From Spongiibacter tropicus DSM 19543 (GTDB taxonomy: Bacteria > Pseudomonadota > Gammaproteobacteria > Pseudomonadales > Spongiibacteraceae), in the NCBI RefSeq assembly GCF_000420325.1, contig NZ_ATUS01000001.1, forward strand, positions 124,001 to 188,000: DNA of 64,000 nt, in the 5' to 3' direction. Under the pieces are notes generated by a model. It ran no database searches and was not told the DNA's origin. It saw only the letters and a program-made list of their open reading frames with translations. Positions within the stretch are counted from its first letter, which is position 1. Every line of letters begins with the position of its first letter. A program made the position numbers and the translations under genes. Shown here one piece after another: positions 1 to 64,000 of the stretch.

Positions 1-42
1 AAGTTCAGCCGCTTGACGAGGAATACGAGATCAGCTTGGAAA

Positions 43-1371
43 TTAAGCTTCTTCGTCTTCCGAAGACGGCGGCGACATAACCTCTTTGTAGCTTAAAGTT
101 TCTTCGCTAACCTTCGATTTTTCAAGCAGTTTCTCAACTACTTGCTCTTCAATCACAATGCCTTCAATCTGCTGAAGCTGCTGAGGCTGACTCATGTACC
201 AGTTGATGACTTCTTCTTTGTCCTCATAGCTGGCGGCCATTTCTTCCAGCGTCTCACGAACCTTATCGGCATCGGCTTTAATTTCTTCAGAGCTGATCAG
301 CTCATTCAACACCAGCCCCAGTTTTACGCGACGCTCAGCGTTGTCGCGAAACAGGTCATCTGGCAGGATGTCGGCCGGGTTCAATTTCTCAGCGAGAGCA
401 CCGAACTGCTGCATCTGCTGGTTGCGCAACGCATCGATCTCTTGCGAGATCAAGGCCTTCGGCACTTGCAGATCGCCGTGAACCGCCAATACGCCATCCA
501 TCACTTGAGTTTTAATGCGGTTCTTGGTGGCATTTTTCAACTCTCGCGCCATGTTTTTTTCAACTTCAGCACGAAATGCTTCTTCACCACCCTCTTCTAC
601 ACCGAATGCTTTGAAGAATTCATCATCCAGCTCAGGCAGTTTGCGCTCTTTAACCGCGTTGACCTTGATCTTGAACTCGACAGCAGCACCTTTCAGCTCT
701 TCGCTGTGATAGTCCTCGGGGAAGGTCAGTGCGACGACTTTTTCCTCACCGACAGTCATGCCCACGATGCCATCTTCGAAGCCTGGGATCATACGGCCAG
801 AGCCCAATTCGAGGTCGGTACCTTCTGCCTTGCCACCTTCGAATTCTTCGCCGTCTTTGGTGCCGACAAAGTCGATATTGACTTGATCACCTTCGGCTGC
901 CGCACGCTCTGCCACTTCCCACGAAGCGCGCTGTGTCCGCAGATTCTCGATCATTTCATCGATATCAGCAGTGGTAATTTCTGCCACCGGCTTTTTAACT
1001 TCAATGCTGCTGTAATCTTTCAGCTCGATTTCCGGGAACACTTCAAAGGTAGCGACAAACTCAATGTCCTTACCCTCATCCAGGCTTTTGGGCTCTATCT
1101 CCGGACGACCGGCAGGTTTGAGGCCTTGCTGCTGAATCGCTTCGTAGAATGAGTCATTCATCACCTGGCCAAGAACTTCCATACGCACAGACTGGCCGAA
1201 ACGCTGACGGATCACCCTCATCGGTACTTTACCTGGACGGAAACCATTCAGTTTGACGGTCTTAGCCGCTTCCTGGAGGCGGCTGTCCACTGCGCTATCA
1301 ACGCGCGACGAGGGGACACCTACGATTAAGCGACGCTCAAGACCTGACGTCGTTTCTACAGAGACTTGCAT
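43..1371 (-). CDS. tig: Trigger factor, ribosome-associated chaperone
   Basis: Trigger factor binds the ribosome exit tunnel and helps nascent cytosolic proteins fold; it is also a peptidyl-prolyl isomerase. The 442-residue product is close to the usual length of about 430. The ribosome-docking signature GFRPGKVP is at about residues 43-50, an FKBP-like isomerase domain covers about 150-245, and a helical acidic C-terminal chaperone domain follows, ending in DEEA. The start MQVSVETT is the typical trigger factor N-terminus. In many gammaproteobacteria tig precedes clpP-clpX-lon, which would lie off the left edge. The family call is firm. Confidence 0.97.
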   Translation of the reverse strand: MQVSVETTSGLERRLIVGVPSSRVDSAVDSRLQEAAKTVKLNGFRPGKVPMRVIRQRFGQSVRMEVLGQVMNDSFYEAIQQQGLKPAGRPEIEPKSLDEGKDIEFVATFEVFPEIELKDYSSIEVKKPVAEITTADIDEMIENLRTQRASWEVAERAAAEGDQVNIDFVGTKDGEEFEGGKAEGTDLELGSGRMIPGFEDGIVGMTVGEEKVVALTFPEDYHSEELKGAAVEFKIKVNAVKERKLPELDDEFFKAFGVEEGGEEAFRAEVEKNMARELKNATKNRIKTQVMDGVLAVHGDLQVPKALISQEIDALRNQQMQQFGALAEKLNPADILPDDLFRDNAERRVKLGLVLNELISSEEIKADADKVRETLEEMAASYEDKEEVINWYMSQPQQLQQIEGIVIEEQVVEKLLEKSKVSEETLSYKEVMSPPSSEDEEA

Positions 1372-1441
1372 GGAAGTTCCTCAAAAGCGATCTAACACAC
1401 GAACCGCTTTCAGAGCGGCCCGTTTTAAGAATTCTATGAAA

Positions 1442-1526
1442 TGGTGCGGATGGAGAGACTCGAACTCTCACGCCTCGCGGCACCAGAACCTAAATCTGGC
1501 GTGTATACCAATTTCACCACATCCGC
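1442..1526 (-). tRNA. tRNA-Leu, anticodon TAG
   Basis: The minus strand folds as a class II tRNA of 85 nt. The acceptor strand GCGGATG pairs with CATCCGC and CCA is encoded. The anticodon loop reads ATTTAGGT with anticodon TAG, decoding CUA and other CUN codons. A variable arm (GCCGCGAGGC) and a T loop with GTTCGAGTC are present. It sits between tig and fadA, both on the same strand. Confidence 0.95.
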
Positions 1527-1643
1527 ACACGCTAAGCCGTTGATAATTAACGACTTACTAACAGTTTCGTCCAGCCCGAGCTGAACGAGGCGGGAAATTG
1601 TGCCACAGGGCCTGCCCACGATCAAGCAAAGCCCCGTCGCACA

Positions 1644-1663
1644 GGCCTTTCCGAAGAAAGGCC
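1644..1663 (-). terminator. Stem-loop after fadA, possible terminator
   Basis: An 8-bp perfect stem (GGCCTTTC with its complement) closes a UUCG tetraloop when read on the minus strand, 10 nt after the fadA stop. The downstream U content is poor, so it may act as a 3' stabilising hairpin and not as a strong terminator. Confidence 0.5.
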
Positions 1664-1673
1664 GGGAAGCACG

Positions 1674-2867
<1,194 letters not shown>

Positions 2868-5015
2868 TTATTTAAAGAAAGATTCGCCTTTGGCCGCCAT
2901 CTCGCGCAGGCTGTCAGTAACCTGATACAGCTTGCCAAGGTCGGCGTAGCGATCTGCCATTTCCACGAAGGCTTTCACGCCCATCTGATCGATGTAGCGC
3001 ATTGCACCGCCGCGGAATACCGGGAAACCAATACCCATAATGAGCCCCATATCGGCGTCTGCCGCACTGCCGACAATGCTCTCATCCAGGCAGCGAACCG
3101 TTTCGATGCACATTGGAATCATCATGCGAGCCAGGATGTCGTCGTCGCTCAGCTCAACACTGTTCATCTTGGCCTCAGCGGCCATTGACAGCGCAGTTTC
3201 GTCCTCAGTCTTCTTAGGCTTACCGCGCTTATCTTCCTCGTACTTGTAGAAGCCGATGCCGTTCTTCTGACCGTAGCGGTTCGCTTCAAACATCATCTGC
3301 GAAATACCTTTAAAAGGATGACGCATACGATCCGGGAAGCCTTCTGCCATCACTTCTGCGGCGTGGAAACCGGTGTCGATGCCGACCACGTCCATCAGAT
3401 AAGCCGGCCCCATAGGCATACCGAAGCGCTCCATCACTTTATCTACGTGACGGAAGTCGGCGCCATCGCGCACCAGCATGTCGAAGCCCGCGAAGTACGG
3501 GAACAGCACGCGGTTGACAAAAAATCCGGGGCAGTCGTTTACAACGATCGGCGTCTTACCCATTTGCAGGGCGTACTTAACTGTGCGCGCAACGGTTGTT
3601 TCGCTGGTCTTTTCTCCGCGGATAACCTCAACCAGCGGCATGGCATGTACCGGGTTAAAGAAGTGCATACCGCAGAAGTTTTCCGGACGCTCCAGTGCTT
3701 CGGCCAGATAGGTAATGGAGATCGTTGAGGTGTTCGACGCCAGTACCGCGTCCTCGCGGATGTGTTTCTCCGTTTCGGCCAACACAGCGTGCTTGACCTT
3801 TGGGTTCTCAACCACAGCCTCTACGATAACATCGGCTTTATCAAAACCGTCGTAGCTCAGCGTCGGACGAATGCTGCTCAGCACTGCCGCCATTTTGTCC
3901 GGGGTCATACGACCGCGGGCAACACGCTTGGACAACAGTTTGCCAGCCTCTTTCATGCCCAGCTCAAGACCCGCTTCAGCAATATCTTTCATCAGAATAG
4001 GCGTGCCTTTATAGGCAGACTGGTAGGCAATACCGCCGCCCATAATCCCGGCACCCAACACGGCGCCCTGTTTAACATCGCCACCCTGCTTGGCAATAGT
4101 TCTGGCAGTTTTGCTGACGCCCTGCTCGTTCAGGAACAGACCCACCAACGCATCAGCCTGGGGCGTGCGGGCCAGTTTGATGAAATGCTCTATTTCCACT
4201 TCAATCGCTTCATCGCGGCTTAGCGTGGCGTTGCGCTCCATAGACTTAACGGCTGTCACAGGTGCAGGCATATTTTTACCCGCTTGCTGTGCCACCATCG
4301 CTTTACCGGTAGTAAAGGCCATCATGCGCTCAATATCGTTCAGCTTAACAGGCGACATTTTTTCTTCGCGACGTGCCTGATAATCAAACTCGCCTGCCAG
4401 GGTTTTCTTCAGCAGGTCTACAGATGCATCTTTTAGCAGTTCAGGAGCCACTACGGCGTCGACGCCGCCGTCTTTCAATGCAGCGTCTGGCTTTTGCTGG
4501 TTACCGGTGGCCACCCAAAGGTTGGCATTGTCGCAACCGATGACACGAGGCAGGCGCACAGTGCCGCCGAAACCGGGGTTAATGCCCAGTTTGACCTCAG
4601 GAAGTCCCACGACAGCCGCAGACGACATCACGCGGAAATCACAAGCCAGACACATTTCATAACCACCGCCCAGCGCAACGCCATTGATGGCAGCAACAGT
4701 CGGTACAGGCAGGTCTTCAAAAGCGTTAAAAATGGCATTGGCTTGTTCCAACCAACCGCGCAGCTCGGCGTCTGGCAGCGTGAACAGCTCAGTGAATTCA
4801 GTGATATCGGCGCCCACAATAAAAACCGGCTTGCCGCTGGTAACGACCACCCCTTTCAAGCCTGACTCACTGGCCAAAGCCTGAGTAGCTTCGCCGAGTT
4901 CTTCCAAAGTCAGCCGGTTAAATTTGTTGACGGAGTCGCCCTGAAGGTCGAAGCAGAGCTCCGCGATGCCATCTTCCAGAAAGCTTGCGCTTAACGCCTT
5001 GCCTTGATAAATCAT
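2868..5015 (-). CDS. fadB: Fatty acid oxidation complex alpha subunit FadB
   Basis: A multifunctional enzyme: enoyl-CoA hydratase/isomerase in the N-terminal half ([19 protein letters not shown], about 110-128) and L-3-hydroxyacyl-CoA dehydrogenase in the C-terminal half (Rossmann motif [14 protein letters not shown] at about 320). The protein of about 715 residues matches the family. The start is placed at the ATG at 5015 because GAGGG lies just upstream and MIYQGKAL is the conserved beginning; a longer frame to 5063 adds 16 atypical residues. It is the first gene of the fadBA operon and has a palindrome in its upstream region. Confidence 0.97.
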
Positions 5016-5077
5016 TGTTTTCCCTCTAATCGAGTTCTCTAGTCGAGATGTTGGCGGCGGCATTTGCCTAAAGCAAC

Positions 5078-5096
5078 ATGTTTACCATGTAAACAT
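5078..5096. promoter_or_regulatory. Palindromic operator candidate upstream of fadBA
   Basis: The perfect inverted repeat ATGTTTAC-CAT-GTAAACAT lies 62 bp upstream of the fadB start. Beta-oxidation operons are commonly repressed by FadR, PsrA or other TetR-type regulators that sense acyl-CoA. The sequence is not the E. coli FadR consensus, so the regulator cannot be named from sequence alone. Confidence 0.5.
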
Positions 5097-5158
5097 CCGG
5101 GTGCAAAACTACCCGAAAGCGATAGGCAAGGCAAGCCGCCGTGTTAAACCCCATTGCC

Positions 5159-6217
5159 CTACTCGGTGAGGCAATCGGGATCGAAGCGATACTCTTCCCT
5201 GAGCCACCCGGCCAACTCAGCCGCCGCAGGGTGATCGATACCATCACAACGCAAAGCCAGTACGGATTTCAAGTCTGTGGGCATCCCATCCAAGCCTTGA
5301 CGCTGAAAGACATCAGCATATTCCACCAGCACCTCAGCAAGCTCAGCGGGTAAGGTCATCAGGGCGGACTTAAACGCCGCATCAGGACTGAGGCCCTGTT
5401 CATAGCCCGCAGGCAAACCCTGCAATGAGAGAAAGGATAGATGATAGGCGTTCATTGGGTTAACAAAATGCCCGCTACAGGCCTCTTTCAACCAGGGCTG
5501 TCGCCCACGGAACGGCAGGACATTTAAAAACCGGCTACTCTTGCGACCGTCATTCACCGGGTAATTATCCCAAAGCAGCGGCTTGCGCCCCAGCAATTCA
5601 CTCGCGCGGTGCATATCTTCGCGGCGATACTCGGTTGAAATGACCTGGGGCCCAGTCCACAGCAAATCGACCTCAGCGCCCAAGCCGCTGGCTAATTGCT
5701 CGAAATAGCCTTCAGGGCAGCGGCCAAACAGGGTTTCCAGAATAGGATCGTCGCTGTAATAGCTGGGGCACATGGCCAGCCTAACCTCCGGCAGTGCGTC
5801 CCTTACAACGGCCATGACTGCCAGTTGACGCGCTGCGAGCTGGGGAACTCCCGCAGGCAGATCATCAAATAGAATCCAAAGTATGGCCGGTTTCAGGGAT
5901 TGAATTTGCTTTAGCTTACGTCGAAGATCACGCTGATCCTGATCACCGAATTCGCTCTGCAAACCCGCTGGCGACAGCCCCACCCCCCAGTCGATACCAG
6001 CCTGAATGGAAGCCTCTGAGAGGGACCGCAACCTTGCCGAATGCTCTTTGGAAAAGTCGTCACGCCAGCGACTGCGCAAACTACCATCCCCTTTAGGGGC
6101 ATAGATATAGGCGTTGTACCCCCAGTCTCGCAACAGCCGGGGAAGTTCCCGACGCTGCTCCCAGCGCCACTGGCGACCGTAAAAACCCTCAATGACGCCC
6201 AGCGGCCACCGTTTCAT
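5159..6217 (-). CDS. GH84-type beta-N-acetylglucosaminidase (NAGidase domain)
   Basis: The N-terminus reads GVIEGFYGRQW, the hallmark of GH84 O-GlcNAcase/hyaluronidase-like enzymes, followed by YNAYIYAPKGD. The paired acidic residues FDDLPAG at about 119-124 fit the catalytic Asp-Asp of substrate-assisted hydrolysis. The 352 residues correspond to a stand-alone catalytic domain with no signal peptide or binding modules, so the enzyme is predicted to be cytoplasmic. It lies 3 nt after gcvT on the same strand. The natural substrate in bacteria of this type is unknown. Confidence 0.85.
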   Translation of the reverse strand: MKRWPLGVIEGFYGRQWRWEQRRELPRLLRDWGYNAYIYAPKGDGSLRSRWRDDFSKEHSARLRSLSEASIQAGIDWGVGLSPAGLQSEFGDQDQRDLRRKLKQIQSLKPAILWILFDDLPAGVPQLAARQLAVMAVVRDALPEVRLAMCPSYYSDDPILETLFGRCPEGYFEQLASGLGAEVDLLWTGPQVISTEYRREDMHRASELLGRKPLLWDNYPVNDGRKSSRFLNVLPFRGRQPWLKEACSGHFVNPMNAYHLSFLSLQGLPAGYEQGLSPDAAFKSALMTLPAELAEVLVEYADVFQRQGLDGMPTDLKSVLALRCDGIDHPAAAELAGWLREEYRFDPDCLTE

Positions 6218-6220
6218 CGC

Positions 6221-7339
6221 TCAGCCGCGGTAATAGCGCTGTGGGAAAAAGGCGCTACTGCGCACCGATACCGGAATTTGCCTGCCGCGAACATCGGCAA
6301 ACAGCGCGTCTCCGCCATCCAGCACGACGGCATCAATATAGGCCATCGCGATAGGTCCACCTGTAGAAGGCCCAAAGCCGCCGCTGCATACTTCGCCAAC
6401 CGCTTTTCCTTGCCCATTCACAATGACACTGTGCTCCCGCACCGGCGCGCGGCCATCAATATCCAGCAGTACCCGACGCTGGGGAACACCCCTGCTCAAC
6501 TGCTCCTCAACTGCCGCCGAACCAATGTAACCGCCGGCCCTGTCTCCACCGGGGCGGCGGCACTTCTGAATCGCCCACATCAAGTTCGCTTCAACGGGAC
6601 TGCGCTGACTGTCCATATCGTGGCCGTAGAGACACAAGCCAGCCTCCAGCCTCAAGGAGTCGCGCGCACCCAAGCCGATCGCCTCCACTTCGGGCTCCGC
6701 AAGCAGGCATCTGGCTAGTGCCTCGGCCTGATCACTGGCCACCGAAATTTCAAAACCGTCCTCGCCGGTGTACCCCGAACAACTCAACCAGCAATCACTG
6801 TTGCCGACAGACGCATAGGCCGTATCCATAAAACGCATTTCAGCAGTAGCGGGCGCAAGACGGCTCAACACCTCGCGTGCTTTGGGGCCCTGCAACGCCA
6901 GCAATGCGCGATCCTCCAACAATTCCAACTCGATGGAATCCGGCAGGTGCTTACGCAGCCAGGCGGCGTCGTCATATTTACAGGCGGCATTGACGACCAG
7001 CATGAAATCCTCGCCACGATTGGCCATCATCAAATCGTCCAGAATTCCGCCTTGCTCGTTCAGTAACATGCCGTAGCGCTGGCGAGATTCTGCAAGCCCC
7101 AATACATCTTGCGGCAGGATAGCTTCCAAAGCCGCCGCGATATTGTCCCCGCTCAGGCGAATCTGTCCCATGTGTGATACGTCAAACAGGCCTGCGGCAT
7201 CGCGCGTGTGAAGGTGTTCTTTCTTCACCCCGAGAGGATACTGAACCGGCATCTCGTAACCGGCAAAAGGTACCATCTTGGCACCGAGTTCCAGATGCAG
7301 CTTGTACAGCGCAGTGCGCTTGAGAGAGGCGTCGCTCAA
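6221..7339 (-). CDS. gcvT: Aminomethyltransferase, glycine cleavage T protein
   Basis: GcvT transfers the methylene group from H-protein-bound aminomethyl to tetrahydrofolate and releases ammonia. At 372 residues it has the usual length. Recognisable segments are the N-terminal LGAKMVPFAGYEMPVQYPLG, LFDVSHMGQ and the glycine-rich GYTGEDGFEIS. gcvH and gcvP are not adjacent, which is unlike the common gcvTHP arrangement, so they must be elsewhere. The GcvT call rests on close match to the family pattern; a folate-dependent relative is less likely. Confidence 0.93.
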   Translation of the reverse strand: MSDASLKRTALYKLHLELGAKMVPFAGYEMPVQYPLGVKKEHLHTRDAAGLFDVSHMGQIRLSGDNIAAALEAILPQDVLGLAESRQRYGMLLNEQGGILDDLMMANRGEDFMLVVNAACKYDDAAWLRKHLPDSIELELLEDRALLALQGPKAREVLSRLAPATAEMRFMDTAYASVGNSDCWLSCSGYTGEDGFEISVASDQAEALARCLLAEPEVEAIGLGARDSLRLEAGLCLYGHDMDSQRSPVEANLMWAIQKCRRPGGDRAGGYIGSAAVEEQLSRGVPQRRVLLDIDGRAPVREHSVIVNGQGKAVGEVCSGGFGPSTGGPIAMAYIDAVVLDGGDALFADVRGRQIPVSVRSSAFFPQRYYRG

Positions 7340-7371
7340 TGGTTTTCTCCAGGATGATTGGCCTGAGTCCT

Positions 7372-8145
7372 TCAGGCAAAGCGGAACAAACGGTCAAAAT
7401 TCTGGCTGGTCTGCGCGGCGACTTCGCTGAAGGACATACCTTTCAGCTCGGCAACGCACTCCGCCACTTCTCGAACATATTTGGGTTCGTTCTTTTTACC
7501 GCGGTAAGGCACGGGCGCCAGGTAGGGAGAATCGGTTTCCACAAGCATGCGCTCCACCGGAACGCGCTTCACCACCTCACGCAAGTCTGCCGCATTTTTA
7601 AATGTGATGATGCCCGAGAAGGAGATGTAGTAGCCCATGTCCAGAGCCGCACTGGCCATCTCCCAAGACTCGGTAAAACAATGCAGGACCCCCGCCACCG
7701 AGGGATCACCATGCTCGCGTATCAGTTGCAAGGTGTCCTCCCGAGCATCGCGAGTGTGCACAATCACCGGCTTACCCGTAAGCGCCGAGGCGCGGAGATG
7801 GTTGGCGAAGCTGCGTTTCTGCGCCTCGCTTTTCTCGGCGCTATAGTAGTAGTCCAGTCCCGTTTCACCGATAGCAATGACCTTCGGCTGATCGGCTAAT
7901 GCGACAAGCTGCTCCACCTCGCAGAGCTCTTCGCTGATATCCAACGGATGTATGCCTACCGAGGCATAGATATTGTCAAAACGCCGGGCTATGTCCACAA
8001 CCGCCGGGGCATTCCCCAGATCAATGCCAATACACAGCATACGATCAACCCCACGCTCAGCGGCGGCGGCGACGGCCGCCGCAAGATCGCCGTCGTAAGG
8101 TTTCAAATCGATACGATCAAGATGGCAATGACTATCTACCAGCAT
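7372..8145 (-). CDS. TatD-family metal-dependent DNase (YcfH-like)
   Basis: A TIM-barrel amidohydrolase-fold nuclease of the TatD/YcfH family, 257 residues. The metal-binding motif DSHCHLD is at the N-terminus, with AIGETGLDYYY, VIVHTRDA, HCFTES and LVETDSPYLAP further along. ATG at 8145 is preferred over an upstream TTG because DSHCHL begins at residue 3, as is typical. It ends the conserved tmk-holB-pilZ-tatD cluster. Confidence 0.93.
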   Translation of the reverse strand: MLVDSHCHLDRIDLKPYDGDLAAAVAAAAERGVDRMLCIGIDLGNAPAVVDIARRFDNIYASVGIHPLDISEELCEVEQLVALADQPKVIAIGETGLDYYYSAEKSEAQKRSFANHLRASALTGKPVIVHTRDAREDTLQLIREHGDPSVAGVLHCFTESWEMASAALDMGYYISFSGIITFKNAADLREVVKRVPVERMLVETDSPYLAPVPYRGKKNEPKYVREVAECVAELKGMSFSEVAAQTSQNFDRLFRFA

Positions 8146-8208
8146 GGGACGCAAAATTCCTTATGTGCAAAATACGGCGACCATTACATCCATGGCCGCC
8201 CAGGTCTG

Positions 8209-8559
8209 TTACATGGTGTGGGTAGGTTTTTCGGATTCCAGAATACCAGCGAGATACGCTTCAATTTTCTGATTGGCGGTGCGGTCCTCGCCAATGAACT
8301 GAACGCCAATACCGGCCGCCCGATTGCTTTGCGCTCCTCGTGGCGTGATCCAAACAACGCGGCCAGCAACGGGGATTTTTTCCGGCTCATCCATCAATGT
8401 CAGCAGCATAAACACCTCGTCACCAACCTGATACTGCTTCGTTGTCGGGACAAATAAGCCGCCATCGCGAACAAAAGGCATGTAGGCCGCATAAAGTACC
8501 GCTTTATCGCGGATGGTCAGCGATAAAATGCCGTTGCGCGCGCCCTGAGGTCCACTCAT
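8209..8559 (-). CDS. pilZ: PilZ domain protein, type IV pilus biogenesis
   Basis: A single PilZ-fold protein of 116 residues with DGGLFVPT, VFMLLTLMDEPEKIPVAGRV and the C-terminal WITP...GIGVQF. It lacks the N-terminal RxxxR motif needed for c-di-GMP binding, as in Pseudomonas PilZ. Its position between holB and tatD is the conserved pilZ location. In Pseudomonas the orthologue is required for type IV pilus assembly through PilB and FimX. That function is inferred here from family and context. Confidence 0.9.
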   Translation of the reverse strand: MSGPQGARNGILSLTIRDKAVLYAAYMPFVRDGGLFVPTTKQYQVGDEVFMLLTLMDEPEKIPVAGRVVWITPRGAQSNRAAGIGVQFIGEDRTANQKIEAYLAGILESEKPTHTM

Positions 8560-8632
8560 CAATACAGCTCCACCTCGTCAACAACCAGTCTGAGAACCCA
8601 TTTCGTACTCACTATATCAAATATGCCATCTG

Positions 8633-9616
8633 CTACACATGACTGCGCAGCATTGACTGCCAGTCGAGCAGCAACTTTTCCAGAAGTAAGCGTTTGTTCA
8701 GGGCCGCACCGCGCAACAGCTTCGCTCTCACGCTCAACACCTCATCCATGAAGCCATGCAGCCGCCCGTCAGGCAATACAGCAAAAGGCAACCAGATGTC
8801 GGTTGTCATCGGCTGCCCCGCACTTTTATGCCGAATCAAGGACGACAGGCGTCGCAACCACCAATCGAGCAGCTCAATACTGTCCTGCTCTTGCCACTCT
8901 TCCGCGAGCGCTACCGCGTCCTTCCTGCCGGCTACCAGCGCTGCCAGCGCCTCATCCTGGCGCTGCCACTGCGCCAGGCCGTCAGCCTCGAACAACTGCA
9001 GTGCCGCAAGCGGACGCCCGCCACTCTCATCCAACAAGCGCTCGGCGCTGTCACCGCCCCCAAGCTGCGTTTCCAGCCAAGTCAGTGCCTGTTCCCGCAC
9101 AGGCAAGGGGAAATTCATTTGCATACAGCGCGAGCGTATCGTCGGAAGCAGCTGACTGGGCGAATGGCTGAGCAGAATCAGCACGGTGTCCCCGGCGGGC
9201 TCTTCCAGGGTTTTCAACACCGCATTAGCCGTATACGCATTCATGGCTTCCGCCGGGTGTATGAGGGCCAGTTTTCTGCCGCCATCGCGGTGGGCACTTT
9301 GTGCGGTGAATTGCTGAAGACTGCGAACCTGATCGATACCGATCTGCCGCTTACCTTCCTCTGGTGTCAGCTCGCGTAGATCCGGGTGCGAGCCGCTCGC
9401 ATGCAGCTGGCAGGCTTGGCAAGCCCCGCAGGCCTGAAACCCTTTGGGTTGCTCACACAACAATGTAGCCAGCAATGCGCGCGCAAAGCGCAACTTGCCA
9501 ATACCGGGTGCGCCGCCAATAAGCAGTGCATGCGGCAGGCGCTGTTCTTCGTGGAGCTGGGCGAGCTGCTGCCACTGAATGGCATGCCAAGCGTAACTGA
9601 TCATCGGCTCAGCCAT
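8633..9616 (-). CDS. holB: DNA polymerase III delta-prime subunit
   Basis: A clamp-loader subunit of the AAA+ fold, 327 residues. The modified P-loop is [11 protein letters not shown] near residue 35. A four-cysteine zinc module follows (CEQP...CGACQAC), then [17 protein letters not shown] and the SRCMQMNF sensor region. The start overlaps the end of tmk by 8 bp, suggesting translational coupling. Confidence 0.94.
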
Positions 9617-10244
9617 CGGCTTGGCCCAGCCAAGGCATTAGTACATCACGGATGTCGGCCTGCACATCGCTCAGCGATTGCGATGCATCAATAATGCGAT
9701 AGCGATCGGGATCAGCCTGCGCCTGATCAATATATCCCTGCCGCACGCGCTCAAAAAAACTCATCTGTTCTTGTTCGAAGCGATCCAGCTCTCCTCGTTC
9801 ACTGGCCCGAGACATGCCAATCTCGACGGGAGCATCCAATAACAAGGTCATATCCGGCTGCAGGTCACGATGCACCAACGCTCTAAGCTGAGCGATCGCG
9901 GACAACGATAAACCGCGCCCGGCTCCCTGATAGGCAACGGTAGCGTCCGTAAAACGGTCACACAGCACCCATGTACCCGCGGCCAGCGCTGGACGAATGG
10001 TTCTGGCAAGGTGTTGTGCCCTAGCGGCGAACACCAAGAGCAGCTCGCTCAACTCATCCATATGCTCGTCACGCGGCGTGAGTAGCAACTGGCGAATTTC
10101 TTCGGCCAGGGGTGTGCCACCCGGCTCGCGAGTCTGAATAAAGTCGACACCGGCCTCAGTAAGCAAATCGACAATAAAAGCCATATTGCTGGACTTACCA
10201 ACGCCCTCGCCCCCTTCCAGCGTGATAAAACGTCCTTTATTCAT
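9609..10244 (-). CDS. tmk: Thymidylate kinase
   Basis: Converts dTMP to dTDP. The P-loop is [11 protein letters not shown] (about 9-19), with [14 protein letters not shown] and [17 protein letters not shown] following. At 211 residues it has normal length. ATG at 10244 overlaps the mltG stop by 4 bp. Confidence 0.96.
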
Positions 10245-11299
10245 TGGCCTGCCCCCTTAGGAGCTGGACTGGACCGATAGTCCTGCCGTCGACGAAGCTG
10301 GTACTGACGAACGGCAGCCTCATGTTCAGCCAGCGTTTCGGAAAAATAATGGCTGCCATCACCCTTGGCGACAAAAAACAGGCTGCTGCCCGGTTCTGGC
10401 TGCAGGGCAGCATGAATGGCTTCGCGCCCGGCCAGCGCAATCGGCGTAGGCGGCAGGCCGTTAATACGATAGGTGTTGTAGGGATTACTGTCGTCGCGCA
10501 GGTCGCGGCTACGAATATTCCCCTGATACGCGTCACCCATACCATAAATAATGGTGGGATCCGTCTGTAGACGCATACCCTTTTGCAAGCGGCGAATGAA
10601 CACGCCGGCAATTTCACCACGCTCGCCGGGAACACCAGTTTCCTTTTCTATAATAGAGGCCAGAATCAGCGCCTCGTAAGGCGTTGCCAGTGGGAGATTT
10701 GGCTGTCGCTTTTCCCACTCGTCCATCAGCACTGACTCCATACGCTGGTAGGCGCGCCGCAACAGTAATGACGGCTCGTCACCTCGATGAAAATCATAGG
10801 TATCCGGAAAGAAGAGCCCCTCAGGGTGTTTGGCCAACGGCGCTTCAATACCCAACTGCGCCCATAGTTCCGGCCCTGCCACCAACGTTTCGTCTGCTAA
10901 CATGGGGCTGCCTTTCAGTTGCGACAATAACTGCTTAACAGTCCATCCCTCGACGAAGGTGAAATGGTGCCGCACCACTTCCCCGTTTCGCATCATCGCC
11001 AACCATTGCCCCACGGTTGTGCCAGCGTGAACCTGGTATTCCCCAGCCCTCACCTCAGCCATGGAGGGTACTATCCGTGCCGCAATTTTGAGCACGCCCG
11101 GCTGCGCTATCCAGCCCCGTTCAGCCGCCTGATTGACCATGGTCGAAAAGCCCGTACCTCTCTCCAACAACATGACGGCACTGTCTCCCTCAATCTGCAA
11201 ACGCCGATCGAAATAATGGTCGACGTAGCCGACCAGAAGCACGCCGGCAATAATGACCGGAAACAGCAGCGCGGCAATAATTCTGACTAATCTAAGCAT
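10241..11299 (-). CDS. mltG: Endolytic murein transglycosylase MltG (YceG)
   Basis: An inner-membrane lytic transglycosylase that cuts nascent glycan strands and sets their length. It has an N-terminal transmembrane helix ([19 protein letters not shown]) and then a periplasmic YceG domain. The catalytic Glu lies in [13 protein letters not shown] (about residue 215), with [10 protein letters not shown] and the C-terminal YFFV-like [15 protein letters not shown] following. ATG at 11299 is chosen because it puts the helix at the N-terminus and overlaps the pabC stop by 8 bp; the frame extends 63 nt further upstream. Confidence 0.94.
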
Positions 11300-12101
11300 G
11301 AAACTGCGAATCAAACTCCCGTTGCAATGTCCGGCATAACTCACCGACCGGAAGGGACACACAGCCCACCGCCGTCACCGGCCAAATACCGAACACGCTG
11401 TTGCAGACAAACACTTCGTCGGCCTTGGGCAAAGCACTGGGACCCAGCCGCCCCTCGCGACAGTCGACGCCATGGCCACTCGCCCACTCGATAATTTTCT
11501 TGCGCATAATACCCGCGACACCACTGCGTGCCAGTGATGGCGTCATCAGCGCTCCGTCTTTGACCACGAACAGATTACTTCGCGTTCCCTCGACGAGGCA
11601 GCCAGAACCATCCAACATCAGCCCCTCGTCGCAGCCACTGCGCGCTAATTCCGCAGCCGCAAGGACCTGCTCCAGGCGGTTGCAGTGCTTTATGCCAGCC
11701 AGCGCAGGGTTCTCTGCCAGCCGCGTCTGGCAGAGCATTAGCCGTGCCCCCGTAGCCCAACAGGTATTACCGGGGAGCGGCCACAGCGACAACAAGCGCT
11801 CGGCTTCCCGCTCAGCACCGAAGTACCCACGCCCGCCGGCACGGCGATAACACTGGATTTTTAGCACCGTTGGCGCAACGACATCCACCAGGATTTCAGC
11901 GATCTCTCGGTGAAGCGCCGGGATGTCGATCCACAGCCCCAGACGCGCCGCCCCTTGAGCAAGACGCTGGAGATGCTCATCTATCCAGAGAACCCCATTG
12001 GCATCCACCCTCAGGGTTTCAAAAACACCGTCGCCGTAGGCGGTTGCGCGATTGTTTGGCAAGGCAGATGTACAGGGACGACCATTTAGCAGGGCGCTCA
12101 A
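11292..12101 (-). CDS. pabC: Aminodeoxychorismate lyase
   Basis: A PLP fold-type IV enzyme that converts 4-amino-4-deoxychorismate to 4-aminobenzoate for folate synthesis. In its 269 residues, YGDGVFETLRV is the N-terminal motif. The PLP Lys is in GIKHCNRLEQV (about residue 137), and EGTRSNLFVVKDG and SGVAGIMR follow. It sits between fabF and mltG, the usual gammaproteobacterial location. Confidence 0.93.
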   Translation of the reverse strand: MSALLNGRPCTSALPNNRATAYGDGVFETLRVDANGVLWIDEHLQRLAQGAARLGLWIDIPALHREIAEILVDVVAPTVLKIQCYRRAGGRGYFGAEREAERLLSLWPLPGNTCWATGARLMLCQTRLAENPALAGIKHCNRLEQVLAAAELARSGCDEGLMLDGSGCLVEGTRSNLFVVKDGALMTPSLARSGVAGIMRKKIIEWASGHGVDCREGRLGPSALPKADEVFVCNSVFGIWPVTAVGCVSLPVGELCRTLQREFDSQFHA

Positions 12102-12134
12102 TGCGAGACTCCACAGGCCTTCGACAAGACTCGA

Positions 12135-13379
12135 TCAGTCATCAAGCTTTGCAAACAGCAAGCTGCCATTGGTGCCGCCAAAGCCGAAGGAGTTGGACAT
12201 GCTATAGCGGATGTCACGAGGCTGCGCATTGTTGGGCACATAGTTCAAATGACAACCGTCATCCGGATCATCGAGATTAATCGTCGGCGGCGCCACCTGA
12301 TCGCGAATCGCCAACACCGAGAAAATAGCCTCGACCGCACCCGCAGCCCCCAGCAGGTGTCCAACCATGGACTTCGTCGAACTCACAGCCACCTGACTGG
12401 CAGCACTTCCCATCAACTGCTCTATCGCTCGACTTTCCGCAACATCCCCCGCCACCGTCGAGGTACCGTGAGCATTGATATAGTCAAGCTTGTCCGCACT
12501 CAAGGCGGCATCATTGAGGGCAGCACGCATAGCAGCCAGTGCGCCACGACCATCTTCCGGTGGCGACGTCATGTGGAAGGCATCACAGCTCATCCCGAAG
12601 CCCTGCAGTTCCGCATAGATTCGCGCGCCACGCCGGCGAGCAGATTCCAGCTCCTCAAGCACCAGCATGCCAGCGCCATCCCCCAGCACAAATCCATCGC
12701 GGCCTTTATCCCAGGGACGGCTTGCCGCCTGAGGGTCATCGTTGCGTGTGGACATCGCACGCGCCGCGGCAAAGCCACCCAGGCCCACGGGGGTGGTGGC
12801 CATTTCCGCGCCACCAACCAACATGGCATCGGCATCGCCGTAGGCAATCATCCGGGCGGCCATGCCGATATTGTGGGTGCCCGTCGTGCAGGCAGTGGTA
12901 ATCGCTATGCTCGGTCCCTGCAGGTTATGGCGAATGGCCATCAAACCCGCCACCATGTTGATAATGGCACCAGGCACGGTAAATGGTGACAGCTTGCGGG
13001 GACCGCTTTTCTCAATAATCATGCGGCTGTTTTCAATCAATCCGATACCGCCAATACCCGAGCCAATAGCCGTACCAAAGCGCGGCGCATTTTCCTCGGT
13101 GATTGTAACTCCAGCATCAGCTAACGCTTGTTCCGCTGCAGCAATCCCGTAGTGTATGAAGGGGTCAAAACGCTTGGCTTCCTTTGCCGACATATACTCA
13201 TCGACGCTGAAATCCTTAATCGACGCGCCAATCTGCGTCGAAAAGGCTGACACATCAAAGCTGTCGAGAACACCAACACCACTGCGCCCATCCAGTATGT
13301 TCTTCCAGCTCTCATCCATTGAATTGCCGAGTGGGCTGACCATCCCCATACCCGTCACGACGACTCTACGCTTTGACAT
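12135..13379 (-). CDS. fabF: 3-oxoacyl-ACP synthase II
   Basis: A condensing enzyme for elongation of fatty acids. It has 414 residues when started at [12 protein letters not shown]; a 6-residue longer frame begins at 13397, but AGGAAAAC lies just before the inner ATG. The Cys-His-His triad is visible in [21 protein letters not shown] and [11 protein letters not shown]. It follows acpP, with a terminator in between. Confidence 0.97.
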
Positions 13380-13493
13380 GTTTTCCTCCAGAATCACTCT
13401 TCACCGCCTATACGGTGGATGGCGCGTCAACAGACCGCCAGTACCGGGCGCAATACTATCTCAAAGCGCCACCAACATAATAATCAGGCATAA

Positions 13494-13529
13494 AAAAAGC
13501 CGCTCTATATGCTATAGAAACGGCTTTTT
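13494..13529 (-). terminator. Intrinsic terminator between acpP and fabF
   Basis: Read on the minus strand, the stem AAAAAGCCG/CGGCTTTTT has an 18-nt loop followed by a T tract. It lies 27 nt after the acpP stop and probably trims most transcription, so that acpP is made in excess over fabF. Confidence 0.8.
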
Positions 13530-13556
13530 CGTGACGGCTTTCGCCGTACAGAAAAC

Positions 13557-13793
13557 TTACTGCAGGTTTTCTTTGATGTAATCGATAGCCAGCTTCACGG
13601 TAGTGATTTTCTCGGCTTCTTCATCAGGAATCTCAGTTTCGAATTCCTCTTCGAGGGCCATTACCAGCTCAACGGTATCCAGAGAATCTGCGCCCAGATC
13701 TTCTACAAAAGAGGCAGACTCCTGAACGTCGTCTTCCTTAACACCGAGTTGCTCTGCCACAATTTTCTTGACGCGTTCTTCAATGCTACTCAT
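13557..13793 (-). CDS. acpP: Acyl carrier protein
   Basis: An acidic 78-residue helical carrier of growing acyl chains. The phosphopantetheine attachment Ser is in [11 protein letters not shown] (Ser37). The order fabD-fabG-acpP-fabF is canonical. Confidence 0.98.
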
Positions 13794-13994
13794 GGTCGTA
13801 AATGACTCCTAATTGATTTTAAGTTTGGAGCGCCCAACTTCAACCAACGCGGTCGAAGAAGAGGTCGTTCATCGAATACGTGTTGTATACCGCTCAGCAC
13901 TTGCCGCTAATTCTACCTCGACTGCCGAGCCTTGTGCATAGCAAAATCTGAAAAATTCAACATTTCCGGACAGAAAGCTCTATTTTTCAGATGT

Positions 13995-14732
13995 TTACGC
14001 CATATACATCCCGCCATTCACATGAATGGTTTCACCTGTAATGTAGCCACCGGCATCACCAGCGAGAAAGGCCACCACCGACGCAATCTCTTCAGGCTCA
14101 CCCAGGCGCTGCAAGGGAATTTGCCCCTTAAGAGCATCGCGCTGCTCGTCAGGCAATTTTTTAGTCATATCGGTATCGATAAAGCCCGGCGCCACGCTGT
14201 TTACTGTTATGCCACGCGAACCAATTTCCCGTGCCAAAGCGCGGGTAAATCCATCCATACCGGCTTTCGCCGCAGCATAGTTGGCCTGCCCCGCGTTCCC
14301 CATAGAACCCACAACAGAGCTGATATTGATGATTCTTCCCCAGCGGGCTTTGGTCATGCCACGCAGTGATGCCTTGGCGATGCGGTAAAGAGAGTTGAGA
14401 TTGGTGTCGATGACATCGAACCACTCGTCCTCTTTCATACGCATCATAATGTTGTCCTTGGTAATACCGGCGTTATTGACCAGCACGGTTACCGGACCAT
14501 ACTGTTCTGCAATCGCCTTCAGCACCGCGTCAACCGACTCAGAAGACGACACATCCAGCGCCATTCCTGTACCCGCCACACCATGCTCGGCAAAGCGCTC
14601 GCTAATCGCCTGCGCACCTGATTCAGACGTTGCCGTTCCCACGACGGTCATCCCCGCCTTGCCCAACTCAAGGGCGATCGCTTTACCAATTCCCCGGCTG
14701 GCACCCGTGACCAGTGCAACTTTTTCGCTCAT
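13995..14732 (-). CDS. fabG: 3-oxoacyl-ACP reductase
   Basis: An NADPH-dependent short-chain dehydrogenase of fatty acid synthesis, 245 residues. It shows the cofactor motif TGASRGIG, then NNAG, NISSVVG and the catalytic YAAAKAG, ending HVNGGMYMA. The start is set at ATG 14732 (MSEKVALVTGASRG); the frame extends upstream to 14825 but adds unrelated residues and overlaps fabD. Confidence 0.97.
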   Translation of the reverse strand: MSEKVALVTGASRGIGKAIALELGKAGMTVVGTATSESGAQAISERFAEHGVAGTGMALDVSSSESVDAVLKAIAEQYGPVTVLVNNAGITKDNIMMRMKEDEWFDVIDTNLNSLYRIAKASLRGMTKARWGRIINISSVVGSMGNAGQANYAAAKAGMDGFTRALAREIGSRGITVNSVAPGFIDTDMTKKLPDEQRDALKGQIPLQRLGEPEEIASVVAFLAGDAGGYITGETIHVNGGMYMA

Positions 14733-14764
14733 AGCTAAATCCTTATTCCTTATTGACTGCGAAC

Positions 14765-15703
14765 TTACTGAGAAACGGCTGCCAGCGCCGCATCGAGAGT
14801 CTCCGGACTGTCGACGTTCAGGCATGTCAGCGACTTCTGAATCCGTTTATTGAGGCCACTCAACACCTTACCCGGCCCACATTCGAGCGTGCATTCCACC
14901 CCTACTTCAGTCATCGCCTCAACGCAGCTCACCCACTTCACGGCGCTGTATATCTGCTCGGTAAGCAGGGCCTTAATTTTTGCAGGGTCGCTTTCAGTCT
15001 GTGCATGCACATTGTGGACCACGGGAATGACAGGTGGGTTAACGGTCAACTCCGCCAGCGCTTGTTCGAGCTTTTCACCTGCAGGCCGCATCAATGAGGT
15101 ATGGAAAGGTGCACTGACCGGCAACAGCATGGCCCGCTTGGCACCGGCTTCCTTGAGCTTTTCAATCGTTGCCTCAACCGCTGCAGTGTGCCCCGCAATA
15201 ACCACCTGACCCGGAGAGTTATAGTTTACCGCTTCAACCACGCCCTCGGCGGCTGCACAAATTTCTTCGATTTGCGCATCCTCCAACCCCAGAACTGCGG
15301 CCATCGCCCCTTCTCCCACTGGCACAGCCGTTTGCATGAACTGCCCGCGGGCCCGCACCAACTTGACCGCATCAGCAAAGTCGAGCGCACCAGCGCAAAC
15401 CAGTGCGGAGAATTCACCCAAGCTGTGCCCAGCCATAATTGTCGGCTGCAAGCCGCCCTGTGCCTGCCAAAGGCGCCAAACGGCCACACTGGAAGTGAGC
15501 AGAACGGGCTGGGTAGTCTCGGTCATGTTCAGCTGAGACTGCTCGCCCTGCTGAACCAGCTCCCACATGTCATAACCCAAAGCCTCAGAGGCTTCGGCAA
15601 ATGTTTGCTTCACGCTGGAATAGGCCTCTCCGAGCTCAGCCAGCATGCCCACTTTCTGTGAACCCTGACCGGGAAAAACAAACGCCAGTTTTTGTGCTTC
15701 CAT
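14765..15703 (-). CDS. fabD: Malonyl-CoA:ACP transacylase
   Basis: Loads malonyl groups on ACP. In 312 residues it has the N-terminal FVFPGQGSQKVGM, the nucleophile elbow GHSLGEFSA (Ser about 92), QFMQTAVPVGEGAMAAV and the active-site His in SAPFHTSLM. It lies between plsX and fabG. Confidence 0.97.
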   Translation of the reverse strand: MEAQKLAFVFPGQGSQKVGMLAELGEAYSSVKQTFAEASEALGYDMWELVQQGEQSQLNMTETTQPVLLTSSVAVWRLWQAQGGLQPTIMAGHSLGEFSALVCAGALDFADAVKLVRARGQFMQTAVPVGEGAMAAVLGLEDAQIEEICAAAEGVVEAVNYNSPGQVVIAGHTAAVEATIEKLKEAGAKRAMLLPVSAPFHTSLMRPAGEKLEQALAELTVNPPVIPVVHNVHAQTESDPAKIKALLTEQIYSAVKWVSCVEAMTEVGVECTLECGPGKVLSGLNKRIQKSLTCLNVDSPETLDAALAAVSQ

Positions 15704-15744
15704 CTGTCGCTAATCCTTTTATTTAATCAGTGAGTAGTAATGTC

Positions 15745-16764
15745 TTATGTCGGCAGGACCGGCATGTCCCGCAATTGATGGGCAATCCGCGCAGGCAATT
15801 CCTGCTTCATGGCTTTACTTGTGTGCCGGATTGCGGCCAGAAAACCCTTTGCATCGCTGCCACCATGGCTTTTCACTACCAGCCCCCGCAAGCCGAGCAA
15901 CACCGCGCCGTTGTAATAACGGGGGTCATGACGGCGTTGAAAGCGGTTAATCACCGGCAATAGCAGCAGGGAAATGAGGCGGCCGCGCCAAGTACTGAGC
16001 AACTCTTCACGCAATGTGCGCCCGATATAGGATGCCGTTCCTTCGCTGACTTTCAGTGCGATATTTCCCACAAAACCATCGCAGACGACAACATCCACCC
16101 TGGCACTAAAAATATCACCACCCTCTATAAACCCAATGTAATTGAGCGCGGCATCGCCTTCCAGCATCTGCGCCGTCTCCTGCAATACCGGCGTTCCTTT
16201 GATCAGCTCTTCACCGATGTTCAGCAGGCCCAGGCGCGGCGACTCAAGGCCATCTATTGACGATGCCAGCGCACTGCCCATCACGGCAAACTGCCGAAGC
16301 TCTTCGGCTCCGCACTGTACATTGGCGCCCAAGTCAAGCATATAGGTGTGGTGATTGTCAGCGGGAATAGCAGCGCAGATTGCGGGCCGCCTCACACCTT
16401 CCAATCGCTGAACGATAATACAGCTCATTGCCACTAGCGCGCCGGTGTTGCCGGCACTCAGCACGCCTCCTACTTTGCCATCTCTCAATAATTCAAGGGC
16501 CACAGCCATTGAAGACTGAGGTCGCGAGCGCAATGCCTGAGCAGGTTTTTCATCCATCGGCACCACGTCAGGGGCGTGATGAACCGTAAGGCGCGGGGAA
16601 TCAAAGCGCGCTTTCTCAAGCTGCTGCCGGATTGCAGGCTCGTCGCCAACCAGGGTGATATGAAGTTGTGAATTCTCGTTCAGCGCGAGAATAGAGGCAG
16701 GGATAGTTGAGCGGAGACCGACGTCTCCGCCCATTGCATCAACAGCGAGTCGCAGTGATGCCAC
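15745..16764 (-). CDS. plsX: Phosphate acyltransferase PlsX
   Basis: Makes acyl-phosphate from acyl-ACP for phospholipid synthesis. The 339-residue protein has AVDAMGGDVG at the N-terminus, SAGNTGALVA and DGFVGNIALKVSEG. Standard position between rpmF and fabD. Confidence 0.96.
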   Translation of the reverse strand: MASLRLAVDAMGGDVGLRSTIPASILALNENSQLHITLVGDEPAIRQQLEKARFDSPRLTVHHAPDVVPMDEKPAQALRSRPQSSMAVALELLRDGKVGGVLSAGNTGALVAMSCIIVQRLEGVRRPAICAAIPADNHHTYMLDLGANVQCGAEELRQFAVMGSALASSIDGLESPRLGLLNIGEELIKGTPVLQETAQMLEGDAALNYIGFIEGGDIFSARVDVVVCDGFVGNIALKVSEGTASYIGRTLREELLSTWRGRLISLLLLPVINRFQRRHDPRYYNGAVLLGLRGLVVKSHGGSDAKGFLAAIRHTSKAMKQELPARIAHQLRDMPVLPT

Positions 16765-16771
16765 GCAAAAG

Positions 16772-16951
16772 TCAGTCGTCTTTACCAGCGACTACTTTAC
16801 GGCCACGGAAGAAACCGTCCGCAGTAACATTGTGACGCAGGTGCTTCTCTCCGCTAGTCTGATCAACAGACAGCGCTGCGCTGGACAGTGCATCGTGAGA
16901 CCGACGCATACCGCGACGAGAACGGGTCTTTTTGCTTTTCTGAACAGCCAT
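16772..16951 (-). CDS. rpmF: 50S ribosomal protein L32
   Basis: A 59-codon gene. The translation begins [20 protein letters not shown] and ends VVAGKDD, the typical basic N-terminus and [14 protein letters not shown] tail of gammaproteobacterial L32. No cysteine pair is present, so it is the non-zinc form. It lies 7 nt before plsX and 21 nt after yceD, the conserved yceD-rpmF-plsX order. Confidence 0.96.
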
Positions 16952-16972
16952 GGCTCAACAATTCCTCTTTAC

Positions 16973-17500
16973 TTAATCTCGGGGCTTTAACGACCCCAGC
17001 ACAGAAAACGGTGACTCACCCTTTTCTTCACTTCCGGCGCCTTCCGGCGCGGGGTAATCGACAGGTGCATCGGCTGCACATTCACGCTTATCATGGTAGT
17101 TGACGAACGGCGTGCTGATAATTAATTCATCCTGCAGCAGTTCATCCAGCTCAAGCAATTCTTCTCCCAGAATCACCGGATCCAGTGATTTTGGCAGCGC
17201 CTTGGCTTGCTCTTCGGTCCAGACAATCGCCAATGCAAACTCTGCAACTATCTCGACTGGCATCGGCTGAAGGCAGCGCTGACAGAACACATCAACACTT
17301 GCTACCGCTTTGCCATCGATACGGTAAAACCCCTGCTCTTCACGATACAAACGAATATCGACCGTCACTTCACCTCGATCCGAGGCTAGCCCGGCCGCAA
17401 AACGCGGCAATGTACTCACACTTGCCTGAGCACGAATATTCGCAGTGGTTGCGCATAACTTCCGCGCATCAATCTGCTTGGGCAGGGGCTGGTTTTGCAT
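16973..17500 (-). CDS. yceD: YceD (DUF177) family, 23S rRNA accumulation protein
   Basis: The product has 175 residues from ATG 17500 (a GTG at 17530 is possible). It contains the DUF177 signature DVFCQRCLQPMPVEI (C-x2-C) and the acidic ELLELDELLQDELIIS segment followed by HDKRECAAD. YceD is linked to rpmF and to normal 23S rRNA levels in bacteria and plastids; the molecular role is not settled. Confidence 0.9.
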   Translation of the reverse strand: MQNQPLPKQIDARKLCATTANIRAQASVSTLPRFAAGLASDRGEVTVDIRLYREEQGFYRIDGKAVASVDVFCQRCLQPMPVEIVAEFALAIVWTEEQAKALPKSLDPVILGEELLELDELLQDELIISTPFVNYHDKRECAADAPVDYPAPEGAGSEEKGESPFSVLGSLKPRD

Positions 17501-17631
17501 AAGCGCGCAATCATAGGGATTTGCCCCCACGATGTCAAAGCAAAAAGCTGTATTTTTAAGCGCTTAGGCCACGCATTCCGGGCATCAGGAGAATTTTGAT
17601 AAAGTAGCCCAATTCACAGCAAGGAAAAACC

Positions 17632-18222
17632 ATGACCACCCCCTTTCCCACCCTCATTCTCGCTTCTGCCTCCCCTTACAGGAAACAACTGCTGGAGCGA
17701 CTGGGTTTGGACATTGAGTGTCACCCGGCCAATGTAGACGAAAGCCCTCTGCCGAATGAAACACCCCACCAGCTCGCGGGCCGCCTTGCCTCCAACAAGG
17801 CAAGAACCGTTGGCGCGCAACATGAAGAAGCGTGGATAATCGGCAGCGACCAGGTGGCAGAATTGGACGGCTGCGCACTGGGCAAACCAGGCAACGCAAC
17901 AAAAGCCGCCGAGCAGCTGCGCAACTGCTCCGGCAAAACCGTTGTTTTCCATACAGGACTCAGCCTGTTTCGCCACAGCGACGCGCGGGAACACCACTGC
18001 GTAGAGCGCTATGCCGTCACCTTTCGCCCCCTGAGCGACGAACAGATAGAGCGATACGTTACCGCTGAACCGGCTTTTGACTGCGCAGGCAGTTTCAAAA
18101 TGGAAGGACTCGGGATTAGCCTGTTCAGCGCATTAAGCGGCCGCGACCCCAACAACCTCATCGGCCTGCCACTCATCCGGCTTATCAACTTTCTTAATAA
18201 AGAAGGCTATACCTTACCTTGA
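17632..18222 (+). CDS. maf: Maf-like nucleotide pyrophosphatase (YceF type)
   Basis: Hydrolyses modified nucleoside triphosphates; YceF-type members prefer m7GTP. The 196-residue product has the N-terminal LILASASPYRKQLL, VDESP, LASNKA, IGSDQVAELDG and the C-terminal GLPLIRL. It is divergent from yceD and convergent with the HAD gene, whose end it overlaps by 9 bp. Confidence 0.93.
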   Translation: MTTPFPTLILASASPYRKQLLERLGLDIECHPANVDESPLPNETPHQLAGRLASNKARTVGAQHEEAWIIGSDQVAELDGCALGKPGNATKAAEQLRNCSGKTVVFHTGLSLFRHSDAREHHCVERYAVTFRPLSDEQIERYVTAEPAFDCAGSFKMEGLGISLFSALSGRDPNNLIGLPLIRLINFLNKEGYTLP

Positions 18223-18864
18223 TCGCGACGCCTCAAGGTATGCCACCAGCTCAGCAAACTGATCCACCACCCGCAGAGGCGACCAGCGAAGCAAGCGCTC
18301 CGGCGCATGCGCTCCATAACTGACACCAATGGATGGCATACCAACCTTGCTGGCCATTTCCAGATCGTACTCCGTATCACCCACCATCAATGCCTCATGT
18401 GGCGACACCGAGAACTGGCCGCACAACTCCTGCAACATCAGCGGATGTGGCTTGGACGCTGTTTCATCAGCACAGCGACTGCCTGCAAACAGCGCCGCCT
18501 CTGGCAAATAGGAAAACACACGATTCAACCCCTTGCGGCTTTTCCCAGTGGCAACACAGAGTGTGTGCCCGGCCGCATGCAACCTCACCAAGCCGTCGCC
18601 AACCCCCGCAAAAAATGAGCAGGGTATCTGATCCGCCTCAACAAACTGCCGGGAATAGGCTGCTCGCATCAGCTCCACCCCTGCCAGCCCCAGCTCAGGA
18701 TAAAGCTGGCCGATCGCCACGCCGAGCTCAAGCCCGATAATATTGTGGATTGCTTCCGCCTCAAGGGGCTCCAACTGCCGCTCGATAGCGGCGGCGCGCA
18801 TACAGCGCACAATTTTGTCCGCTGAGTCCATCAGCGTGCCATCCCAGTCAAAAATCAGCAGCAT
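18214..18864 (-). CDS. HAD-superfamily phosphatase (phosphoglycolate phosphatase-like)
   Basis: A HAD-IA hydrolase of 216 residues. Motif I is FDWDGTLMDS at the N-terminus, motif II is the Thr/Ser region VATGKSRKGLNR, and motifs III/IV are the Lys in SKPHPLML and GDTEYDLEMA. It overlaps rluC by 17 bp and is its usual partner in Pseudomonas-like genomes. The substrate is not evident. Confidence 0.88.
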   Translation of the reverse strand: MLLIFDWDGTLMDSADKIVRCMRAAAIERQLEPLEAEAIHNIIGLELGVAIGQLYPELGLAGVELMRAAYSRQFVEADQIPCSFFAGVGDGLVRLHAAGHTLCVATGKSRKGLNRVFSYLPEAALFAGSRCADETASKPHPLMLQELCGQFSVSPHEALMVGDTEYDLEMASKVGMPSIGVSYGAHAPERLLRWSPLRVVDQFAELVAYLEASRSR

Positions 18865-19810
18865 CTGCGCCCTTCTCCTCCAAAATGGCTTGCAAATCTG
18901 CCGGAAGCGGCGCGGTCACCGAAATTTTTCGCCCACCCAACTCAAATGACAACGAGTGGGCATGCAAAAATAGGCGGCGAAGCCCCCTATCTCGAAAACG
19001 CCGGTTCAACTCGTCATCACCGTATTTCTCATCACCAAGAATCGGGTAACCCGCATACTGACAATGCACACGAATTTGATGGGTTCGCCCAGTAATCGGC
19101 TTGGCCTCTACCAGCGTCGCCCCGGGAATACGCTCAATTACACGGTACTCGGTCAACGACGGCTTACCTTCCAGACCCGCACGCACCATACGCTCACCGG
19201 ATTGCAGCACATTCTTCTGCACGCGCACATTAACCTGCTGCTTACGGACTGGCCAACTTCCCGCCACCAGCGCCAGATAGCGCTTATCAACCGCATGCCT
19301 TTTCTGAAGAAGAGAATGTAACTCTTTGAGAACTGAGCGCTTCTTAGAAACCATTACACAGCCAGACGTATCTCGATCAAGGCGATGCACCAACTCCAGG
19401 TGGCGCTCTTGCGGATACAGCTGCCGCAGCGACTCTATTAGGCCCAGCGAAACACCGCTGCCACCGTGAACAGCCAAGCCAGAGGGCTTATTGATAACCA
19501 TCAAGCCAGCATCTTCGTACAGCACGGCGTCGCGAATCTCTTCGCCCAAGCCCTTGGGCACCGGCGCCTCCTCACGAACCGCCAGACGCACAGGAGGAAT
19601 ACGCAACACATCTCCCGCAACAAGCTTGTACGCAGGCTTGGCTCGAGACTTGTTAACCCGCACCTCTCCTCGCCGCAAAATGTTATAAATCTTTGACTTA
19701 GGGACGCCTTTTAACTCCCTCATCAAGAAATTATCCAATCGCTGACCGGCGAAATCTGCACTAACGGTTACAAAGCGAACGGCGGGGTTGACCACTCCGT
19801 CTGACGTCAC
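18848..19810 (-). CDS. rluC: 23S rRNA pseudouridine synthase RluC
   Basis: An N-terminal S4 RNA-binding domain (RLDNFLMRELKGVPKSKIYNILR in pieces) and a RluA-type catalytic domain with HRLDRDTSG carrying the catalytic Asp. RluC modifies U955, U2504 and U2580 in E. coli numbering. I prefer the GTG at 19810 (320 residues), preceded by GAGG at 6 nt, over an ATG at 19891. The latter would start inside the rne promoter and leader and adds 27 atypical residues. Confidence 0.92.
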   Translation of the reverse strand: MTSDGVVNPAVRFVTVSADFAGQRLDNFLMRELKGVPKSKIYNILRRGEVRVNKSRAKPAYKLVAGDVLRIPPVRLAVREEAPVPKGLGEEIRDAVLYEDAGLMVINKPSGLAVHGGSGVSLGLIESLRQLYPQERHLELVHRLDRDTSGCVMVSKKRSVLKELHSLLQKRHAVDKRYLALVAGSWPVRKQQVNVRVQKNVLQSGERMVRAGLEGKPSLTEYRVIERIPGATLVEAKPITGRTHQIRVHCQYAGYPILGDEKYGDDELNRRFRDRGLRRLFLHAHSLSFELGGRKISVTAPLPADLQAILEEKGADAADF

Positions 19811-19829
19811 GTAATACCTCGGTAAATCA

Positions 19830-19858
19830 TTGAGACAACTACTGAATCCTGTTATATT
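19830..19858 (+). promoter_or_regulatory. rne promoter (sigma70-like)
   Basis: -35 TTGAGA (19830-19835), 17-bp spacer, -10 TATATT (19853-19858). It lies between the divergent rluC and rne genes and predicts a start near 19865. Confidence 0.7.
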
Positions 19859-19865
19859 CGCCCGG

Positions 19866-20328
19866 TAGCGGTCGGGTCCGGTTCCCGCCACAGCAAGGGC
19901 TGTGCAGCGAGGGAAAACCGCCGACTCCTACCAGAGGCTGACACTGCCAACATTTTTGGCTTCGCCTCTCGACGTGAACAAGTAGCGTACCGGCGGCATT
20001 CTAGCGTAGTGCCGGTACATAAAACATTGTGCCGCTGAGATTTGTCGGCACCGCAGATGTGATAGAACTCTGTTAAAGCGAAAACCAACGAAGACGTTAT
20101 CGATATCCGGCGCTTATACCCTGCGCCTGCCGTATTAGACGGACGAACGAATTGACCGCAGCCACTGCGCGCGGAATTGAATGCGGCGACGACATTGCCG
20201 CCTCACGATGAGAACGCTGGCCGACTCGGCCCCGGTGCCCATAAGGCCCAATCGACTCATTGAACGCTAATAGATGCTCAATCACATGAGCGGCCCGGCA
20301 AGTCCCAGCTTTTGGGATTTTCTAGCTC
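19866..20328 (+). promoter_or_regulatory. Long structured rne 5' leader
   Basis: About 460 nt without a convincing gene. In enterobacteria the rne leader folds into hairpins that RNase E cleaves to control its own level. Here several GC-rich complementary segments are visible. A final stem-loop TCCCA-GCTTT-TGGGA (20303-20317) ends 11 nt before the ATG, and no Shine-Dalgarno sequence is apparent. Autoregulation is inferred from the family; the sequence is not obviously similar to the E. coli element. Confidence 0.55.
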
Positions 20329-23265
20329 ATGAAAAGAATGCTTATTAACGCAACTCAGCCAGAGGAGTTGCGTGTTGCCCTCGTTGACGGGCAGCGGCTG
20401 TACGATCTGGATATTGAAAACCGCACCCGTGTCCAGAAAAAGGCCAACGTCTACAAAGGGAAAATCACCCGCGTAGAACCCAGTCTGGAAGCGGCTTTTG
20501 TCGACTTCGGCGCCGAGCGCCACGGTTTCCTCCCCCTCAAAGAAATCTCCAAGGAATACTTCTACCAACACCCCTCTGATGTTTCCGGTCGCGCCAAGAT
20601 CAAAGATCTGGTCAAGGAAGGCACGGAAGTCATCGTACAAGTAGAAAAAGAGGAACGCGGCAATAAAGGCGCAGCGCTGACCACGTTTATCAGCCTCGCT
20701 GGTCGCTACATGGTACTGATGCCCAACAACCCGCGTGCGGGCGGAATCTCCCGCCGCATTGAGGGTGAAGAGCGCGCCGCTCTGCGCGACGCACTGAACA
20801 GCATTAATATTCCCGAGAGCATGGGCGTCATCGTGCGCACCGCCGGCATCGGCCGCAGCTCAGAAGAACTGCAGTGGGATCTCGACTACCTCCTCCACCT
20901 CTGGTCAGCTATCCAGCAGGCTGCCGAGGAACGTAAAGCTCCAGTCCTTATCCTGCAGGAAAGCAATGTCATTATCCGCGCAATCCGAGACTACCTACGC
21001 GACGATATTGACCAAGTGTTGATTGACTCTGAGGAGTCCTACAACGAAGCCATGCACTTCGTGGAACAGGTCATGCCGCACTTTAAAAATAAAGTGCGCC
21101 TGTATCAGGACCAGGTTCCGCTGTTCAACCGCTACCAGATCGAATCGCAGATCGAATCGGCCTTCCAGCGCGAAGTTCAGCTTCCCAGCGGTGGCTCCAT
21201 TGTTATCGACCCCACCGAGGCTCTAGTCTCTATCGATATCAACTCCGCCCGCGCCACTAAAGGCGGCGATATCGAAGAGACCGCCCTGCAAACCAACCTT
21301 GAAGCTGCTGACGAGATTGCTCGCCAGTTACGCTTGCGCGACATTGGCGGCCTGATCGTTGTCGACTTTATTGACATGATGGCAGCCAAAAATCAGCGCG
21401 AGGTGGAAAATCGCGTCCGTGAGGCCATGTCCAGCGATCGCGCCCGCGTGCAAACCGGTCGCATTTCCCGCTTTGGCCTGCTGGAAATGTCCCGCCAGCG
21501 ACTGCGCCCTTCTCTTGGAGAAACCAGCGCCAAGGTCTGCCCCCGCTGCAGCGGGCAAGGCACTATTCGCGATACCAAGTCGCTGGCCCTGTCTATTCTT
21601 CGCCTTGTCGAGGAAGAGGCCAACAAAGAGAAAAGTGCTGAGATTCGTGCCGTAGTCCCCGTCAATGTCGGCTCCTACTTGCTTAACGAAAAACGCACCG
21701 CAATCTATGCAATTGAGCAGCGCAGCAATGTTCGCGTCGTGGTCATTCCTGCGCCACACCTCGACACGCCTCACTTCGAAGTTGTCCGTCTGCGGGAGAG
21801 CGACATCGAAGGCGATGCAGAAATCAGCTACAAAATCGCTGCTGAGGTTGAAGCGGCTGAAGAAGAGCTGAGCAAGATCGAAGACACTCCAGCAGCGGCT
21901 CCCGCGGCTGTTGTGCGCACCCTGGCGCCCAAAACGCCGGCCCCTGCTCCCACAGCGGCCAGCACTGATGCGAGCGACGACAAAAAAGCCAAGGCTGATT
22001 CCGCTAACGCGAAAGCAACGCCTGACGGTTTCTTTGCAAAACTCGCAAAAGGGATCGCCGCACTCTTTAAAACCGAAGAGCCTGAGCCGGAGCCAGAACC
22101 CGCGCCGCGTCGCAACAATAACAACCGCAACCGGAACAATAACGGCAATCGCAACAACCGTAACAACAACGGCAATCGCAATCGCAATAATCGCAACCGC
22201 AATAACCGCCCCGCTCAGAACGCTGACGGAGAGGAAAAGGCGGGCGATAAAAATGCCAATCGTGAGAAACGCAGCGACAACCGCAGTGAAAAGCCCGCCG
22301 AAAATCGCAATGGTGAGCGTCGTAATAACCGCAATAATCGCAATCGCAACAACGATCGCAATGCCGACAAGGCAAATGCGGCGAAAGAAACCGAGCGCAA
22401 TGAAAGTAACAACGCTGACGACAACAGCGACAAGCGCAACAGTGACAACGCCAATCGCCCGAAGCGTCGCGGTAATCGCAAGCCCCGTGGCCCGCAGGAG
22501 CGCAAGCGCAGCACGGTTCCCAGCGAGGAGCTTTCTGACGACGCACGCAACAGCATCGTAAGCGAAGCGGGTAACGAAGAGCCCAAAGCGGAAGCAACTC
22601 AGCAACAGGCCCCGCAAACCGACGTCAGTGCCGAGAAGCGGCCTGAGACTCCGGTCGCCAACGAAACGACCACGGAAACGCCGGCTCAAGCCGACGAGGC
22701 TGCTACTACCCCGCAACAGGAAAATGTCGATACAGCAGCGACCGCCAAGGAGCCTGCGAGCGAGACAGCAGACACGGACAGCACAGAAGTCCCTGTAACT
22801 GAGCAAATCTCTACAACTGAGGCCGCTTCCGAAAAACCGCCGGCTGTCACAGAGACTACTCAGGCGGAAACGGTACAAGCCGAGCAGGAAGAAAGCGCAC
22901 CAGCGGAAGCCGTACCGGACATCGATTCGACTCAAAATGCTGAGGCGAAGGCCGCAGAGCCTGCGTCCAACGCGCAAGAAACGTCAGAGCCTGCGTCCAC
23001 TGAACCAGCAGCCGTCGCCGAGCCAGAAGCACCGGCCAAGAAAGCGACCACCCCGCAGCTTGAGGTGGCTAAGCCTCCCGTCAGCGTGGCCAAACCGAAG
23101 GGCCGCGCCGCCAACGACCCTCGCGTGTCGCCGAGCCCGGTAGAGGCTGTAGAAATTACCACCGGCACACCGACACCACCGGCGCTCGACCCAACACTTA
23201 CCGCTCAGCCCGACCCGAATCGCCCGACGCTTCCGAGAGCGGCGAACGATCCCCGCAACAGCTGA
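20329..23265 (+). CDS. rne: Ribonuclease E
   Basis: The endonuclease scaffold of the RNA degradosome, 978 residues. The N-terminus [21 protein letters not shown] is followed by an S1 domain. The catalytic residues fall at the same numbers as in E. coli: Asp303 in [12 protein letters not shown] and Asp346 in VVDFIDM. The zinc-link Cys404 and Cys407 are in CPRCSGQG. The C-terminal half is disordered, with an Asn/Arg-rich tract at about 590-735 (RNA binding) and an Ala/Glu/Thr-rich acidic tract. Two ANDPR motifs occur near the end (RAANDPRVS and RAANDPRNS), resembling the NDPR short motif that binds PNPase in Pseudomonas. Confidence 0.97.
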
Positions 23266-23280
23266 AGCGAAACACCAACA

Positions 23281-23310
23281 AGCCCGGCCTAGCGCCGGGC
23301 TTTTTATTTT
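23281..23310 (+). terminator. rne intrinsic terminator
   Basis: Stem AGCCCGGC/GCCGGGCT followed by TTTTATTTT, 16 nt after the rne stop. Confidence 0.9.
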
Positions 23311-23379
23311 CAGCGCCTCTCCCCCTGCGCAAAAAATCGCCACACCGGGCTGATTTATAAGTCTTTTTTAGCAAGATGC

Positions 23380-23407
23380 TTGTTTCAGAAACAAACCTAG
23401 GTATAAT
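23380..23407 (+). promoter_or_regulatory. tRNA-Ser promoter
   Basis: -35 TTGTTT (23380-23385), 16-bp spacer, perfect -10 TATAAT (23402-23407), followed 13 nt later by the tRNA 5' end and a GC-rich CTCGGGC discriminator region, as expected for stringently controlled stable RNA. Confidence 0.75.
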
Positions 23408-23420
23408 CTCGGGCTTCTCC

Positions 23421-23508
23421 GGAGGGGTGGCTGAGTGGTCGAAAGCACCGGTCTTGAAAACCGGCGACGGGCGACCGTCCCAGGGTTCGAATCCCTGCCC
23501 CTCCGCCA
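23421..23508 (+). tRNA. tRNA-Ser, anticodon TGA (prophage attachment gene)
   Basis: An 88-nt class II tRNA with encoded CCA. The acceptor GGAGGGG pairs with CCCCTCC. The anticodon loop CTTGAAA has anticodon TGA, and the long variable arm is followed by GGTTCGAATCC. Its 3' 28 nt are the attL core, so the prophage (or its attP) restores an intact tRNA on this side. Confidence 0.96.
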
Positions 23509-23511
23509 TTT
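23481..23511 (+). repeat. attL core (31-bp direct repeat copy 1)
   Basis: Begins CAGGGTTCGAATCCC and ends CCGCCATTT. It is identical to 61022-61052. It covers the T arm, acceptor 3' strand and CCA of tRNA-Ser plus three T residues. Confidence 0.93.
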
Positions 23512-23555
23512 AAACCCGCGTCATACGGGGCTTTCCGAGACTGGCAGTTTGGAAT

Positions 23556-23582
23556 GGGACGATTTTGGGACCGTTCTGGGAC
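23556..23582 (+). repeat. Integrase arm-type sites, attL side
   Basis: Three GGGAC pentamers at 23556, 23567 and 23578, spaced exactly 11 bp, so on the same DNA face. The segment TGGGACCGTTCTGGGACT (23566-23583) has a near-identical partner at 60934-60951 on the attR side. Direct repeats flanking the core are what P2-family integrases bind with their N-terminal arm domain. Confidence 0.65.
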
Positions 23583-23642
23583 TGACGAAGTGGGAAGGCA
23601 GGCCGAATTACCGGCCTTTCTGCTTGTGACTCCGGGGCTTTG

Positions 23643-24821
23643 TTATTCTTCCTGCCCAGTAAACCCCAACTTGGCGTTGGCCAGTTGCGAGAAGTTGATC
23701 GGCTGGTCTTCCTGAATGAATTTGCCGTAGTGCTTCCGGATCATGGCTTCTGACGTGTGGCCCACCTGCGCAATAATCCAGTTGATGGGCATGCCCACCG
23801 TTAGCATCTGGCTGATGAAGGTGTGGCGGCACTGGCTTGGCCCCCGGTAGCGAACCCCAGCCGCCTCCAGGTGATTGGTCCACCAATATTCCCGGTAACT
23901 CTTAATGTGGATGAACGGCTCGCCGGTACCGGTGCTTACCCATACCGGCCGGAATTTCACTTTGCGGATAGTGCGGTTATCCCGGTCGGTCATCTCAACC
24001 GTGATCGGCTCCAGGTCGCCGGTGATCGCTTTCTGTCGTCGCAACGCGTCAACAGCCGGCTTCAACAGTTCCACCGTGCGCTTTGAACGCCGCGTCTTGG
24101 TCGCCTTGTACTGCCCTTCAACCACGCCCATTTCATACCGGGCAATACCGGCGTCGAGGTCGATATAATCCCAGCTCATCGCAATCAGCTCTGCGGTGCG
24201 CGGGCCGGACCACAGCCAAAACTCCGTCATGTTGCGCTCAGATTCACGCTCAGTGGGCGTATTGAGAATCAGGTTAATTTCCCGGCGCGTGAACACATCC
24301 GGATCTTCCGAGTCAGGCAACGCCACCCGGATCGGCTTTGTGGGATTGTAGTGAACGCGGTGGCGGGTGCCGTAAAGGTCAAACACCTGAGACATTATCT
24401 GCAGAATCTCCTTGATGCTTTTGCTGGCAAGCGAGTCAAGGGACGCACTGATCCATTTCTCTATGTCGATGGTGTCGATATCCTCCACCAGCCGGTGGCC
24501 CCACTGGGGGCGAATATAGCCTCTTCCCCAGCGCTGGTAATTCTCCAGCGTCAGTGCCGCCACCTTGCGGGCTTTGATCTCATAGAAAATATCCAGGTAG
24601 TGCCCGAAAGTGTTTTGCTTCAACCGCGGCGAATTGGGAAATCGGCTGGCATAGTCAAAAATGCCCTGCCGAATCTCATGCTTAATGGTGGCCACCAGGC
24701 CCTCAGCATACGCCTTGTTTTGATCCGTGGGCGGCAGGTTCAATGGCTCCCGGCATTTATCCCCCTTGTAGTAAAAATAAACCCGCAGCATCCCACCGTG
24801 GACTTCCCAACCCTTCGCCAT
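23643..24821 (-). CDS. int: Phage tyrosine integrase (arm-binding DUF3596 type)
   Basis: 392 residues. The N-terminal part (about 1-60) resembles the DUF3596 arm-binding domain, and a SAM-like core-binding domain covers about 70-155. The catalytic residues are Arg208 (SGPRTAELI), Arg332-His333 (QCRHTFIS), His355 (QVGHTSEAM) and the nucleophile Tyr365 (RKHYGKF). The first His of the usual HxxR box is replaced (SQCR), as is common in this subfamily. It is transcribed toward attL, the typical orientation. Confidence 0.95.
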   Translation of the reverse strand: MAKGWEVHGGMLRVYFYYKGDKCREPLNLPPTDQNKAYAEGLVATIKHEIRQGIFDYASRFPNSPRLKQNTFGHYLDIFYEIKARKVAALTLENYQRWGRGYIRPQWGHRLVEDIDTIDIEKWISASLDSLASKSIKEILQIMSQVFDLYGTRHRVHYNPTKPIRVALPDSEDPDVFTRREINLILNTPTERESERNMTEFWLWSGPRTAELIAMSWDYIDLDAGIARYEMGVVEGQYKATKTRRSKRTVELLKPAVDALRRQKAITGDLEPITVEMTDRDNRTIRKVKFRPVWVSTGTGEPFIHIKSYREYWWTNHLEAAGVRYRGPSQCRHTFISQMLTVGMPINWIIAQVGHTSEAMIRKHYGKFIQEDQPINFSQLANAKLGFTGQEE

Positions 24822-24921
24822 TACTATCGCCCTAACTGATCATTGTCAGCGGTGAAGATCATTCATCGCGTATCGATGTTCAAGAAAATGGAATCACAGT
24901 AAAAAAACAGGGAATCCAAGC

Positions 24922-25266
24922 ATGAAAAAAACCGTAATCACCTTCCTTTCCGTTATTGTTTTCGCCTCTGGATGTGCCAAGTCTGTGCCTAAATGCAGTG
25001 ACAGCAGAGTGACCGATCTGGTTGCAGAAATTGCTGATCGTGAGATGAAGAATCAGATCGGTGAAGCCGATGCCAGCGGCTTTAAATACACAGTCGGAGC
25101 GATAAGAACTACAGCTACGAATGAACAAACTGGGGCTCACGAATGCGCCGCAGAACTTGGCATTAATCATGAGCCAACCGGCGATTCTAGCGACTTGCAA
25201 ATAACCTACACCGTTGAAGTGACTGATGACGGAAACGACTTTTACGTCAACGTCTTTGGTCTTTGA
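24922..25266 (+). CDS. Small prophage lipoprotein, unknown function
   Basis: 114 residues with a signal peptide and lipobox (VFASGC, Cys19), then a mature domain with four more cysteines and no family I recognise. It is divergent from int, in a position where P2-like phages often carry lysogenic-conversion cargo. CAGGGA lies about 12 nt before the ATG. A role in surface change or superinfection exclusion is possible but only inferred from location and export signal. Confidence 0.7.
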   Translation: MKKTVITFLSVIVFASGCAKSVPKCSDSRVTDLVAEIADREMKNQIGEADASGFKYTVGAIRTTATNEQTGAHECAAELGINHEPTGDSSDLQITYTVEVTDDGNDFYVNVFGL

Positions 25267-25272
25267 GTAACA

Positions 25273-25298
25273 TGGCGGCGCCAACCTGGCCGCCGCCA
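25273..25298. terminator. GC-rich stem-loop between convergent genes
   Basis: TGGCGGC pairs with GCCGCCA across a 12-nt loop, just after the lipoprotein stop and before the end of the ogr-like gene. There is no clear U tract, so termination is only possible. Confidence 0.4.
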
Positions 25299-25313
25299 AC
25301 CAATCCCGCAAAA

Positions 25314-25550
25314 TTAGCAAAGTCTTTCTCTGAAATGCGGGAGTCTGACCTTTGCCCCCTCTTGAGCGCTTAAAGCCCTCACCGCCGTTATCTGACAAAC
25401 CCACTGGAAATAGCACCGTGGGCTATTACAAACCAACGACACCTCGGTATTGCAGCGCGTCTGCTTTTTAAAGCGGGTGATAACCGCCGGTGAGGTGCAC
25501 TGTGGGCAAGTGAACACATCCCGATTGATGCTGATATTGGCCTTGCTCAT
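25314..25550 (-). CDS. ogr: Ogr/Delta-type zinc-finger late transcription activator
   Basis: 78 residues from ATG 25550. The zinc module FTCPQC ... LVCNSPRC (C-x2-C, C-x4-C) is the Ogr/Delta signature. In P2 this protein binds boxes upstream of late promoters and contacts the RNA polymerase alpha subunit. The start overlaps the previous stop (ATGA), so it is coupled to the BRO-like gene. A longer frame to 25631 is available but overlaps that gene. Confidence 0.85.
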   Translation of the reverse strand: MSKANISINRDVFTCPQCTSPAVITRFKKQTRCNTEVSLVCNSPRCYFQWVCQITAVRALSAQEGAKVRLPHFRERLC

Positions 25551-26089
25551 GGCAGCACCTCCAGCACCATCTGCTGAGGTTCTTTGCCCAGCAACGGCAG
25601 CTCTGGCATTGGCCAGGCAGCCAGGCGGCAATAGTGCTGCAGGGTAATCCAGGTCTGCTTGTACACCATCGCATCCCGGCAGACAGCCAGTTTATCGGTC
25701 AGCCGCTCAATCTCCCGGATGTAGCCATTCCTCTCCTTGTCGCTGATGTTAACTGGCCCGGCGAAATGCCACACAAACTCGGCCACCGCCACCTTCATCG
25801 CCTGGGCTTTTGGCTGACCGGACTCCATCACCAACAGCAAAAACCCAATGGGGTGATACACCTTGGTGTCGTAATTTTTGCCGTCAGTTGACATCAACTT
25901 GATGTCAACTGAGTAATGATTGATGTGCAAATTTCGGTCTAAGATATTGTTGATGCACCTGCGCGGCTCGGCATATTCCAGCCACTCACCGATCGCGGTT
26001 TTGGTGGCATGAGGAATGCCATCGATAAATACGGCCTGAGTCAGTTCGATCTGGCCCCAGTGAAAGGGCATGGGGGTATGTTGAGTCAT
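25547..26089 (-). CDS. BRO-N/antirepressor-like phage regulator
   Basis: 180 residues from ATG 26089. The segment AKTAIGEWLEYAEPRRCINNI resembles a BRO-N/antirepressor DNA-binding domain. A hairpin SVDIKLMST-DGKNYDTK then precedes YHPIGFLLLVMES, comparable in layout to the P22_AR_N genes at 27779 and 34930. The hairpin is encoded by a perfect 29-bp DNA palindrome (25884-25912). The C-terminal part has no recognised domain. The start overlaps the previous stop at 26089 and its own stop overlaps ogr, so these three genes form a coupled operon. The function is inferred from fold resemblance and operon. Confidence 0.65.
   Translation of the reverse strand: MTQHTPMPFHWGQIELTQAVFIDGIPHATKTAIGEWLEYAEPRRCINNILDRNLHINHYSVDIKLMSTDGKNYDTKVYHPIGFLLLVMESGQPKAQAMKVAVAEFVWHFAGPVNISDKERNGYIREIERLTDKLAVCRDAMVYKQTWITLQHYCRLAAWPMPELPLLGKEPQQMVLEVLP
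25884..25912. repeat. Coding palindrome, 13-bp arms
   Basis: The arm TCAGTTGACATCA, a 3-bp spacer and the exact reverse complement of the arm. It is in frame inside the BRO-like gene and follows the same pattern (AGTT-G-N3-TCA, spacer, mirror) as the array at 26468-26677. Confidence 0.9.
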
Positions 26090-26748
26090 TATGCCGCCTC
26101 CCCTACTACCGCGCTTTGCTGGGTTTTGGCTTCCCAGCGCCACACATTCATTTGCACCCGGTGCAGGTTGGTGAGCATGGCCTTTTTGTCCAGCTCGCCC
26201 TCCGGCATGAGGTCGGCCTGGCGGCCCAGGCACCACAGCAGCGCTTTCAGTTGCTTGCTCAGGTAACAGTAAGGCGTCAGTTGCAGAACGGCGCGCACCT
26301 CGTCGATATGGTGGGCCATCACATTGGGAAGATCGCTGTTGTCGATCAGGCGCTCATTGACCGAGTCAATAGCGCTGTCCAGGGCTACATGCAGGTAGAG
26401 AAAAGCCGATGCCAAACAGCTTACGCTCAGGCCGGGAATGGAAAGTAAGGATGGTTCGCGCTCAGTCGATACCAAACTGGTATCAGTTGGGGTCAATTTG
26501 ACCCCAACTGAATCCTCGGTGAGGTCAGTCGCAGAAGGTTCAACCGATATCAGATTGATATCGACTGAATGGTCAACCGCCGTCAAATTGACGGCAGTTG
26601 ACCTCAGGCTGAGGTCAACTGAAGCGGGTTCAAGCGGAGTCAGATTGACTTCAGTTGACGTCAGATTGACGGCAACTGAGCCTTGCTCGCGGACAGTATC
26701 CAGGTGATCTGCGTTGAATCCGGACGGATTTTGGGTAGGGTTTTTCAT
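26089..26748 (-). CDS. Palindrome-repeat protein, unknown phage regulator
   Basis: 219 residues from ATG 26748, which has GAGG 8 nt upstream. Residues about 22-100 are made of 8-residue repeats such as SVAVNLTS, TEVNLTPL, SVDLSLRS, TAVNLTAV, SVDINLIS and SVGVKLTP, each encoded by a DNA palindrome. The remaining 120 residues are helical, with no family I know. The open frame runs on upstream through the C4-like RNA and there reads like annotated ash-family proteins (AKSAAGIGVP, RAQWRS). I treat that part as a shadow of the RNA. It is the first gene of the C4-controlled operon, where P1 has icd before ant. Confidence 0.7.
   Translation of the reverse strand: MKNPTQNPSGFNADHLDTVREQGSVAVNLTSTEVNLTPLEPASVDLSLRSTAVNLTAVDHSVDINLISVEPSATDLTEDSVGVKLTPTDTSLVSTEREPSLLSIPGLSVSCLASAFLYLHVALDSAIDSVNERLIDNSDLPNVMAHHIDEVRAVLQLTPYCYLSKQLKALLWCLGRQADLMPEGELDKKAMLTNLHRVQMNVWRWEAKTQQSAVVGEAA
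26468..26677. repeat. Array of seven to eight in-frame palindromes
   Basis: Cores are at 26468, 26489, 26546, 26579, 26600, 26636 and 26657, with a decayed copy near 26513. Arms include GATACCA, GGGGTCA, GATATCA, GCCGTCA and GACCTCA, each followed by a 3-nt spacer and its exact complement. Two copies have one mismatch. Three copies extend outward with AGTT/AACT, to 25 bp or more. All offsets (21, 57, 33, 21, 36 and 21 bp) are multiples of three. Confidence 0.93.
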
Positions 26749-26820
26749 GGCAGTAGCCTCTTGCTGAGTCAGAGAACCGCCACCATTAACGCCAATTAAT
26801 AGGGTGGCGGGCGTCACAGG

Positions 26821-26841
26821 GTTGGCGTTACCGGGCAAGAG
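26821..26841 (-). promoter_or_regulatory. Putative target of the C4-like antisense RNA
   Basis: In the leader of the palindrome-protein mRNA, CTCTTGC (complement of 26835-26841) and ACGCCAA (complement of 26822-26828) are separated by 6 nt. Both can pair with segments GCAAGAG and TTGGCGT of the upstream small RNA. The order is correct for antiparallel pairing of the two segments. Confidence 0.6.
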
Positions 26842-26893
26842 AACCGGCGCGACCGAAGTCGCCCCCATGACACCCGCCATAAACTGCGGGCAC

Positions 26894-26979
26894 AAAAAAA
26901 GCGCTTCGGATGAGCGCCATTGCGCTCTTGCTCGAATCGGGACGCCAATCCCGGCTGCGGATTTTGCCGCAACGGGGAT
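26894..26979 (-). ncRNA. C4-type antisense RNA (P1/P7 C4, P4 CI class)
   Basis: The leader begins at about 26973-26979 after a good promoter. It folds into TGCGG/CCGCA, then CGGGA/TCCCG with TTGGCG in its loop, then GAGCGC/GCGCTC. The last competes with a GCGCT/AGCGC hairpin followed by seven Us (26900-26894), an intrinsic terminator. C4 RNAs repress antirepressor operons by pairing with the downstream mRNA, and complements of two segments occur at 26821-26841. The downstream operon carries an antirepressor-like gene, as in P1. The class assignment is from structure and context. Confidence 0.72.
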
Positions 26980-27009
26980 AGTGTATGGATAATTATTTAG
27001 AATTGTCAA
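26980..27009 (-). promoter_or_regulatory. Leftward promoter of the C4/palindrome operon
   Basis: -35 TTGACA (27009-27004), 18-bp spacer, -10 TACACT (26985-26980), read leftward. It is the mirror of the toxin-antitoxin promoter, which uses the same two hexamers. Confidence 0.65.
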
Positions 27010-27032
27010 ATTGCATGCTGTTGAACCAATGT

Positions 27033-27060
27033 TTGACAATCGTATCCAAACGGATACACT
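27033..27060 (+). promoter_or_regulatory. Toxin-antitoxin promoter with operator
   Basis: -35 TTGACA (27033-27038), 16-bp spacer, -10 TACACT (27055-27060). The inverted repeat GTATCC-AAAC-GGATAC (27042-27057) sits between and over these elements, the expected operator for the antitoxin. The predicted start is at or next to the toxin ATG at 27067, and no Shine-Dalgarno is visible, so the message may be leaderless. Confidence 0.65.
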
Positions 27061-27066
27061 AGCCGC

Positions 27067-27363
27067 ATGTACACAATAAAGCGCCTGGATGAATTCGACG
27101 ACTGGCTTAACGGCCTGAAAGACAGTACAACTCGACTGCGTTTGTCTCGTCGCTTGGAAAAAGCCTCTAGGGGCTTGTTGGGTGACACCAGCTCCGTGGG
27201 CGACGGCGTTTTTGAAATGCGCGAGTTCTTTGGCCCCGGTTGGCGAATGTACTTTGTAGAGCGCGGCGAAACACTGATTGTAATGCTCGGCGGTGGAGAT
27301 AAATCGAGCCAACAGGCCGATATCGACGCCGCTAAAAAACTGGCTGAACAGCTGGAGGATTGA
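27067..27363 (+). CDS. HigB/RelE-type toxin (phage Gp49-like)
   Basis: 98 residues with MREFFGPGWRMYFVERGETLIVMLGGGDKSSQQADI, the core of the addiction-module killer protein family related to HigB. Members are ribosome-dependent or RNA-cleaving toxins. It lies 3 nt before the antitoxin gene, in toxin-first order as in higBA. Transcribed opposite to the flanking phage operons, it probably stabilises the prophage. Confidence 0.88.
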   Translation: MYTIKRLDEFDDWLNGLKDSTTRLRLSRRLEKASRGLLGDTSSVGDGVFEMREFFGPGWRMYFVERGETLIVMLGGGDKSSQQADIDAAKKLAEQLED

Positions 27364-27366
27364 ACC

Positions 27367-27702
27367 ATGAATGACAAAATTAAAGTAAGCGACCTGGCTG
27401 AATTTGATATGGCCGAACAGCTTCGCAGCGAAGAGGATATTGCAGAATACCTTTCGATGGTTCTGGAAGACGGGGATACCAACGAGCTGATCCGAGCTGT
27501 CGGCTATGTTGCCAAAGCTCGTGGAATGACTCAGATCGCCCAGGCCAGCGGCCTCGGACGTGAAAGTTTGTATAAAGCATTGCGAGTCGGCGCTAAACCA
27601 CAATTTGAAACCATCAGTAAGGTATTGGGGGCGATGGGCGTTGGCCTTAAAGTCGTTGCCACACCTATAGCAAAGCAGGACAACCACGCTGTAGCGCATT
27701 GA
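27367..27702 (+). CDS. HigA-type antitoxin (XRE family)
   Basis: 111 residues. The N-terminal part (about 1-35, DLAEFDMAEQLRSEEDIAEYL) is the toxin-binding addiction-antidote motif. The helix-turn-helix is MTQIAQASGLGRESLYKALRVGAKPQFETI (about 66-95). It is predicted to neutralise the preceding toxin and repress the pair through the palindrome at 27042-27057. Confidence 0.88.
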   Translation: MNDKIKVSDLAEFDMAEQLRSEEDIAEYLSMVLEDGDTNELIRAVGYVAKARGMTQIAQASGLGRESLYKALRVGAKPQFETISKVLGAMGVGLKVVATPIAKQDNHAVAH

Positions 27703-27778
27703 CGCCCCCCTCCCTGCTTCGAGTGATAGTCTCACCCAAAGCAGGGACCACTGACCTTCTCGCATACGCACCAAGCAC

Positions 27779-28327
27779 CTACTCCCCGAACCCGAGCTGG
27801 GTTACCACAGGAATATCCAGGCCATAGGCCGCGTTGGCTTTCTCAATAGCGACCTGCCTGAGCTTGGGATTTTTAATACCATCGATTTTGGCGAGCACGT
27901 TAACAATGCTGGAACCATTTCCGGCTTTTACGGCGATGCCCTGAGTTTCATAGGCATGGAGCGCGCCGTCCCATTCCTCATGTTTAGATTTAAGCCACTC
28001 TGCAGATTCCAGATTGCCCTGAGCATTGATATTTCGGGGACTTAATGTGTTCAAAAACGAAGTGACACGGTCTAATCGGATAAGATATTGCTCTCTTTCA
28101 ACAGGTTTCTCGTCCATTTGGGGGTACCGGGGTACCCCCAAAGTCATCCCAAACCGCTCGGTCAGATATGAGTCGTTAAGCAATTTTGTCTTTTGCCTTT
28201 TCCACTGGATACCGATCTGATCGCATATCGGTTTAAGGGGCACTCGGTCATGCCCATCTTCGCATTTCACCACCGGCAATATTGCATCGCCGAAGCCGAT
28301 TGAAATATGGATACGTTCGTTTTTCAT
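27779..28327 (-). CDS. P22_AR_N-type phage antirepressor-like protein
   Basis: 182 residues. The N-terminal 120 match the antirepressor N-domain layout: VPLKPICDQIGIQWKRQKTKL, then SYLTERFGMTLG, then YLIRLDRVTSFLNTLSP, then the LNLQ-type EWLKSKHEEWDGAL helix. The C-terminal tail is short. A perfect GC-rich DNA palindrome (28117-28142) encodes the loop before YLIRL, the same domain position as in the other two antirepressor-like genes. It is the last gene of the early leftward operon. It probably inactivates a repressor, but the target is unknown. Confidence 0.8.
   Translation of the reverse strand: MKNERIHISIGFGDAILPVVKCEDGHDRVPLKPICDQIGIQWKRQKTKLLNDSYLTERFGMTLGVPRYPQMDEKPVEREQYLIRLDRVTSFLNTLSPRNINAQGNLESAEWLKSKHEEWDGALHAYETQGIAVKAGNGSSIVNVLAKIDGIKNPKLRQVAIEKANAAYGLDIPVVTQLGFGE
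28117..28142. repeat. Coding palindrome with 12-bp arms
   Basis: TTTGGGGGTACC, a 2-bp spacer and the exact complement. In frame, it encodes LGVPRYPQ inside the antirepressor-like gene. Confidence 0.92.
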
Positions 28328-28330
28328 GGT

Positions 28331-28618
28331 TCACCTCGCTTGATAACGGGAATAGCTTTTACAAATCTTCTGAAACATCGCCGCCGCCTCGGGTTTGTGG
28401 TCCAGTTCGGCGCGGCTTTCTATGCCGCAGGCATCCAGAAAGAAGTCGCGGGCGTCTTCTTCGGTGTGGGTGCCGTCAGCAATATAGATTGGGTATTTCG
28501 CATTGCGCTTGCGGTCGAGCCACAGCCGGAACTCGGCGGACTGGCATAGCATTGCAGCACGTCGTGAAAGTGCCCCGCCCTTCTTGCCCCCGCAAGCTCC
28601 CTCTGTTTGCATGGTCAT
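28331..28618 (-). CDS. Conserved-looking phage early protein, unknown
   Basis: 95 residues from ATG 28618. There are no clear motifs; a basic patch (SRRAAMLCQSAEFRLWLDRKR) is followed by DGTHTEEDARDFFLDACGIESRAELD. It lies 3 nt before the antirepressor gene and 56 nt after csrA in the early operon. It resembles small DNA-metabolism proteins of phages only in size and position, so no function is assigned. Confidence 0.65.
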   Translation of the reverse strand: MTMQTEGACGGKKGGALSRRAAMLCQSAEFRLWLDRKRNAKYPIYIADGTHTEEDARDFFLDACGIESRAELDHKPEAAAMFQKICKSYSRYQAR

Positions 28619-28674
28619 GCCCCTGTTGTGGTCAGTGGGCACCGGGGAGTTGCCGCTCTCCGGTGCCACCTTCG

Positions 28675-28899
28675 TTAAATGGCGGAGAGGTGCTTGCGCC
28701 GGTCAGTCATGGTGTCAGGTGCTTGTTTCTGGGCCTGTTTGCGCTGGTAAATCTCCTCACGGTCCACGCCCACATCCTTTTCAGCAACAATGCCAAGCCG
28801 CACCTGGTTGCCCTTCACGCCCAGCACAGTCACTTCGACCAGCTTGCCGTTGTCGTCGCAGATCAGGGTCTCGCCTATCCGTCGGGTTAAGATCAACAT
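28675..28899 (-). CDS. csrA: Phage-encoded CsrA/RsmA RNA-binding regulator
   Basis: 74 residues starting [14 protein letters not shown], with [29 protein letters not shown], the full CsrA core including the Arg of VRLGI that contacts GGA RNA motifs. The tail is longer than in E. coli CsrA (61 residues). It lies within the replication operon. A phage copy could compete with host CsrA/RsmA or control phage mRNAs; which of these applies cannot be read from sequence. Confidence 0.92.
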
Positions 28900-28928
28900 G
28901 GTGGTTCTCCTTCCTTAGTTTTGGGCCA

Positions 28929-29069
28929 CTAAAACGTGACCACGTAGGTGAGCCCTGCGGCAAACAGCCAATAGAGCCCTTTTCTCCAGTCGCCACCCAT
29001 CAGGTAGGGCGCGGCAGCGCCCAGTTGCAACACCATCATGGCGGCGGGTAACAGTTTCTCAGCGGTCAT
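28929..29069 (-). CDS. Small hydrophobic phage protein (46 aa)
   Basis: Starts at ATG 29069 inside the end of the preceding gene (11-bp overlap). MTAEKLLPAAMM is followed by two hydrophobic stretches (VLQLGAAAPYLMGG and GLYWLFAAGLTYVVTF), suggesting a two-helix membrane peptide. The function is unknown. Confidence 0.55.
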   Translation of the reverse strand: MTAEKLLPAAMMVLQLGAAAPYLMGGDWRKGLYWLFAAGLTYVVTF

Positions 29070-29292
29070 GGGTGGCACCTGCCGGCAGGTGCGGACGTTT
29101 GGCAAAGCCGGTGCGGTCATAGATAGCTTTCCATTCGCTGAGCGGCTTGGCAGCGCGCACAATCAGCTTGTTAGACTCATCTTCACGGTGCACTTGCAGC
29201 AACACATCCAATAGCGCTATGGCCAGTGCATTGCCACCGGCTACCAGCTCCTCATAGCTGGCCATGCCGGGGTCTTCGGTAAATTCGCTCAC
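29059..29292 (-). CDS. Small phage early protein, unknown
   Basis: 77 residues, acidic N-terminus, SYEELVAGGNALAIALLDVLLQ helix, basic C-terminal half. ATG overlaps the primase stop by 4 bp, so it is translationally coupled. No family recognised. Confidence 0.6.
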   Translation of the reverse strand: MSEFTEDPGMASYEELVAGGNALAIALLDVLLQVHREDESNKLIVRAAKPLSEWKAIYDRTGFAKRPHLPAGATHDR

Positions 29293-31949
29293 GCGGGTCT
29301 CTCCTTGTTTTCAAATATCCAGCAGCGCACCGACTTCCCCTCGGTGCCGTTCAGGTGAATGGCAGAATTAACCACCTTGGTATCGAGGTATTTGTGACGG
29401 CGGCTGCCTTTAAGCAGGCGCTTCAGATCGGTCATGGGCGGCACCTGCTGGCGGTGCTCCACGGCGCGCTCCACAAAGTGGTTCAGGTTGATGGCGATTC
29501 GATCTTTATTTTTGCTGTGGTTGAGCTTGGGATCGTTGTCGCCACCATTCAAAAATTCGTATTGCTCCCAAAATTCCTGCACTACCGGATGATCAGCACT
29601 AATCGCCTTCTGGCGCTCCACGGCCATATTCAGCAGCTCCCGCTGGGTCGCCTTCACCTGCTCTTTGCTGAGGGGCAACACCAGCGCCAAGGCACTTACC
29701 AGGGCACACAGTTGCCCGTGGTTCTTCGCAATCCGCACGTTCTTAATGCCGGGCTGGGCCATCAGGCGCTGCTCAAATTCGGGGGTTTTTTCGGAAATCA
29801 GAGCCATAATCTCGGCCTCTTTTTTTACCGACTCGAGCACAAAGCTGCTCACATGCTCCAAGGGCATGTGCTCCAGCTCATGGGCCATCCGCTTGCTGTC
29901 GTCGTTGTGCGCAGCGCGGGTAAAGCGCAGGTGCACAATCCGCTGCAGCACCGCCTCACTGGCCTGTACAGCAGCGTTCTGGCTGATGGCAACCGCGCCA
30001 CGAAACGGCGGCTCATAGGTCTCGTTGCCACTGTTCTTCATGCCTCGGCTGCGCACCGACCGCCCGTTGTAAGCCGTTTTCAGCTCGTCCCAGTCAAACT
30101 TTTTGCCGTGGGCGGTATCTTCGTCGCGGTCGCCCTCAATCAGCACCACCGGCATATTGGACACCTGCCCCATATTCCGCGCACGGGCGGCTGCCGTAGA
30201 CTTGCTGGGGTCAAAACCTTCGTAATCGCGCCGACCAAAGGTCTTCCACAAAAACTCAATGAGGGTGGTTTTACCCGCGCCGGGCTCGCCGATGATTTCG
30301 CAAAAGGGATAGCTTTTTTGGGTATCGCGGATCTGCTCGGCAAATAAAGCACCAAACCAGAAGGCCAGCGCCACCAGGCCCTTTTCGCCAAAACACACAT
30401 GAATGTGGTGCACCCAGTCGGTGCGGTAGTTGTCGGCGTTTTTCGCAATCGCCAGGTGCACGGATTGGTTCAGGCTCTTGATCGCCAGTTTGCCCGCGTC
30501 GAAATAGTCCTCATCGTTGATGCCGATCAGGCGACCATCTTTGACCGCCACATCGTTGTAAACGTAAATGCCAAACTCTTTGCTGTAGCCCAAAAAGTCG
30601 ATGGTATTGACGGTCTTAATATTGAAAAGCTGGTCCTTGGCAATCGTGTCCAGCTGCTGACTGGTGCCGGTAAACACACTGCCCGCCGCGACCGATAGCA
30701 GGCGCTTTTTAAACTCACTGGCACTGGAAAGCTGCCCCCCGGTAAAGGTGTTTTTAACGGCTGGCCCACCGTGGGGAAAGGTAATACGGGCGTAATACCA
30801 GCTCTCATCGGTGATGGTATTGGCCTGAAAATACAAAAACTGGAAATGGCAATTGGCGATCTCGCAAATCGTGTTGCTCAGCTCCAGCGCCTTGTCGCGC
30901 ATTTCCCGCTCAGTCATCCCTTCGTCGGCATCGCTCAGGCTGTTATAGGCCTTGTTGAACTTGTCCAGGTTGAGCGCAAACCAGTACACCCGGCTGCGAA
31001 ACTCAAAATTGAACTCCTGCCGCTGGTGGTGGTTGTACATCAGCAGGGCTTTTTCGCTGGCACTGGCGGCAATCAGTAGGCTGCCGTGGTAGCGATACCG
31101 CGCCATATCCTTCTCGGTAAGGCGGGCCTGCATGTGCAGGTCGTTCCAGTCGTCTTTGCCCTTGCTGTTTTGGGGAATGGTCACGGCGGTAGACCGCTCG
31201 TTGGTTTCAGCCAGGCGAGTATGGTGGCGCAGGGTCCACTTACGCCCTGCCGCGTCGCCATCCAGCGCCCACACCCAGCGCACGTCTTTATGCTTGTGCT
31301 CGTCAAAAAACGCCGAGGGGAAATTGGTGCAACCTAATATGGCGCAGGCTTTGTAACCGTTCAGGTAAAGGGCGATCGCATCCAGAATACCCTCAACAAT
31401 AAACACCTCGTTGCCGTGGGCGATTTCCTGCCCCGGGGGGAACCAGGCCAAGCCCTTATAATCGCCCTTGAATGAGGCCTTGCGCTTCTTCTTCTCGCCG
31501 TTGTCGTTAACCCACAGCTCTTCAACGAAGCGGTCAAAGTAGATGCCATCGGCAATCATAAAGCGCACCGTGGCCGTGCCCGACTGCTTGCCGATCACGT
31601 TGGGGCTCCACCATCGGTCCTGCTCATACCAGCCCGCAATGCGGGTAATATCAAATCCCCTCGCCTGCATTAAGTACGCGTCGGCGGTGGCTCGGGGGTT
31701 ATCGTCCGTGGGCTGGTAGCGCTCGTTGAATTTCTCAAACGCATCGGGGTACAGCTCTTTAATGTGCCCTGACCAGGCGCAGTTATTTTCCCGGCCGCAG
31801 CGAATCACCCAAGGGCTTTCCGCTTTGGTGTACAGCTCCTTCTTGCCGCAGCTGGGGCAAACACCGGAGCGCAGCCAGCCGCTGCGCTCCTTGAACTGAT
31901 AATCCCGCAGCAGGCGCTGGGTGATATCGTTATGTACCGCTGGGATCAT
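29289..31949 (-). CDS. Phage primase-helicase (zinc finger, TOPRIM, P-loop)
   Basis: 886 residues. A CHC2-like zinc module at the N-terminus (CPSCGKKELY ... CGRENNCAWSG) is followed by a TOPRIM domain with FIVEGILDAIALYLNGY (about 180-196) and ALDGDAAGR (about 230). A C-terminal superfamily 3/DUF927-like helicase has Walker A GEPGAGKTT (about 553) and Walker B-like VVLIEGDRDEDTA. It is comparable in design to P4 alpha and related satellite or phage replication proteins. It should prime and unwind phage DNA; P2 itself uses the unrelated rolling-circle protein A, so this phage likely replicates differently. Confidence 0.9.
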   Translation of the reverse strand: MIPAVHNDITQRLLRDYQFKERSGWLRSGVCPSCGKKELYTKAESPWVIRCGRENNCAWSGHIKELYPDAFEKFNERYQPTDDNPRATADAYLMQARGFDITRIAGWYEQDRWWSPNVIGKQSGTATVRFMIADGIYFDRFVEELWVNDNGEKKKRKASFKGDYKGLAWFPPGQEIAHGNEVFIVEGILDAIALYLNGYKACAILGCTNFPSAFFDEHKHKDVRWVWALDGDAAGRKWTLRHHTRLAETNERSTAVTIPQNSKGKDDWNDLHMQARLTEKDMARYRYHGSLLIAASASEKALLMYNHHQRQEFNFEFRSRVYWFALNLDKFNKAYNSLSDADEGMTEREMRDKALELSNTICEIANCHFQFLYFQANTITDESWYYARITFPHGGPAVKNTFTGGQLSSASEFKKRLLSVAAGSVFTGTSQQLDTIAKDQLFNIKTVNTIDFLGYSKEFGIYVYNDVAVKDGRLIGINDEDYFDAGKLAIKSLNQSVHLAIAKNADNYRTDWVHHIHVCFGEKGLVALAFWFGALFAEQIRDTQKSYPFCEIIGEPGAGKTTLIEFLWKTFGRRDYEGFDPSKSTAAARARNMGQVSNMPVVLIEGDRDEDTAHGKKFDWDELKTAYNGRSVRSRGMKNSGNETYEPPFRGAVAISQNAAVQASEAVLQRIVHLRFTRAAHNDDSKRMAHELEHMPLEHVSSFVLESVKKEAEIMALISEKTPEFEQRLMAQPGIKNVRIAKNHGQLCALVSALALVLPLSKEQVKATQRELLNMAVERQKAISADHPVVQEFWEQYEFLNGGDNDPKLNHSKNKDRIAINLNHFVERAVEHRQQVPPMTDLKRLLKGSRRHKYLDTKVVNSAIHLNGTEGKSVRCWIFENKERPA

Positions 31950-31958
31950 GGTTGCCCC

Positions 31959-32312
31959 TTAGTACAGTTCGATTTGTTCGGAGATAAGGTCTTTGTTGGT
32001 CACCACTTCCTCACTGTGGCTTATGGATCTATGGATTTTCTCCAGAGACACCCGCTCGAAATACGGTTCAAGATCTGAATCCGCAAAAATCTCCACCAAT
32101 TCCTCCATAGCGCCGCAGCTCACATTGGCGTGGCGTTCAATGGTTTCAAGTCGATCACGGATCAGGTTGTAGTCAGGGTGGCTGTCATCCAACTCATCGC
32201 GTTCGTCAAGCACTTTCAGAACAGCGTTGTGGGCGGAGCTATAGGGCTCGGTGAGCCACAAATGGGTTTCCAGTTCGTCAATGGTGATGTTGTTCAACAT
32301 CGCGTCATTCAT
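31959..32312 (-). CDS. Acidic early phage protein, unknown
   Basis: 117 residues from ATG 32312. The product is strongly acidic and helical (ITIDELETHLWLTEPYSSA, VLDERDELDDSHPDYN). ATGA overlap with the upstream gene. Acidity and size resemble DNA-mimic or adaptor proteins, but nothing specific supports that. Confidence 0.6.
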   Translation of the reverse strand: MNDAMLNNITIDELETHLWLTEPYSSAHNAVLKVLDERDELDDSHPDYNLIRDRLETIERHANVSCGAMEELVEIFADSDLEPYFERVSLEKIHRSISHSEEVVTNKDLISEQIELY

Positions 32313-32563
32313 GATGCTTTCTCCGTTTTGGTCACTGCTTCCCACGCCGTAGCGCCGTTGTAGTCATCGCCGCCGGTGGCGACCCATTCATTGCCCTGTT
32401 CATCAACGAGAATTGAACCGGGCATGGCGGTGTGCGGGTCGCGCACCTTATCCATCCAGCCGCAGGCCTCGCCGTTGAAAATGTGGATAACGCCGCCCGT
32501 CAGGCTCAGGTCTCGGCAGCGCTCTTTCCGGTAACGGTCAGCAATTTGCTTATTGGTTTTCAT
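32309..32563 (-). CDS. Small early phage protein, unknown
   Basis: 84 residues from ATG 32563 (MKTNKQIADRYRKERCRD). Contains HIFNGEACGWMDKVRDPHTAMPGS and ILVDEQGNEWVATGGDDY, repeated tryptophan-glycine segments seen in some phage hypothetical proteins. Overlaps the next gene by 4 bp. Confidence 0.55.
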   Translation of the reverse strand: MKTNKQIADRYRKERCRDLSLTGGVIHIFNGEACGWMDKVRDPHTAMPGSILVDEQGNEWVATGGDDYNGATAWEAVTKTEKAS

Positions 32564-32571
32564 GGCGCCCC

Positions 32572-33651
32572 CTACATGCGAATCGGCATGAGCACATGCA
32601 CGACCTCCTGATTGCCGGTCCACAAAAACTGGGGATTTTGGGTACCGGTATTGAGCCAGGTGAATTCGCCCTTAACGGCATTCATGGCATCGTTCAGGTA
32701 ACTCAGATTCAGGTGCACCTTCGGCCAGCTTCCGCTGCATTGCGCCTCAGCTTCGTCCTTGGTGTCGCTCTCTGTGCCCGCCGTCAGCGACAGCAGATTT
32801 TCATTGATTTCGCAGCCAAGCATCTGGGTGCCTACCGGTACAAAACTGCGCAGACGACTCAACGCAGGTGCGATATGCGCCGCGTCCAGGGTCGCGGTCA
32901 CGCCGCTTACAGGAATGCGCATCACTCGTTTGTAATCCACGTATTTCACATCAAGCAGCTGCGACCGGTAGCGGCCGCAGGCGTGGACTACTTCAATGGC
33001 ACTATCGCTATAGCGGAGCTCTGCGCCCTCTTCCATCAGCGCCGCAATCAGGTTTTTGAGGCTATCGCGGGGAATCGTAATAGGCCGAAAATCGGCATCG
33101 ATCAGCGCGCAGGCGGCCCGGTGACCATCCGTTGCAACCACGTCATGCTCATTCAGGTGAACCCCCAGCAGCGCGGGGCGCGCGTCATGAACTGCCACCG
33201 CGTACTGCACCGTCGCAATGGCTTTGGCTAATTCCTCGGGGTCTAACACAGGCGATTTCGCCTGGCCCATCTCCTGCCCTTTGGGGAAAATATCTGCCGG
33301 CATCGACAAAATCTGAAAGCGCCGACGGCCTTGCTGCAACACGGTTTTAAACTGTTCGCTGTCGGGGCTGCCCGTGGTGCTCAAGGTGGCAGGCCCAGCC
33401 AGTCCCGTGACAGCCGCCTGCAACTTCTCGGCATGACAGGTAACACTCCCCGCCTGCTCAACACGCTCAGCGGCAATCACCACCTCGATCTCTTGAGAGA
33501 AATCCCGGCTGATCACCCGCAGCTCAGCGGGCGATTCCGTAGCGATCAACAGCACATGCTCAAGGATGTTCAAGGTGCTTCGCTTTTGCGCCAGATTGTT
33601 TTTCAGGGCGGCAGCCAGTCCCTGTGCATTCACAGTCACATTCACATTCAT
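32572..33651 (-). CDS. DnaN-like DNA sliding clamp (beta subunit homologue)
   Basis: 359 residues, close to the 366 of E. coli DnaN. The clamp pattern is visible: NILEHVLLIATESPAELRVISRDF in domain I, LLGVHLNEHDVVATDGHRAAC at the domain II equivalent of the canonical TDGHRLA segment, RSQLLDVKYVDYKRVM, and a C-terminus VVHVLMPIRM like the bacterial VMPMRL that lines the protein-binding cleft. It is much diverged from chromosomal DnaN. It probably loads with the host clamp loader for phage replication. Phage beta clamps of this type are uncommon in P2 relatives. Confidence 0.88.
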   Translation of the reverse strand: MNVNVTVNAQGLAAALKNNLAQKRSTLNILEHVLLIATESPAELRVISRDFSQEIEVVIAAERVEQAGSVTCHAEKLQAAVTGLAGPATLSTTGSPDSEQFKTVLQQGRRRFQILSMPADIFPKGQEMGQAKSPVLDPEELAKAIATVQYAVAVHDARPALLGVHLNEHDVVATDGHRAACALIDADFRPITIPRDSLKNLIAALMEEGAELRYSDSAIEVVHACGRYRSQLLDVKYVDYKRVMRIPVSGVTATLDAAHIAPALSRLRSFVPVGTQMLGCEINENLLSLTAGTESDTKDEAEAQCSGSWPKVHLNLSYLNDAMNAVKGEFTWLNTGTQNPQFLWTGNQEVVHVLMPIRM

Positions 33652-33662
33652 GTGGGGCCTCG

Positions 33663-34007
33663 TTATTGGAGAGAAAAGAAGTCGGTAATCGCGTGCAGAA
33701 TCTGGTCTGCACTCACAATAATCTGGCGGCCATCCTTGGTGCGCAGCGTGGTGTAAAACGCACAGGTGGCGTCCACATCAATCCACACCTCACCACTGTG
33801 GCTGGCCTCTGCCAGCGCCAGCGCCGCTTCTTTGGTGGCGCGATCGGCGGTGATATCAAACGTCATCATCAGGTGCGCCTGGCAGCGCGACAGCAGCGCC
33901 TCGTTGCCTTGGCGACTGGCCAGATGCTGGCTGCGGTGTTTCAACATGTAGCTCAGGGCAGCGTTGCTGATGGTGTTATCAGGGTTAAACGGCAATACAT
34001 TGCTCAT
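33663..34007 (-). CDS. Early phage protein, unknown
   Basis: 114 residues beginning MSNVLPFNPDNTISNAALSY, a style common to small phage early proteins. The central ITADRATKEAALALAEASHSGEVWIDVDA suggests an alpha/beta fold. It lies 11 nt before the clamp gene. No function assigned. Confidence 0.6.
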   Translation of the reverse strand: MSNVLPFNPDNTISNAALSYMLKHRSQHLASRQGNEALLSRCQAHLMMTFDITADRATKEAALALAEASHSGEVWIDVDATCAFYTTLRTKDGRQIIVSADQILHAITDFFSLQ

Positions 34008-34020
34008 GGTCGCACCTGCG

Positions 34021-34245
34021 TTAGTTTTTGGAGAAAAGGCCCTTGGTCACCGGGAGGTGAATGGAGGGGTCTGGCGTGGCCGACTCAGACAGCGTCCGGG
34101 TGGCCGTTAAATGGGCCACCCAAGTGTGGCCGCAAACCGGGTTCTTACAGATCAGCGTCAGCTCTCGGGTGAGCCGGGTCATTTGCTCGCTGTCACGAAT
34201 GTAAGAGTCAGAAAGGCAATGGGGGCATGGCACCAGGCGGCTCAT
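34021..34245 (-). CDS. Second Ogr/Delta-like zinc-finger protein
   Basis: 74 residues with VPCPHC near the N-terminus and LICKNPVC 25 residues later, giving C-x2-C and C-x4-C like Ogr. The rest (TWVAHLTATRTLSESATP) follows the Ogr pattern. It overlaps the preceding stop by 4 bp. Because it sits in the early operon, it could turn on late genes directly from early transcription, while the copy at 25314 is under C4 control. This division of labour is inference. Confidence 0.78.
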   Translation of the reverse strand: MSRLVPCPHCLSDSYIRDSEQMTRLTRELTLICKNPVCGHTWVAHLTATRTLSESATPDPSIHLPVTKGLFSKN

Positions 34246-34811
34246 TCGGCACCCCCTGCGCGCAGCGCTTTAACGTAGTTGATGGCGCTAACGGTGGCCG
34301 ACAGGGCTTCGTGCAGCTCTTTATCTGCTTTATCCAACTCGCCGGGGTCGACGCCATCCATAAGGGACACCAGTGAGCAGGCAGCATCCGCCTGCTCTTT
34401 AATCAAGTGATCCAGCGTCAATGCAGCTGCATTACTCTCGAATTGGTGAGAAACGGAAATACCAGAGGCCGCGTACACATGCCGCAAGTACTGAAGACGA
34501 AGATCCTGCGGCATTGCTGCCACAATGGCCTGCTCTAAATACCAAAGCTTATCCGGGGCGGGCTTGGCCTCCTCATAGGCTCCCAGCCAGCGCCACAGCT
34601 TTTGGGCGTGAGCGCGCATATCCCCAACCGCATCATCGCCGTGCGAAAACTCCACACCAGTGCCCGCCAGTTGCTCTTTCAAGCCAAGCTGGTCGAACTT
34701 CTCCACCACGATCTCTGCCACTAACTGGCGGTTATGGCGTGGGCTTGAAGCCCACCTATCCAGATAACGACGAATCAGTGCGAGGCGATTTTGCGTGTGA
34801 TTAATTTCCAT
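34242..34811 (-). CDS. Early phage protein, unknown, helical
   Basis: 189 residues from ATG 34811 (the frame extends 36 nt upstream). Predicted mostly helical, with TQNRLALIRRYLDRWASSPRH at the N-terminus. No recognised domain. Operon neighbours are an antirepressor-like gene upstream and the Ogr-like gene downstream. Confidence 0.6.
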   Translation of the reverse strand: MEINHTQNRLALIRRYLDRWASSPRHNRQLVAEIVVEKFDQLGLKEQLAGTGVEFSHGDDAVGDMRAHAQKLWRWLGAYEEAKPAPDKLWYLEQAIVAAMPQDLRLQYLRHVYAASGISVSHQFESNAAALTLDHLIKEQADAACSLVSLMDGVDPGELDKADKELHEALSATVSAINYVKALRAGGAE

Positions 34812-34929
34812 GCTTACTTCCTTCCGTGTTGATGTTTGCAACACCAACGTCTCATAGGTTTCAGAACCAGCAACTCGGAGTGCATGCGGGGTGCTTTCTT
34901 ATTCATATCAAGCACTGGGAATGGCTCAG

Positions 34930-35493
34930 CTATTGGAAAAGTGGCATGTCGTCATCGACGGCCGCGCCCATTTCATTGAGATGTTCATGAATCAGCTTGG
35001 AGATGGATTTCTTCTCCGCTGGGTCAGTGGTGGCCTTGCGGGAACGAATCAGCTTGTCGAGCTGGGTAACGGCTTCGCCTTTGCCGCGTTTATGTGCGAC
35101 ACCATAGGTTTCATAGTTGTGGATGGCTTCTGCCCATTCCTCTTGGAGATTAAGAAGCTTTTGCGCCGCCTCTTCTTTACCCCGAGCCTTGATCCGATTC
35201 GTTTGGATTCGAGCCAAAAACATTCGAGATCGGCTCAATTGGAGATAAATGCTTTCTTTGGGGGGGGTAATAGATCCCCCCTCAGCCGATAAAACGGGGT
35301 CTACAAGTCGCTTAGTGCCATAAAGAATGGCGTTATCAGGCTCAAATACAGTGCGTTTTGCACCTCGCCAGTCAATTTCCGCAAGGTCTACTAGCGGCTT
35401 GAAGGGGATGTATTGCACCCCTTCGTGCTCCACTACGATCATGGTGACCCCGTGGAAGTTGATCAGACTTACTACTTTGGTTGCGTTACTCAT
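34930..35493 (-). CDS. P22_AR_N-type antirepressor-like protein 2
   Basis: 187 residues from ATG 35493, overlapping the HTH gene stop by 8 bp. The N-domain has VEHEGVQYIPFKPLVDLAEIDWRGAKR, then YLQLSRSRMFLARIQTNRI, then LLNLQEEWAEAIHNYETYG, the same layout as the protein at 27779. The loop before YLQL is encoded by a G-run/C-run near-palindrome (35260-35281, GAGGGGGGATC ... CCCCCC), a weaker form of the pattern seen in its relatives. Likely an antirepressor; the target is unknown. Confidence 0.78.
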   Translation of the reverse strand: MSNATKVVSLINFHGVTMIVVEHEGVQYIPFKPLVDLAEIDWRGAKRTVFEPDNAILYGTKRLVDPVLSAEGGSITPPKESIYLQLSRSRMFLARIQTNRIKARGKEEAAQKLLNLQEEWAEAIHNYETYGVAHKRGKGEAVTQLDKLIRSRKATTDPAEKKSISKLIHEHLNEMGAAVDDDMPLFQ

Positions 35494-35887
35494 GGTTTTC
35501 GCCTCGCTGGGTGGGTTGGTTTTCTTTTCGGACCTCAGCCAAGTGAGCGGCGATGGACTCAAGAAGTGCGAGGTCGACTGGGCTAAGAAGGCCGCTGTCA
35601 TTCATTTGGAAAATGTTGAACAGTGAAGTTGGAGCTATTGAAGAGGCGCATAGCGCCGATTCGAGTTTCAGCCAAGATGGAGGTGGAACGTCGAACGCAC
35701 GGCAGATATCCATAATTCTCTCAGCGCTGATCGCACCAGTTCTCTTGAACTTCGATACTGCCGACTCCGTGCAACCTAGCGCCCCGGATAAGCGCTTTTG
35801 AGTTATGCGCCTTTCTGCCAAAAGCGAGTTAATCCAACGCTTGTTGGAATCCGTCACCTCGTCGCTTCTATACTTAATGCCCGCCAT
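35486..35887 (-). CDS. HTH regulator, paralogue of the CI-like repressor
   Basis: 133 residues from ATG 35887. The helix-turn-helix ITQKRLSGALGCTESAVSKFKRTGAIS is followed by AERIMDICRAFDVPPPSWL. The same architecture and spacing occur in the rightward regulator at 36218 (SQAEVARRMKLTTAAVSRWKKTGQIS, then NIMMLCSILDCSPPAWF), so the two are paralogues of identical length. It is the second gene of the early operon. It may compete for the same operators or the same dimer partner. Confidence 0.78.
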   Translation of the reverse strand: MAGIKYRSDEVTDSNKRWINSLLAERRITQKRLSGALGCTESAVSKFKRTGAISAERIMDICRAFDVPPPSWLKLESALCASSIAPTSLFNIFQMNDSGLLSPVDLALLESIAAHLAEVRKENQPTQRGENHE

Positions 35888-35948
35888 TTTTCCTTCTCCT
35901 GTGATCACGTATTCAAGACAGAGCAGTCGTACTGCCTATAAGGTCGAA

Positions 35949-36155
35949 TCAACTTGGAGTTGGGCCGAAGATGTCTGGACGAAGTTGGTGCGCGGCAACC
36001 TTCCCTGCAGTGAGGTTTTCAATTGCCTTGCATCTCGCAGCCGGAACGCTTCCACGCTTTTTCCAGCCTGATATCGCTGCTGTATCAATAGCGAGTTTCT
36101 CGGCGAGCCGGGCTTGTCCACCTACGACTTCAATTGCCTTTTCTAGCGCTTCCAT
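35949..36155 (-). CDS. YdaS/Cro-like early repressor
   Basis: 68 residues: MEALEKAIEVVGGQARLAEKL, then TAAISGWKKRGSVPAARCKAIENLT, a classic YdaS/Cro helix-turn-helix. First gene leftward of the switch, divergent from the CI-like gene, as cro is from cI. Confidence 0.87.
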   Translation of the reverse strand: MEALEKAIEVVGGQARLAEKLAIDTAAISGWKKRGSVPAARCKAIENLTAGKVAAHQLRPDIFGPTPS

Positions 36156-36230
36156 TAATCCCGTCTCAATTGCTAATCTGAGATTAACACTAATATGAAG
36201 TTAAGGTAGATGTCAAGGTGAAATTAGCAA
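36156..36230. promoter_or_regulatory. Immunity switch: divergent promoters and operators
   Basis: The 62-bp gap between divergent regulators holds the palindrome TAATCT-G-AGATTA (36174-36186). A distant inverted pair TTGCTAAT (36170-36177) and ATTAGCAA (36223-36230) overlaps the GTG start of the CI-like gene. These are the obvious operator candidates. Promoter hexamers are degenerate, so exact promoters cannot be assigned. Confidence 0.65.
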
Positions 36231-36619
36231 ATAATCGCCGCATGCGAGATTCAAAAAACAAATACGAAGTTGAAAACCGACTGTGGCTGATTGAGGTCTT
36301 TTCGAAGGCTGCAATTAGCCAGGCTGAAGTTGCTCGCAGGATGAAACTGACCACAGCTGCGGTCTCCCGCTGGAAGAAAACCGGCCAGATCTCTGGGGAG
36401 AACATCATGATGCTGTGCAGCATCCTTGATTGTTCCCCGCCAGCCTGGTTTCAAAAGGAGAAGCTGGAAGAAGGCGCGCCAAGGTATGTGAATGCGGTCA
36501 TTCAGCGCATACAAGAGCTATACGAAGCAGGTGGCCTTACTGTAGACGACCTCCTCCACCTCGAACGTATGGCCCTACACATCGCAGGCTTGCGCCAGGC
36601 GCTAGAAAAAAAAGGGTAA
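36218..36619 (+). CDS. CI-like lysogeny repressor
   Basis: 133 residues from GTG 36218 (ATG 36242 is possible but lacks a ribosome site; AAGG lies 11 nt before the GTG). The helix-turn-helix is AEVARRMKLTTAAVSRWKKTG (about 38-58), then a helical dimerisation tail (LTVDDLLHLERMALHIAGLRQAL). There is no LexA-like peptidase domain, so induction probably depends on antirepressors and not on RecA cleavage, as in P2. It is transcribed rightward alone. Confidence 0.82.
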   Translation: MKLANNRRMRDSKNKYEVENRLWLIEVFSKAAISQAEVARRMKLTTAAVSRWKKTGQISGENIMMLCSILDCSPPAWFQKEKLEEGAPRYVNAVIQRIQELYEAGGLTVDDLLHLERMALHIAGLRQALEKKG

Positions 36620-36651
36620 GAAACCGAGCATGCACGGACCGCATTTGAGTT

Positions 36652-37338
36652 ATGTTAAATAGACTGCTTTTAGTTTCTCTCCTGATTTTTGCACCCAGCG
36701 CCTTTCCCCACGGCGGCGGACTCGACAGCAACGGCGGTCACACCAATCGCCAGACCGGCGAATACCACTGCCACCGCGCTCCCTGCACATCCGCGAAGAC
36801 ACAAGTTGAAAAGGCACAAACAGAGGCCGTCAGCGAAGGCCGCGAATTTTCTACTCTCTACAACCGGAAAGATTGGCCCCACTGGATCGATGCAGATAAT
36901 GACTGCCAAGACACCCGTGCTGAGGTGCTGATTCGTGATAGCCAGGTGCCGGTCAAGTTCAAACGCAACAAAGGCTGCTCAGTTAGCCACGGATCGTGGC
37001 TAGACCCCTACACCGGCCAGCGTTTTGATAAAGCCTCTGATCTGGATATTGATCACATCGTGCCGCTGGCCTGGGCGCATGGTCATGGAGCCAGCGGCTG
37101 GACAAGGGCGAAGAAGCGCGCCTTTGCCAATGACATGGATAATTTGCTGGCTGTGGATGCTGGAGCCAACCGAGAGAAAGGCGCTAAGGGGCCTGATGAT
37201 TGGATGCCGCCCGCGGCGGGATTTCGGTGTGAATACACGAGACGCTTTAAATCATTGGCGATCAACTATGGACTCAGAATTTATCCTACTGAAGCAAAAG
37301 CTATCAGCAAAATAATGGCTCTCTGCTACAAAAAATAG
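36652..37338 (+). CDS. Secreted HNH-family nuclease (DUF1524-like)
   Basis: 228 residues. A signal peptide (LLLVSLLIFAPSAFPHG) is followed by HGGGLDSNGGHTNRQTGEYHCHR, a small His/Cys-rich module that may bind metal, and a catalytic domain with DIDHIVPLAWAHGHGASGW and NDMDNLLAVDAGANREKG, the HNH pattern of the DUF1524 group. It is exported, so it acts on extracellular or periplasmic DNA, not in DNA packaging. It is accessory cargo downstream of the repressor. A role in defence, competition or nutrient release is conjecture. Confidence 0.85.
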   Translation: MLNRLLLVSLLIFAPSAFPHGGGLDSNGGHTNRQTGEYHCHRAPCTSAKTQVEKAQTEAVSEGREFSTLYNRKDWPHWIDADNDCQDTRAEVLIRDSQVPVKFKRNKGCSVSHGSWLDPYTGQRFDKASDLDIDHIVPLAWAHGHGASGWTRAKKRAFANDMDNLLAVDAGANREKGAKGPDDWMPPAAGFRCEYTRRFKSLAINYGLRIYPTEAKAISKIMALCYKK

Positions 37339-37465
37339 AAAGAGCTATACTCCGATCTATGTTGATCTAGCATCTTGGTCAGCACGTATCGACAACGGGG
37401 TCTAGCTCACGCTTAAAAACATGTAGTAAAATTTCACCTTTTGCCAGCAAAGGACTGACAAGGGT

Positions 37466-37837
37466 ATGAACGCAATAGATCAACACGCTAATAAAATAAG
37501 TGAGCTGGCCGACGAGTTATGGGAAAAAACTGTTCTTTTTTGTAACAAAGTCCTTCATCACTCCCGAACGTATGGATTTACCCTGATGGACATACCGGAC
37601 CCGGATGTTCATAAAATATGTGACTCATTGGAAACTGTTGTGCTTCCTGTGCTGTCAAAAATAGTAGATAGGCCTGAGCTAGCTGATGAAGACCACATTA
37701 AGATAGCGAACGTGAGGCAGTACATTTTACACATTCAAAATATAGTGCAGGCGATCCACCAAGATGATGAAGCCGCATTTATAGATGCCGTAAACGCTCT
37801 AGAAAATGAGTCATTTTTACACGTTGCGAAAAATTGA
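37466..37837 (+). CDS. Accessory prophage gene, unknown
   Basis: 123 acidic, helical residues (MNAIDQHANKISELADELWEK) with no recognised motif. The base composition is visibly more AT-rich than the surrounding phage genes, which suggests separate acquisition. AAGGG lies just before the ATG. It sits between the nuclease and the tail genes, a common cargo position. The preceding 127 bp hold no gene. Confidence 0.6.
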   Translation: MNAIDQHANKISELADELWEKTVLFCNKVLHHSRTYGFTLMDIPDPDVHKICDSLETVVLPVLSKIVDRPELADEDHIKIANVRQYILHIQNIVQAIHQDDEAAFIDAVNALENESFLHVAKN

Positions 37838-37960
37838 AATTTAAGCAGAAATAGTGCAAGATAGTCCTTACTAAAAAGTTATGCACAGTTTATCCACAAG
37901 CATGTGGTTGACAGGAAGCATAACACTGTCGTCAACTGGGAAATGCCAAGGAGGCAAAAT

Positions 37961-38086
37961 ATGGGTAACTATGCTGAAACCATAGAGCTTCTTAACCAAG
38001 CCATTAAGGCTATTGAAGAGCTAGACAACATGTGGAACGAGGCTGTTTCCACTGTCGCCGCCGAAGAAGAGTTACTTGCGGCATAA
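37961..38086 (+). CDS. Small accessory protein (41 aa), unknown
   Basis: Start placed at ATG 37961 because AAGGAGG (37948-37954) is ideally spaced 6 nt upstream. MGNYAETIELLNQAIKAIEELDNMWNEA is a single amphipathic helix with regular hydrophobic spacing, rich in Glu. It is followed by a terminator. Possibly a small regulatory or structural peptide. Confidence 0.55.
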   Translation: MGNYAETIELLNQAIKAIEELDNMWNEAVSTVAAEEELLAA

Positions 38087-38115
38087 AAGGCTCTCAAAGA
38101 AATAGAATATTCACG

Positions 38116-38145
38116 AAAGCTCCCAACATAGGGGGCTTTTTTTTT
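38116..38145. terminator. Bidirectional terminator between cargo and late genes
   Basis: AAAGCTCCC pairs with GGGGGCTTT (one bulge region), with nine Ts on the plus side and an A run on the other. It separates rightward cargo from the leftward D gene, 20 bp from the end of D. Confidence 0.8.
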
Positions 38146-38165
38146 GGTCAAGATCCTGACAAAAA

Positions 38166-39146
38166 CTACCTCTTCGTGACCAACTCCACCGCCGTGACCA
38201 ACCCACTGTCGCTGACGGTGTGGTTTAAGTCCTCGATCACCCAATTGTGGGCGTCGATACCCCCCTTCCACCCGCTCAGCGCCACTGGTTGGCCGTTTAC
38301 CAGCTCGGGGCGGCCTGGTTCCACGGTAATGCTCATGGTGGCGTCGCCGCGCTGAATACGCGCCCACTCGGCTTTTGCCGCCTCACCCGCTTGCTGCTCA
38401 TCTGGCAATGGGTCGCGAATTTGTTTGGTGTAGCCCGCCTCACCCACGGTCACGGTCTCGGTCTGGGCGGTGTCGTTGTTGTACCAGCGAGCGGTCACGC
38501 CGGTGAAGCGGCTGTTGCGGTCGGCGGTTTTGTAGCGATGGTCGGTGGTCTGGTTTTTGGTAATGGTGGCCATTGGCAAGGCCGCGCCGCTGGCAGTGGC
38601 GCCCTGCCCCTTGGGGAAAAACAACAGGTAGCCATTTTTGCTGGTGGCTACGGCGTCAAACTGTTTGCCAATGCGGTTGAGAAAGGCGCTGTCTGATTCG
38701 GCGGTTTGGTTGAGTTGCGCCAGCGCGACATCGGCCAGATCGGGGGCCACTTTCGGCGCCAGGTTGTAACGCTCAGCAATGGTCGCCACCAGCGCACCCA
38801 GGGTAGTGCCGGGCTCCCAATGGGTAGAGCGCAGGGACTTGAACTCTTCGCGGAAGTTCGCGCTGCGGGCGGTAATAATCAGCTTGTCTGGCGGCCCCGC
38901 GTGCTCCACATCGTCAACGGTAAATGTGCCCTTGTTGTGCAGGGCCTTGTCCCGGAAACCCAACTGCAGGCTGAGTACCGCGCCCTTTGGGGGAATGTTC
39001 AGGGTACCGTCACTGTCGTCCAGCTCCAGCACCAACTGGTCAGCGGTGGTGCCGCTGGCGTCGTGGAAACTCACGCTGATAATGCGCTTTTGCACCTCGG
39101 TGGCCAGGGCAAGGCCGTTGGCGGTAATAGCGGCGATGGGTGTCAT
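38166..39146 (-). CDS. D: Tail protein gpD (late control D family, tail hub)
   Basis: 326 residues of the P2 gpD family. LSLQLGFRDKALHNKGTFTVDDVEHAGPPDKLII and NQTAESDSAFLNRIGKQFDAVATSKNGYLLFFPKG are typical of this T4 gp27-like tail hub. ATG overlaps the U stop by 4 bp. Confidence 0.93.
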   Translation of the reverse strand: MTPIAAITANGLALATEVQKRIISVSFHDASGTTADQLVLELDDSDGTLNIPPKGAVLSLQLGFRDKALHNKGTFTVDDVEHAGPPDKLIITARSANFREEFKSLRSTHWEPGTTLGALVATIAERYNLAPKVAPDLADVALAQLNQTAESDSAFLNRIGKQFDAVATSKNGYLLFFPKGQGATASGAALPMATITKNQTTDHRYKTADRNSRFTGVTARWYNNDTAQTETVTVGEAGYTKQIRDPLPDEQQAGEAAKAEWARIQRGDATMSITVEPGRPELVNGQPVALSGWKGGIDAHNWVIEDLNHTVSDSGLVTAVELVTKR

Positions 39147-39589
39147 GCTGTACGGGCCGTTTCAGGGTTGCCGGTGCCATTCATGGCCAGGGTGCCGATA
39201 GTGTCGGTTTCGCCGTCGTTGTTGCGATTGAGCACCACGGTAAATTCAATTTTGCGCGGGGTGCCGTCGGGGAAAAAATAGCTGGCGTTTTCCTCCACCG
39301 AGTCGATAAACCAGAAGCCCTTGTGCTCACCGTCGCCCTGCATCAGCACCCAGGCTTTACCGCTGTCGCCAAGATCGCGCAGATCCTGCAGGCGCTGGCC
39401 GTCGCCGGTAATGTCGTGGGCCAGCGTGCCACTAAGCGTAATGCGGTCTTCACCGGGGCCGGTAAATTGGTGGGCCGGACGCTCACCCAGCCGGTTATTG
39501 GCCGCCCAGCGCCATTGGGTGCTGCGTTGCAGCCGGTCATAGGCCAGCGAGTCTATGGAGAATACAAACAAGCCCAGCGACATCAGCAT
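39143..39589 (-). CDS. U: Tail protein gpU
   Basis: 148 residues: MLMSLGLFVFSIDSLAYDRLQRS, AHQFTGPGEDRITLSGTLAHD and KGFWFIDSVEE match P2 gpU, a tail-tube assembly and initiator-complex protein. It lies between T and D as in P2. Confidence 0.93.
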   Translation of the reverse strand: MLMSLGLFVFSIDSLAYDRLQRSTQWRWAANNRLGERPAHQFTGPGEDRITLSGTLAHDITGDGQRLQDLRDLGDSGKAWVLMQGDGEHKGFWFIDSVEENASYFFPDGTPRKIEFTVVLNRNNDGETDTIGTLAMNGTGNPETARTA

Positions 39590-39599
39590 GGCTTAGCCC

Positions 39600-41993
39600 T
39601 CACGAGTGGTCCGCGTATGCCCCGCCCCGGCGGCGGGCTTTGCGGCGGTCAATTTCATCAATGGTCTTTTTCACCAGGGCATCGGCGTTTTCGCCCGGTT
39701 GCTGGTGCACGTTGATGGTGTATTGGCTGGCGTCGGTGTAGTTCTGGCCACCAGCGGCGCCAGCGGCCACCACCGGGGCTCCGCTGCTGACCGGCACGCT
39801 GGCCTTGGCTACATCGGCGCCCTTGTTACCAAACACCCAGTCGCCCACCTTGTTGCCAAACCACTCGCCACCCATGCCACCAGCAATGGCGCCTACCAGG
39901 CCGCCAATGGCGGTGCCGACAATCGGCACCACTGAGCCCAGTGCCGCACCGGCCGCACCGCCTGCCAGCGCTCCGCCCATGCCGCCAAGGTCTTTGGAAA
40001 CCTCCAGCCCTTTGTTGATATTGGGGTTGTCACTCATTAGCGTGCTGCCGATCGACAGTGCACTGATACCGGCACCGATTAATCCCGCCTTAGACCCCAA
40101 TCCACGGGCCAGCCCCTTCAGAGCGCCACCCTTACCGCCGCTGGCCACGACGCCCCCTAAGCCACCGGCCGCATTTTGCAAAGCGGCCCGTTTAGCGCTG
40201 ACGCCCAAGCCGGAAATGGCAACACGCAGGGCCGCGATAGACACCAGTACCGGGGCAACAGCGACAGCCAATGCACCAAGCCCGCCCACCAGAATCATTG
40301 CGACTTTACCTGCTACCGGGAATCGCTCATTCAGCCAATTAACTGCGTCGAGAAGCCTGCCTGCAGCAGATGCAAGGGTATTGATGGTTGGAAGAAGTTT
40401 GTCACCAAGGTTTGCCAGCGTGTCCTGGTAATTGGATTGCAGCCGCTGAAGCCGCATTTCCGAGGTCTCCATCTGCTTGGCACGCTCTCTCTCTGCGCTG
40501 CCCAAATATTTGCTGGTATCTGCCACTTCAATCATCGCAGCGTCGTAGGCTTTCAAATTGCCCACCAACGAGTTAACTGCAGTGATAGATTCTCTACCAA
40601 ACAGCATTTCGGCAATGCCGCTTCGCTCTTCTGCATCACGATCAGCTATTGCCGCCAAGACCTCACGAATAGTCCCTACAGCGTTTTCCTGCATCCGCCG
40701 TGCAATGTCGGCGGAATCAAAGCCAAGGTCTTCAAGAATAGATTGCTTCCCAGCCGCCATCTGTTCGCCGCTGCTCAACGAAAGCAGCAGGTTTTTCATG
40801 CTGGTAGCCGCGATCTCCGCGCTGGGCGCAGCTCCATCTATCACTGCAGCAAGTGCGGCAATTTGCGGTGCAGCCAAGCCAGCAGCTTTTGCTGTAGAGC
40901 CAACTCGGGTAACGATTTCCAGAATGTTCGGCGCGTTGGACGCGGAGTTGTCACCCAAGTGGTTTATGGCATCCCCCAAGACTCCAACTTGCTCCATTGT
41001 TAGATTCATGCTCGTTAGAAGCGTTGGGATTGACTCCGAAGCCTTGTCAACACTTATTCCGTAGGCAACCGAAAGTGCTTCGCTTCTCTGTGCGAACTTC
41101 AAGGCTTCTTCTGAAGAGAGGTTTATTCTCCCGCCGGCAGCGACCAACTGTGCGACAGCAGCAGCGCCCATTGGAGACTGCTTCGCCAGCTCTTTAATTT
41201 GCGAGATCAACACCGGCATATCGGCGTCTTTTACAAATTTTTCAACTTCGGTAAAGGCTGACTGACGGGATATTGCCTGTCCAGCAGGTTTCGATAGAAC
41301 GCTGAGCGCGCCCCGGCCAACACGGTCCATCCCTGCCGCGACAATGGTAGTGTTAGCGGCTTTCTGCAGGGTTTCGTTGTGCTTTGATTCGGCGGCTTCC
41401 AGCTGGCCATGAGCCCTGGCCACCGCCTTTATTCTGTCTTGAGTCTGAGCGTAGGCGGCGCCCAGGCGCTTTTGTTCGGCAGCCAGCTCCCTTGTTTCGA
41501 TGCCCTCTGCTTTTAGCTTCTTCCGCAGCGCCACCGACCGCTCCGCCGCAAGACGCCGCTGCTTGGTGGCTTGTTCCAAGGCCTTTTCTGCGCGCTCATG
41601 CTCACGGATCAGGGTTTTATTTTCTTTGGCCTGGCGCTTTAAATTGGCGATCTCTTTCGCATCGACTTTTACGCCACTGGCTTTCAGCTCCTGCAATTTT
41701 CGCAGATTGGCCTGGGTGATGTTCAGCTGATCGGCTTCTTTCTCCCGCGCCAGCCGCAACTGCTTGACCTTCTCCGCCGCCTGGGCAGAGGCCTCTTTGG
41801 CCTTGCTGGATGCCAGCTCATATTCTTTGAGACGGGCCACCGCTTTGCGCTGGTTGCCGATATTCTTGAGTTCGTTACCGGTGGCAGAGAGCTTTTGTGC
41901 AAGCTCGCTGTTGATGCCAGCCAGCTTTTTTGCGGGTCCACTCCACTGATCAACGATGCGAAGCGTTAGCGTGCTGTTGAGGTTATTACTCAT
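39600..41993 (-). CDS. T: Tail tape measure protein gpT
   Basis: 797 residues. A long N-terminal coiled coil (about 15-200, rich in Lys, Glu and Ala) precedes the TP901-type tape measure core with FTEVEKFVKDADMPVLISQIK and AGGRINLSSEEALKFAQRSEALS. A hydrophobic segment (VAMILVGGLGALAVAVAPVLVSI) and Gly/Ala-rich membrane-active stretches follow. The protein sets tail length and probably helps DNA enter through the inner membrane. Confidence 0.93.
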   Translation of the reverse strand: MSNNLNSTLTLRIVDQWSGPAKKLAGINSELAQKLSATGNELKNIGNQRKAVARLKEYELASSKAKEASAQAAEKVKQLRLAREKEADQLNITQANLRKLQELKASGVKVDAKEIANLKRQAKENKTLIREHERAEKALEQATKQRRLAAERSVALRKKLKAEGIETRELAAEQKRLGAAYAQTQDRIKAVARAHGQLEAAESKHNETLQKAANTTIVAAGMDRVGRGALSVLSKPAGQAISRQSAFTEVEKFVKDADMPVLISQIKELAKQSPMGAAAVAQLVAAGGRINLSSEEALKFAQRSEALSVAYGISVDKASESIPTLLTSMNLTMEQVGVLGDAINHLGDNSASNAPNILEIVTRVGSTAKAAGLAAPQIAALAAVIDGAAPSAEIAATSMKNLLLSLSSGEQMAAGKQSILEDLGFDSADIARRMQENAVGTIREVLAAIADRDAEERSGIAEMLFGRESITAVNSLVGNLKAYDAAMIEVADTSKYLGSAERERAKQMETSEMRLQRLQSNYQDTLANLGDKLLPTINTLASAAGRLLDAVNWLNERFPVAGKVAMILVGGLGALAVAVAPVLVSIAALRVAISGLGVSAKRAALQNAAGGLGGVVASGGKGGALKGLARGLGSKAGLIGAGISALSIGSTLMSDNPNINKGLEVSKDLGGMGGALAGGAAGAALGSVVPIVGTAIGGLVGAIAGGMGGEWFGNKVGDWVFGNKGADVAKASVPVSSGAPVVAAGAAGGQNYTDASQYTINVHQQPGENADALVKKTIDEIDRRKARRRGGAYADHS

Positions 41994-42007
41994 GTGCGTT
42001 ACCGGGT

Positions 42008-42130
42008 TCAGTTGGGGTTAGTGTTGCCGGATCGGTCCCGCGCTTTTTGCTCCCACATGACCAGATCGGCCAGGGGCATTGCCGCCATTTCTGAGGGCGG
42101 CCAGTGGAAGACGGTAGCGATATTTGCCAT
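42008..42130 (-). CDS. E': gpE' (GpE family), read mainly as a -1 extension of gpE
   Basis: A 40-residue frame beginning MANIATVFHWPPSEMAAMPL and continuing DLVMWEQKARDRSG. This is the GpE family sequence of P2-like phages. The frame is open upstream into the slippery site at the end of E, so the main product should be an E-E' fusion made by frameshifting, as in P2 and in lambda G-GT, acting as tail chaperone for gpT. Confidence 0.88.
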   Translation of the reverse strand: MANIATVFHWPPSEMAAMPLADLVMWEQKARDRSGNTNPN

Positions 42131-42177
42131 TGGGTCTTCCACCTGGTCGGGCAGTGGCATTCCTGCCGACCGCCCAA

Positions 42178-42501
42178 TCAGTTCAAAAAACCAATCACCT
42201 CTTCTGCGCAGCTCACCAGGTCTTTTACATCCATGTCGGCAATTTCCATTTCTGTCAGTGCGGGATCAGTAATGCGCGGTAACACCGTGATCAGGCTGTC
42301 GACGTCGGCGTTCAGCAGCAGTGAAAGACGGCAGCCACGCAGTGCGCCGGTATTGGGCTTGCGCAGAGTGAGTTTGGTAATTTCCTGATCGCCTCGTTTT
42401 ATCGGCTTTTTGAGCTGGATCTCGCCGGGATTAAGCGTCTGCTTTTGCTCTGCTTCAGGCGCTTGCTCTACGCCTGCCGGTACTACTTCTTGCGTTTTCA
42501 T
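42178..42501 (-). CDS. E: Tail assembly chaperone gpE
   Basis: 107 residues with LKKPIKRGDQEITKLTLRKPNTGALRG and CRLSLLLNADVDSLITVLPRIT, typical of P2 gpE. It ends GFLN at 42178 after the slippery heptamer. Chaperone for the tape measure protein together with the frameshifted E' extension. Confidence 0.92.
   Translation of the reverse strand: MKTQEVVPAGVEQAPEAEQKQTLNPGEIQLKKPIKRGDQEITKLTLRKPNTGALRGCRLSLLLNADVDSLITVLPRITDPALTEMEIADMDVKDLVSCAEEVIGFLN
42184..42190 (-). promoter_or_regulatory. -1 programmed frameshift site T TTT TTG
   Basis: On the minus strand the zero-frame codons GGT TTT TTG AAC TGA place T-TTT-TTG exactly in slippery phase. A -1 slip reads on as FELIGRSAGMP and joins the E' frame. 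It is the same heptamer that I recall for P2 E/E'. Confidence 0.85.
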
Positions 42502-42522
42502 AAGTCGCCCCTTGTTACGCGT

Positions 42523-43035
42523 TTATAGACCCAGCGCATTGCGCTGGCTTGCCAGGCGGTCGGTGCCGCCCACGTTTTCGATCATGTTGATCACGTCGAT
42601 TTCGATCAGCGTTTCGCCGTTCACCACATATTTGAAATAGCTGAGAGAGGCCGTGCAATTGAGCATGCCCGACTCCCCGGCTTTGTAGCCGCTGGGCAGC
42701 TCCAGGCCGCTGTAGCGCCCGCGCATAACCACTTCGATGGCATCGGTGCGGCTGGCGTCGCCGTCGCTCACAGCCGCGCCCAGAAAGCGCAGGGCCACGC
42801 CGTCTACGGTGGTTACACCGAACTGGCGAAGCACACTGGCGGCCATTTCGTGCAGGCGGAAAGACGAGGTGAGTTTGTTCATGCCCATGTCGCTATCGAC
42901 CGGCGCGTTAAACCCGCCGGGGCGCATTTCTTCCATCTTGCGCTCAAGGTTGGGCAGCGTGATTTCGTCTACCCGGCCAACAAAGTTTTCACCGTCGGCA
43001 AACAGGTTAAAGTTCTTGAGTTTCTTGGGCAGCAT
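42523..43035 (-). CDS. FII: Major tail tube protein gpFII
   Basis: 170 residues: MLPKKLKNFNLFADGENFVGRVDEITLPNL is diagnostic of the P2 tail tube protein. It follows the sheath gene. Confidence 0.95.
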   Translation of the reverse strand: MLPKKLKNFNLFADGENFVGRVDEITLPNLERKMEEMRPGGFNAPVDSDMGMNKLTSSFRLHEMAASVLRQFGVTTVDGVALRFLGAAVSDGDASRTDAIEVVMRGRYSGLELPSGYKAGESGMLNCTASLSYFKYVVNGETLIEIDVINMIENVGGTDRLASQRNALGL

Positions 43036-43075
43036 GGTTGCTCTCCGGTGATTGAGTGGATGGCGTCAGGCGCGT

Positions 43076-44581
43076 TTAGGCGACCAGTTGCACCAGGTAA
43101 CGGTCGGTAATGGTCTGGATGAAGGTGAGGTCTTCCAGCGGCGGCACGGGGGTGTAGTCGTAGCTGATGGTGAGCTTGCCCGCTGCCAAGGTCTCGGTGG
43201 TGTTGAGGTCGGTGTCGACGTAGGCATAGGCATCCACGATGTAGCCGCTGGCCTTGAGGCTGCGGAATTTGGCGTTGATGCCCTCCACAATCTCTTTGAT
43301 CAGCACCTTGCTCATGGGCTTATCCATTGCCCACATGTGCGCCTCGGCAATGGTGTCGGCCAGAATGTCGCCAGTGCGGGCGGCAGACTCAAAGGCAAAC
43401 ACCGGGTCATTCGAGCAGGTGCGCGAACCCCAGAAGCGGAAGCCGCTGCTGCGGATCAGCGTGGTGATTTCGTTGCCGTTGAGGTAGTTGGCGTCGGTAT
43501 TGACGTTGGTGAGGTCGAAATGCACCGACTTGGAAATGCCGGTGACGCCGTTCACCTCGATGTTGGACAGGGTTTTGTGCCAGCCCACCTCGTTGTCGGC
43601 GCGGGCGCGCACACCCAGTGCGCGGGCGGTTGAGGTGAGTGCGACCTCAGCATTCAGCGCGGTATTCCAGCCGGTGAACTCGGGCCACAGCAGCATAAGG
43701 CGCTTGGAGCCGTAGCTATCGCGGGAAGTAACAGCGGCCTCCATGGTGTCGGCGCTAATGTAGGCATAGGCAAAGGCGCGCAGGTCGTCGGCCACGCTCA
43801 CCATGGCCGCAATCACGCCGGTGAGGTGATCCAGCCCCGGCACACCCAGAATGCGGGGTTTAACGCCCAGTTGGGCTTGGGCATCTTTCAGGGCCAGCAG
43901 GCCGGTGGCTTTGCCGTCTACCACCGAGCCGATCACGTTGGTGGTGGTGGCGGCATCATCAATGCCCTCTGCCACCCGCACCACTACGACCATGGCGCCA
44001 ATCTGGTCAAAGATGGCGGTCATGGCGGCAGGCAAGGTGCCACGACCTTTACCGGTGCTATCCAGCAAGGCGGATTTGGCCCGGTTGCCCAGTACCAGAA
44101 CGGGGGTATTCAGCGGGAAGGGTTCGTTGACGCCGCCAGACAGGGTGACTTTCGCCTCGGCAATCATTACGCCAGTGCCGTCTGAGCCGGTGGCATTGGC
44201 GGCAGTGACGAGGGCGGACGCCTCGCTGGTGATCTCGTTAATCACATCGGCGGCGGTGCTGGTCACGTCGCCCGTGCCGTCGGTGGCCAAGGTGACAGTA
44301 ATGTCGTTGCCGTCTACCGCTACCGCCAGCGCTTCGTCCACTTCGCCGGTATCAATCACGGTAATGGTGACGCTGTTGCCAGCCTGACCGATCAGCGTTG
44401 ATGTGAGTGCGATGGCGGTGTCTGACGCGACAACCCCAATTTGGCCGGTGGCGGCCACCGCTGGGGTGGAGTCTGGCGCGGTACCCACCAGACCAATCAC
44501 CGCCGTATTTACGGTGCGGATTGGGCGCGCCCCTTCGGATTTTTCAATGATGCGGACGCCGTGGTGATATTGGTCAGACAT
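43076..44581 (-). CDS. FI: Tail sheath protein gpFI with extra N-terminal domain
   Basis: 501 residues, longer than P2 FI (about 396). The conserved parts are YHHGVRIIE at the start, PFPLNTPVLVLGNRAKSALLDS, GVPGLDHLTGVIAAM, LMLLWPEF, and SSGFRFWGSRTCSNDP in the C-terminal half. The extra length is an inserted beta-rich segment at about 45-150 (TSTLIGQAGNSVTITVID to KVTLSGGVNE), likely an outward-facing decoration of the sheath. Confidence 0.93.
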   Translation of the reverse strand: MSDQYHHGVRIIEKSEGARPIRTVNTAVIGLVGTAPDSTPAVAATGQIGVVASDTAIALTSTLIGQAGNSVTITVIDTGEVDEALAVAVDGNDITVTLATDGTGDVTSTAADVINEITSEASALVTAANATGSDGTGVMIAEAKVTLSGGVNEPFPLNTPVLVLGNRAKSALLDSTGKGRGTLPAAMTAIFDQIGAMVVVVRVAEGIDDAATTTNVIGSVVDGKATGLLALKDAQAQLGVKPRILGVPGLDHLTGVIAAMVSVADDLRAFAYAYISADTMEAAVTSRDSYGSKRLMLLWPEFTGWNTALNAEVALTSTARALGVRARADNEVGWHKTLSNIEVNGVTGISKSVHFDLTNVNTDANYLNGNEITTLIRSSGFRFWGSRTCSNDPVFAFESAARTGDILADTIAEAHMWAMDKPMSKVLIKEIVEGINAKFRSLKASGYIVDAYAYVDTDLNTTETLAAGKLTISYDYTPVPPLEDLTFIQTITDRYLVQLVA

Positions 44582-44656
44582 GGTGGTCTCCAGCGATTAA
44601 TGATTGCGTTACCCGCATTTTTCGCTGGTTGCCATGCGCGTTAAAGCAGCGGCAGG

Positions 44657-44682
44657 AGTAAAACCCCGCTATACAGCGGGGT
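44657..44682 (-). terminator. Hairpin after the fibre assembly gene
   Basis: ACCCCGCT, four-base loop, AGCGGGGT, then TTTTAC on the minus strand, 12 nt after the 44694 stop. It would end the V-to-fibre late transcript before the FI operon. Confidence 0.7.
44658..44674 (-). promoter_or_regulatory. Late-promoter box candidate upstream of FI
   Basis: GTAAAACCCCGCTATAC, 77 bp upstream of the FI start. It matches the boxes at 51788 and 57431 in GTAA at one end and TAC at the other, with 17-bp total length. It partly overlaps the hairpin at 44663-44682. Confidence 0.45.
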
Positions 44683-44693
44683 GCGATGGTGGG

Positions 44694-44966
44694 CTATTGG
44701 GAAATGAGCTGTGCCACGTCGGGGTTTTGCTGCAAAAAGGCCTGCAGCTTTGCCACGGGGTCTCCGGGTTCTGCCTGGGCGGGCCGGTTGACCAGATCCC
44801 AACTGTGACCGTTCCAGCGCGGCCATTTTCCCTCGGGCACCTCGGGCGGCGGCGGTGTTTCGGTGCATCGAGCGGGCAATAAAAACTTGCCGGGTTCCAG
44901 GGGTGATTCGTCGGCTTCGGTCTCACCCTGATACAGCCCGGCAGCGTCGTGCTGATAAACAATCAT
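44694..44966 (-). CDS. Tail fibre assembly-type protein
   Basis: 90 residues: MIVYQHDAAGLYQGETEADESPL, then PPPPEVPEGKWPRWNGHSWDLVNRP. This W-containing short fold is typical of small proteins next to fibre genes and of gpG/Tfa-like chaperones. It follows the collar fibre gene. Role inferred. Confidence 0.7.
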   Translation of the reverse strand: MIVYQHDAAGLYQGETEADESPLEPGKFLLPARCTETPPPPEVPEGKWPRWNGHSWDLVNRPAQAEPGDPVAKLQAFLQQNPDVAQLISQ

Positions 44967-44977
44967 GCGCAGCTCCT

Positions 44978-46372
44978 TTAATACTTGATGCAGGCCAGCA
45001 TGGCAATATTGCGCGGGCGCGCCTCACTGCCGCCCGATGACGATGTGAGGCCCACCGATGGCGTAGCCGTTCTACCGGCAATATGAGCGTTAGCCTCGCC
45101 CCCGGTGGCACTCCTCGGCACCGGGCTATTACCGGCGGTAATGGGGCTGCTTTGCGGGTTAACTGAGCCAGTGTCTGACGTAAACGAAAAGTGGGTGTGG
45201 GCCTTGTTATCTGAGCCTTGGGCTGAGCCAAAGGACCGGCCGGAATCAATGCCGCGGCTGTCATCCCAGCCTCGCATAAACTCTCCGCGCAGATCCGGCA
45301 GCGCAAAGGTGTTAAAGCCATCGCCATTGCCAAAGGTGGTGCCGATCGCAGCAAAGAGGTTGGCATAGGCTGTGCGGCTCACCAACGCGCCGTTGGCTTT
45401 GAGCCAGCCCGTCGGCGCCGAGTTGCGGGCAAACATGCCCACCAGCCCCGGGGGTGCCTTCTGATCTGCCTCCGCTTTGCTGTACACGCTGAGGTTTGCC
45501 CGGGCGGTCGCTACGCTGGCCACATCAGACAGGTTTTTGCTCTTTTCCAGCGGCGCAGGCGCGCTGCCGGTGGGCTCGTTCTGGGCGCAGATGATCTTGG
45601 TGCCGGCGGTGTAGCTTTGGCCCAGGATGATGCGGGTTTCATCATTGGGCGCCGCCGCCTTCTGCCACTGATCGGCCCCTGCCCCCGGGTAAAGCCGTTG
45701 GCCGTCAATGTACACCGCCAGCCCCCGGGTGCTGACCACCGCCAAATCCACTTGGGTTTGGCTGTCGGCCAGGGTCTGCTCCTCTTCGATAGTGTCCACC
45801 GTGATATTGGCCACGTCGGGGTCTTCCCAGTCCACATCGCCGTCGGTGTTGGACTGCTTTCGCAGCACCTGGCCCGTAGTACCACCCGGCGTGAGCGTGG
45901 CCATCTTGATGTTATTGATGATCCACGTTTGGGTGGCCACCGCCACGTTGGGGTCGACCTGCAGAGTAATCACAGCCGTATTACTAACGGCAAATTCAAC
46001 CCGCAATACCGTATCGGAAAACGCGCCATCGGCTTCGGTGGGTTTGTAGGTGTCCGGCAAGTTTCCGACAACGAACAGCCCGCCCTGGTCATCAAACACG
46101 CCAATTTCCCGCAGCGTGAACCCCCCTTCCGTGGCGGGAATAATCAGCTCTGCGGTGTAGCGGGTGTTGTCCTCCGGGTCTTGATATACCCGGTTGACCA
46201 CATCACGGAAACGCTCCCGCACCAGTGTGGCCTGGCCTTCGTCGGGGTAAACCTCGTTGCCGTTGCCATCGCCCACGGCGATCTCCACCAGGTTGATGGG
46301 CTCGCCGCTCAGCTCAGCGGCGGCAAGGCGCTCCAGGGCGTAGGCGGTGTGGATTGTTTTGAAGTTTGGCAT
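44978..46372 (-). CDS. Tail fibre/collar protein (gpH-like)
   Basis: 464 residues. The N-terminus (about 1-150) resembles the phage fibre N-domain DUF3751 (FKTIHTAYALERLAAAELSGEPINL). The C-terminal half holds a phage tail collar domain: GMFARNSAPTGWLKANGALVSRTAY, FGNGDGFNTFALPDLRGEFMRGWDD and the terminal ARPRNIAMLACIKY. Probably a host-binding fibre. Confidence 0.88.
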   Translation of the reverse strand: MPNFKTIHTAYALERLAAAELSGEPINLVEIAVGDGNGNEVYPDEGQATLVRERFRDVVNRVYQDPEDNTRYTAELIIPATEGGFTLREIGVFDDQGGLFVVGNLPDTYKPTEADGAFSDTVLRVEFAVSNTAVITLQVDPNVAVATQTWIINNIKMATLTPGGTTGQVLRKQSNTDGDVDWEDPDVANITVDTIEEEQTLADSQTQVDLAVVSTRGLAVYIDGQRLYPGAGADQWQKAAAPNDETRIILGQSYTAGTKIICAQNEPTGSAPAPLEKSKNLSDVASVATARANLSVYSKAEADQKAPPGLVGMFARNSAPTGWLKANGALVSRTAYANLFAAIGTTFGNGDGFNTFALPDLRGEFMRGWDDSRGIDSGRSFGSAQGSDNKAHTHFSFTSDTGSVNPQSSPITAGNSPVPRSATGGEANAHIAGRTATPSVGLTSSSGGSEARPRNIAMLACIKY

Positions 46373-46398
46373 GGTAGGCTCTCTATCAGCATTTAGAT

Positions 46399-47151
46399 TT
46401 AGATGGACAGGCCTATTGAATTCGCTAACCGCTCTTCGATTAATTCCATGTCTGCGCCGGACTTAAACGCGCCATAAATGCCAGCAGCTCCAAGGCTTGC
46501 CAATGTGTTGTAGTTTGGAGACCCAGCATTTCTTCCTAGCAAGCCTAGCACCGCAGTTCCAACCGACCCATCCCAAGATGCCGAGGCAACCTGCTCTCCA
46601 TTTAGCCGCAGAAAGCAGTCAGTTGCATTCCATGATAGCGTTGCAATGTATAGCGTGCTCGGAGTAAGCAGCCCGCCTTTTAGCGTTGTGAAATTCTGGT
46701 CTCCAACTTGAGCCGCGATCTCTGTGCCGTTGAAGCCGATGGAAATCGCAGAGCTAGCGGACCCACTATAAGACCCCATAAGAACCTTAACGCCACTCAA
46801 GCTCGGAGGTGTTTTAAATCCTGCTAACAAAACACCCTGAGAAGGCGGCGTGACAGATGTCTGTAGTATATCGTTGGTCCCATCACCTTTTATCCCAGGT
46901 ATCCCTGGCGCAATTTCATCGACCAAAAATAGCGGCTTCTTACTGGCGTCTACTTGTGTTGCCGTCGATCCATTCACACCCACCCAGCTTTCAACGGCGG
47001 CTTCGTCATCCAAGCCTAAACCTGATAAAGCCGTCCAAAATTCAACCAAATCCTCCTCTGGCACATAGCGTAAAAATTCCGATATATGTGGCAAATCATC
47101 ATCGTTGCTGTTGACTCCAAGGGTTAACACTCGAGAATCGTAAATCGACAT
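46399..47151 (-). CDS. Putative receptor-binding fibre subunit (LamG-like)
   Basis: 250 residues. The N-terminal part is phage-like (ISEFLRYVPEEDLVEFWTAL). The C-terminal 170 residues look like a concanavalin/LamG beta sandwich (GIKGDGTNDILQTSV, TLYIATLSWNATDCFLRLNGEQVASASW). By eye, base composition is more AT-rich than the structural genes around it, which suggests recent exchange. Function inferred from fold resemblance and location. Confidence 0.6.
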   Translation of the reverse strand: MSIYDSRVLTLGVNSNDDDLPHISEFLRYVPEEDLVEFWTALSGLGLDDEAAVESWVGVNGSTATQVDASKKPLFLVDEIAPGIPGIKGDGTNDILQTSVTPPSQGVLLAGFKTPPSLSGVKVLMGSYSGSASSAISIGFNGTEIAAQVGDQNFTTLKGGLLTPSTLYIATLSWNATDCFLRLNGEQVASASWDGSVGTAVLGLLGRNAGSPNYNTLASLGAAGIYGAFKSGADMELIEERLANSIGLSI

Positions 47152-47161
47152 AGCTATTGCC

Positions 47162-49288
47162 TCAAAAAGGGATTAAATATTCGGATACAAGTTCTTCGGT
47201 TGTGAATCGACCGCCAATAAAATTAAGGTGGTAGCCATCCGCCCAAAGACCAAGGTTATTCATCACATCAAAACTTGCAAAAAGAGAGAACTGATCAAAA
47301 TGCTCACACTTCAGTGTTTTTGCTGCATCAGCTGCCCTATCCCTGTATGACGACATCGGGTAACTGCCTGCGGCGTTGCATGCCGGCGGAGACGTAATAA
47401 CAATGCCTGTTTCAGTCCGCGCAGATTTGTAGGCAGAACCCAATGACTCAAGCCCTGATCGGTAGCTTGCCAACGCGACGCCTTGGTTAAAGTCGTTGGT
47501 ACCCAAACAAACTTCGACAAGATCAACGCCAATATCCTGAAGTATGTAGTGCACACTCTCATCATCAACAATGGATGCATACTGCGGCGCGGTCGCACCA
47601 CTGTTCGCCATCTTTGACACCTCTATGCCGCTGATACCAGTAGCGTAGACGCCAAATAACGTTACAGTTCCGGCGTTACCAGCAGTCCTAATCTCAAGCG
47701 TGTGTGTAAATGCGGCGGAAAGCCCAGATATTTCAATTTTCGAGGTGTTGCCAGAGCCCGCTTCATTGACGGTTACCCAACTGCCACCGTCAATCCTGTA
47801 ATCCCAAGTCCCATCCGTATCCAGATAGTAGGTTTTTATTGTCTCAGCTCTGATGCCAGTTATAGCGATTGTTCCAGCCTCGGTGTTGCAGTCGATGCGA
47901 TGACCATCTGGGCCAAATAACCCTGTTTTGGCATCGGTGCTAATATCAACCAGGTCAAAGTTGCTGCGAGCGACTGTCACGCCATTTAACGGCTTGCGTG
48001 ATGTAAGGCCTTCGGTCGTGTCAGTGGATGAAACCGGAATCCAGCCGTCAGCACCCTGGCCATAAACCGCATACAACCGATCTGCTATGCGCTGAGGTAT
48101 TAGCCATCGCTCGCGCCAAGAATCACCAGTAAGCGCAAGCTTTATTATATTTCCGGCGCCCTCTATTGCTTTCGCAATCGCGGTTTTATACGCGTACAGA
48201 CTGGCACCTCTAATAGATTTCTCTGGGGAAATAACATTAGGAGATTTTCCATAATAGTAAGCCACCCCGCCTTGGTATCGAAAGATGACCTTTTTGTCTG
48301 CGGTTAAAATTGAAAAGTCCGGATAGCCAACTTCTCCTTTATCAAGTATTAAGCCCTTTCCCAACAACCAACTTTCAACGAAATCCATCAGTCCGCCAGA
48401 AAGCCCCTTTGCTGAAAGCATATTTCCTTCAAGCCACAAAGGAACCCGACCGTCGAGGAATTTAAACAAAGGGATTTTCGTAGAGCTAACAGAGTGGTTT
48501 GCAAAAACGGCTTTTATGAGAGAGTCAGACTGTATAATCCATTCATCTTCGGTATACGCCGCGCCGTTGTTGTTGATGTAGTATCTGGCGGCACCAGTCC
48601 CATCATTTAAAGGCACCACATACAGTTCGCCACTAGGCCGGTTTTGCAATAATACAGGCGTTACATCACCCCCAGTAAATCCTGGCACAGCCGAAAAATC
48701 GAAAGATGCTGAACTATAGTTTCCGCCCTTGCTCTGTACTAGCATAGCGATCAAGGCGCCGCCAGAGAATATTGCGCGATAAAGCGCCCCATCACCGTCA
48801 CCTATTACAGGGATGTTGTACTGGCCGTCAGTAGCACCGTTACCGGCATTGTTAATAACAGCCCCGCCTACACCATAGCTATGAGCGATCGCAGTGCTCT
48901 CATAAACATGGCCTGCAGCAGCGGCTTGAAGGGCTGATAATTGGGCTTTATCCCTAGATAAAATAGTTTCACCCATAGCAAGTTCTGCGGCCGCTTTGCT
49001 GGCTTCTGCAGAAGTCGCCGCCGCCAACAGCGCAGGCGTATCAACAATACTCACCCGTATCCGATAGTCCCGCAGGCTGCTTTTAAACCGCAGGTCATAC
49101 ACGCCATTGGGGCCTGCAAACTGCACCAGCCCGTCTTTATCCGCCTGAAAGGGATTGTCGATGGGGTTGCCGTTTTTATCGGTCAGCCCGCTTACCAGGT
49201 TGCTGGTGCCCGCTTCGTAGAGGTAAGCCGTGCAAAAGGGAATCGGTTTATTTTCTGCGGTGAAGGCGAAGTAATTTTTAACTTCCAT
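47162..49288 (-). CDS. Tail fibre with SGNH/GDSL hydrolase domain
   Basis: 708 residues from ATG 49288 (MEVKNYFAFTAENKPIPFC). The N-terminus FCTAYLYEAGTSNLVSGLTDKNGNPIDNPF is a particle-anchoring domain seen in phage fibres. The C-terminal hydrolase has GDSWRERW (Ser about 389), LGTNDFNQG (about 596) and DGYHLNF (Asp-x-x-His about 685), the complete SGNH signature. Likely an esterase that removes acetyl groups from a surface polysaccharide during adsorption. Confidence 0.85.
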   Translation of the reverse strand: MEVKNYFAFTAENKPIPFCTAYLYEAGTSNLVSGLTDKNGNPIDNPFQADKDGLVQFAGPNGVYDLRFKSSLRDYRIRVSIVDTPALLAAATSAEASKAAAELAMGETILSRDKAQLSALQAAAAGHVYESTAIAHSYGVGGAVINNAGNGATDGQYNIPVIGDGDGALYRAIFSGGALIAMLVQSKGGNYSSASFDFSAVPGFTGGDVTPVLLQNRPSGELYVVPLNDGTGAARYYINNNGAAYTEDEWIIQSDSLIKAVFANHSVSSTKIPLFKFLDGRVPLWLEGNMLSAKGLSGGLMDFVESWLLGKGLILDKGEVGYPDFSILTADKKVIFRYQGGVAYYYGKSPNVISPEKSIRGASLYAYKTAIAKAIEGAGNIIKLALTGDSWRERWLIPQRIADRLYAVYGQGADGWIPVSSTDTTEGLTSRKPLNGVTVARSNFDLVDISTDAKTGLFGPDGHRIDCNTEAGTIAITGIRAETIKTYYLDTDGTWDYRIDGGSWVTVNEAGSGNTSKIEISGLSAAFTHTLEIRTAGNAGTVTLFGVYATGISGIEVSKMANSGATAPQYASIVDDESVHYILQDIGVDLVEVCLGTNDFNQGVALASYRSGLESLGSAYKSARTETGIVITSPPACNAAGSYPMSSYRDRAADAAKTLKCEHFDQFSLFASFDVMNNLGLWADGYHLNFIGGRFTTEELVSEYLIPF

Positions 49289-49289
49289 T

Positions 49290-49877
49290 TCAGGCCTCGG
49301 TGACGGGCACAACCAACTCGTTGATGACAACGATGGGGTCGGCGTATTGATTGACGGTGACTTCATGGCCGCTGTTGCTGGCGGTGGCGAACGCGGGCTG
49401 GTTGCGGCTGATCACAATGGAGATGATTTCATTCAGGTGTGAGCGCAGGCTTTTGGCGCTGTCGACCACGGCCAGAATCTTGTCGATATCTTCAAAGCGG
49501 ATGCCGGTCTGGTCGGTTTCAAAAATCAGGTTGAACGTATAAGGGTCGCCGGGTGGGTCTTGGTTGAACCACTCCTGCACCTTCACGCCAAGTCCAATGG
49601 CATTGAGGGCGCGCTTGACGGCGCCGATGCTGCCCTTGCGGCGGTGCACACCCAACGACGCTTTAATGGCGGCGCGCTTTTGGGCATCTGTCCAGTTGGC
49701 ATCCCAGGCATCTACCGAGGCGGCGCTGGCCAACCAGGGCAAGAGCGCATAGGGGCAGGTGTCGGGGTTCCAGACCTCCCGCATGACCACCGGCACTTCA
49801 CCGATCCGGGCGGTGACGGCTTCCAGCGCTAGCTCATAGTCGCTTGCGTTTTTGGGCAGCAGGCTGGTATCAGACAC
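49290..49877 (-). CDS. I: Baseplate/tail protein gpI
   Basis: 195 residues from GTG 49877 (VSDTSLLPKNASDYELALEA), overlapping the J stop by 8 bp. LLPWLASAASVDAWDANWTDAQKRAAIKASLGVHRRKGS is the P2 gpI family core. A longer ATG frame to 50072 overlaps J entirely and is rejected. Confidence 0.92.
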   Translation of the reverse strand: MSDTSLLPKNASDYELALEAVTARIGEVPVVMREVWNPDTCPYALLPWLASAASVDAWDANWTDAQKRAAIKASLGVHRRKGSIGAVKRALNAIGLGVKVQEWFNQDPPGDPYTFNLIFETDQTGIRFEDIDKILAVVDSAKSLRSHLNEIISIVISRNQPAFATASNSGHEVTVNQYADPIVVINELVVPVTEA

Positions 49878-50772
49878 CGGCTTCGCCCTCCACGGTGATA
49901 TCAAAGGCGGTGCAATACGCGGCCTCGCCGGTGTCGATGGCGACATCGGCGACGGGCTGGACCAGATCAACTGACTGAACTCCAGGCTGGTGCAGGGCGG
50001 CATATACGGCAGACAATTTAATGTCGTAGCCCAGCTTATGGATGCTGTCGGCGTAGGCCTGGGCGGCGGCAATGGCGTTGGCCTGCACTACCATGGCATC
50101 GGGGCCGGGGTAGATGGTGAGCACGGCCTCGATGGCGTAGGTGGTGATGGTGGCCGACAGCACAGTGACGTTATCAGTCATGGGCCGCTTGTCTTCGTCA
50201 TTCAGTGCCGCGTCTACCGTCTCGATCAAGCCGCTGTCGGCAGTGCCGTCACCCGTGCGGCTGAGAACATACACAGTCACTTCGCCGGGGGTTGGGCTTT
50301 CGGCGTCGGCGTCTTTAACGCTGGCGTCGGCGTTCAGAGTGAGCGCCACGTAACTGCCCCGGCTGCCTGCCGTGGTCAGGGCTTCGTCAGCCAGTTGCAC
50401 CCGGCGGCGCAGGTCGGCGTCTGACTCATAGGTGGGCGGCACAGGCGGGATGGCGTTGGGGTTGCCGGGGTCGAGCACAAAACGGGTGAGCTCTTTATTG
50501 GCAGCGATCTGATCCAGATCTGATCCGCTGGCATAGGCCAGCATAATGGCTCGGGCACCGTCGTTAACCCGCTGGCGGATGTTCAGCTCACGGGCAGCGG
50601 CCACCTCCAGAATTTTATAGGCCGGGTCTGATTCCACATTGGCGTCAAAATCCGGGTGGCGGGCGCGCATGTCGGCAATCATTTCTGCCAGGATGGTTTC
50701 GTAGTCCAGGGGCTGGACCACATTGGGCGGTGGCAACTGCGACAGGTCGATGGCGGAAAATGTGGTGGTCAT
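49870..50772 (-). CDS. J: Baseplate wedge protein gpJ
   Basis: 300 residues: FSAIDLSQLPPPNVVQPLDYETILAEMIADM, REL-rich NIRQRVNDGARAIMLAYASGSDLDQIAA, and ADASVKDADAESPTPGEVTVYVLS match P2 gpJ. Coupled to W by a 1-bp overlap. Confidence 0.95.
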   Translation of the reverse strand: MTTTFSAIDLSQLPPPNVVQPLDYETILAEMIADMRARHPDFDANVESDPAYKILEVAAARELNIRQRVNDGARAIMLAYASGSDLDQIAANKELTRFVLDPGNPNAIPPVPPTYESDADLRRRVQLADEALTTAGSRGSYVALTLNADASVKDADAESPTPGEVTVYVLSRTGDGTADSGLIETVDAALNDEDKRPMTDNVTVLSATITTYAIEAVLTIYPGPDAMVVQANAIAAAQAYADSIHKLGYDIKLSAVYAALHQPGVQSVDLVQPVADVAIDTGEAAYCTAFDITVEGEAGV

Positions 50773-51101
50773 TACAGCGGCACTCCCGTCAGCACTTGCT
50801 GGCCTGATTCATCAATGCCCTCAACGTGCAGCTCAAATTTGCCGGTATCCGCCTGGCCAAAGCGGGTCTTGGTGAGCGTAAATCGCGGCTCCCACTTGGC
50901 TATGGCGTGGGCCGTGGCGGCAAACAGCCGCAGTTTGGTCGCGGGGTTGAGGGGCTGGTCGATCAATAGCGGCACCAGACTGCCGTAGTCCCGGCGCATT
51001 ACCCGAGAGCCCACTGGCGTAGTGAGGATGTCGGCAATGGATTGGCGAAGGTGCTCTGCCCCGCTCAGCGCTTTGCCGGTTTTTGCGTTTACGCCATTCA
51101 C
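50772..51101 (-). CDS. W: Baseplate protein gpW
   Basis: 109 residues: LSGAEHLRQSIADILTTPVGSRVMRRDYGS and LIDQPLNPATKLRLFAATAHAI are typical of gpW, a gp25-like baseplate wedge protein with lysozyme-like fold. Overlaps V by 4 bp. Confidence 0.95.
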   Translation of the reverse strand: MNGVNAKTGKALSGAEHLRQSIADILTTPVGSRVMRRDYGSLVPLLIDQPLNPATKLRLFAATAHAIAKWEPRFTLTKTRFGQADTGKFELHVEGIDESGQQVLTGVPL

Positions 51102-51739
51102 TGCTGTTGCCCCGGTTTGCCGGTATTCGGTGAGCCGATGGGGTGATCGTGGTCGTTGTAAATGGTGCGATCGTCGGCCATGGAGCGGGTGCCGTCGGAC
51201 ACATCGCCGTCGGCATGGACACTGCCAGCGGCGGCCATGTCGTCGTCGGTGGTGATGGCACCGGCGCTGTGAGTGGTGCCGTTGATGGTGACGTTACCGT
51301 CTATTTCGGTGTCGCCGACAATGTGCAGGCCGCCGTCGGTAACCAGTTCGGTGGTCGCACCTTCTGGCAGCGTGACGGATAAATGCTGGTTGCCGTGGTG
51401 GTAGCTGAACACGGCGCCATCGGGCATTACGCTCACGGTTTCGTCGGGGTCGGTGCTGGGGGCGGGCTTGGCGGCGCTGTATAAACCCGGCAGGGCCACC
51501 GCGTTGCCGGGGTCACCCGAGGGGCACAACAGCATGACCTGTTCGCCTACGTCGAGTTGGGACCAGCTCCTTTCATCCGCGGCGCGGCTTGCCAGCCACT
51601 TGATAGGCGGGGTGAGATTGTTGGCATCACCGCCAATGGCAACCCGGCAAAAGATGCCGTCCACCGAGTGCACAATGCCCAAGGTGAGTAAATTGGCGAT
51701 GCGGCGCTGCAGGTCGCTGATGAGTTCGAGTTCGGTCAT
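51098..51739 (-). CDS. V: Baseplate spike gpV
   Basis: 213 residues. An OB-fold N-domain (LLTLGIVHSVDGIFCRVAIG, LDVGEQVMLLCPSGDP) is followed by a repetitive beta-helix spike (TEIDGNVTINGTTHSAGAITTDDDMAA) and ends with a possible metal-binding HDHPIGS motif, as in P2 gpV. First gene of the V-W-J-I-fibre operon. Confidence 0.93.
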   Translation of the reverse strand: MTELELISDLQRRIANLLTLGIVHSVDGIFCRVAIGGDANNLTPPIKWLASRAADERSWSQLDVGEQVMLLCPSGDPGNAVALPGLYSAAKPAPSTDPDETVSVMPDGAVFSYHHGNQHLSVTLPEGATTELVTDGGLHIVGDTEIDGNVTINGTTHSAGAITTDDDMAAAGSVHADGDVSDGTRSMADDRTIYNDHDHPIGSPNTGKPGQQQ

Positions 51740-51787
51740 GGCTGTGATTGTTGATGATTTATGCGCGCGCGTAGTGGCTGCGGCGGT

Positions 51788-51804
51788 GTAACGGGCGGGT
51801 TTAC
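51788..51804 (-). promoter_or_regulatory. Late-promoter box candidate upstream of V
   Basis: GTAACGGGCGGGTTTAC, sharing 13 of 17 positions with the box at 57431. It ends 49 bp before the V start, the same distance as the other box from P (48 bp). Confidence 0.55.
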
Positions 51805-51834
51805 GGCTTGGCGGGGTATTTTATGGGGCGGTTT

Positions 51835-52290
51835 TTACCGCCCAGAAAGGTGCTTGCTAACCAGGGTGTCGATGTGGCTCATGTCGGCGTCTGATAGACC
51901 CAGCAGCTCCCGCTGGGCGTATTTCACCAGCGGCCCGCCCTGTTCTACCTCGGCAATAAGACCGTGCTGGTGCACCTCGGCAATAGCGGCCACCCGGCCC
52001 CGGAAGCCCACGGCGGCCTCGTTGGCGCTGGCCCGGTAGCGCAGGTGCTTGCGGGTGCGGATGCGGGCAAACATGGCACGGCGACGAATGCCGGGCTTCT
52101 GCACGCGGCTTTTGCGAGGCTCAAAGGCGGTGCCGTCGGGGTTTTGCTGGGCGGCAATGCGCTGGCTTTGCGACTGGCGCAAATACAGGGCGATATCGCG
52201 CATAAGCTGTCGGCGGCTGGCCGGTGACAGTGGCGCCAGGGTGGCGCTGAGCCAGTCGTTGAGGGTGGCGTCGGTATATTCGGCGGCCAC
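51835..52290 (-). CDS. S: Tail completion protein gpS (virion morphogenesis)
   Basis: 151 residues: LNDWLSATLAPLSPASRRQLMRDIALYLRQSQSQRI and ARIRTRKHLRYRASANEAAVGFRGRVAAIAEVHQHG are characteristic. It overlaps R by 1 bp. Confidence 0.93.
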   Translation of the reverse strand: MAAEYTDATLNDWLSATLAPLSPASRRQLMRDIALYLRQSQSQRIAAQQNPDGTAFEPRKSRVQKPGIRRRAMFARIRTRKHLRYRASANEAAVGFRGRVAAIAEVHQHGLIAEVEQGGPLVKYAQRELLGLSDADMSHIDTLVSKHLSGR

Positions 52291-52757
52291 TATTCGCCCC
52301 TGGCAACCCAGTCGGCCACGGGGTCAGGATCGGGCGGGATGTAAAGCTCCCACTCCCCCGCACTGAGCGGCACAACATCGATGGGCGCAACGCCGTTGTG
52401 TACCAGCTGGATGCCGCCCTCGACTTCGTTGGCGCCCACCAGTTCTTCCAACCGCACGATGATTTCTACATCGGTTTTTTTGTGGTCGATGATGTCGGCA
52501 TTAAAGCGGATGGCGTTGGCCTGGTGGTTGGCGTTATTGGCCTTGAGCCAGTTGAGCACAATGTAAAACAGCATGTCGGGGGCTTTGCCGTAATCCACCA
52601 CTATGATGTTGGCGTCGTAGCGGATGGCAAAATGGTGGTTGGTGTCGCCCTGATGGCTGACGATTTCGCCGTCTTTGGCAAAGGTGACCAGGTTGTCGGC
52701 CTTGACGCCGAGCGGACTGGTAAGGATGTGTTTGCGCAGGGCGGCGAGTAATTCCAT
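52290..52757 (-). CDS. R: Tail completion protein gpR
   Basis: 155 residues from ATG 52757 (MELLAALRKHILT). FAIRYDANIIVVDYGKAPDMLFYIVLNWLK and IIVRLEELVGANEVEGGIQLVHNG match P2 gpR. The 27 residues upstream in the same frame are atypical. Confidence 0.92.
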   Translation of the reverse strand: MELLAALRKHILTSPLGVKADNLVTFAKDGEIVSHQGDTNHHFAIRYDANIIVVDYGKAPDMLFYIVLNWLKANNANHQANAIRFNADIIDHKKTDVEIIVRLEELVGANEVEGGIQLVHNGVAPIDVVPLSAGEWELYIPPDPDPVADWVARGE

Positions 52758-53026
52758 TACGGGGCCATCACACCTTTGATGCCGGAGATCACACCCAGTG
52801 ATATGGCCGACACGATTCCAGAGATAACAAACCCCCAAATGGTGATGCGGGTAAACTTGCTGACTGACTCGGTGGCACGGCGCTGGGTGTCCAGGTAAAG
52901 CATATTGCGCTGGATATCCATGGGGTTTTCCATGTCGAAACCCAGCGATTTAAGGGTGTCTTGCACGGCCTTGGCGGCGGCTTTGTCGGCCAGCTCCTGG
53001 ATTTCTTCCTTGCTGAAATCGCTCAT
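52757..53026 (-). CDS. Membrane protein of the lysis module
   Basis: 89 residues with an acidic helical N-terminal half (MSDFSKEEIQELADKAAAKAV) and one C-terminal transmembrane helix (IWGFVISGIVSAISLGVISG). It lies between the holin and R. It could be a pinholin or antiholin partner, or a spanin-like subunit; no lipobox is present. Confidence 0.65.
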   Translation of the reverse strand: MSDFSKEEIQELADKAAAKAVQDTLKSLGFDMENPMDIQRNMLYLDTQRRATESVSKFTRITIWGFVISGIVSAISLGVISGIKGVMAP

Positions 53027-53382
53027 TTGCCACGGCCCCGCAACAGGGACTCTCCCGCCCCGCCTAAAAAATAAAACGCGACGATTGCCAGCACTATGCT
53101 GCCCATATCGCCGGACAGCAACTCAATTTGCTCTTCTACGCTGGTAAAAAACGAGGCCAGAAAGGTTATCAGCCAGCCGAACGCATAGGGGATGCCAAAA
53201 ATCATCGCGAGAAGGCGCTGGGCGAGTTTGAATGGCTCGTAGAGCTTGAGCAGGATGGCAAAGCGCTCTGACTTTTCTTCGTCGGTGAACACCAGCTTGT
53301 CGACGCCGTTGTATACACCATCTACAGCTTTGCCAACCACCTCGTCGCTGCCGAACAACTTGGAGAACAGCTTAATGGCCAT
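53023..53382 (-). CDS. Phage holin (3TM gene-transfer-release type)
   Basis: 119 residues from ATG 53382 (MAIKLFSKLFGSDEVVGK). DKLVFTDEEKSERFAILLKLYEPF is followed by hydrophobic segments LLAMIFGIPYAFGWLITFLA and SIVLAIVAFYFLG. This matches the 3TM holin family that forms inner-membrane lesions. It overlaps the endolysin by 11 bp. Confidence 0.83.
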   Translation of the reverse strand: MAIKLFSKLFGSDEVVGKAVDGVYNGVDKLVFTDEEKSERFAILLKLYEPFKLAQRLLAMIFGIPYAFGWLITFLASFFTSVEEQIELLSGDMGSIVLAIVAFYFLGGAGESLLRGRGK

Positions 53383-53902
53383 CGTGTGGCTCCTTGATAC
53401 CGGGATTGATGTTAGCGATGCCCAGGCCGTAGCACTCGATGGCGCGACGAAACCAGCCAAGGCCAAACCGGCCATAGGCCGACAAGGGAACATAGTGCTG
53501 GAGCCGGAAGGCGGTTATGTCGCGGATGACGGTCTCGGGCCTTGCACGTTGCACGGCTGCCAGTGTTTTGGGGCCAAACAGGCCGTCTTGCTTAGCGCCC
53601 AATGCCCGCTGAAGCCAACGGATGGCATCGCCGGGGCCACTAGGGATGGCGGCATCGAACAGCACGATGTCTATTCCACTGGGCAATTCATCACAGCGGC
53701 AAATCTGCCAGAATTCGCGGCGGTAGAAGTCAACCGCATCGTCCCAGCTTGGCGGGCCGTTTTCCCACATGGCGGGGTGGTACACGCTGCTGATGCCATA
53801 GCGGGTTTTGCCGCCGGGGTCGGCGGGATCGTCAGCGTCGACCCCCTCTTTCAGCATTGAGAAGGTGAACGCGACTTTGTAGTTATCGCGGGTTAATCCC
53901 AT
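53372..53902 (-). CDS. GH108-type endolysin with peptidoglycan-binding domain
   Basis: 176 residues. The catalytic GH108 signature LKEGVDADDPADPGGKTRYGIS carries the active Glu at about residue 19. The C-terminal PG_binding_3 domain contains LQRALGAKQDGLFGPKTLAAV. No signal peptide, so export depends on the holin. Muramidase activity is predicted. Confidence 0.92.
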   Translation of the reverse strand: MGLTRDNYKVAFTFSMLKEGVDADDPADPGGKTRYGISSVYHPAMWENGPPSWDDAVDFYRREFWQICRCDELPSGIDIVLFDAAIPSGPGDAIRWLQRALGAKQDGLFGPKTLAAVQRARPETVIRDITAFRLQHYVPLSAYGRFGLGWFRRAIECYGLGIANINPGIKEPHDGH

Positions 53903-54099
53903 ACGTTTATTCCCTGCGCCTGTGCGCGTTGGGGTGTGTCTGGGAGGGTGATGAGTAAGCCGCTGGGCAGTATTGAGCCATAATCCGCCAGACGTGGATT
54001 CAGTTCGTACAGTTGCTCGGTGACGCCAGCGGTGCGACCCAGCTCCCGGTAGCAGATCAGGTCGGCGGTGTCGCCCTGCAGGGTGCGGATCTGGCGCAT
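53893..54099 (-). CDS. X: Tail protein gpX (LysM-like)
   Basis: 68 residues: RTLQGDTADLICYRELGRTAGVTEQLYELNPRLA and LPSGLLITLPD match P2 gpX. Overlaps L by 1 bp and the endolysin by 10 bp. Confidence 0.93.
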   Translation of the reverse strand: MRQIRTLQGDTADLICYRELGRTAGVTEQLYELNPRLADYGSILPSGLLITLPDTPQRAQAQGINVWD

Positions 54100-54581
54100 T
54101 AGATCAGCTCCACCACGGTGCCGGGCTGGCCCATAATGGCCCGCACGTTGCGGCGAGCCTCGCGCTTGAAGTCGTCAATGGGCTGGCTGAGTTCGTCGGC
54201 CTTGTTGTGACCGGCGGCGGTGCTGTCAAAGTCGCGCATGTGCTCTACCACGCGGGCTTTGGCGAGGTGGAACACGGCAGACTGGTAGAGTTTTTCTTGA
54301 TGGTTAACGGCCTGTTCGTCCTCGCCATAGACGGTGTCTTTGGTGGCGGCCAGGGTGGCATTGCCCAGTTCAATTTGCGCGGCAGACCACACGGCCAGGC
54401 TGTTGTTCACTTCCATGAGTGAGAGCTGCAGGGCCATGTTGATGCGCTCGGTAGACACGGTGGTGTCTACATCCATGGCATCGCGGAAAAGCGACGGGCT
54501 GACGGGTGGAAAAAAGGGGATGTTGGGCAGGTCGGGCTCGTTGCTGGGGGATGCTTGGCCGCTGGGGATAAAACTGCCCAT
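54099..54581 (-). CDS. L: Head completion protein gpL
   Basis: 160 residues: IPFFPPVSPSLFRDAMDVDTTVSTERI and KLYQSAVFHLAKARVVEHMRDFDSTAAGH are the P2 gpL family pattern. It acts at the head connector. Confidence 0.94.
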   Translation of the reverse strand: MGSFIPSGQASPSNEPDLPNIPFFPPVSPSLFRDAMDVDTTVSTERINMALQLSLMEVNNSLAVWSAAQIELGNATLAATKDTVYGEDEQAVNHQEKLYQSAVFHLAKARVVEHMRDFDSTAAGHNKADELSQPIDDFKREARRNVRAIMGQPGTVVELI

Positions 54582-54687
54582 TATCTCACCTATGTTGATG
54601 TGCCCAGTGCGTTAAGAAGCGCCCGGCTTTCAGCTTTGACCAATTTCAAAACCTCCAGCCGGGTCTTCCGTCGGCGGGGCGACCCTC

Positions 54688-55338
54688 TTATTGACTGGCA
54701 GCGGCTTTAATTTCCCGCTCCAGTTTTTCAATGTCTTTTTTCACGCCAGCGGCGGTGTTCAGCTCCAAAGCCCGTTGCAGTTCTGCCAAGGCGGCGGACT
54801 TGTTGGTATCTCGCAGCAAGTAGCCGATGGCTTTATGCAGCTTGGCGCGCACCTGGTCGGGCATGTCTTGCTCTTTGGTCAGCTCCTGAACTTGCTGCAA
54901 CATGTCCAGCGTGATGCCCTCTGCCCCTTTCAGGCTGTAGTCGGCAAACTCTTCGGCGATCACAGTGCCCATGGTGCGCTGGTGGGCGTCTGGCGTGGGC
55001 AGATTGTGCCGCAAGCAGTACGATGCCAGAGCCAAAGCGGCGTAGTGTTGGCCTGCGTCGATACACCAAAGCAACAGTGTGGTGACCACTTCGTCCGCGC
55101 CCCCCTTGTCGGCTTCTAAAATGCCTTTTAGGTATGACTGATATTCTGGAATAAGCTGCTTTTTAAGCTCGATTTTCTTCTCGATGCTCTGAATGCTTTT
55201 GAGCTGACGCTTGTGCTCAGCCAGCAAAACCAACTGCCGCTCGTAGGCGGTGTGGCTTTGGGTGTTGGCTGGATCAGCGTTTTTCTCTGCTTCGACTTTG
55301 GCCGCCATGCGCTGGCGGTGCCGCTCTGCTGGTGTCAT
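54688..55338 (-). CDS. M: Terminase small subunit gpM
   Basis: 216 residues: MTPAERHRQRMAAKVEAEK, YLKGILEADKGGADEVVTTLLLWCIDAGQ and ALALASYCLRHNLPTPDAHQRT are typical of the P2 terminase endonuclease subunit M, which pairs with gpP to cut cos. The last 40 residues form a TPR-like helical tail. Confidence 0.94.
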   Translation of the reverse strand: MTPAERHRQRMAAKVEAEKNADPANTQSHTAYERQLVLLAEHKRQLKSIQSIEKKIELKKQLIPEYQSYLKGILEADKGGADEVVTTLLLWCIDAGQHYAALALASYCLRHNLPTPDAHQRTMGTVIAEEFADYSLKGAEGITLDMLQQVQELTKEQDMPDQVRAKLHKAIGYLLRDTNKSAALAELQRALELNTAAGVKKDIEKLEREIKAAASQ

Positions 55339-55395
55339 GTTCGCCCCGTTTTTTTGCTGGTTAGTGCAGTAAACCGTATCGGCAGCTACCCACGC

Positions 55396-56439
55396 TTACG
55401 CGTAGGCAGTGCCGTTCCACAGTTTGATATTCTCGACAGCGGCGAAGGCGCCGGTGTCTTCCACCACGTAGTCTTCGTTGATGGACTGGTAGTCTTCGAC
55501 GCGGTCGCGCTTGGCGTTGTCCACCACGGTGCGGCGGCGCGTGCCCTCTTGCCAGTAGATGGACAGGTTGTCCAAGGTGGTCACCACAATTGTGCGCGGC
55601 GGGAAGAATGGCACCCGCACCGCTGGCAGACCGCCAACGCGCTTGCTGGAAATGATGATGTCGCTGGCGATTTTCTCAGTGGGTGTGTTGTTGTCATCAA
55701 TGATGGGGAAATACTTATCCGCCAGCAGTTGACGGCCCATGATCGCCACCAGCCCGGTGTCTTCGGCGTGCCATTCGTCCAGCAGGTTTTCGACGATGTC
55801 GAACACCAGGGAATCCAGGTTCTGGTAGTCGTAACCGGCGTTGGTGCCGACCTTGACGGCGGAAGATGCGGCTTCGACCTCGCTCATGATGCGGGCGGCA
55901 TCGTTGTCGCGCACGTACTGAATCCAACCCTTGCTAACGTCTTGCAGCAGAGGGTTGGTGGTGCGGTTTGAGGTAGCGGCGCGGCTGGTGCCGTTCCAGC
56001 CGATCATCAGGCGGTCGCGGGCGATCTGGCGCAGAATGGCGTCGCGGATGCGGGTTTGGAAATCCGGGAACTTGGCCCACATATCCATCTTCGCGTATTT
56101 GAGGTGGGTGTCGAAGTTGGTTTGCTCGCAGCGGTAGCCGAAGGCGTTCAGGCCGGTTGGGTCTGTGGTGGCGCGATCGTTTGAGTCGGTATCGGTCGTG
56201 CCAGCGATGGTTGAGCTGGTACCCAAGCCAAGGGTTTCGCCCTCTTGCTCTGAAACCGGAACCACGTTGATGCTCTGCAGGAAGGCTGATGATTCCTGAA
56301 TACGGTCTTCAAGGGTTTGGGAAATTGAGGGCTCAACAGCGAACTTTGTACCCCCCTTGATATCTTCAAGCGCAATGGCATTCAGCGCGGCTTGCTGGGC
56401 CAAATAGCCGTTGTATTTTTCGCGGGTTTCTTTACGCAT
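55396..56439 (-). CDS. N: Major capsid protein gpN
   Basis: 347 residues: MRKETREKYNGYLAQQAALNAI, NVVPVSEQEGETLGLG, CEQTNFDTHLKYAKMDMWAKFPDF and MIGWNGTSRA match P2 gpN, of HK97 fold. Cleaved by gpO during maturation in P2. Confidence 0.96.
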   Translation of the reverse strand: MRKETREKYNGYLAQQAALNAIALEDIKGGTKFAVEPSISQTLEDRIQESSAFLQSINVVPVSEQEGETLGLGTSSTIAGTTDTDSNDRATTDPTGLNAFGYRCEQTNFDTHLKYAKMDMWAKFPDFQTRIRDAILRQIARDRLMIGWNGTSRAATSNRTTNPLLQDVSKGWIQYVRDNDAARIMSEVEAASSAVKVGTNAGYDYQNLDSLVFDIVENLLDEWHAEDTGLVAIMGRQLLADKYFPIIDDNNTPTEKIASDIIISSKRVGGLPAVRVPFFPPRTIVVTTLDNLSIYWQEGTRRRTVVDNAKRDRVEDYQSINEDYVVEDTGAFAAVENIKLWNGTAYA

Positions 56440-56490
56440 GCCTGTTGCTCCTGGTGAAAATTTTCTAACTGAGTTCGTTTACTGCTGGGT

Positions 56491-57345
56491 TCAGCAGTCT
56501 GCTAATACTTCGCCGTCACCACCGGTGGCCGGGGGGCGCTGACTGTGTTGGTGTTCTTTGCCAAGCTGGGTTTTGAGTGCGTTCAGCTCGCTGTTTACCG
56601 TGGTGAATTTTTCCATCAGATCAGAGATTTCTTGTGCGGATGCGGTAGCACCGTCCATCCCTTCGATCTTTTTAGTAAGTGCCACCACTTCGTTGGCAAG
56701 AAGGGTCACCGCCTCATTCTGGTCTTTAATAGCCGCACCAAACTCGGCACCAGTTTCGGCTTTGTCACGCTTGAGCAGCTCTTTGATTTTTGAGAACAGG
56801 CCGTTTTCCTCGGGCTTGCTCTCGGCTTCCATCTCGATCTGCACTTCCATGGCAGAGCTGAACAGGTTCTCCGGGCGATTTTTGCGGCTGGCCAGCAGTT
56901 TTTCGGCATTGGGCTTTTCGGCAGAGAATTTCAGCGCCTCAGTGCCGAGGCTGGCGGGGCTGTCAGTAACGCCCAAGCCGAACATATAGGCCTGGCCGCT
57001 GCCAGCGAAGTCGGGGTCCAATTCAATGGAGGTATAAATTTTCTGCCGCTTTTCGTTAATCGCCAGCAGCTCTTTGGTGGGGTTGATGGCGGCGTAGAGG
57101 CCCATTTTGCCTTTCAGATCACCGTCTTTGATTTCCTCGGCTTTCAGCTCTACCACATCGCCCAAGGCAGGAAAGGAGCTGTCGGCGTACAGTCCACGAA
57201 TGTGTTCCATCCAAATACGGGCGCCGTATTTTTCAGGGCTGTAGGTGCTGGCCATGTCCACAATTTGTTCGCGGGTAATGGCGCGGCCATCGGTGGTCTG
57301 GCCTTCAACGGCAACTCGGAAAAATTTCGATTTCATGTTCTGCAT
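56491..57345 (-). CDS. O: Capsid scaffold and protease gpO
   Basis: 284 residues. The N-terminal serine protease domain (KFFRVAVEGQTTDGRAITREQI, YGARIWMEHIRGLYADSSF with the catalytic His, then GLGVTDSPASLGTEAL with the Ser) is followed by a helical scaffolding tail. First gene of the leftward O-N-M-L-X-lysis-R-S operon, divergent from P. Confidence 0.95.
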   Translation of the reverse strand: MQNMKSKFFRVAVEGQTTDGRAITREQIVDMASTYSPEKYGARIWMEHIRGLYADSSFPALGDVVELKAEEIKDGDLKGKMGLYAAINPTKELLAINEKRQKIYTSIELDPDFAGSGQAYMFGLGVTDSPASLGTEALKFSAEKPNAEKLLASRKNRPENLFSSAMEVQIEMEAESKPEENGLFSKIKELLKRDKAETGAEFGAAIKDQNEAVTLLANEVVALTKKIEGMDGATASAQEISDLMEKFTTVNSELNALKTQLGKEHQHSQRPPATGGDGEVLADC

Positions 57346-57430
57346 CCGCTTTGGTGGCTGTTGGGCTGTGAAATCAGCTATTGAGCGGTAGCGTTGCGGA
57401 ATTGTTTTGACACGCCAAGGCGGTGCAGGA

Positions 57431-57447
57431 GTAAACAGGCGGTTTAC
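57431..57447. promoter_or_regulatory. Late-promoter box between divergent O and P
   Basis: GTAAACAGGCGGTTTAC has perfect GTAAAC/GTTTAC dyad symmetry with a 5-bp spacer. It can serve both the leftward O and rightward P operons. In P2 the Ogr-binding boxes of the late promoters have dyad symmetry and lie about 55 bp upstream of the start. Confidence 0.6.
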
Positions 57448-57494
57448 GCCGAGGCCGCATAAGGGGGTGGCAGCTTTGCCCGTAATCTGGGCGC

Positions 57495-59243
57495 ATGAAA
57501 ACAGGCTCAGATGACAGGACAGAAGCGCGACTGCTGTATTGGCAGGGCTATCGCATTCCCGAGATCGCTACTCGACTGAGCGTTCCCGGCCCTACCCTGC
57601 ACAGCTGGAAGCGTCGCGACGATTGGGACAATGCGCCCATCGTGCAGCGGGTTGAGCAATCTATTGATGCCCGACTGTGCCAGCTTTTGAAGAAAGATGA
57701 AAAAACCGATCAGGACCTGAAAGAGATTGAGGTGCTGACCAAAAGCCTTGAGCGCACAGCGCGCATCCGCCGGTATGACGATGGCGGCAACGAGGCAGAT
57801 TTAAACCCAAACGTGCGTAATCGCAACAGGGGAAAGCGGCGCAGCAATAAAAAAATCAAGAACGAGATCTCGCCCGAAGCGCTGGACCGCATCAAAGAAG
57901 GCTTCATGGATGAGATATTCGGCTACCAAAAAGAGTGGCTGCATAAAAAGACTCTGCACCGCATTCGAAATATTCTGAAGAGCCGCCAAATTGGCGCCAC
58001 CTACTATTTTTCCAATGAGGCCTTGGTCGATGCGGCCACCACTGGCGATAACCAGATTTTTATCTCGGCCTCAAAGGCTCAGGCCCATGTTTTTCGGAAT
58101 TACGTGGTGCAAGCGGCAAAGAAATGGGCTGACGTTGAGCTGACTGGCGACCCGATTGTGTTGCCCAATGGCGCTGAGCTGATATTTCTGTCGACCAATT
58201 CCAATACGGCTCAGAGCTACCACGGCCACTTGTATGTGGATGAGTATTTCTGGATCCAGCGGTTTCAGAATCTGCGCAAAGTGGCCTCGGGCATGGCCGC
58301 TCACAAGAAGTGGCGCCAGACCTATTTTTCTACGCCATCCAGTGTTAATCACGAGGCCTACCCATTCTGGACCGGTGCACTGTTTAACCGCGGTCGCAAA
58401 AAAGAAGACCAAATCCAGTTGGATGTTTCGCACAAAAAGCTGGCGCCCGGCCGCATGTGTGAGGACGGCCAATGGCGGCAGATCGTTACCTTGCTGGATG
58501 CCGAGGCCAAAGGCTGCGACCTGTTTGATATTGAGCAGTTGCGGCTGGAGTACAGCCCAGAGGAAATGGAAAACCTCTTTATGTGCCAGTTCGTGGACGA
58601 CACCTTCTCGGTGTTTTCCTTCACCGAGCTGACGGCCTGCATGGTGGACAGCTGGGTGGCCTGGGATGACTACAAACCGCTGGCACCTCGCCCGATCGGC
58701 AACCGCGACGTGTGGATAGGCTACGACCCGTCGCGCACCAGTGATAACGCCAGTTGCGTAGTGGTGGCGCCCTCGCCGGTACCGGGTGGTAAGCACCGCA
58801 TTTTGGATAAGCTCAACTGGGTGGGCATGGACTTTGTCGACCAGGCTGAGCGCATCAAGCGGCTGACCGAAATCTATAACGTTACCCATATCGGCATCGA
58901 TAAAACCGCGATTGGCACCGGTGTGTTTGATATGGTGCGCCGTTTTTTCCCCCGCGCTGTCGGTTACGACTATAACCCTGGCATTAAGGCCCAAATGGTA
59001 CTCAAGGCCAAGGACATTATTTCCCATGGTCGCCTTGAGTTTGATAACGGCTGGACGGATATGGTTCACGCCATGCTGATGATCAAGCGGACCATGACCG
59101 CCGGCGGCGGACAGATGACCTACCAAGCCAGCCGCACCAACGAAAGCGGCCACGCCGATTTGGCTTGGGCGCTAATGCACGCACTCGACAACGCCCCGCT
59201 TCATGAGAGCGCGGGCAATAACAGCATATTGGAGTTGTTCTGA
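57495..59243 (+). CDS. P: Terminase large subunit gpP
   Basis: 582 residues. The N-terminal HTH (YRIPEIATRLSVPGPTLHSWKRRDDWD) is followed by an ATPase with LKSRQIGATYYF as Walker A-like and LYVDEYFWI as Walker B. A nuclease-like C-terminal domain has IGYDPSRTSDNASCVVV and IGIDKTAIGTGVFDM. It drives DNA packaging from cos. No obvious ribosome site precedes the ATG. Confidence 0.96.
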   Translation: MKTGSDDRTEARLLYWQGYRIPEIATRLSVPGPTLHSWKRRDDWDNAPIVQRVEQSIDARLCQLLKKDEKTDQDLKEIEVLTKSLERTARIRRYDDGGNEADLNPNVRNRNRGKRRSNKKIKNEISPEALDRIKEGFMDEIFGYQKEWLHKKTLHRIRNILKSRQIGATYYFSNEALVDAATTGDNQIFISASKAQAHVFRNYVVQAAKKWADVELTGDPIVLPNGAELIFLSTNSNTAQSYHGHLYVDEYFWIQRFQNLRKVASGMAAHKKWRQTYFSTPSSVNHEAYPFWTGALFNRGRKKEDQIQLDVSHKKLAPGRMCEDGQWRQIVTLLDAEAKGCDLFDIEQLRLEYSPEEMENLFMCQFVDDTFSVFSFTELTACMVDSWVAWDDYKPLAPRPIGNRDVWIGYDPSRTSDNASCVVVAPSPVPGGKHRILDKLNWVGMDFVDQAERIKRLTEIYNVTHIGIDKTAIGTGVFDMVRRFFPRAVGYDYNPGIKAQMVLKAKDIISHGRLEFDNGWTDMVHAMLMIKRTMTAGGGQMTYQASRTNESGHADLAWALMHALDNAPLHESAGNNSILELF

Positions 59244-60250
59244 TGGCCACCGCGAAATCCAAACCCGCCAAAAAGCAAAAAACCGAGGTGTTCACCTTTG
59301 GCGATGCCGAGCCAGTGCTGGCCGCACGGGATATCTTGGGCTACACCGAGTCGTGGTTTAGCGGCAAATGGTATGAGCCGCCGGTGTCAGTCAATGGCCT
59401 GGCCAAAACCTACCGGGCCAACCCACACCACTCCAGCGCGATCCAGGTGAAAAAGAATGTGCTGGTGAAAACCTTCCGCCCTCACCCGCTGTTAAGCCGT
59501 CAGGAGTTTGAAAAATTCGTCCTCGATGATCTGGTGTTCGGCAATGCCTATCTGGAGAGAGAGGACAGCCGCTTGGGTACGCCAATTCGACTGCGACATA
59601 GTTTGAGTAAGTACACCCGTCGTGGCAAAGACGACACCTACTGGTTTATCCATGACGCTGGCAACCCGCACGAGTTTTCGGCGGGATCGGTATTCCACCT
59701 GCTGCAGCCGGATATCAACCAGGAGATTTACGGCGTGCCGGAATACATGTCCAGCCTGCAGAGCGCCTGGCTGAACGAAAGCGCCACCATCTTCCGCCGG
59801 CGGTATTACGACAACGGCAGCCACGCAGGCTTCATTCTCTACATGACCGACGCGAGCCAAAATGGCGAGGATGTGGACGCGATCCGCAAGGCCATGAAGG
59901 AAAGCAAAGGCCCCGGCAACTTCAAAAACCTGTTCATGTACGCGCCCAACGGCAAAAAAGACGGCATGCAGATCATCCCCATTAGCGAAGTCAGCGCCAA
60001 GGACGAGTTCTTCAACATCAAAAACGTCACCCGCGACGACCTTATGGCAGGCCACCGCGTACCGCCCCAGCTCATGGGTGTAATTCCCACCAACACCAGC
60101 GGCCTGAGCGACCCAGCTGTTGCCGCCAGAGTGTTCGCCGCAAATGAAATAGAGCCCTCGCAGGAGCGCTACCGACAGCTAAATGACTGGCTCGGTGAAG
60201 AGGTGATCACCTTCAACCCCTACACCATAGAAGGCATCAGCCAAGTCTGA
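59243..60250 (+). CDS. Q: Portal protein gpQ
   Basis: 335 residues: PVLAARDILGYTESWFSGKWYEPPVSVNGLAK, LQPDINQEIYGVPEYMSSLQSAWLNESATIFRRRYYDNG and VTRDDLMAGHRVPPQLMGVIPTNTSG are P2 portal signatures. It overlaps P by 1 bp and is the last gene of the P-Q operon. Confidence 0.96.
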   Translation: MATAKSKPAKKQKTEVFTFGDAEPVLAARDILGYTESWFSGKWYEPPVSVNGLAKTYRANPHHSSAIQVKKNVLVKTFRPHPLLSRQEFEKFVLDDLVFGNAYLEREDSRLGTPIRLRHSLSKYTRRGKDDTYWFIHDAGNPHEFSAGSVFHLLQPDINQEIYGVPEYMSSLQSAWLNESATIFRRRYYDNGSHAGFILYMTDASQNGEDVDAIRKAMKESKGPGNFKNLFMYAPNGKKDGMQIIPISEVSAKDEFFNIKNVTRDDLMAGHRVPPQLMGVIPTNTSGLSDPAVAARVFAANEIEPSQERYRQLNDWLGEEVITFNPYTIEGISQV

Positions 60251-60288
60251 GTCGCCAGCATCAGATAGCTCCACCCCACCACCCAGTT

Positions 60289-60311
60289 GCCGCGCCTAGC
60301 GCGGCTTTTTT
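60289..60311 (+). terminator. Terminator after the portal gene
   Basis: GCCGCGC-CTA-GCGCGGC followed by TTTTTT, 38 nt after the Q stop. Confidence 0.9.
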
Positions 60312-60390
60312 ATGCCCAAATTTCGCACCATTTCGATGCGCCTCCTGCCTTCGCACCCCTCAGGGGGAGGGCCAGCCCCCGGCGCGCGCA

Positions 60391-60409
60391 GTTCGCCCCC
60401 CGCCGCGCC
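60391..60409 (-). other. Candidate phage cos site
   Basis: The minus strand reads GGCGCGGCGGGGGGCGAAC. P2 and 186 cohesive ends, as I recall them, start GGCGAGGCGGGG and GGCGTGGCGGGG, differing from this at one position in the first 12. The site lies 140 bp beyond the end of Q, matching the P2 arrangement where cos flanks Q. The local sequence is exceptionally GC-rich in an otherwise AT-rich spacer. Confidence 0.55.
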
Positions 60410-60562
60410 TCCGCGCTTTATGTCAAAGATTTTTTGCAGATGCATAAGTAGGCGGGAACTAGCTACCGCGCAGCTTTGCGGAAATTTCGTAACTCACTGA
60501 TTTATTGCAGATTTATCTGGCTATGCAGAAATCCATAACAGCAGGCAGCCTCTGAGGAGCAA

Positions 60563-60864
60563 GGGGGGTGTCGGAAAAGTGTAATTTCTATGAACACCCC
60601 CCATAATCATGCGTAACCCATTGTTTTAAAAGGGTTTTAAAGTTACAAAAGGGTGTAATTTATCGTAACTCAAAACGTAATTAATTTATAACTTATTGAT
60701 TTTTATAGATATTATTTATTGGAAATATTACTACAAATACTGTAACTAAATTACGTTTTTTAACACAATAATTACATTCATCAAGTCAAGTTTTCCATTT
60801 AAAAACAACGAGATAAAGCGGCCTCGCGCTCAAATTACAGAAATTACGCTTTTCCGAACCCCCC
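60563..60864. repeat. 302-bp AT-rich segment bounded by inverted repeats
   Basis: The left end GGGGGGTGTCGGAAAAGTG reads on as TAATTTCT. The right end, read inward on the other strand, starts GGGGGGTTCGGAAAAGCG and continues TAATTTCT, giving arms of about 27 bp with three differences. The interior has no gene and is very AT-rich with repeated GTAAyT/ArTTAC motifs. The left arm also overlaps a local GGGGGGTGT/ACACCCCCC hairpin. No target duplication is seen. It is either a replication origin or a small mobile remnant. Confidence 0.6.
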
Positions 60865-60933
60865 ACACATTCTGAGCGAACCCCTTACGCAGGGAGGCTT
60901 TTGCTCCCACGCTGAATACTGTCACCAGCATGC

Positions 60934-60951
60934 TGGGACCGCTCCGGGACT
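60934..60951 (+). repeat. Integrase arm-type sites, attR side
   Basis: TGGGACCGCTCCGGGACT contains GGGAC at 60935 and 60946 (11-bp spacing) and matches 23566-23583 at 16 of 18 positions. It lies 71 bp before the attR core. Confidence 0.65.
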
Positions 60952-61021
60952 AAACCGGCACCTTGAATCTGCTATTTGCAGTCGTAACCCATTGATTTAT
61001 ATAGAGCAGGCCGCATCGCGA

Positions 61022-61052
61022 CAGGGTTCGAATCCCTGCCCCTCCGCCATTT
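61022..61052 (+). repeat. attR core (31-bp direct repeat copy 2)
   Basis: Identical to 23481-23511. It is the displaced 3' end of tRNA-Ser; no acceptor or anticodon stem precedes it, so it is not a second tRNA. The chromosomal side continues TTTCTCCCC and then the yccA upstream region. Confidence 0.93.
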
Positions 61053-61190
61053 TTCTCCCCCTGCAAATTCCCTCCCAACACCTTCAATCTGTGTCGCAAG
61101 CGTCCTCGCAAAAAGCACCGAATCGTGTTTCCAAACAGCTTTTCTATGCGTATCATCTGATGAGTGCTTTGCTTATTTACGGAGAAAACC

Positions 61191-61859
61191 ATGCAAGATA
61201 AGCCTGTATTTCAGACCAACGCGGCCACCGCGCCGGCCGTCGAAATAAACAAGGTTTTGCGCAATACCTACATGCTGCTGGGACTTACCCTGCTCAACAG
61301 CGCCCTGTTCGCCGGTGTCGCCATGGCAATGGACCTTGGCCGAGGAGCCGCACTGGGCTTGATGCTCGGCTCACTGGTCATGCTGTTTGTCGTCAACGCC
61401 ACAGCCAACTCAGGCAAGGGGCTCATCGCCACATTTGTGTTCACCGCAATGATGGGCGCGTCGTTGGGGCCCATGCTTCAAGCTTATTTGGCGCTGCCAA
61501 ACGGCCCTTCGCTCGTCATGCAAGCGCTGGGTGGCACAGCCATTGTGTTCTTTGGTCTTTCCGCCTATGCACTCACCACCCGAAAGGACTTCTCCTTTAT
61601 GGGCGGCTTCCTGATGGTTGGCCTACTGGTCATCGTCGGAGCGAGCATCGCCAACCTCTTTTTCCAGGTTGCAGCGGTTTCACTCGCGATTTCGGCCGCA
61701 GCGGTCTTCATCATGTCTGCACTGATTCTGTTTGATACCAGCCGCATTATTCACGGCGGTGAAACCAACTACATCCGCGCCACCGTTGCGCTGTATCTGG
61801 ACATCTACAATCTCTTTGTTCACCTGTTGAGCCTGCTGGGCGTTTTCAGCGACGACTAA
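61191..61859 (+). CDS. yccA: Bax inhibitor-1/YccA family inner-membrane protein
   Basis: 222 residues from ATG 61191 (MQDKPVFQ; GGAG lies 10 nt upstream). Seven hydrophobic segments and FDTSRIIHGGETNYIRATVALYLDIYNLF, the conserved C-terminal signature of TMBIM/YccA proteins. In E. coli YccA binds and moderates the FtsH protease. A 9-codon longer frame begins at 61164. Confidence 0.92.
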   Translation: MQDKPVFQTNAATAPAVEINKVLRNTYMLLGLTLLNSALFAGVAMAMDLGRGAALGLMLGSLVMLFVVNATANSGKGLIATFVFTAMMGASLGPMLQAYLALPNGPSLVMQALGGTAIVFFGLSAYALTTRKDFSFMGGFLMVGLLVIVGASIANLFFQVAAVSLAISAAAVFIMSALILFDTSRIIHGGETNYIRATVALYLDIYNLFVHLLSLLGVFSDD

Positions 61860-61868
61860 ACAACGATA

Positions 61869-61892
61869 TGCCAGCCGCGCAAGCGGCTGGCA
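61869..61892 (+). terminator. Stem-loop after yccA
   Basis: TGCCAGCCGC pairs with GCGGCTGGCA around a GCAA tetraloop, 9 nt after the stop; only TTCT follows, so it is a moderate terminator or a 3' stabiliser. Confidence 0.65.
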
Positions 61893-61916
61893 TTCTCCCC
61901 CTCAGTATCAACAACC

Positions 61917-62261
61917 ATGCAATTCGCCATCATGCTCAGCGGTCAGCTCGACCACCCTCATCATAAGATCGCACTGCGTCTCTGCCGACAAGCACTTGAT
62001 GACGGGCATCAGCTCAATATTCTCTTTTTCACTGGCGACGCCGTGGCCAGTGGTTGTAAAAATACCGGCTCATCAAATCAAGCGGATTGGCAGCAATTGG
62101 CCCGTGACAGTGGCGCTGAACTCATTCTGTGCAGTCGCAGCGCCGACGCACTCGGGATCCATAGTGAGCATGTGGCCCCCCATTATGGGCTGGGCGGATT
62201 GGCATTATGGATCGACGCCAGCCTGACCGCTGACCGCTGCCTGCAGTTTGGGGGCGAGTAG
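61917..62261 (+). CDS. tusD: Sulfurtransferase TusD
   Basis: 114 residues of the DsrE/TusD family. Part of the TusBCD complex that relays sulfur from TusA to TusE for 2-thiouridine at tRNA position 34. The sulfur-carrying Cys is probably the one in LILCSRSADALG (about residue 76), matching Cys78 of E. coli. Confidence 0.9.
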   Translation: MQFAIMLSGQLDHPHHKIALRLCRQALDDGHQLNILFFTGDAVASGCKNTGSSNQADWQQLARDSGAELILCSRSADALGIHSEHVAPHYGLGGLALWIDASLTADRCLQFGGE

Positions 62262-62540
62262 ATGTTGCTGCTCGTCAGTCACGCTAGCAAGCTCCACTTG
62301 GCCTCCGATATTGCACTGACCTCTGTTGTATTCGGCCTGGAGCCCACATTAGTCCTGTGGCCAGCGGTAGCCAGGCGCTTTGCTGATGATGCCCCTCTGA
62401 AAAAGAAGCTGGAAGAGTTTGGCGTATCATCCCTTTTTCAACTCAGTGCGAACAGCGACTGTTCACCAGACATCCCTGTCATCGACGCACATCAAATCAC
62501 CACCTTGATGACACAGCAACAAAAGGTACAGAGCTTTTGA
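62262..62540 (+). CDS. tusC: TusC
   Basis: 92 residues of the DsrF/TusC family (PTLVLWPAVARRFADDAPLKKKLEEFG), shorter than the usual 119. It begins directly after the tusD stop. Structural subunit of TusBCD. Confidence 0.85.
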   Translation: MLLLVSHASKLHLASDIALTSVVFGLEPTLVLWPAVARRFADDAPLKKKLEEFGVSSLFQLSANSDCSPDIPVIDAHQITTLMTQQQKVQSF

Positions 62541-62770
62541 GCTGTCTTCACCTGATACAAAGCGATACCGGTTTCCAACATGCGCAGGCGGTGGTGAATG
62601 ATGGCGACACCATTGTGCTGTTTCCGTTAGCCGGCCAACCCAAGCTCACAATATCTCCGACGATTTCGATCTATCAGCTCAAAGACAGCGGCCTGCCAGA
62701 CATCCCTGTCATCAGCGATACCGAATTTATTGCGCTCTGTTGCCACCACCAGCAGGTGCTGAGCTGGTAA
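62537..62770 (+). CDS. tusB: TusB
   Basis: 77 residues of the DsrH/TusB family: HLIQSDTGFQHAQAVVNDGDTIVLFPLAG and ISDTEFIALCCHHQQVLSW. The start is TTG at 62537, overlapping the tusC stop. It is shorter than E. coli TusB (95). tusE, often next, is absent here. Confidence 0.82.
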   Translation: MSCLHLIQSDTGFQHAQAVVNDGDTIVLFPLAGQPKLTISPTISIYQLKDSGLPDIPVISDTEFIALCCHHQQVLSW

Positions 62771-62802
62771 AATCCGCTTTTAAGCAATTCTAGGGCACCA
62801 GC

Positions 62803-63789
62803 ATGAGTGAACATCCCTTTGCCCCCTATGTTCGTATTCTGGGGAAAGGTAAAACCGGCTCCCGCTCACTGAGCATGGACGAAGCCTATGCCGCGATGAA
62901 CATGATCGTGCGTGGTGAAGTGGAAGATGTGCAACTGGGTGCCTTCCTCATGCTACTCCGTGTGAAAGAGGAAAGTCCGGAAGAACTGGCGGGCTTCGTA
63001 CGCGCAGTACGCGATAATATTCCCGCACCGACACTCTCTGTCGACCTCGACTGGGCGAGCTACGCCGGCAAACGCCGCCAACAAGCCTGGTATTTACTTG
63101 CTGCGCTTGCATTGGCTGACAGCGGACTGCGGGTCGTCATGCATGGCGCTGCGGGCCATACCGAAGGCCGTGTTTACAGCGAGCAATTGCTCGCGTCGTT
63201 AGGGGAAACGGTTGTCCAAGACTGGCAGCAGTGCAGCGACGCACTCGACCAGCGCCAATTTTGCTACGTTCCGCTTTCGCTGATGTCACCGCCACTGCAA
63301 CGTATCATTGCCCTGCGCAATCACTTCGGCCTGCGCTCTCCGGTACACAGCCTAGCCCGCCTGCTGAATCCGTTTCGTGCGGAATATTCCATACAGAGCA
63401 TATTTCACCCCGCCTATGCCGAAAGCCACCAGCAAGCGGCGGCGTTGCTTGAACAGCCCCATGCCGTCGTTTTCAAAGGCGAAGCCGGTGAAGCGGAGCG
63501 CAAACCCGAGGCCATTTGCCGCACTCACAGTGTCCATTACGGCGCACTGGGCGAACAAAGCTGGCCGAAGCTGATTGAAGGGCGCCAAGCCTGGCAGGAA
63601 GAAATGAGCAGTGCTCCACTTCGCGCGGCCTGGCGCAACGATGAAATAGACGACTACGGCCGTCAAGCCATCATCGGCACCATAGCCATTGCCCTTCAGC
63701 TACGCGACAGCACCCTCGACCAGCACGCCGCTATGAATGCTGCCGCCGACGTCTGGGCCTCCCGTAACCGTCAACGAATCGATTCATGA
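62803..63789 (+). CDS. TrpD2/YbiB family protein (phosphoribosyltransferase fold)
   Basis: 328 residues similar to anthranilate phosphoribosyltransferase: YAAMNMIVRGEVEDVQLGAFLMLLRVKEES is the N-terminal helical domain, and VVMHGAAGHTEGRVYSEQL stands where TrpD has its GTGGD loop. That loop is changed, and YbiB-type proteins bind nucleic acid and do not make tryptophan. It overlaps the trmA start by 4 bp. Confidence 0.83.
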   Translation: MSEHPFAPYVRILGKGKTGSRSLSMDEAYAAMNMIVRGEVEDVQLGAFLMLLRVKEESPEELAGFVRAVRDNIPAPTLSVDLDWASYAGKRRQQAWYLLAALALADSGLRVVMHGAAGHTEGRVYSEQLLASLGETVVQDWQQCSDALDQRQFCYVPLSLMSPPLQRIIALRNHFGLRSPVHSLARLLNPFRAEYSIQSIFHPAYAESHQQAAALLEQPHAVVFKGEAGEAERKPEAICRTHSVHYGALGEQSWPKLIEGRQAWQEEMSSAPLRAAWRNDEIDDYGRQAIIGTIAIALQLRDSTLDQHAAMNAAADVWASRNRQRIDS

Positions 63790-64000
63790 GCCATTTAAGC
63801 ATCTCCCCAGAAAACTACAGCACATTGCTTGAGCAGAAAGTGGCGCGCTGCCGTGAGCGTTTCAACTCGCTGTCACTGCCCGACCCACAAGTCATTGCCT
63901 CTGCACCTGAGCACTACCGCATGCGCGCGGAATTTCGTATCTGGCATGAGGGCGATGATCTTTACTATGCGATGTTTGATCCCGCTGATCCGAAAACGCC
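63786..64000 (+). CDS. trmA: tRNA (uracil-5-)-methyltransferase TrmA, N-terminal part
   Basis: The reading frame starts at ATG 63786 and runs off the window. YSTLLEQKVARCRERF and ASAPEHYRMRAEFRIWHEGDDLYYAMFDP are the conserved TrmA beginning. TrmA makes T54 in tRNAs using S-adenosylmethionine. Truncated only by the window edge. Confidence 0.92.
   Translation, partial: MSHLSISPENYSTLLEQKVARCRERFNSLSLPDPQVIASAPEHYRMRAEFRIWHEGDDLYYAMFDPADPKT

Follow-up and report, generated by a model that had tools for sequence, protein, structure and literature searches.

This locus raises the question of why a short reading frame in a prophage operon should carry a series of palindromes whose three core bases vary from unit to unit and yet match between the two arms of each unit. 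The prophage lies in the 64-kb stretch of DNA that was analysed (the window), adjoins a tRNA-Ser gene and rne, the latter named by eye, and has its integrase at 23643-24821 and its primase at 29289-31949. The minus strand carries an isrK/C4 region (26800-26986), followed by a leader ORF of 219 codons (26089..26748), which contains the array and has no Pfam or PHROG match, and then by a Bro-N gene (25547..26089) encoding a predicted winged-helix regulator or antirepressor of 180 aa. The stop codon of the leader ORF overlaps the Bro-N start (TAATG). At the operon head we identified the C4 antisense RNA (26800..26884, minus strand; Rfam RF01695, 80.4 bits, E 5.4e-15) and the isrK / C4 a1-b1 target region (26894..26986, minus strand; RF01394 and RF03163; 58.6 bits for isrK and 51.2 bits for c4-a1b1), each above its gathering score. 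A C4 RNA with its target, a leader ORF and an antirepressor-like gene on one strand make up a C4/isrK-controlled antirepressor operon, and the earlier note on this DNA was right to place the array in a C4 operon. The layout resembles that of isrK-orf45-anrP of Gifsy-1, which likewise has an isrK RNA, a leader ORF and an antirepressor-like gene, and in which translation of the leader is coupled to that of the antirepressor-like gene (PMC4825925). That operon differs in being controlled by RNA structure, and no palindromic array is described in the parts of the paper cited here.

An identical copy of the locus is present in Spongiibacter marinus DSM 17750 (L090). In viral contigs, relatives of the 219-aa array protein were confined to 100%-identical copies in two contigs; among 293 genomes it was found in its own genome and in G063 (identical), with one weak 33% match besides, and no diverged homologue turned up in either set. 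Elsewhere in the window, two adjoining small ORFs on the plus strand (27067-27363 and 27367-27702) resemble, by eye, a toxin-antitoxin pair in which a RelE/HigB-like gene precedes one for a helix-turn-helix antitoxin, and the prophage encodes a CsrA-like regulator on the minus strand (28675-28899; Pfam E 6.5e-18). Besides the Bro-N gene, there are two P22_AR_N-type matches on the minus strand, at 27779-28327 and 35101-35463 (genome C1:152022-152297 and 159101-159463; 36.8 and 36.7 bits, cut-off 30.7).

The array comprises seven 29-bp palindromes between 26462 and 26679, with 13-bp arms, a 3-bp spacer and broadly the form TCARYYGNNNYCA-NNN-TGRNNNCRRYTGA. The first unit (26462..26490) has mismatches at 4 of 13 arm positions, and the second (26483..26511), 21 bp from it, is perfect. 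The third (26540..26568) has two mismatches out of 13, the fourth (26573..26601) one, and the fifth (26594..26622), 21 bp from the fourth, also one; the sixth (26630..26658) has three and the seventh (26651..26679), 21 bp from the sixth, one. At this 21-bp offset, the two units of each pair (26462/26483, 26573/26594 and 26630/26651) have 8 bp in common. A further, decayed unit (26511..26539), in which one half-site can still be recognised, was seen by eye and missed by the pattern scan. The scan itself, with up to 3 mismatches allowed, returned 8 matches over the 64 kb of the window, whereas 0.12 were expected and the largest shuffle gave 2. The seven palindromes and the decayed copy that the earlier note had described were thus found again, and its statement that the inner 7-bp arms are perfect in five of the seven units and have one mismatch in the other two was correct. 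It had missed, however, an eighth unit (25884..25912), and over the longer arms of 13 bp no more than two of the eight are perfect.

The eighth palindrome is perfect over its 13-bp arms and lies in the Bro-N gene itself, over residues 60-69 (first wing strand and turn). This self-site would account for the seven array units. At the variable core positions, the two arms of a unit agreed in 22 of 24 comparisons over the eight units, compared with 55 of 168 between units (P = 2.8e-9). The offsets from unit to unit (21, 57, 33, 21, 36 and 21) are all multiples of three, as previously pointed out, but little meaning attaches to this: in seven of the eight units the motif brings a TGA stop into both other sense frames, and in the remaining unit into one of them, so that an array inside a reading frame has little choice but in-frame spacing. 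Across the genome as a whole, the seven matches with 0-1 mismatch all fell within this prophage, and the four outside it with 2-3 mismatches were comparable to the number for a reversed control pattern (5). The units are therefore not copies scattered genome-wide, as dispersed palindromic repeats (RPE or REP-like) are. A search of Rfam at the array gave nothing above threshold, and only sub-threshold microRNA matches.

The window Bro-N protein scored below the cut-off of the Pfam Bro-N family (PF02498; E 0.0025, 18.8 bits, cut-off 25.6), whereas the other Bro-N genes studied, with the exceptions given below, and the ORF6N (PF10543) antirepressor genes match their families. With an HMM built for this analysis, the E value of the window protein was 4.6e-23. 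Ten of its relatives were compared with PF02498; six passed (L029 with 42.2 and L033 with 46.2 bits among them), one was below and three had no match at 0.001. The AlphaFold2 model (mean pLDDT 87.6) has a helix at 42-52, a short helix at 54-59, strands at 60-66 and 72-78, and then helices. The codons of residues 40-53 (25931..25972, minus strand) encode the putative recognition helix, whose residues track the arm bases. The top fold matches in VIA-align were DNA-binding folds, namely DdrC (Z 8.8), Ski-like (6.9) and Dachshund (6.7), with Mbp1 at 3.6; the Z values are modest and sequence identity is 8-11%. Foldseek gave nothing at E < 0.001 (best E 0.12), and sequence searches with two Bro-N profiles turned up no related structure among those solved.

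We next asked how widely the palindrome occurs in Bro-N genes. A palindrome-based scan of viral contigs gave 24 stretches: in 14 the match was in a Bro-N gene or the stretch was a copy of the window prophage, in three (L030, L036, L039) it lay outside the Bro-N gene with Bro-N elsewhere in the stretch, and in seven it lay elsewhere. As a set found in this way is biased by the search, we gathered homologues by protein. This gave 176 non-redundant domains (protein similarity plus our own HMM), of which 11 had been found via the palindrome pattern and were left out of the following count. Among the remaining 165 genes, 108 had a palindrome of at least 10/12 (spacer 1 or 3) at the equivalent place of the domain, with reading phases 0, 1 and 2 in 59, 45 and 4 genes, respectively. 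Under a fixed procedure, 102 of the 176 Bro-N domains passed, compared with 15 of 400 control frames from the same loci (open frames of at least 200 codons, gene status unchecked). The excess over synonymous shuffles was confined to about one tenth of the domain (the 0.5-0.6 bins). Over the palindrome, the encoded peptide is SxxxKLxxxDG in the S-type, KGTxxxSTLGG in the K-type and VTNCHxLK in a chromosomal type, and matched arms were also present in the latter two, where they are read in other frames.

Sixteen named phages were picked by hand for spread from 89 listed matches, and with spacers of 1, 3, 5 or 7 allowed 11 of them reached 10/12 or more: N15 gp30, SPN3UB, APSE-1, CarolAnn, G4, Javan9, pCD1602_4, Ma-LMM01, Faith5x5, Stills and Lactococcus 53801. 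Gladiator, TL-2011b, phiMR25, P1201 and FP_Brigit did not. Against 100 synonymous shuffles, seven of the 16 were clear at ≤3 and nine did not stand out. From these counts, we concluded that the Bro-N palindrome is common and not universal. Sites outside the Bro-N gene were few in other loci and partly of another class (L121, L231, L240); the one in L121 lies just before the Bro-N start, and those of L121 and L240 are mismatched in class with their own Bro-N. In L039 (minus strand, 4755-5715), external units lie upstream of the Bro-N frame, which seems to shift frame at its own palindrome; two of these units are offset by 21 bp. APSE-1 has a second S-type-like palindrome (11/12; L294:1607-1633) in the neighbouring regulator gene P42, perhaps another Bro-N.

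Sister families were surveyed as well. ORF6N genes showed the palindrome more strongly than Bro-N genes, in 21 of 29 from genomes and in 36 of 47 with viral loci added. These sets comprised 29 of 30 genome loci (L311 was dropped for a stop) and 18 of 21 viral loci (L405, L409 and L413 were taken as duplicates). The frame shifts between ORF6N subtypes, and the core, TCACAAATTGTGA or near it, is read as SQFATS or VTNCD depending on frame. The palindrome was also found in 5 of 11 P22_AR_N genes (from 13 loci; L366 and L370 are pieces) and 3 of 29 Rha genes (from 30; L358 is partial), and in none of 22 KilA-N genes (from 30; L392, L393, L394 and L397 are partial, and L395 and L398-L400 score the same as L373). 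The five KilA-N matches with identical scores (L373, L395, L398-L400) are all on the G329 chromosome and perhaps belong to a multicopy element. One ORF6N match (L404:1501-1779) contains one stop codon, yet has a 12/12 palindrome. In the ORF6N model (mean pLDDT 79.3, with the palindrome region poorly predicted) the coding segment forms a helix and loop; hence, placement over a wing strand applies to Bro-N only.

Do the two arms change together between homologues? The earlier note had held that independently varying arms would reduce the pattern to an accident of codon use, and we ran this test on the Bro-N gene. In S-type genes found by protein (79 rows, counted in full although the protein motif had anchored some of them wrongly), pairs 4 to 12 were above permutation; for pair 7 the count only equalled, and for pair 6 it exceeded by one, the maximum of 500 permutations. 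Pair 9, which joins two third codon positions, was paired in 47 of 69 rows against 18.9 expected (maximum of 500 permutations, 32), as CG in 20, GC in 12, AT in 10 and TA in 5. Covariation of the arms was thereby borne out.

The arm bases also follow the protein. Over 10,011 gene pairs (from 151 of the 176 Bro-N rows, those at 9/12 or better), arm similarity was predicted by residues 41-56 and 72-79 (standardised 0.43 and 0.41), and the other parts of Bro-N (N-terminal strands, residues 25-40, C-terminal helices) added at most 0.10. The effect of single columns was largest at 47, 73, 40, 91, 52, 53, 44 and 51, and little at 46 and 48. Residues 40, 44, 47 and 51 would lie on one helix face, which column 91 does not fit. 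When only half-sites with both arms agreeing at the base were counted, Asp44 went with G at half-site position 4 in 24 of 25 and Asn44 with T4 in 19 of 19 K-type cases. In a binary tree test (tree from the remaining columns), 11 of 12 changes at residue 44 and base 4 were shared, compared with 2.5 expected. Residue 44 was the best predictor of position 4 in unseen clusters (0.86; residue 41 next with 0.70; median 0.46), a lead that shrank to 0.73 vs 0.70 with coarser clusters. In one arm, the position-4 base is a synonymous third codon position. For the S-type, Arg43 was accompanied by G7 in 20 of 20 cases, vs 6 of 12 without Arg43 (13/13 vs 5/11 when pattern-found rows were excluded). The window protein has Arg43, and G7 is present in all 16 half-sites of its eight palindromes. 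In S-type genes residue 73 predicted position 9 at 0.97, which could reflect a contact between the wing strands.

Not all measures singled out these residues. A multi-state tree test (parsimony) was negative, with no clear signal and no preference for residue 44; the tree tests for S-type Arg43 (P 0.11) and Arg40 (P 0.16) were not significant, and neither was S-type Asn47-G4 (P 0.25). Arg40-G8 outside K-type genes was seen in two rows only. By APC-corrected mutual information, 44-position 4 ranked twelfth, below pairs with residues 89, 55 and 57, which are not expected at DNA, and 43-position 7 was outside the top 20. Residue 48 also scored in the tree test; together with the effect of column 91, this indicates a contribution from linkage or subfamily structure. 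Whole-segment linkage by recombination and subfamily structure may add to the correlations. For the Arg43 class, we considered the rule that any residue 47 other than Asn entails T and dropped it, because L424 (residue by eye) is an exception.

The conserved place, the arm covariation, the lack of a consistent G.U preference (below) and the statistical linkage of arm bases to the recognition helix all point to a protein-DNA site. With a probability of about 75%, judged from sequence comparisons, the palindrome is the predicted double-stranded DNA site of the Bro-N winged-helix dimer, situated in its own gene, and the array consists of seven sites of the same class. Of the explanations offered in the earlier note, DNA sites for a phage protein is thus the one supported, with the adjacent Bro-N gene as the probable source of that protein. 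We infer both this binding and its effect on the operon. A Bro-N homodimer would bind the palindrome in the gene segment coding for its own wing; as both half-sites would be read by identical subunits, the arms would change together as specificity evolves. The leader ORF of this C4/isrK-type operon would supply seven further operators, with three pairs 21 bp, or two helical turns, apart. Such overlapping pairs, present in the window and in L039, suit a protein bound on one helix face. Dimers bound in the transcribed region would repress the operon, most likely as a roadblock to elongation, and the outcome would be negative autoregulation that does not depend on the promoter and moves along with the gene; the array probably provides extra operators for it.

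The closest precedent is C.Kpn2I, the controller protein of the Kpn2I restriction-modification system, which has a site in its own reading frame and, when bound, acts as an elongation roadblock that stalls RNA polymerase; its authors considered this suited to horizontal transfer (PMC6237814). The shared feature is a regulator's site within its own ORF, which for Bro-N is putative. C.Kpn2I belongs to another protein family, however, and its motif is at or just before the gene start; in the portions of that paper cited here, no tie to the DNA-binding segment, no superfamily-wide covarying palindrome and no residue-base code is reported (PMC6237814). By analogy, it is a precedent for where the site lies and, probably, for how it acts.

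Two rival explanations keep the palindrome functional and change what is recognised. The protein might read an extruded hairpin or cruciform DNA, for which the sequence of the arms is free as long as they are self-complementary. This accounts for the within-unit core pairing, seen in one array (22/24), and agrees with the lack of a consistent wobble preference. We consider it quite unlikely, since C and A at positions 2 and 1 are fixed, as is G7 in 16 of 16 window half-sites, bases are linked to helix residues, and overlapping pairs at 21 bp suit linear double-stranded DNA. Alternatively, as the earlier note had proposed, the palindromes might fold as hairpins in the mRNA and control translation, decay or termination in the antirepressor operon. 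The RNA-based C4/isrK control of this operon, the near-perfect arms with short loops and the L121 external copy that ends 16 nt before the start codon would all fit. An RNA stem, however, should clearly favour G.U among its departures from Watson-Crick pairing, and this was not observed: mismatches in Bro-N palindromes were A.C in 67 and G.T in 24 cases (50 and 26 in a first count), and those in ORF6N leaned slightly the other way (8 and 11) without strong preference. In the absence of a consistent G.T preference, a sense-RNA hairpin becomes very unlikely, the more so as overlapping units cannot all fold simultaneously and the arm bases track recognition-helix residues.

The other two rivals need no site at all. 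Template switching at quasi-palindromes is a known process, and if it corrected the arms without any function, core bases free of constraint would stay symmetric within units. We regard this as highly improbable by itself: the single fixed place in Bro-N and in ORF6N, the varied reading frames and the link to the recognition helix would be unexplained, and there was no enrichment in control frames or elsewhere in the same domains. The template-switch repair suggested in the earlier note may nevertheless help to equalise the arms. Finally, conserved wing residues might by accident have complementary codons. Part of the pairing is indeed set by the amino acids, because the Bro-N synonymous shuffles exceeded background in the same bin (5.85 vs about 5). 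This last explanation is hardly credible as a whole, as third-position pairs covary across all four Watson-Crick types, synonymous covariation by itself contradicts it, and the ORF6N core is read as either of two peptides by frame.

The preferred reading, a DNA site of the Bro-N dimer, leaves one feature to be accounted for. Core positions 4-6 are symmetric inside each array unit though the units differ, which is more than a single protein that contacts the core loosely would demand. Either template switching has acted where the protein is indifferent, or units were taken from the self-sites of other alleles. The ATA core is carried by the Bro-N gene of L424; a viral scan for this core gave 8 stretches, two of them copies of the window prophage, and of the other six L424 alone is a Bro-N gene. 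The cores CCG, AAG and GGG were seen as self-sites or in one arm (L022, L023, L028, L033, L089, L091), and for the ACC core (unit 26594) no self-site was present among the Arg43 rows compared. Several array units thus share a core with Bro-N self-sites of other phages (L022/L023, L028/L033, L037, L424). A bolder and rather doubtful reading of these sequence matches is that Bro-N/ORF6N genes are self-recognising, the wing-coding DNA being the protein's site, and that the array is a set of operators fitting sister alleles as well as its own, by which rival antirepressors would be sensed or silenced. Lock and key would then be one sequence, moving together between phages.

DNA binding by Bro proteins has been proposed, according to a staphylococcal paper (PMC5944126). 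In the open-access literature searched, we found no description of a Bro-N DNA target and, by title and abstract, none of a palindrome conserved within genes of the Bro-N or ORF6N kind; subscription papers are mostly outside this literature, and novelty is unproven. The PLE iterons (PMC8263062), judged from the part of that work cited, proved irrelevant. Bro-N is very common in phages, with 1053 of 50,697 phage records matching one Bro-N query. Should the palindrome prove to be the target, each of these genes would state its own binding site, and many natural protein-site pairs would be available from which a recognition code could be read. Antirepressor networks would become predictable from sequence, and operator and regulator would evolve as one overlapping segment.
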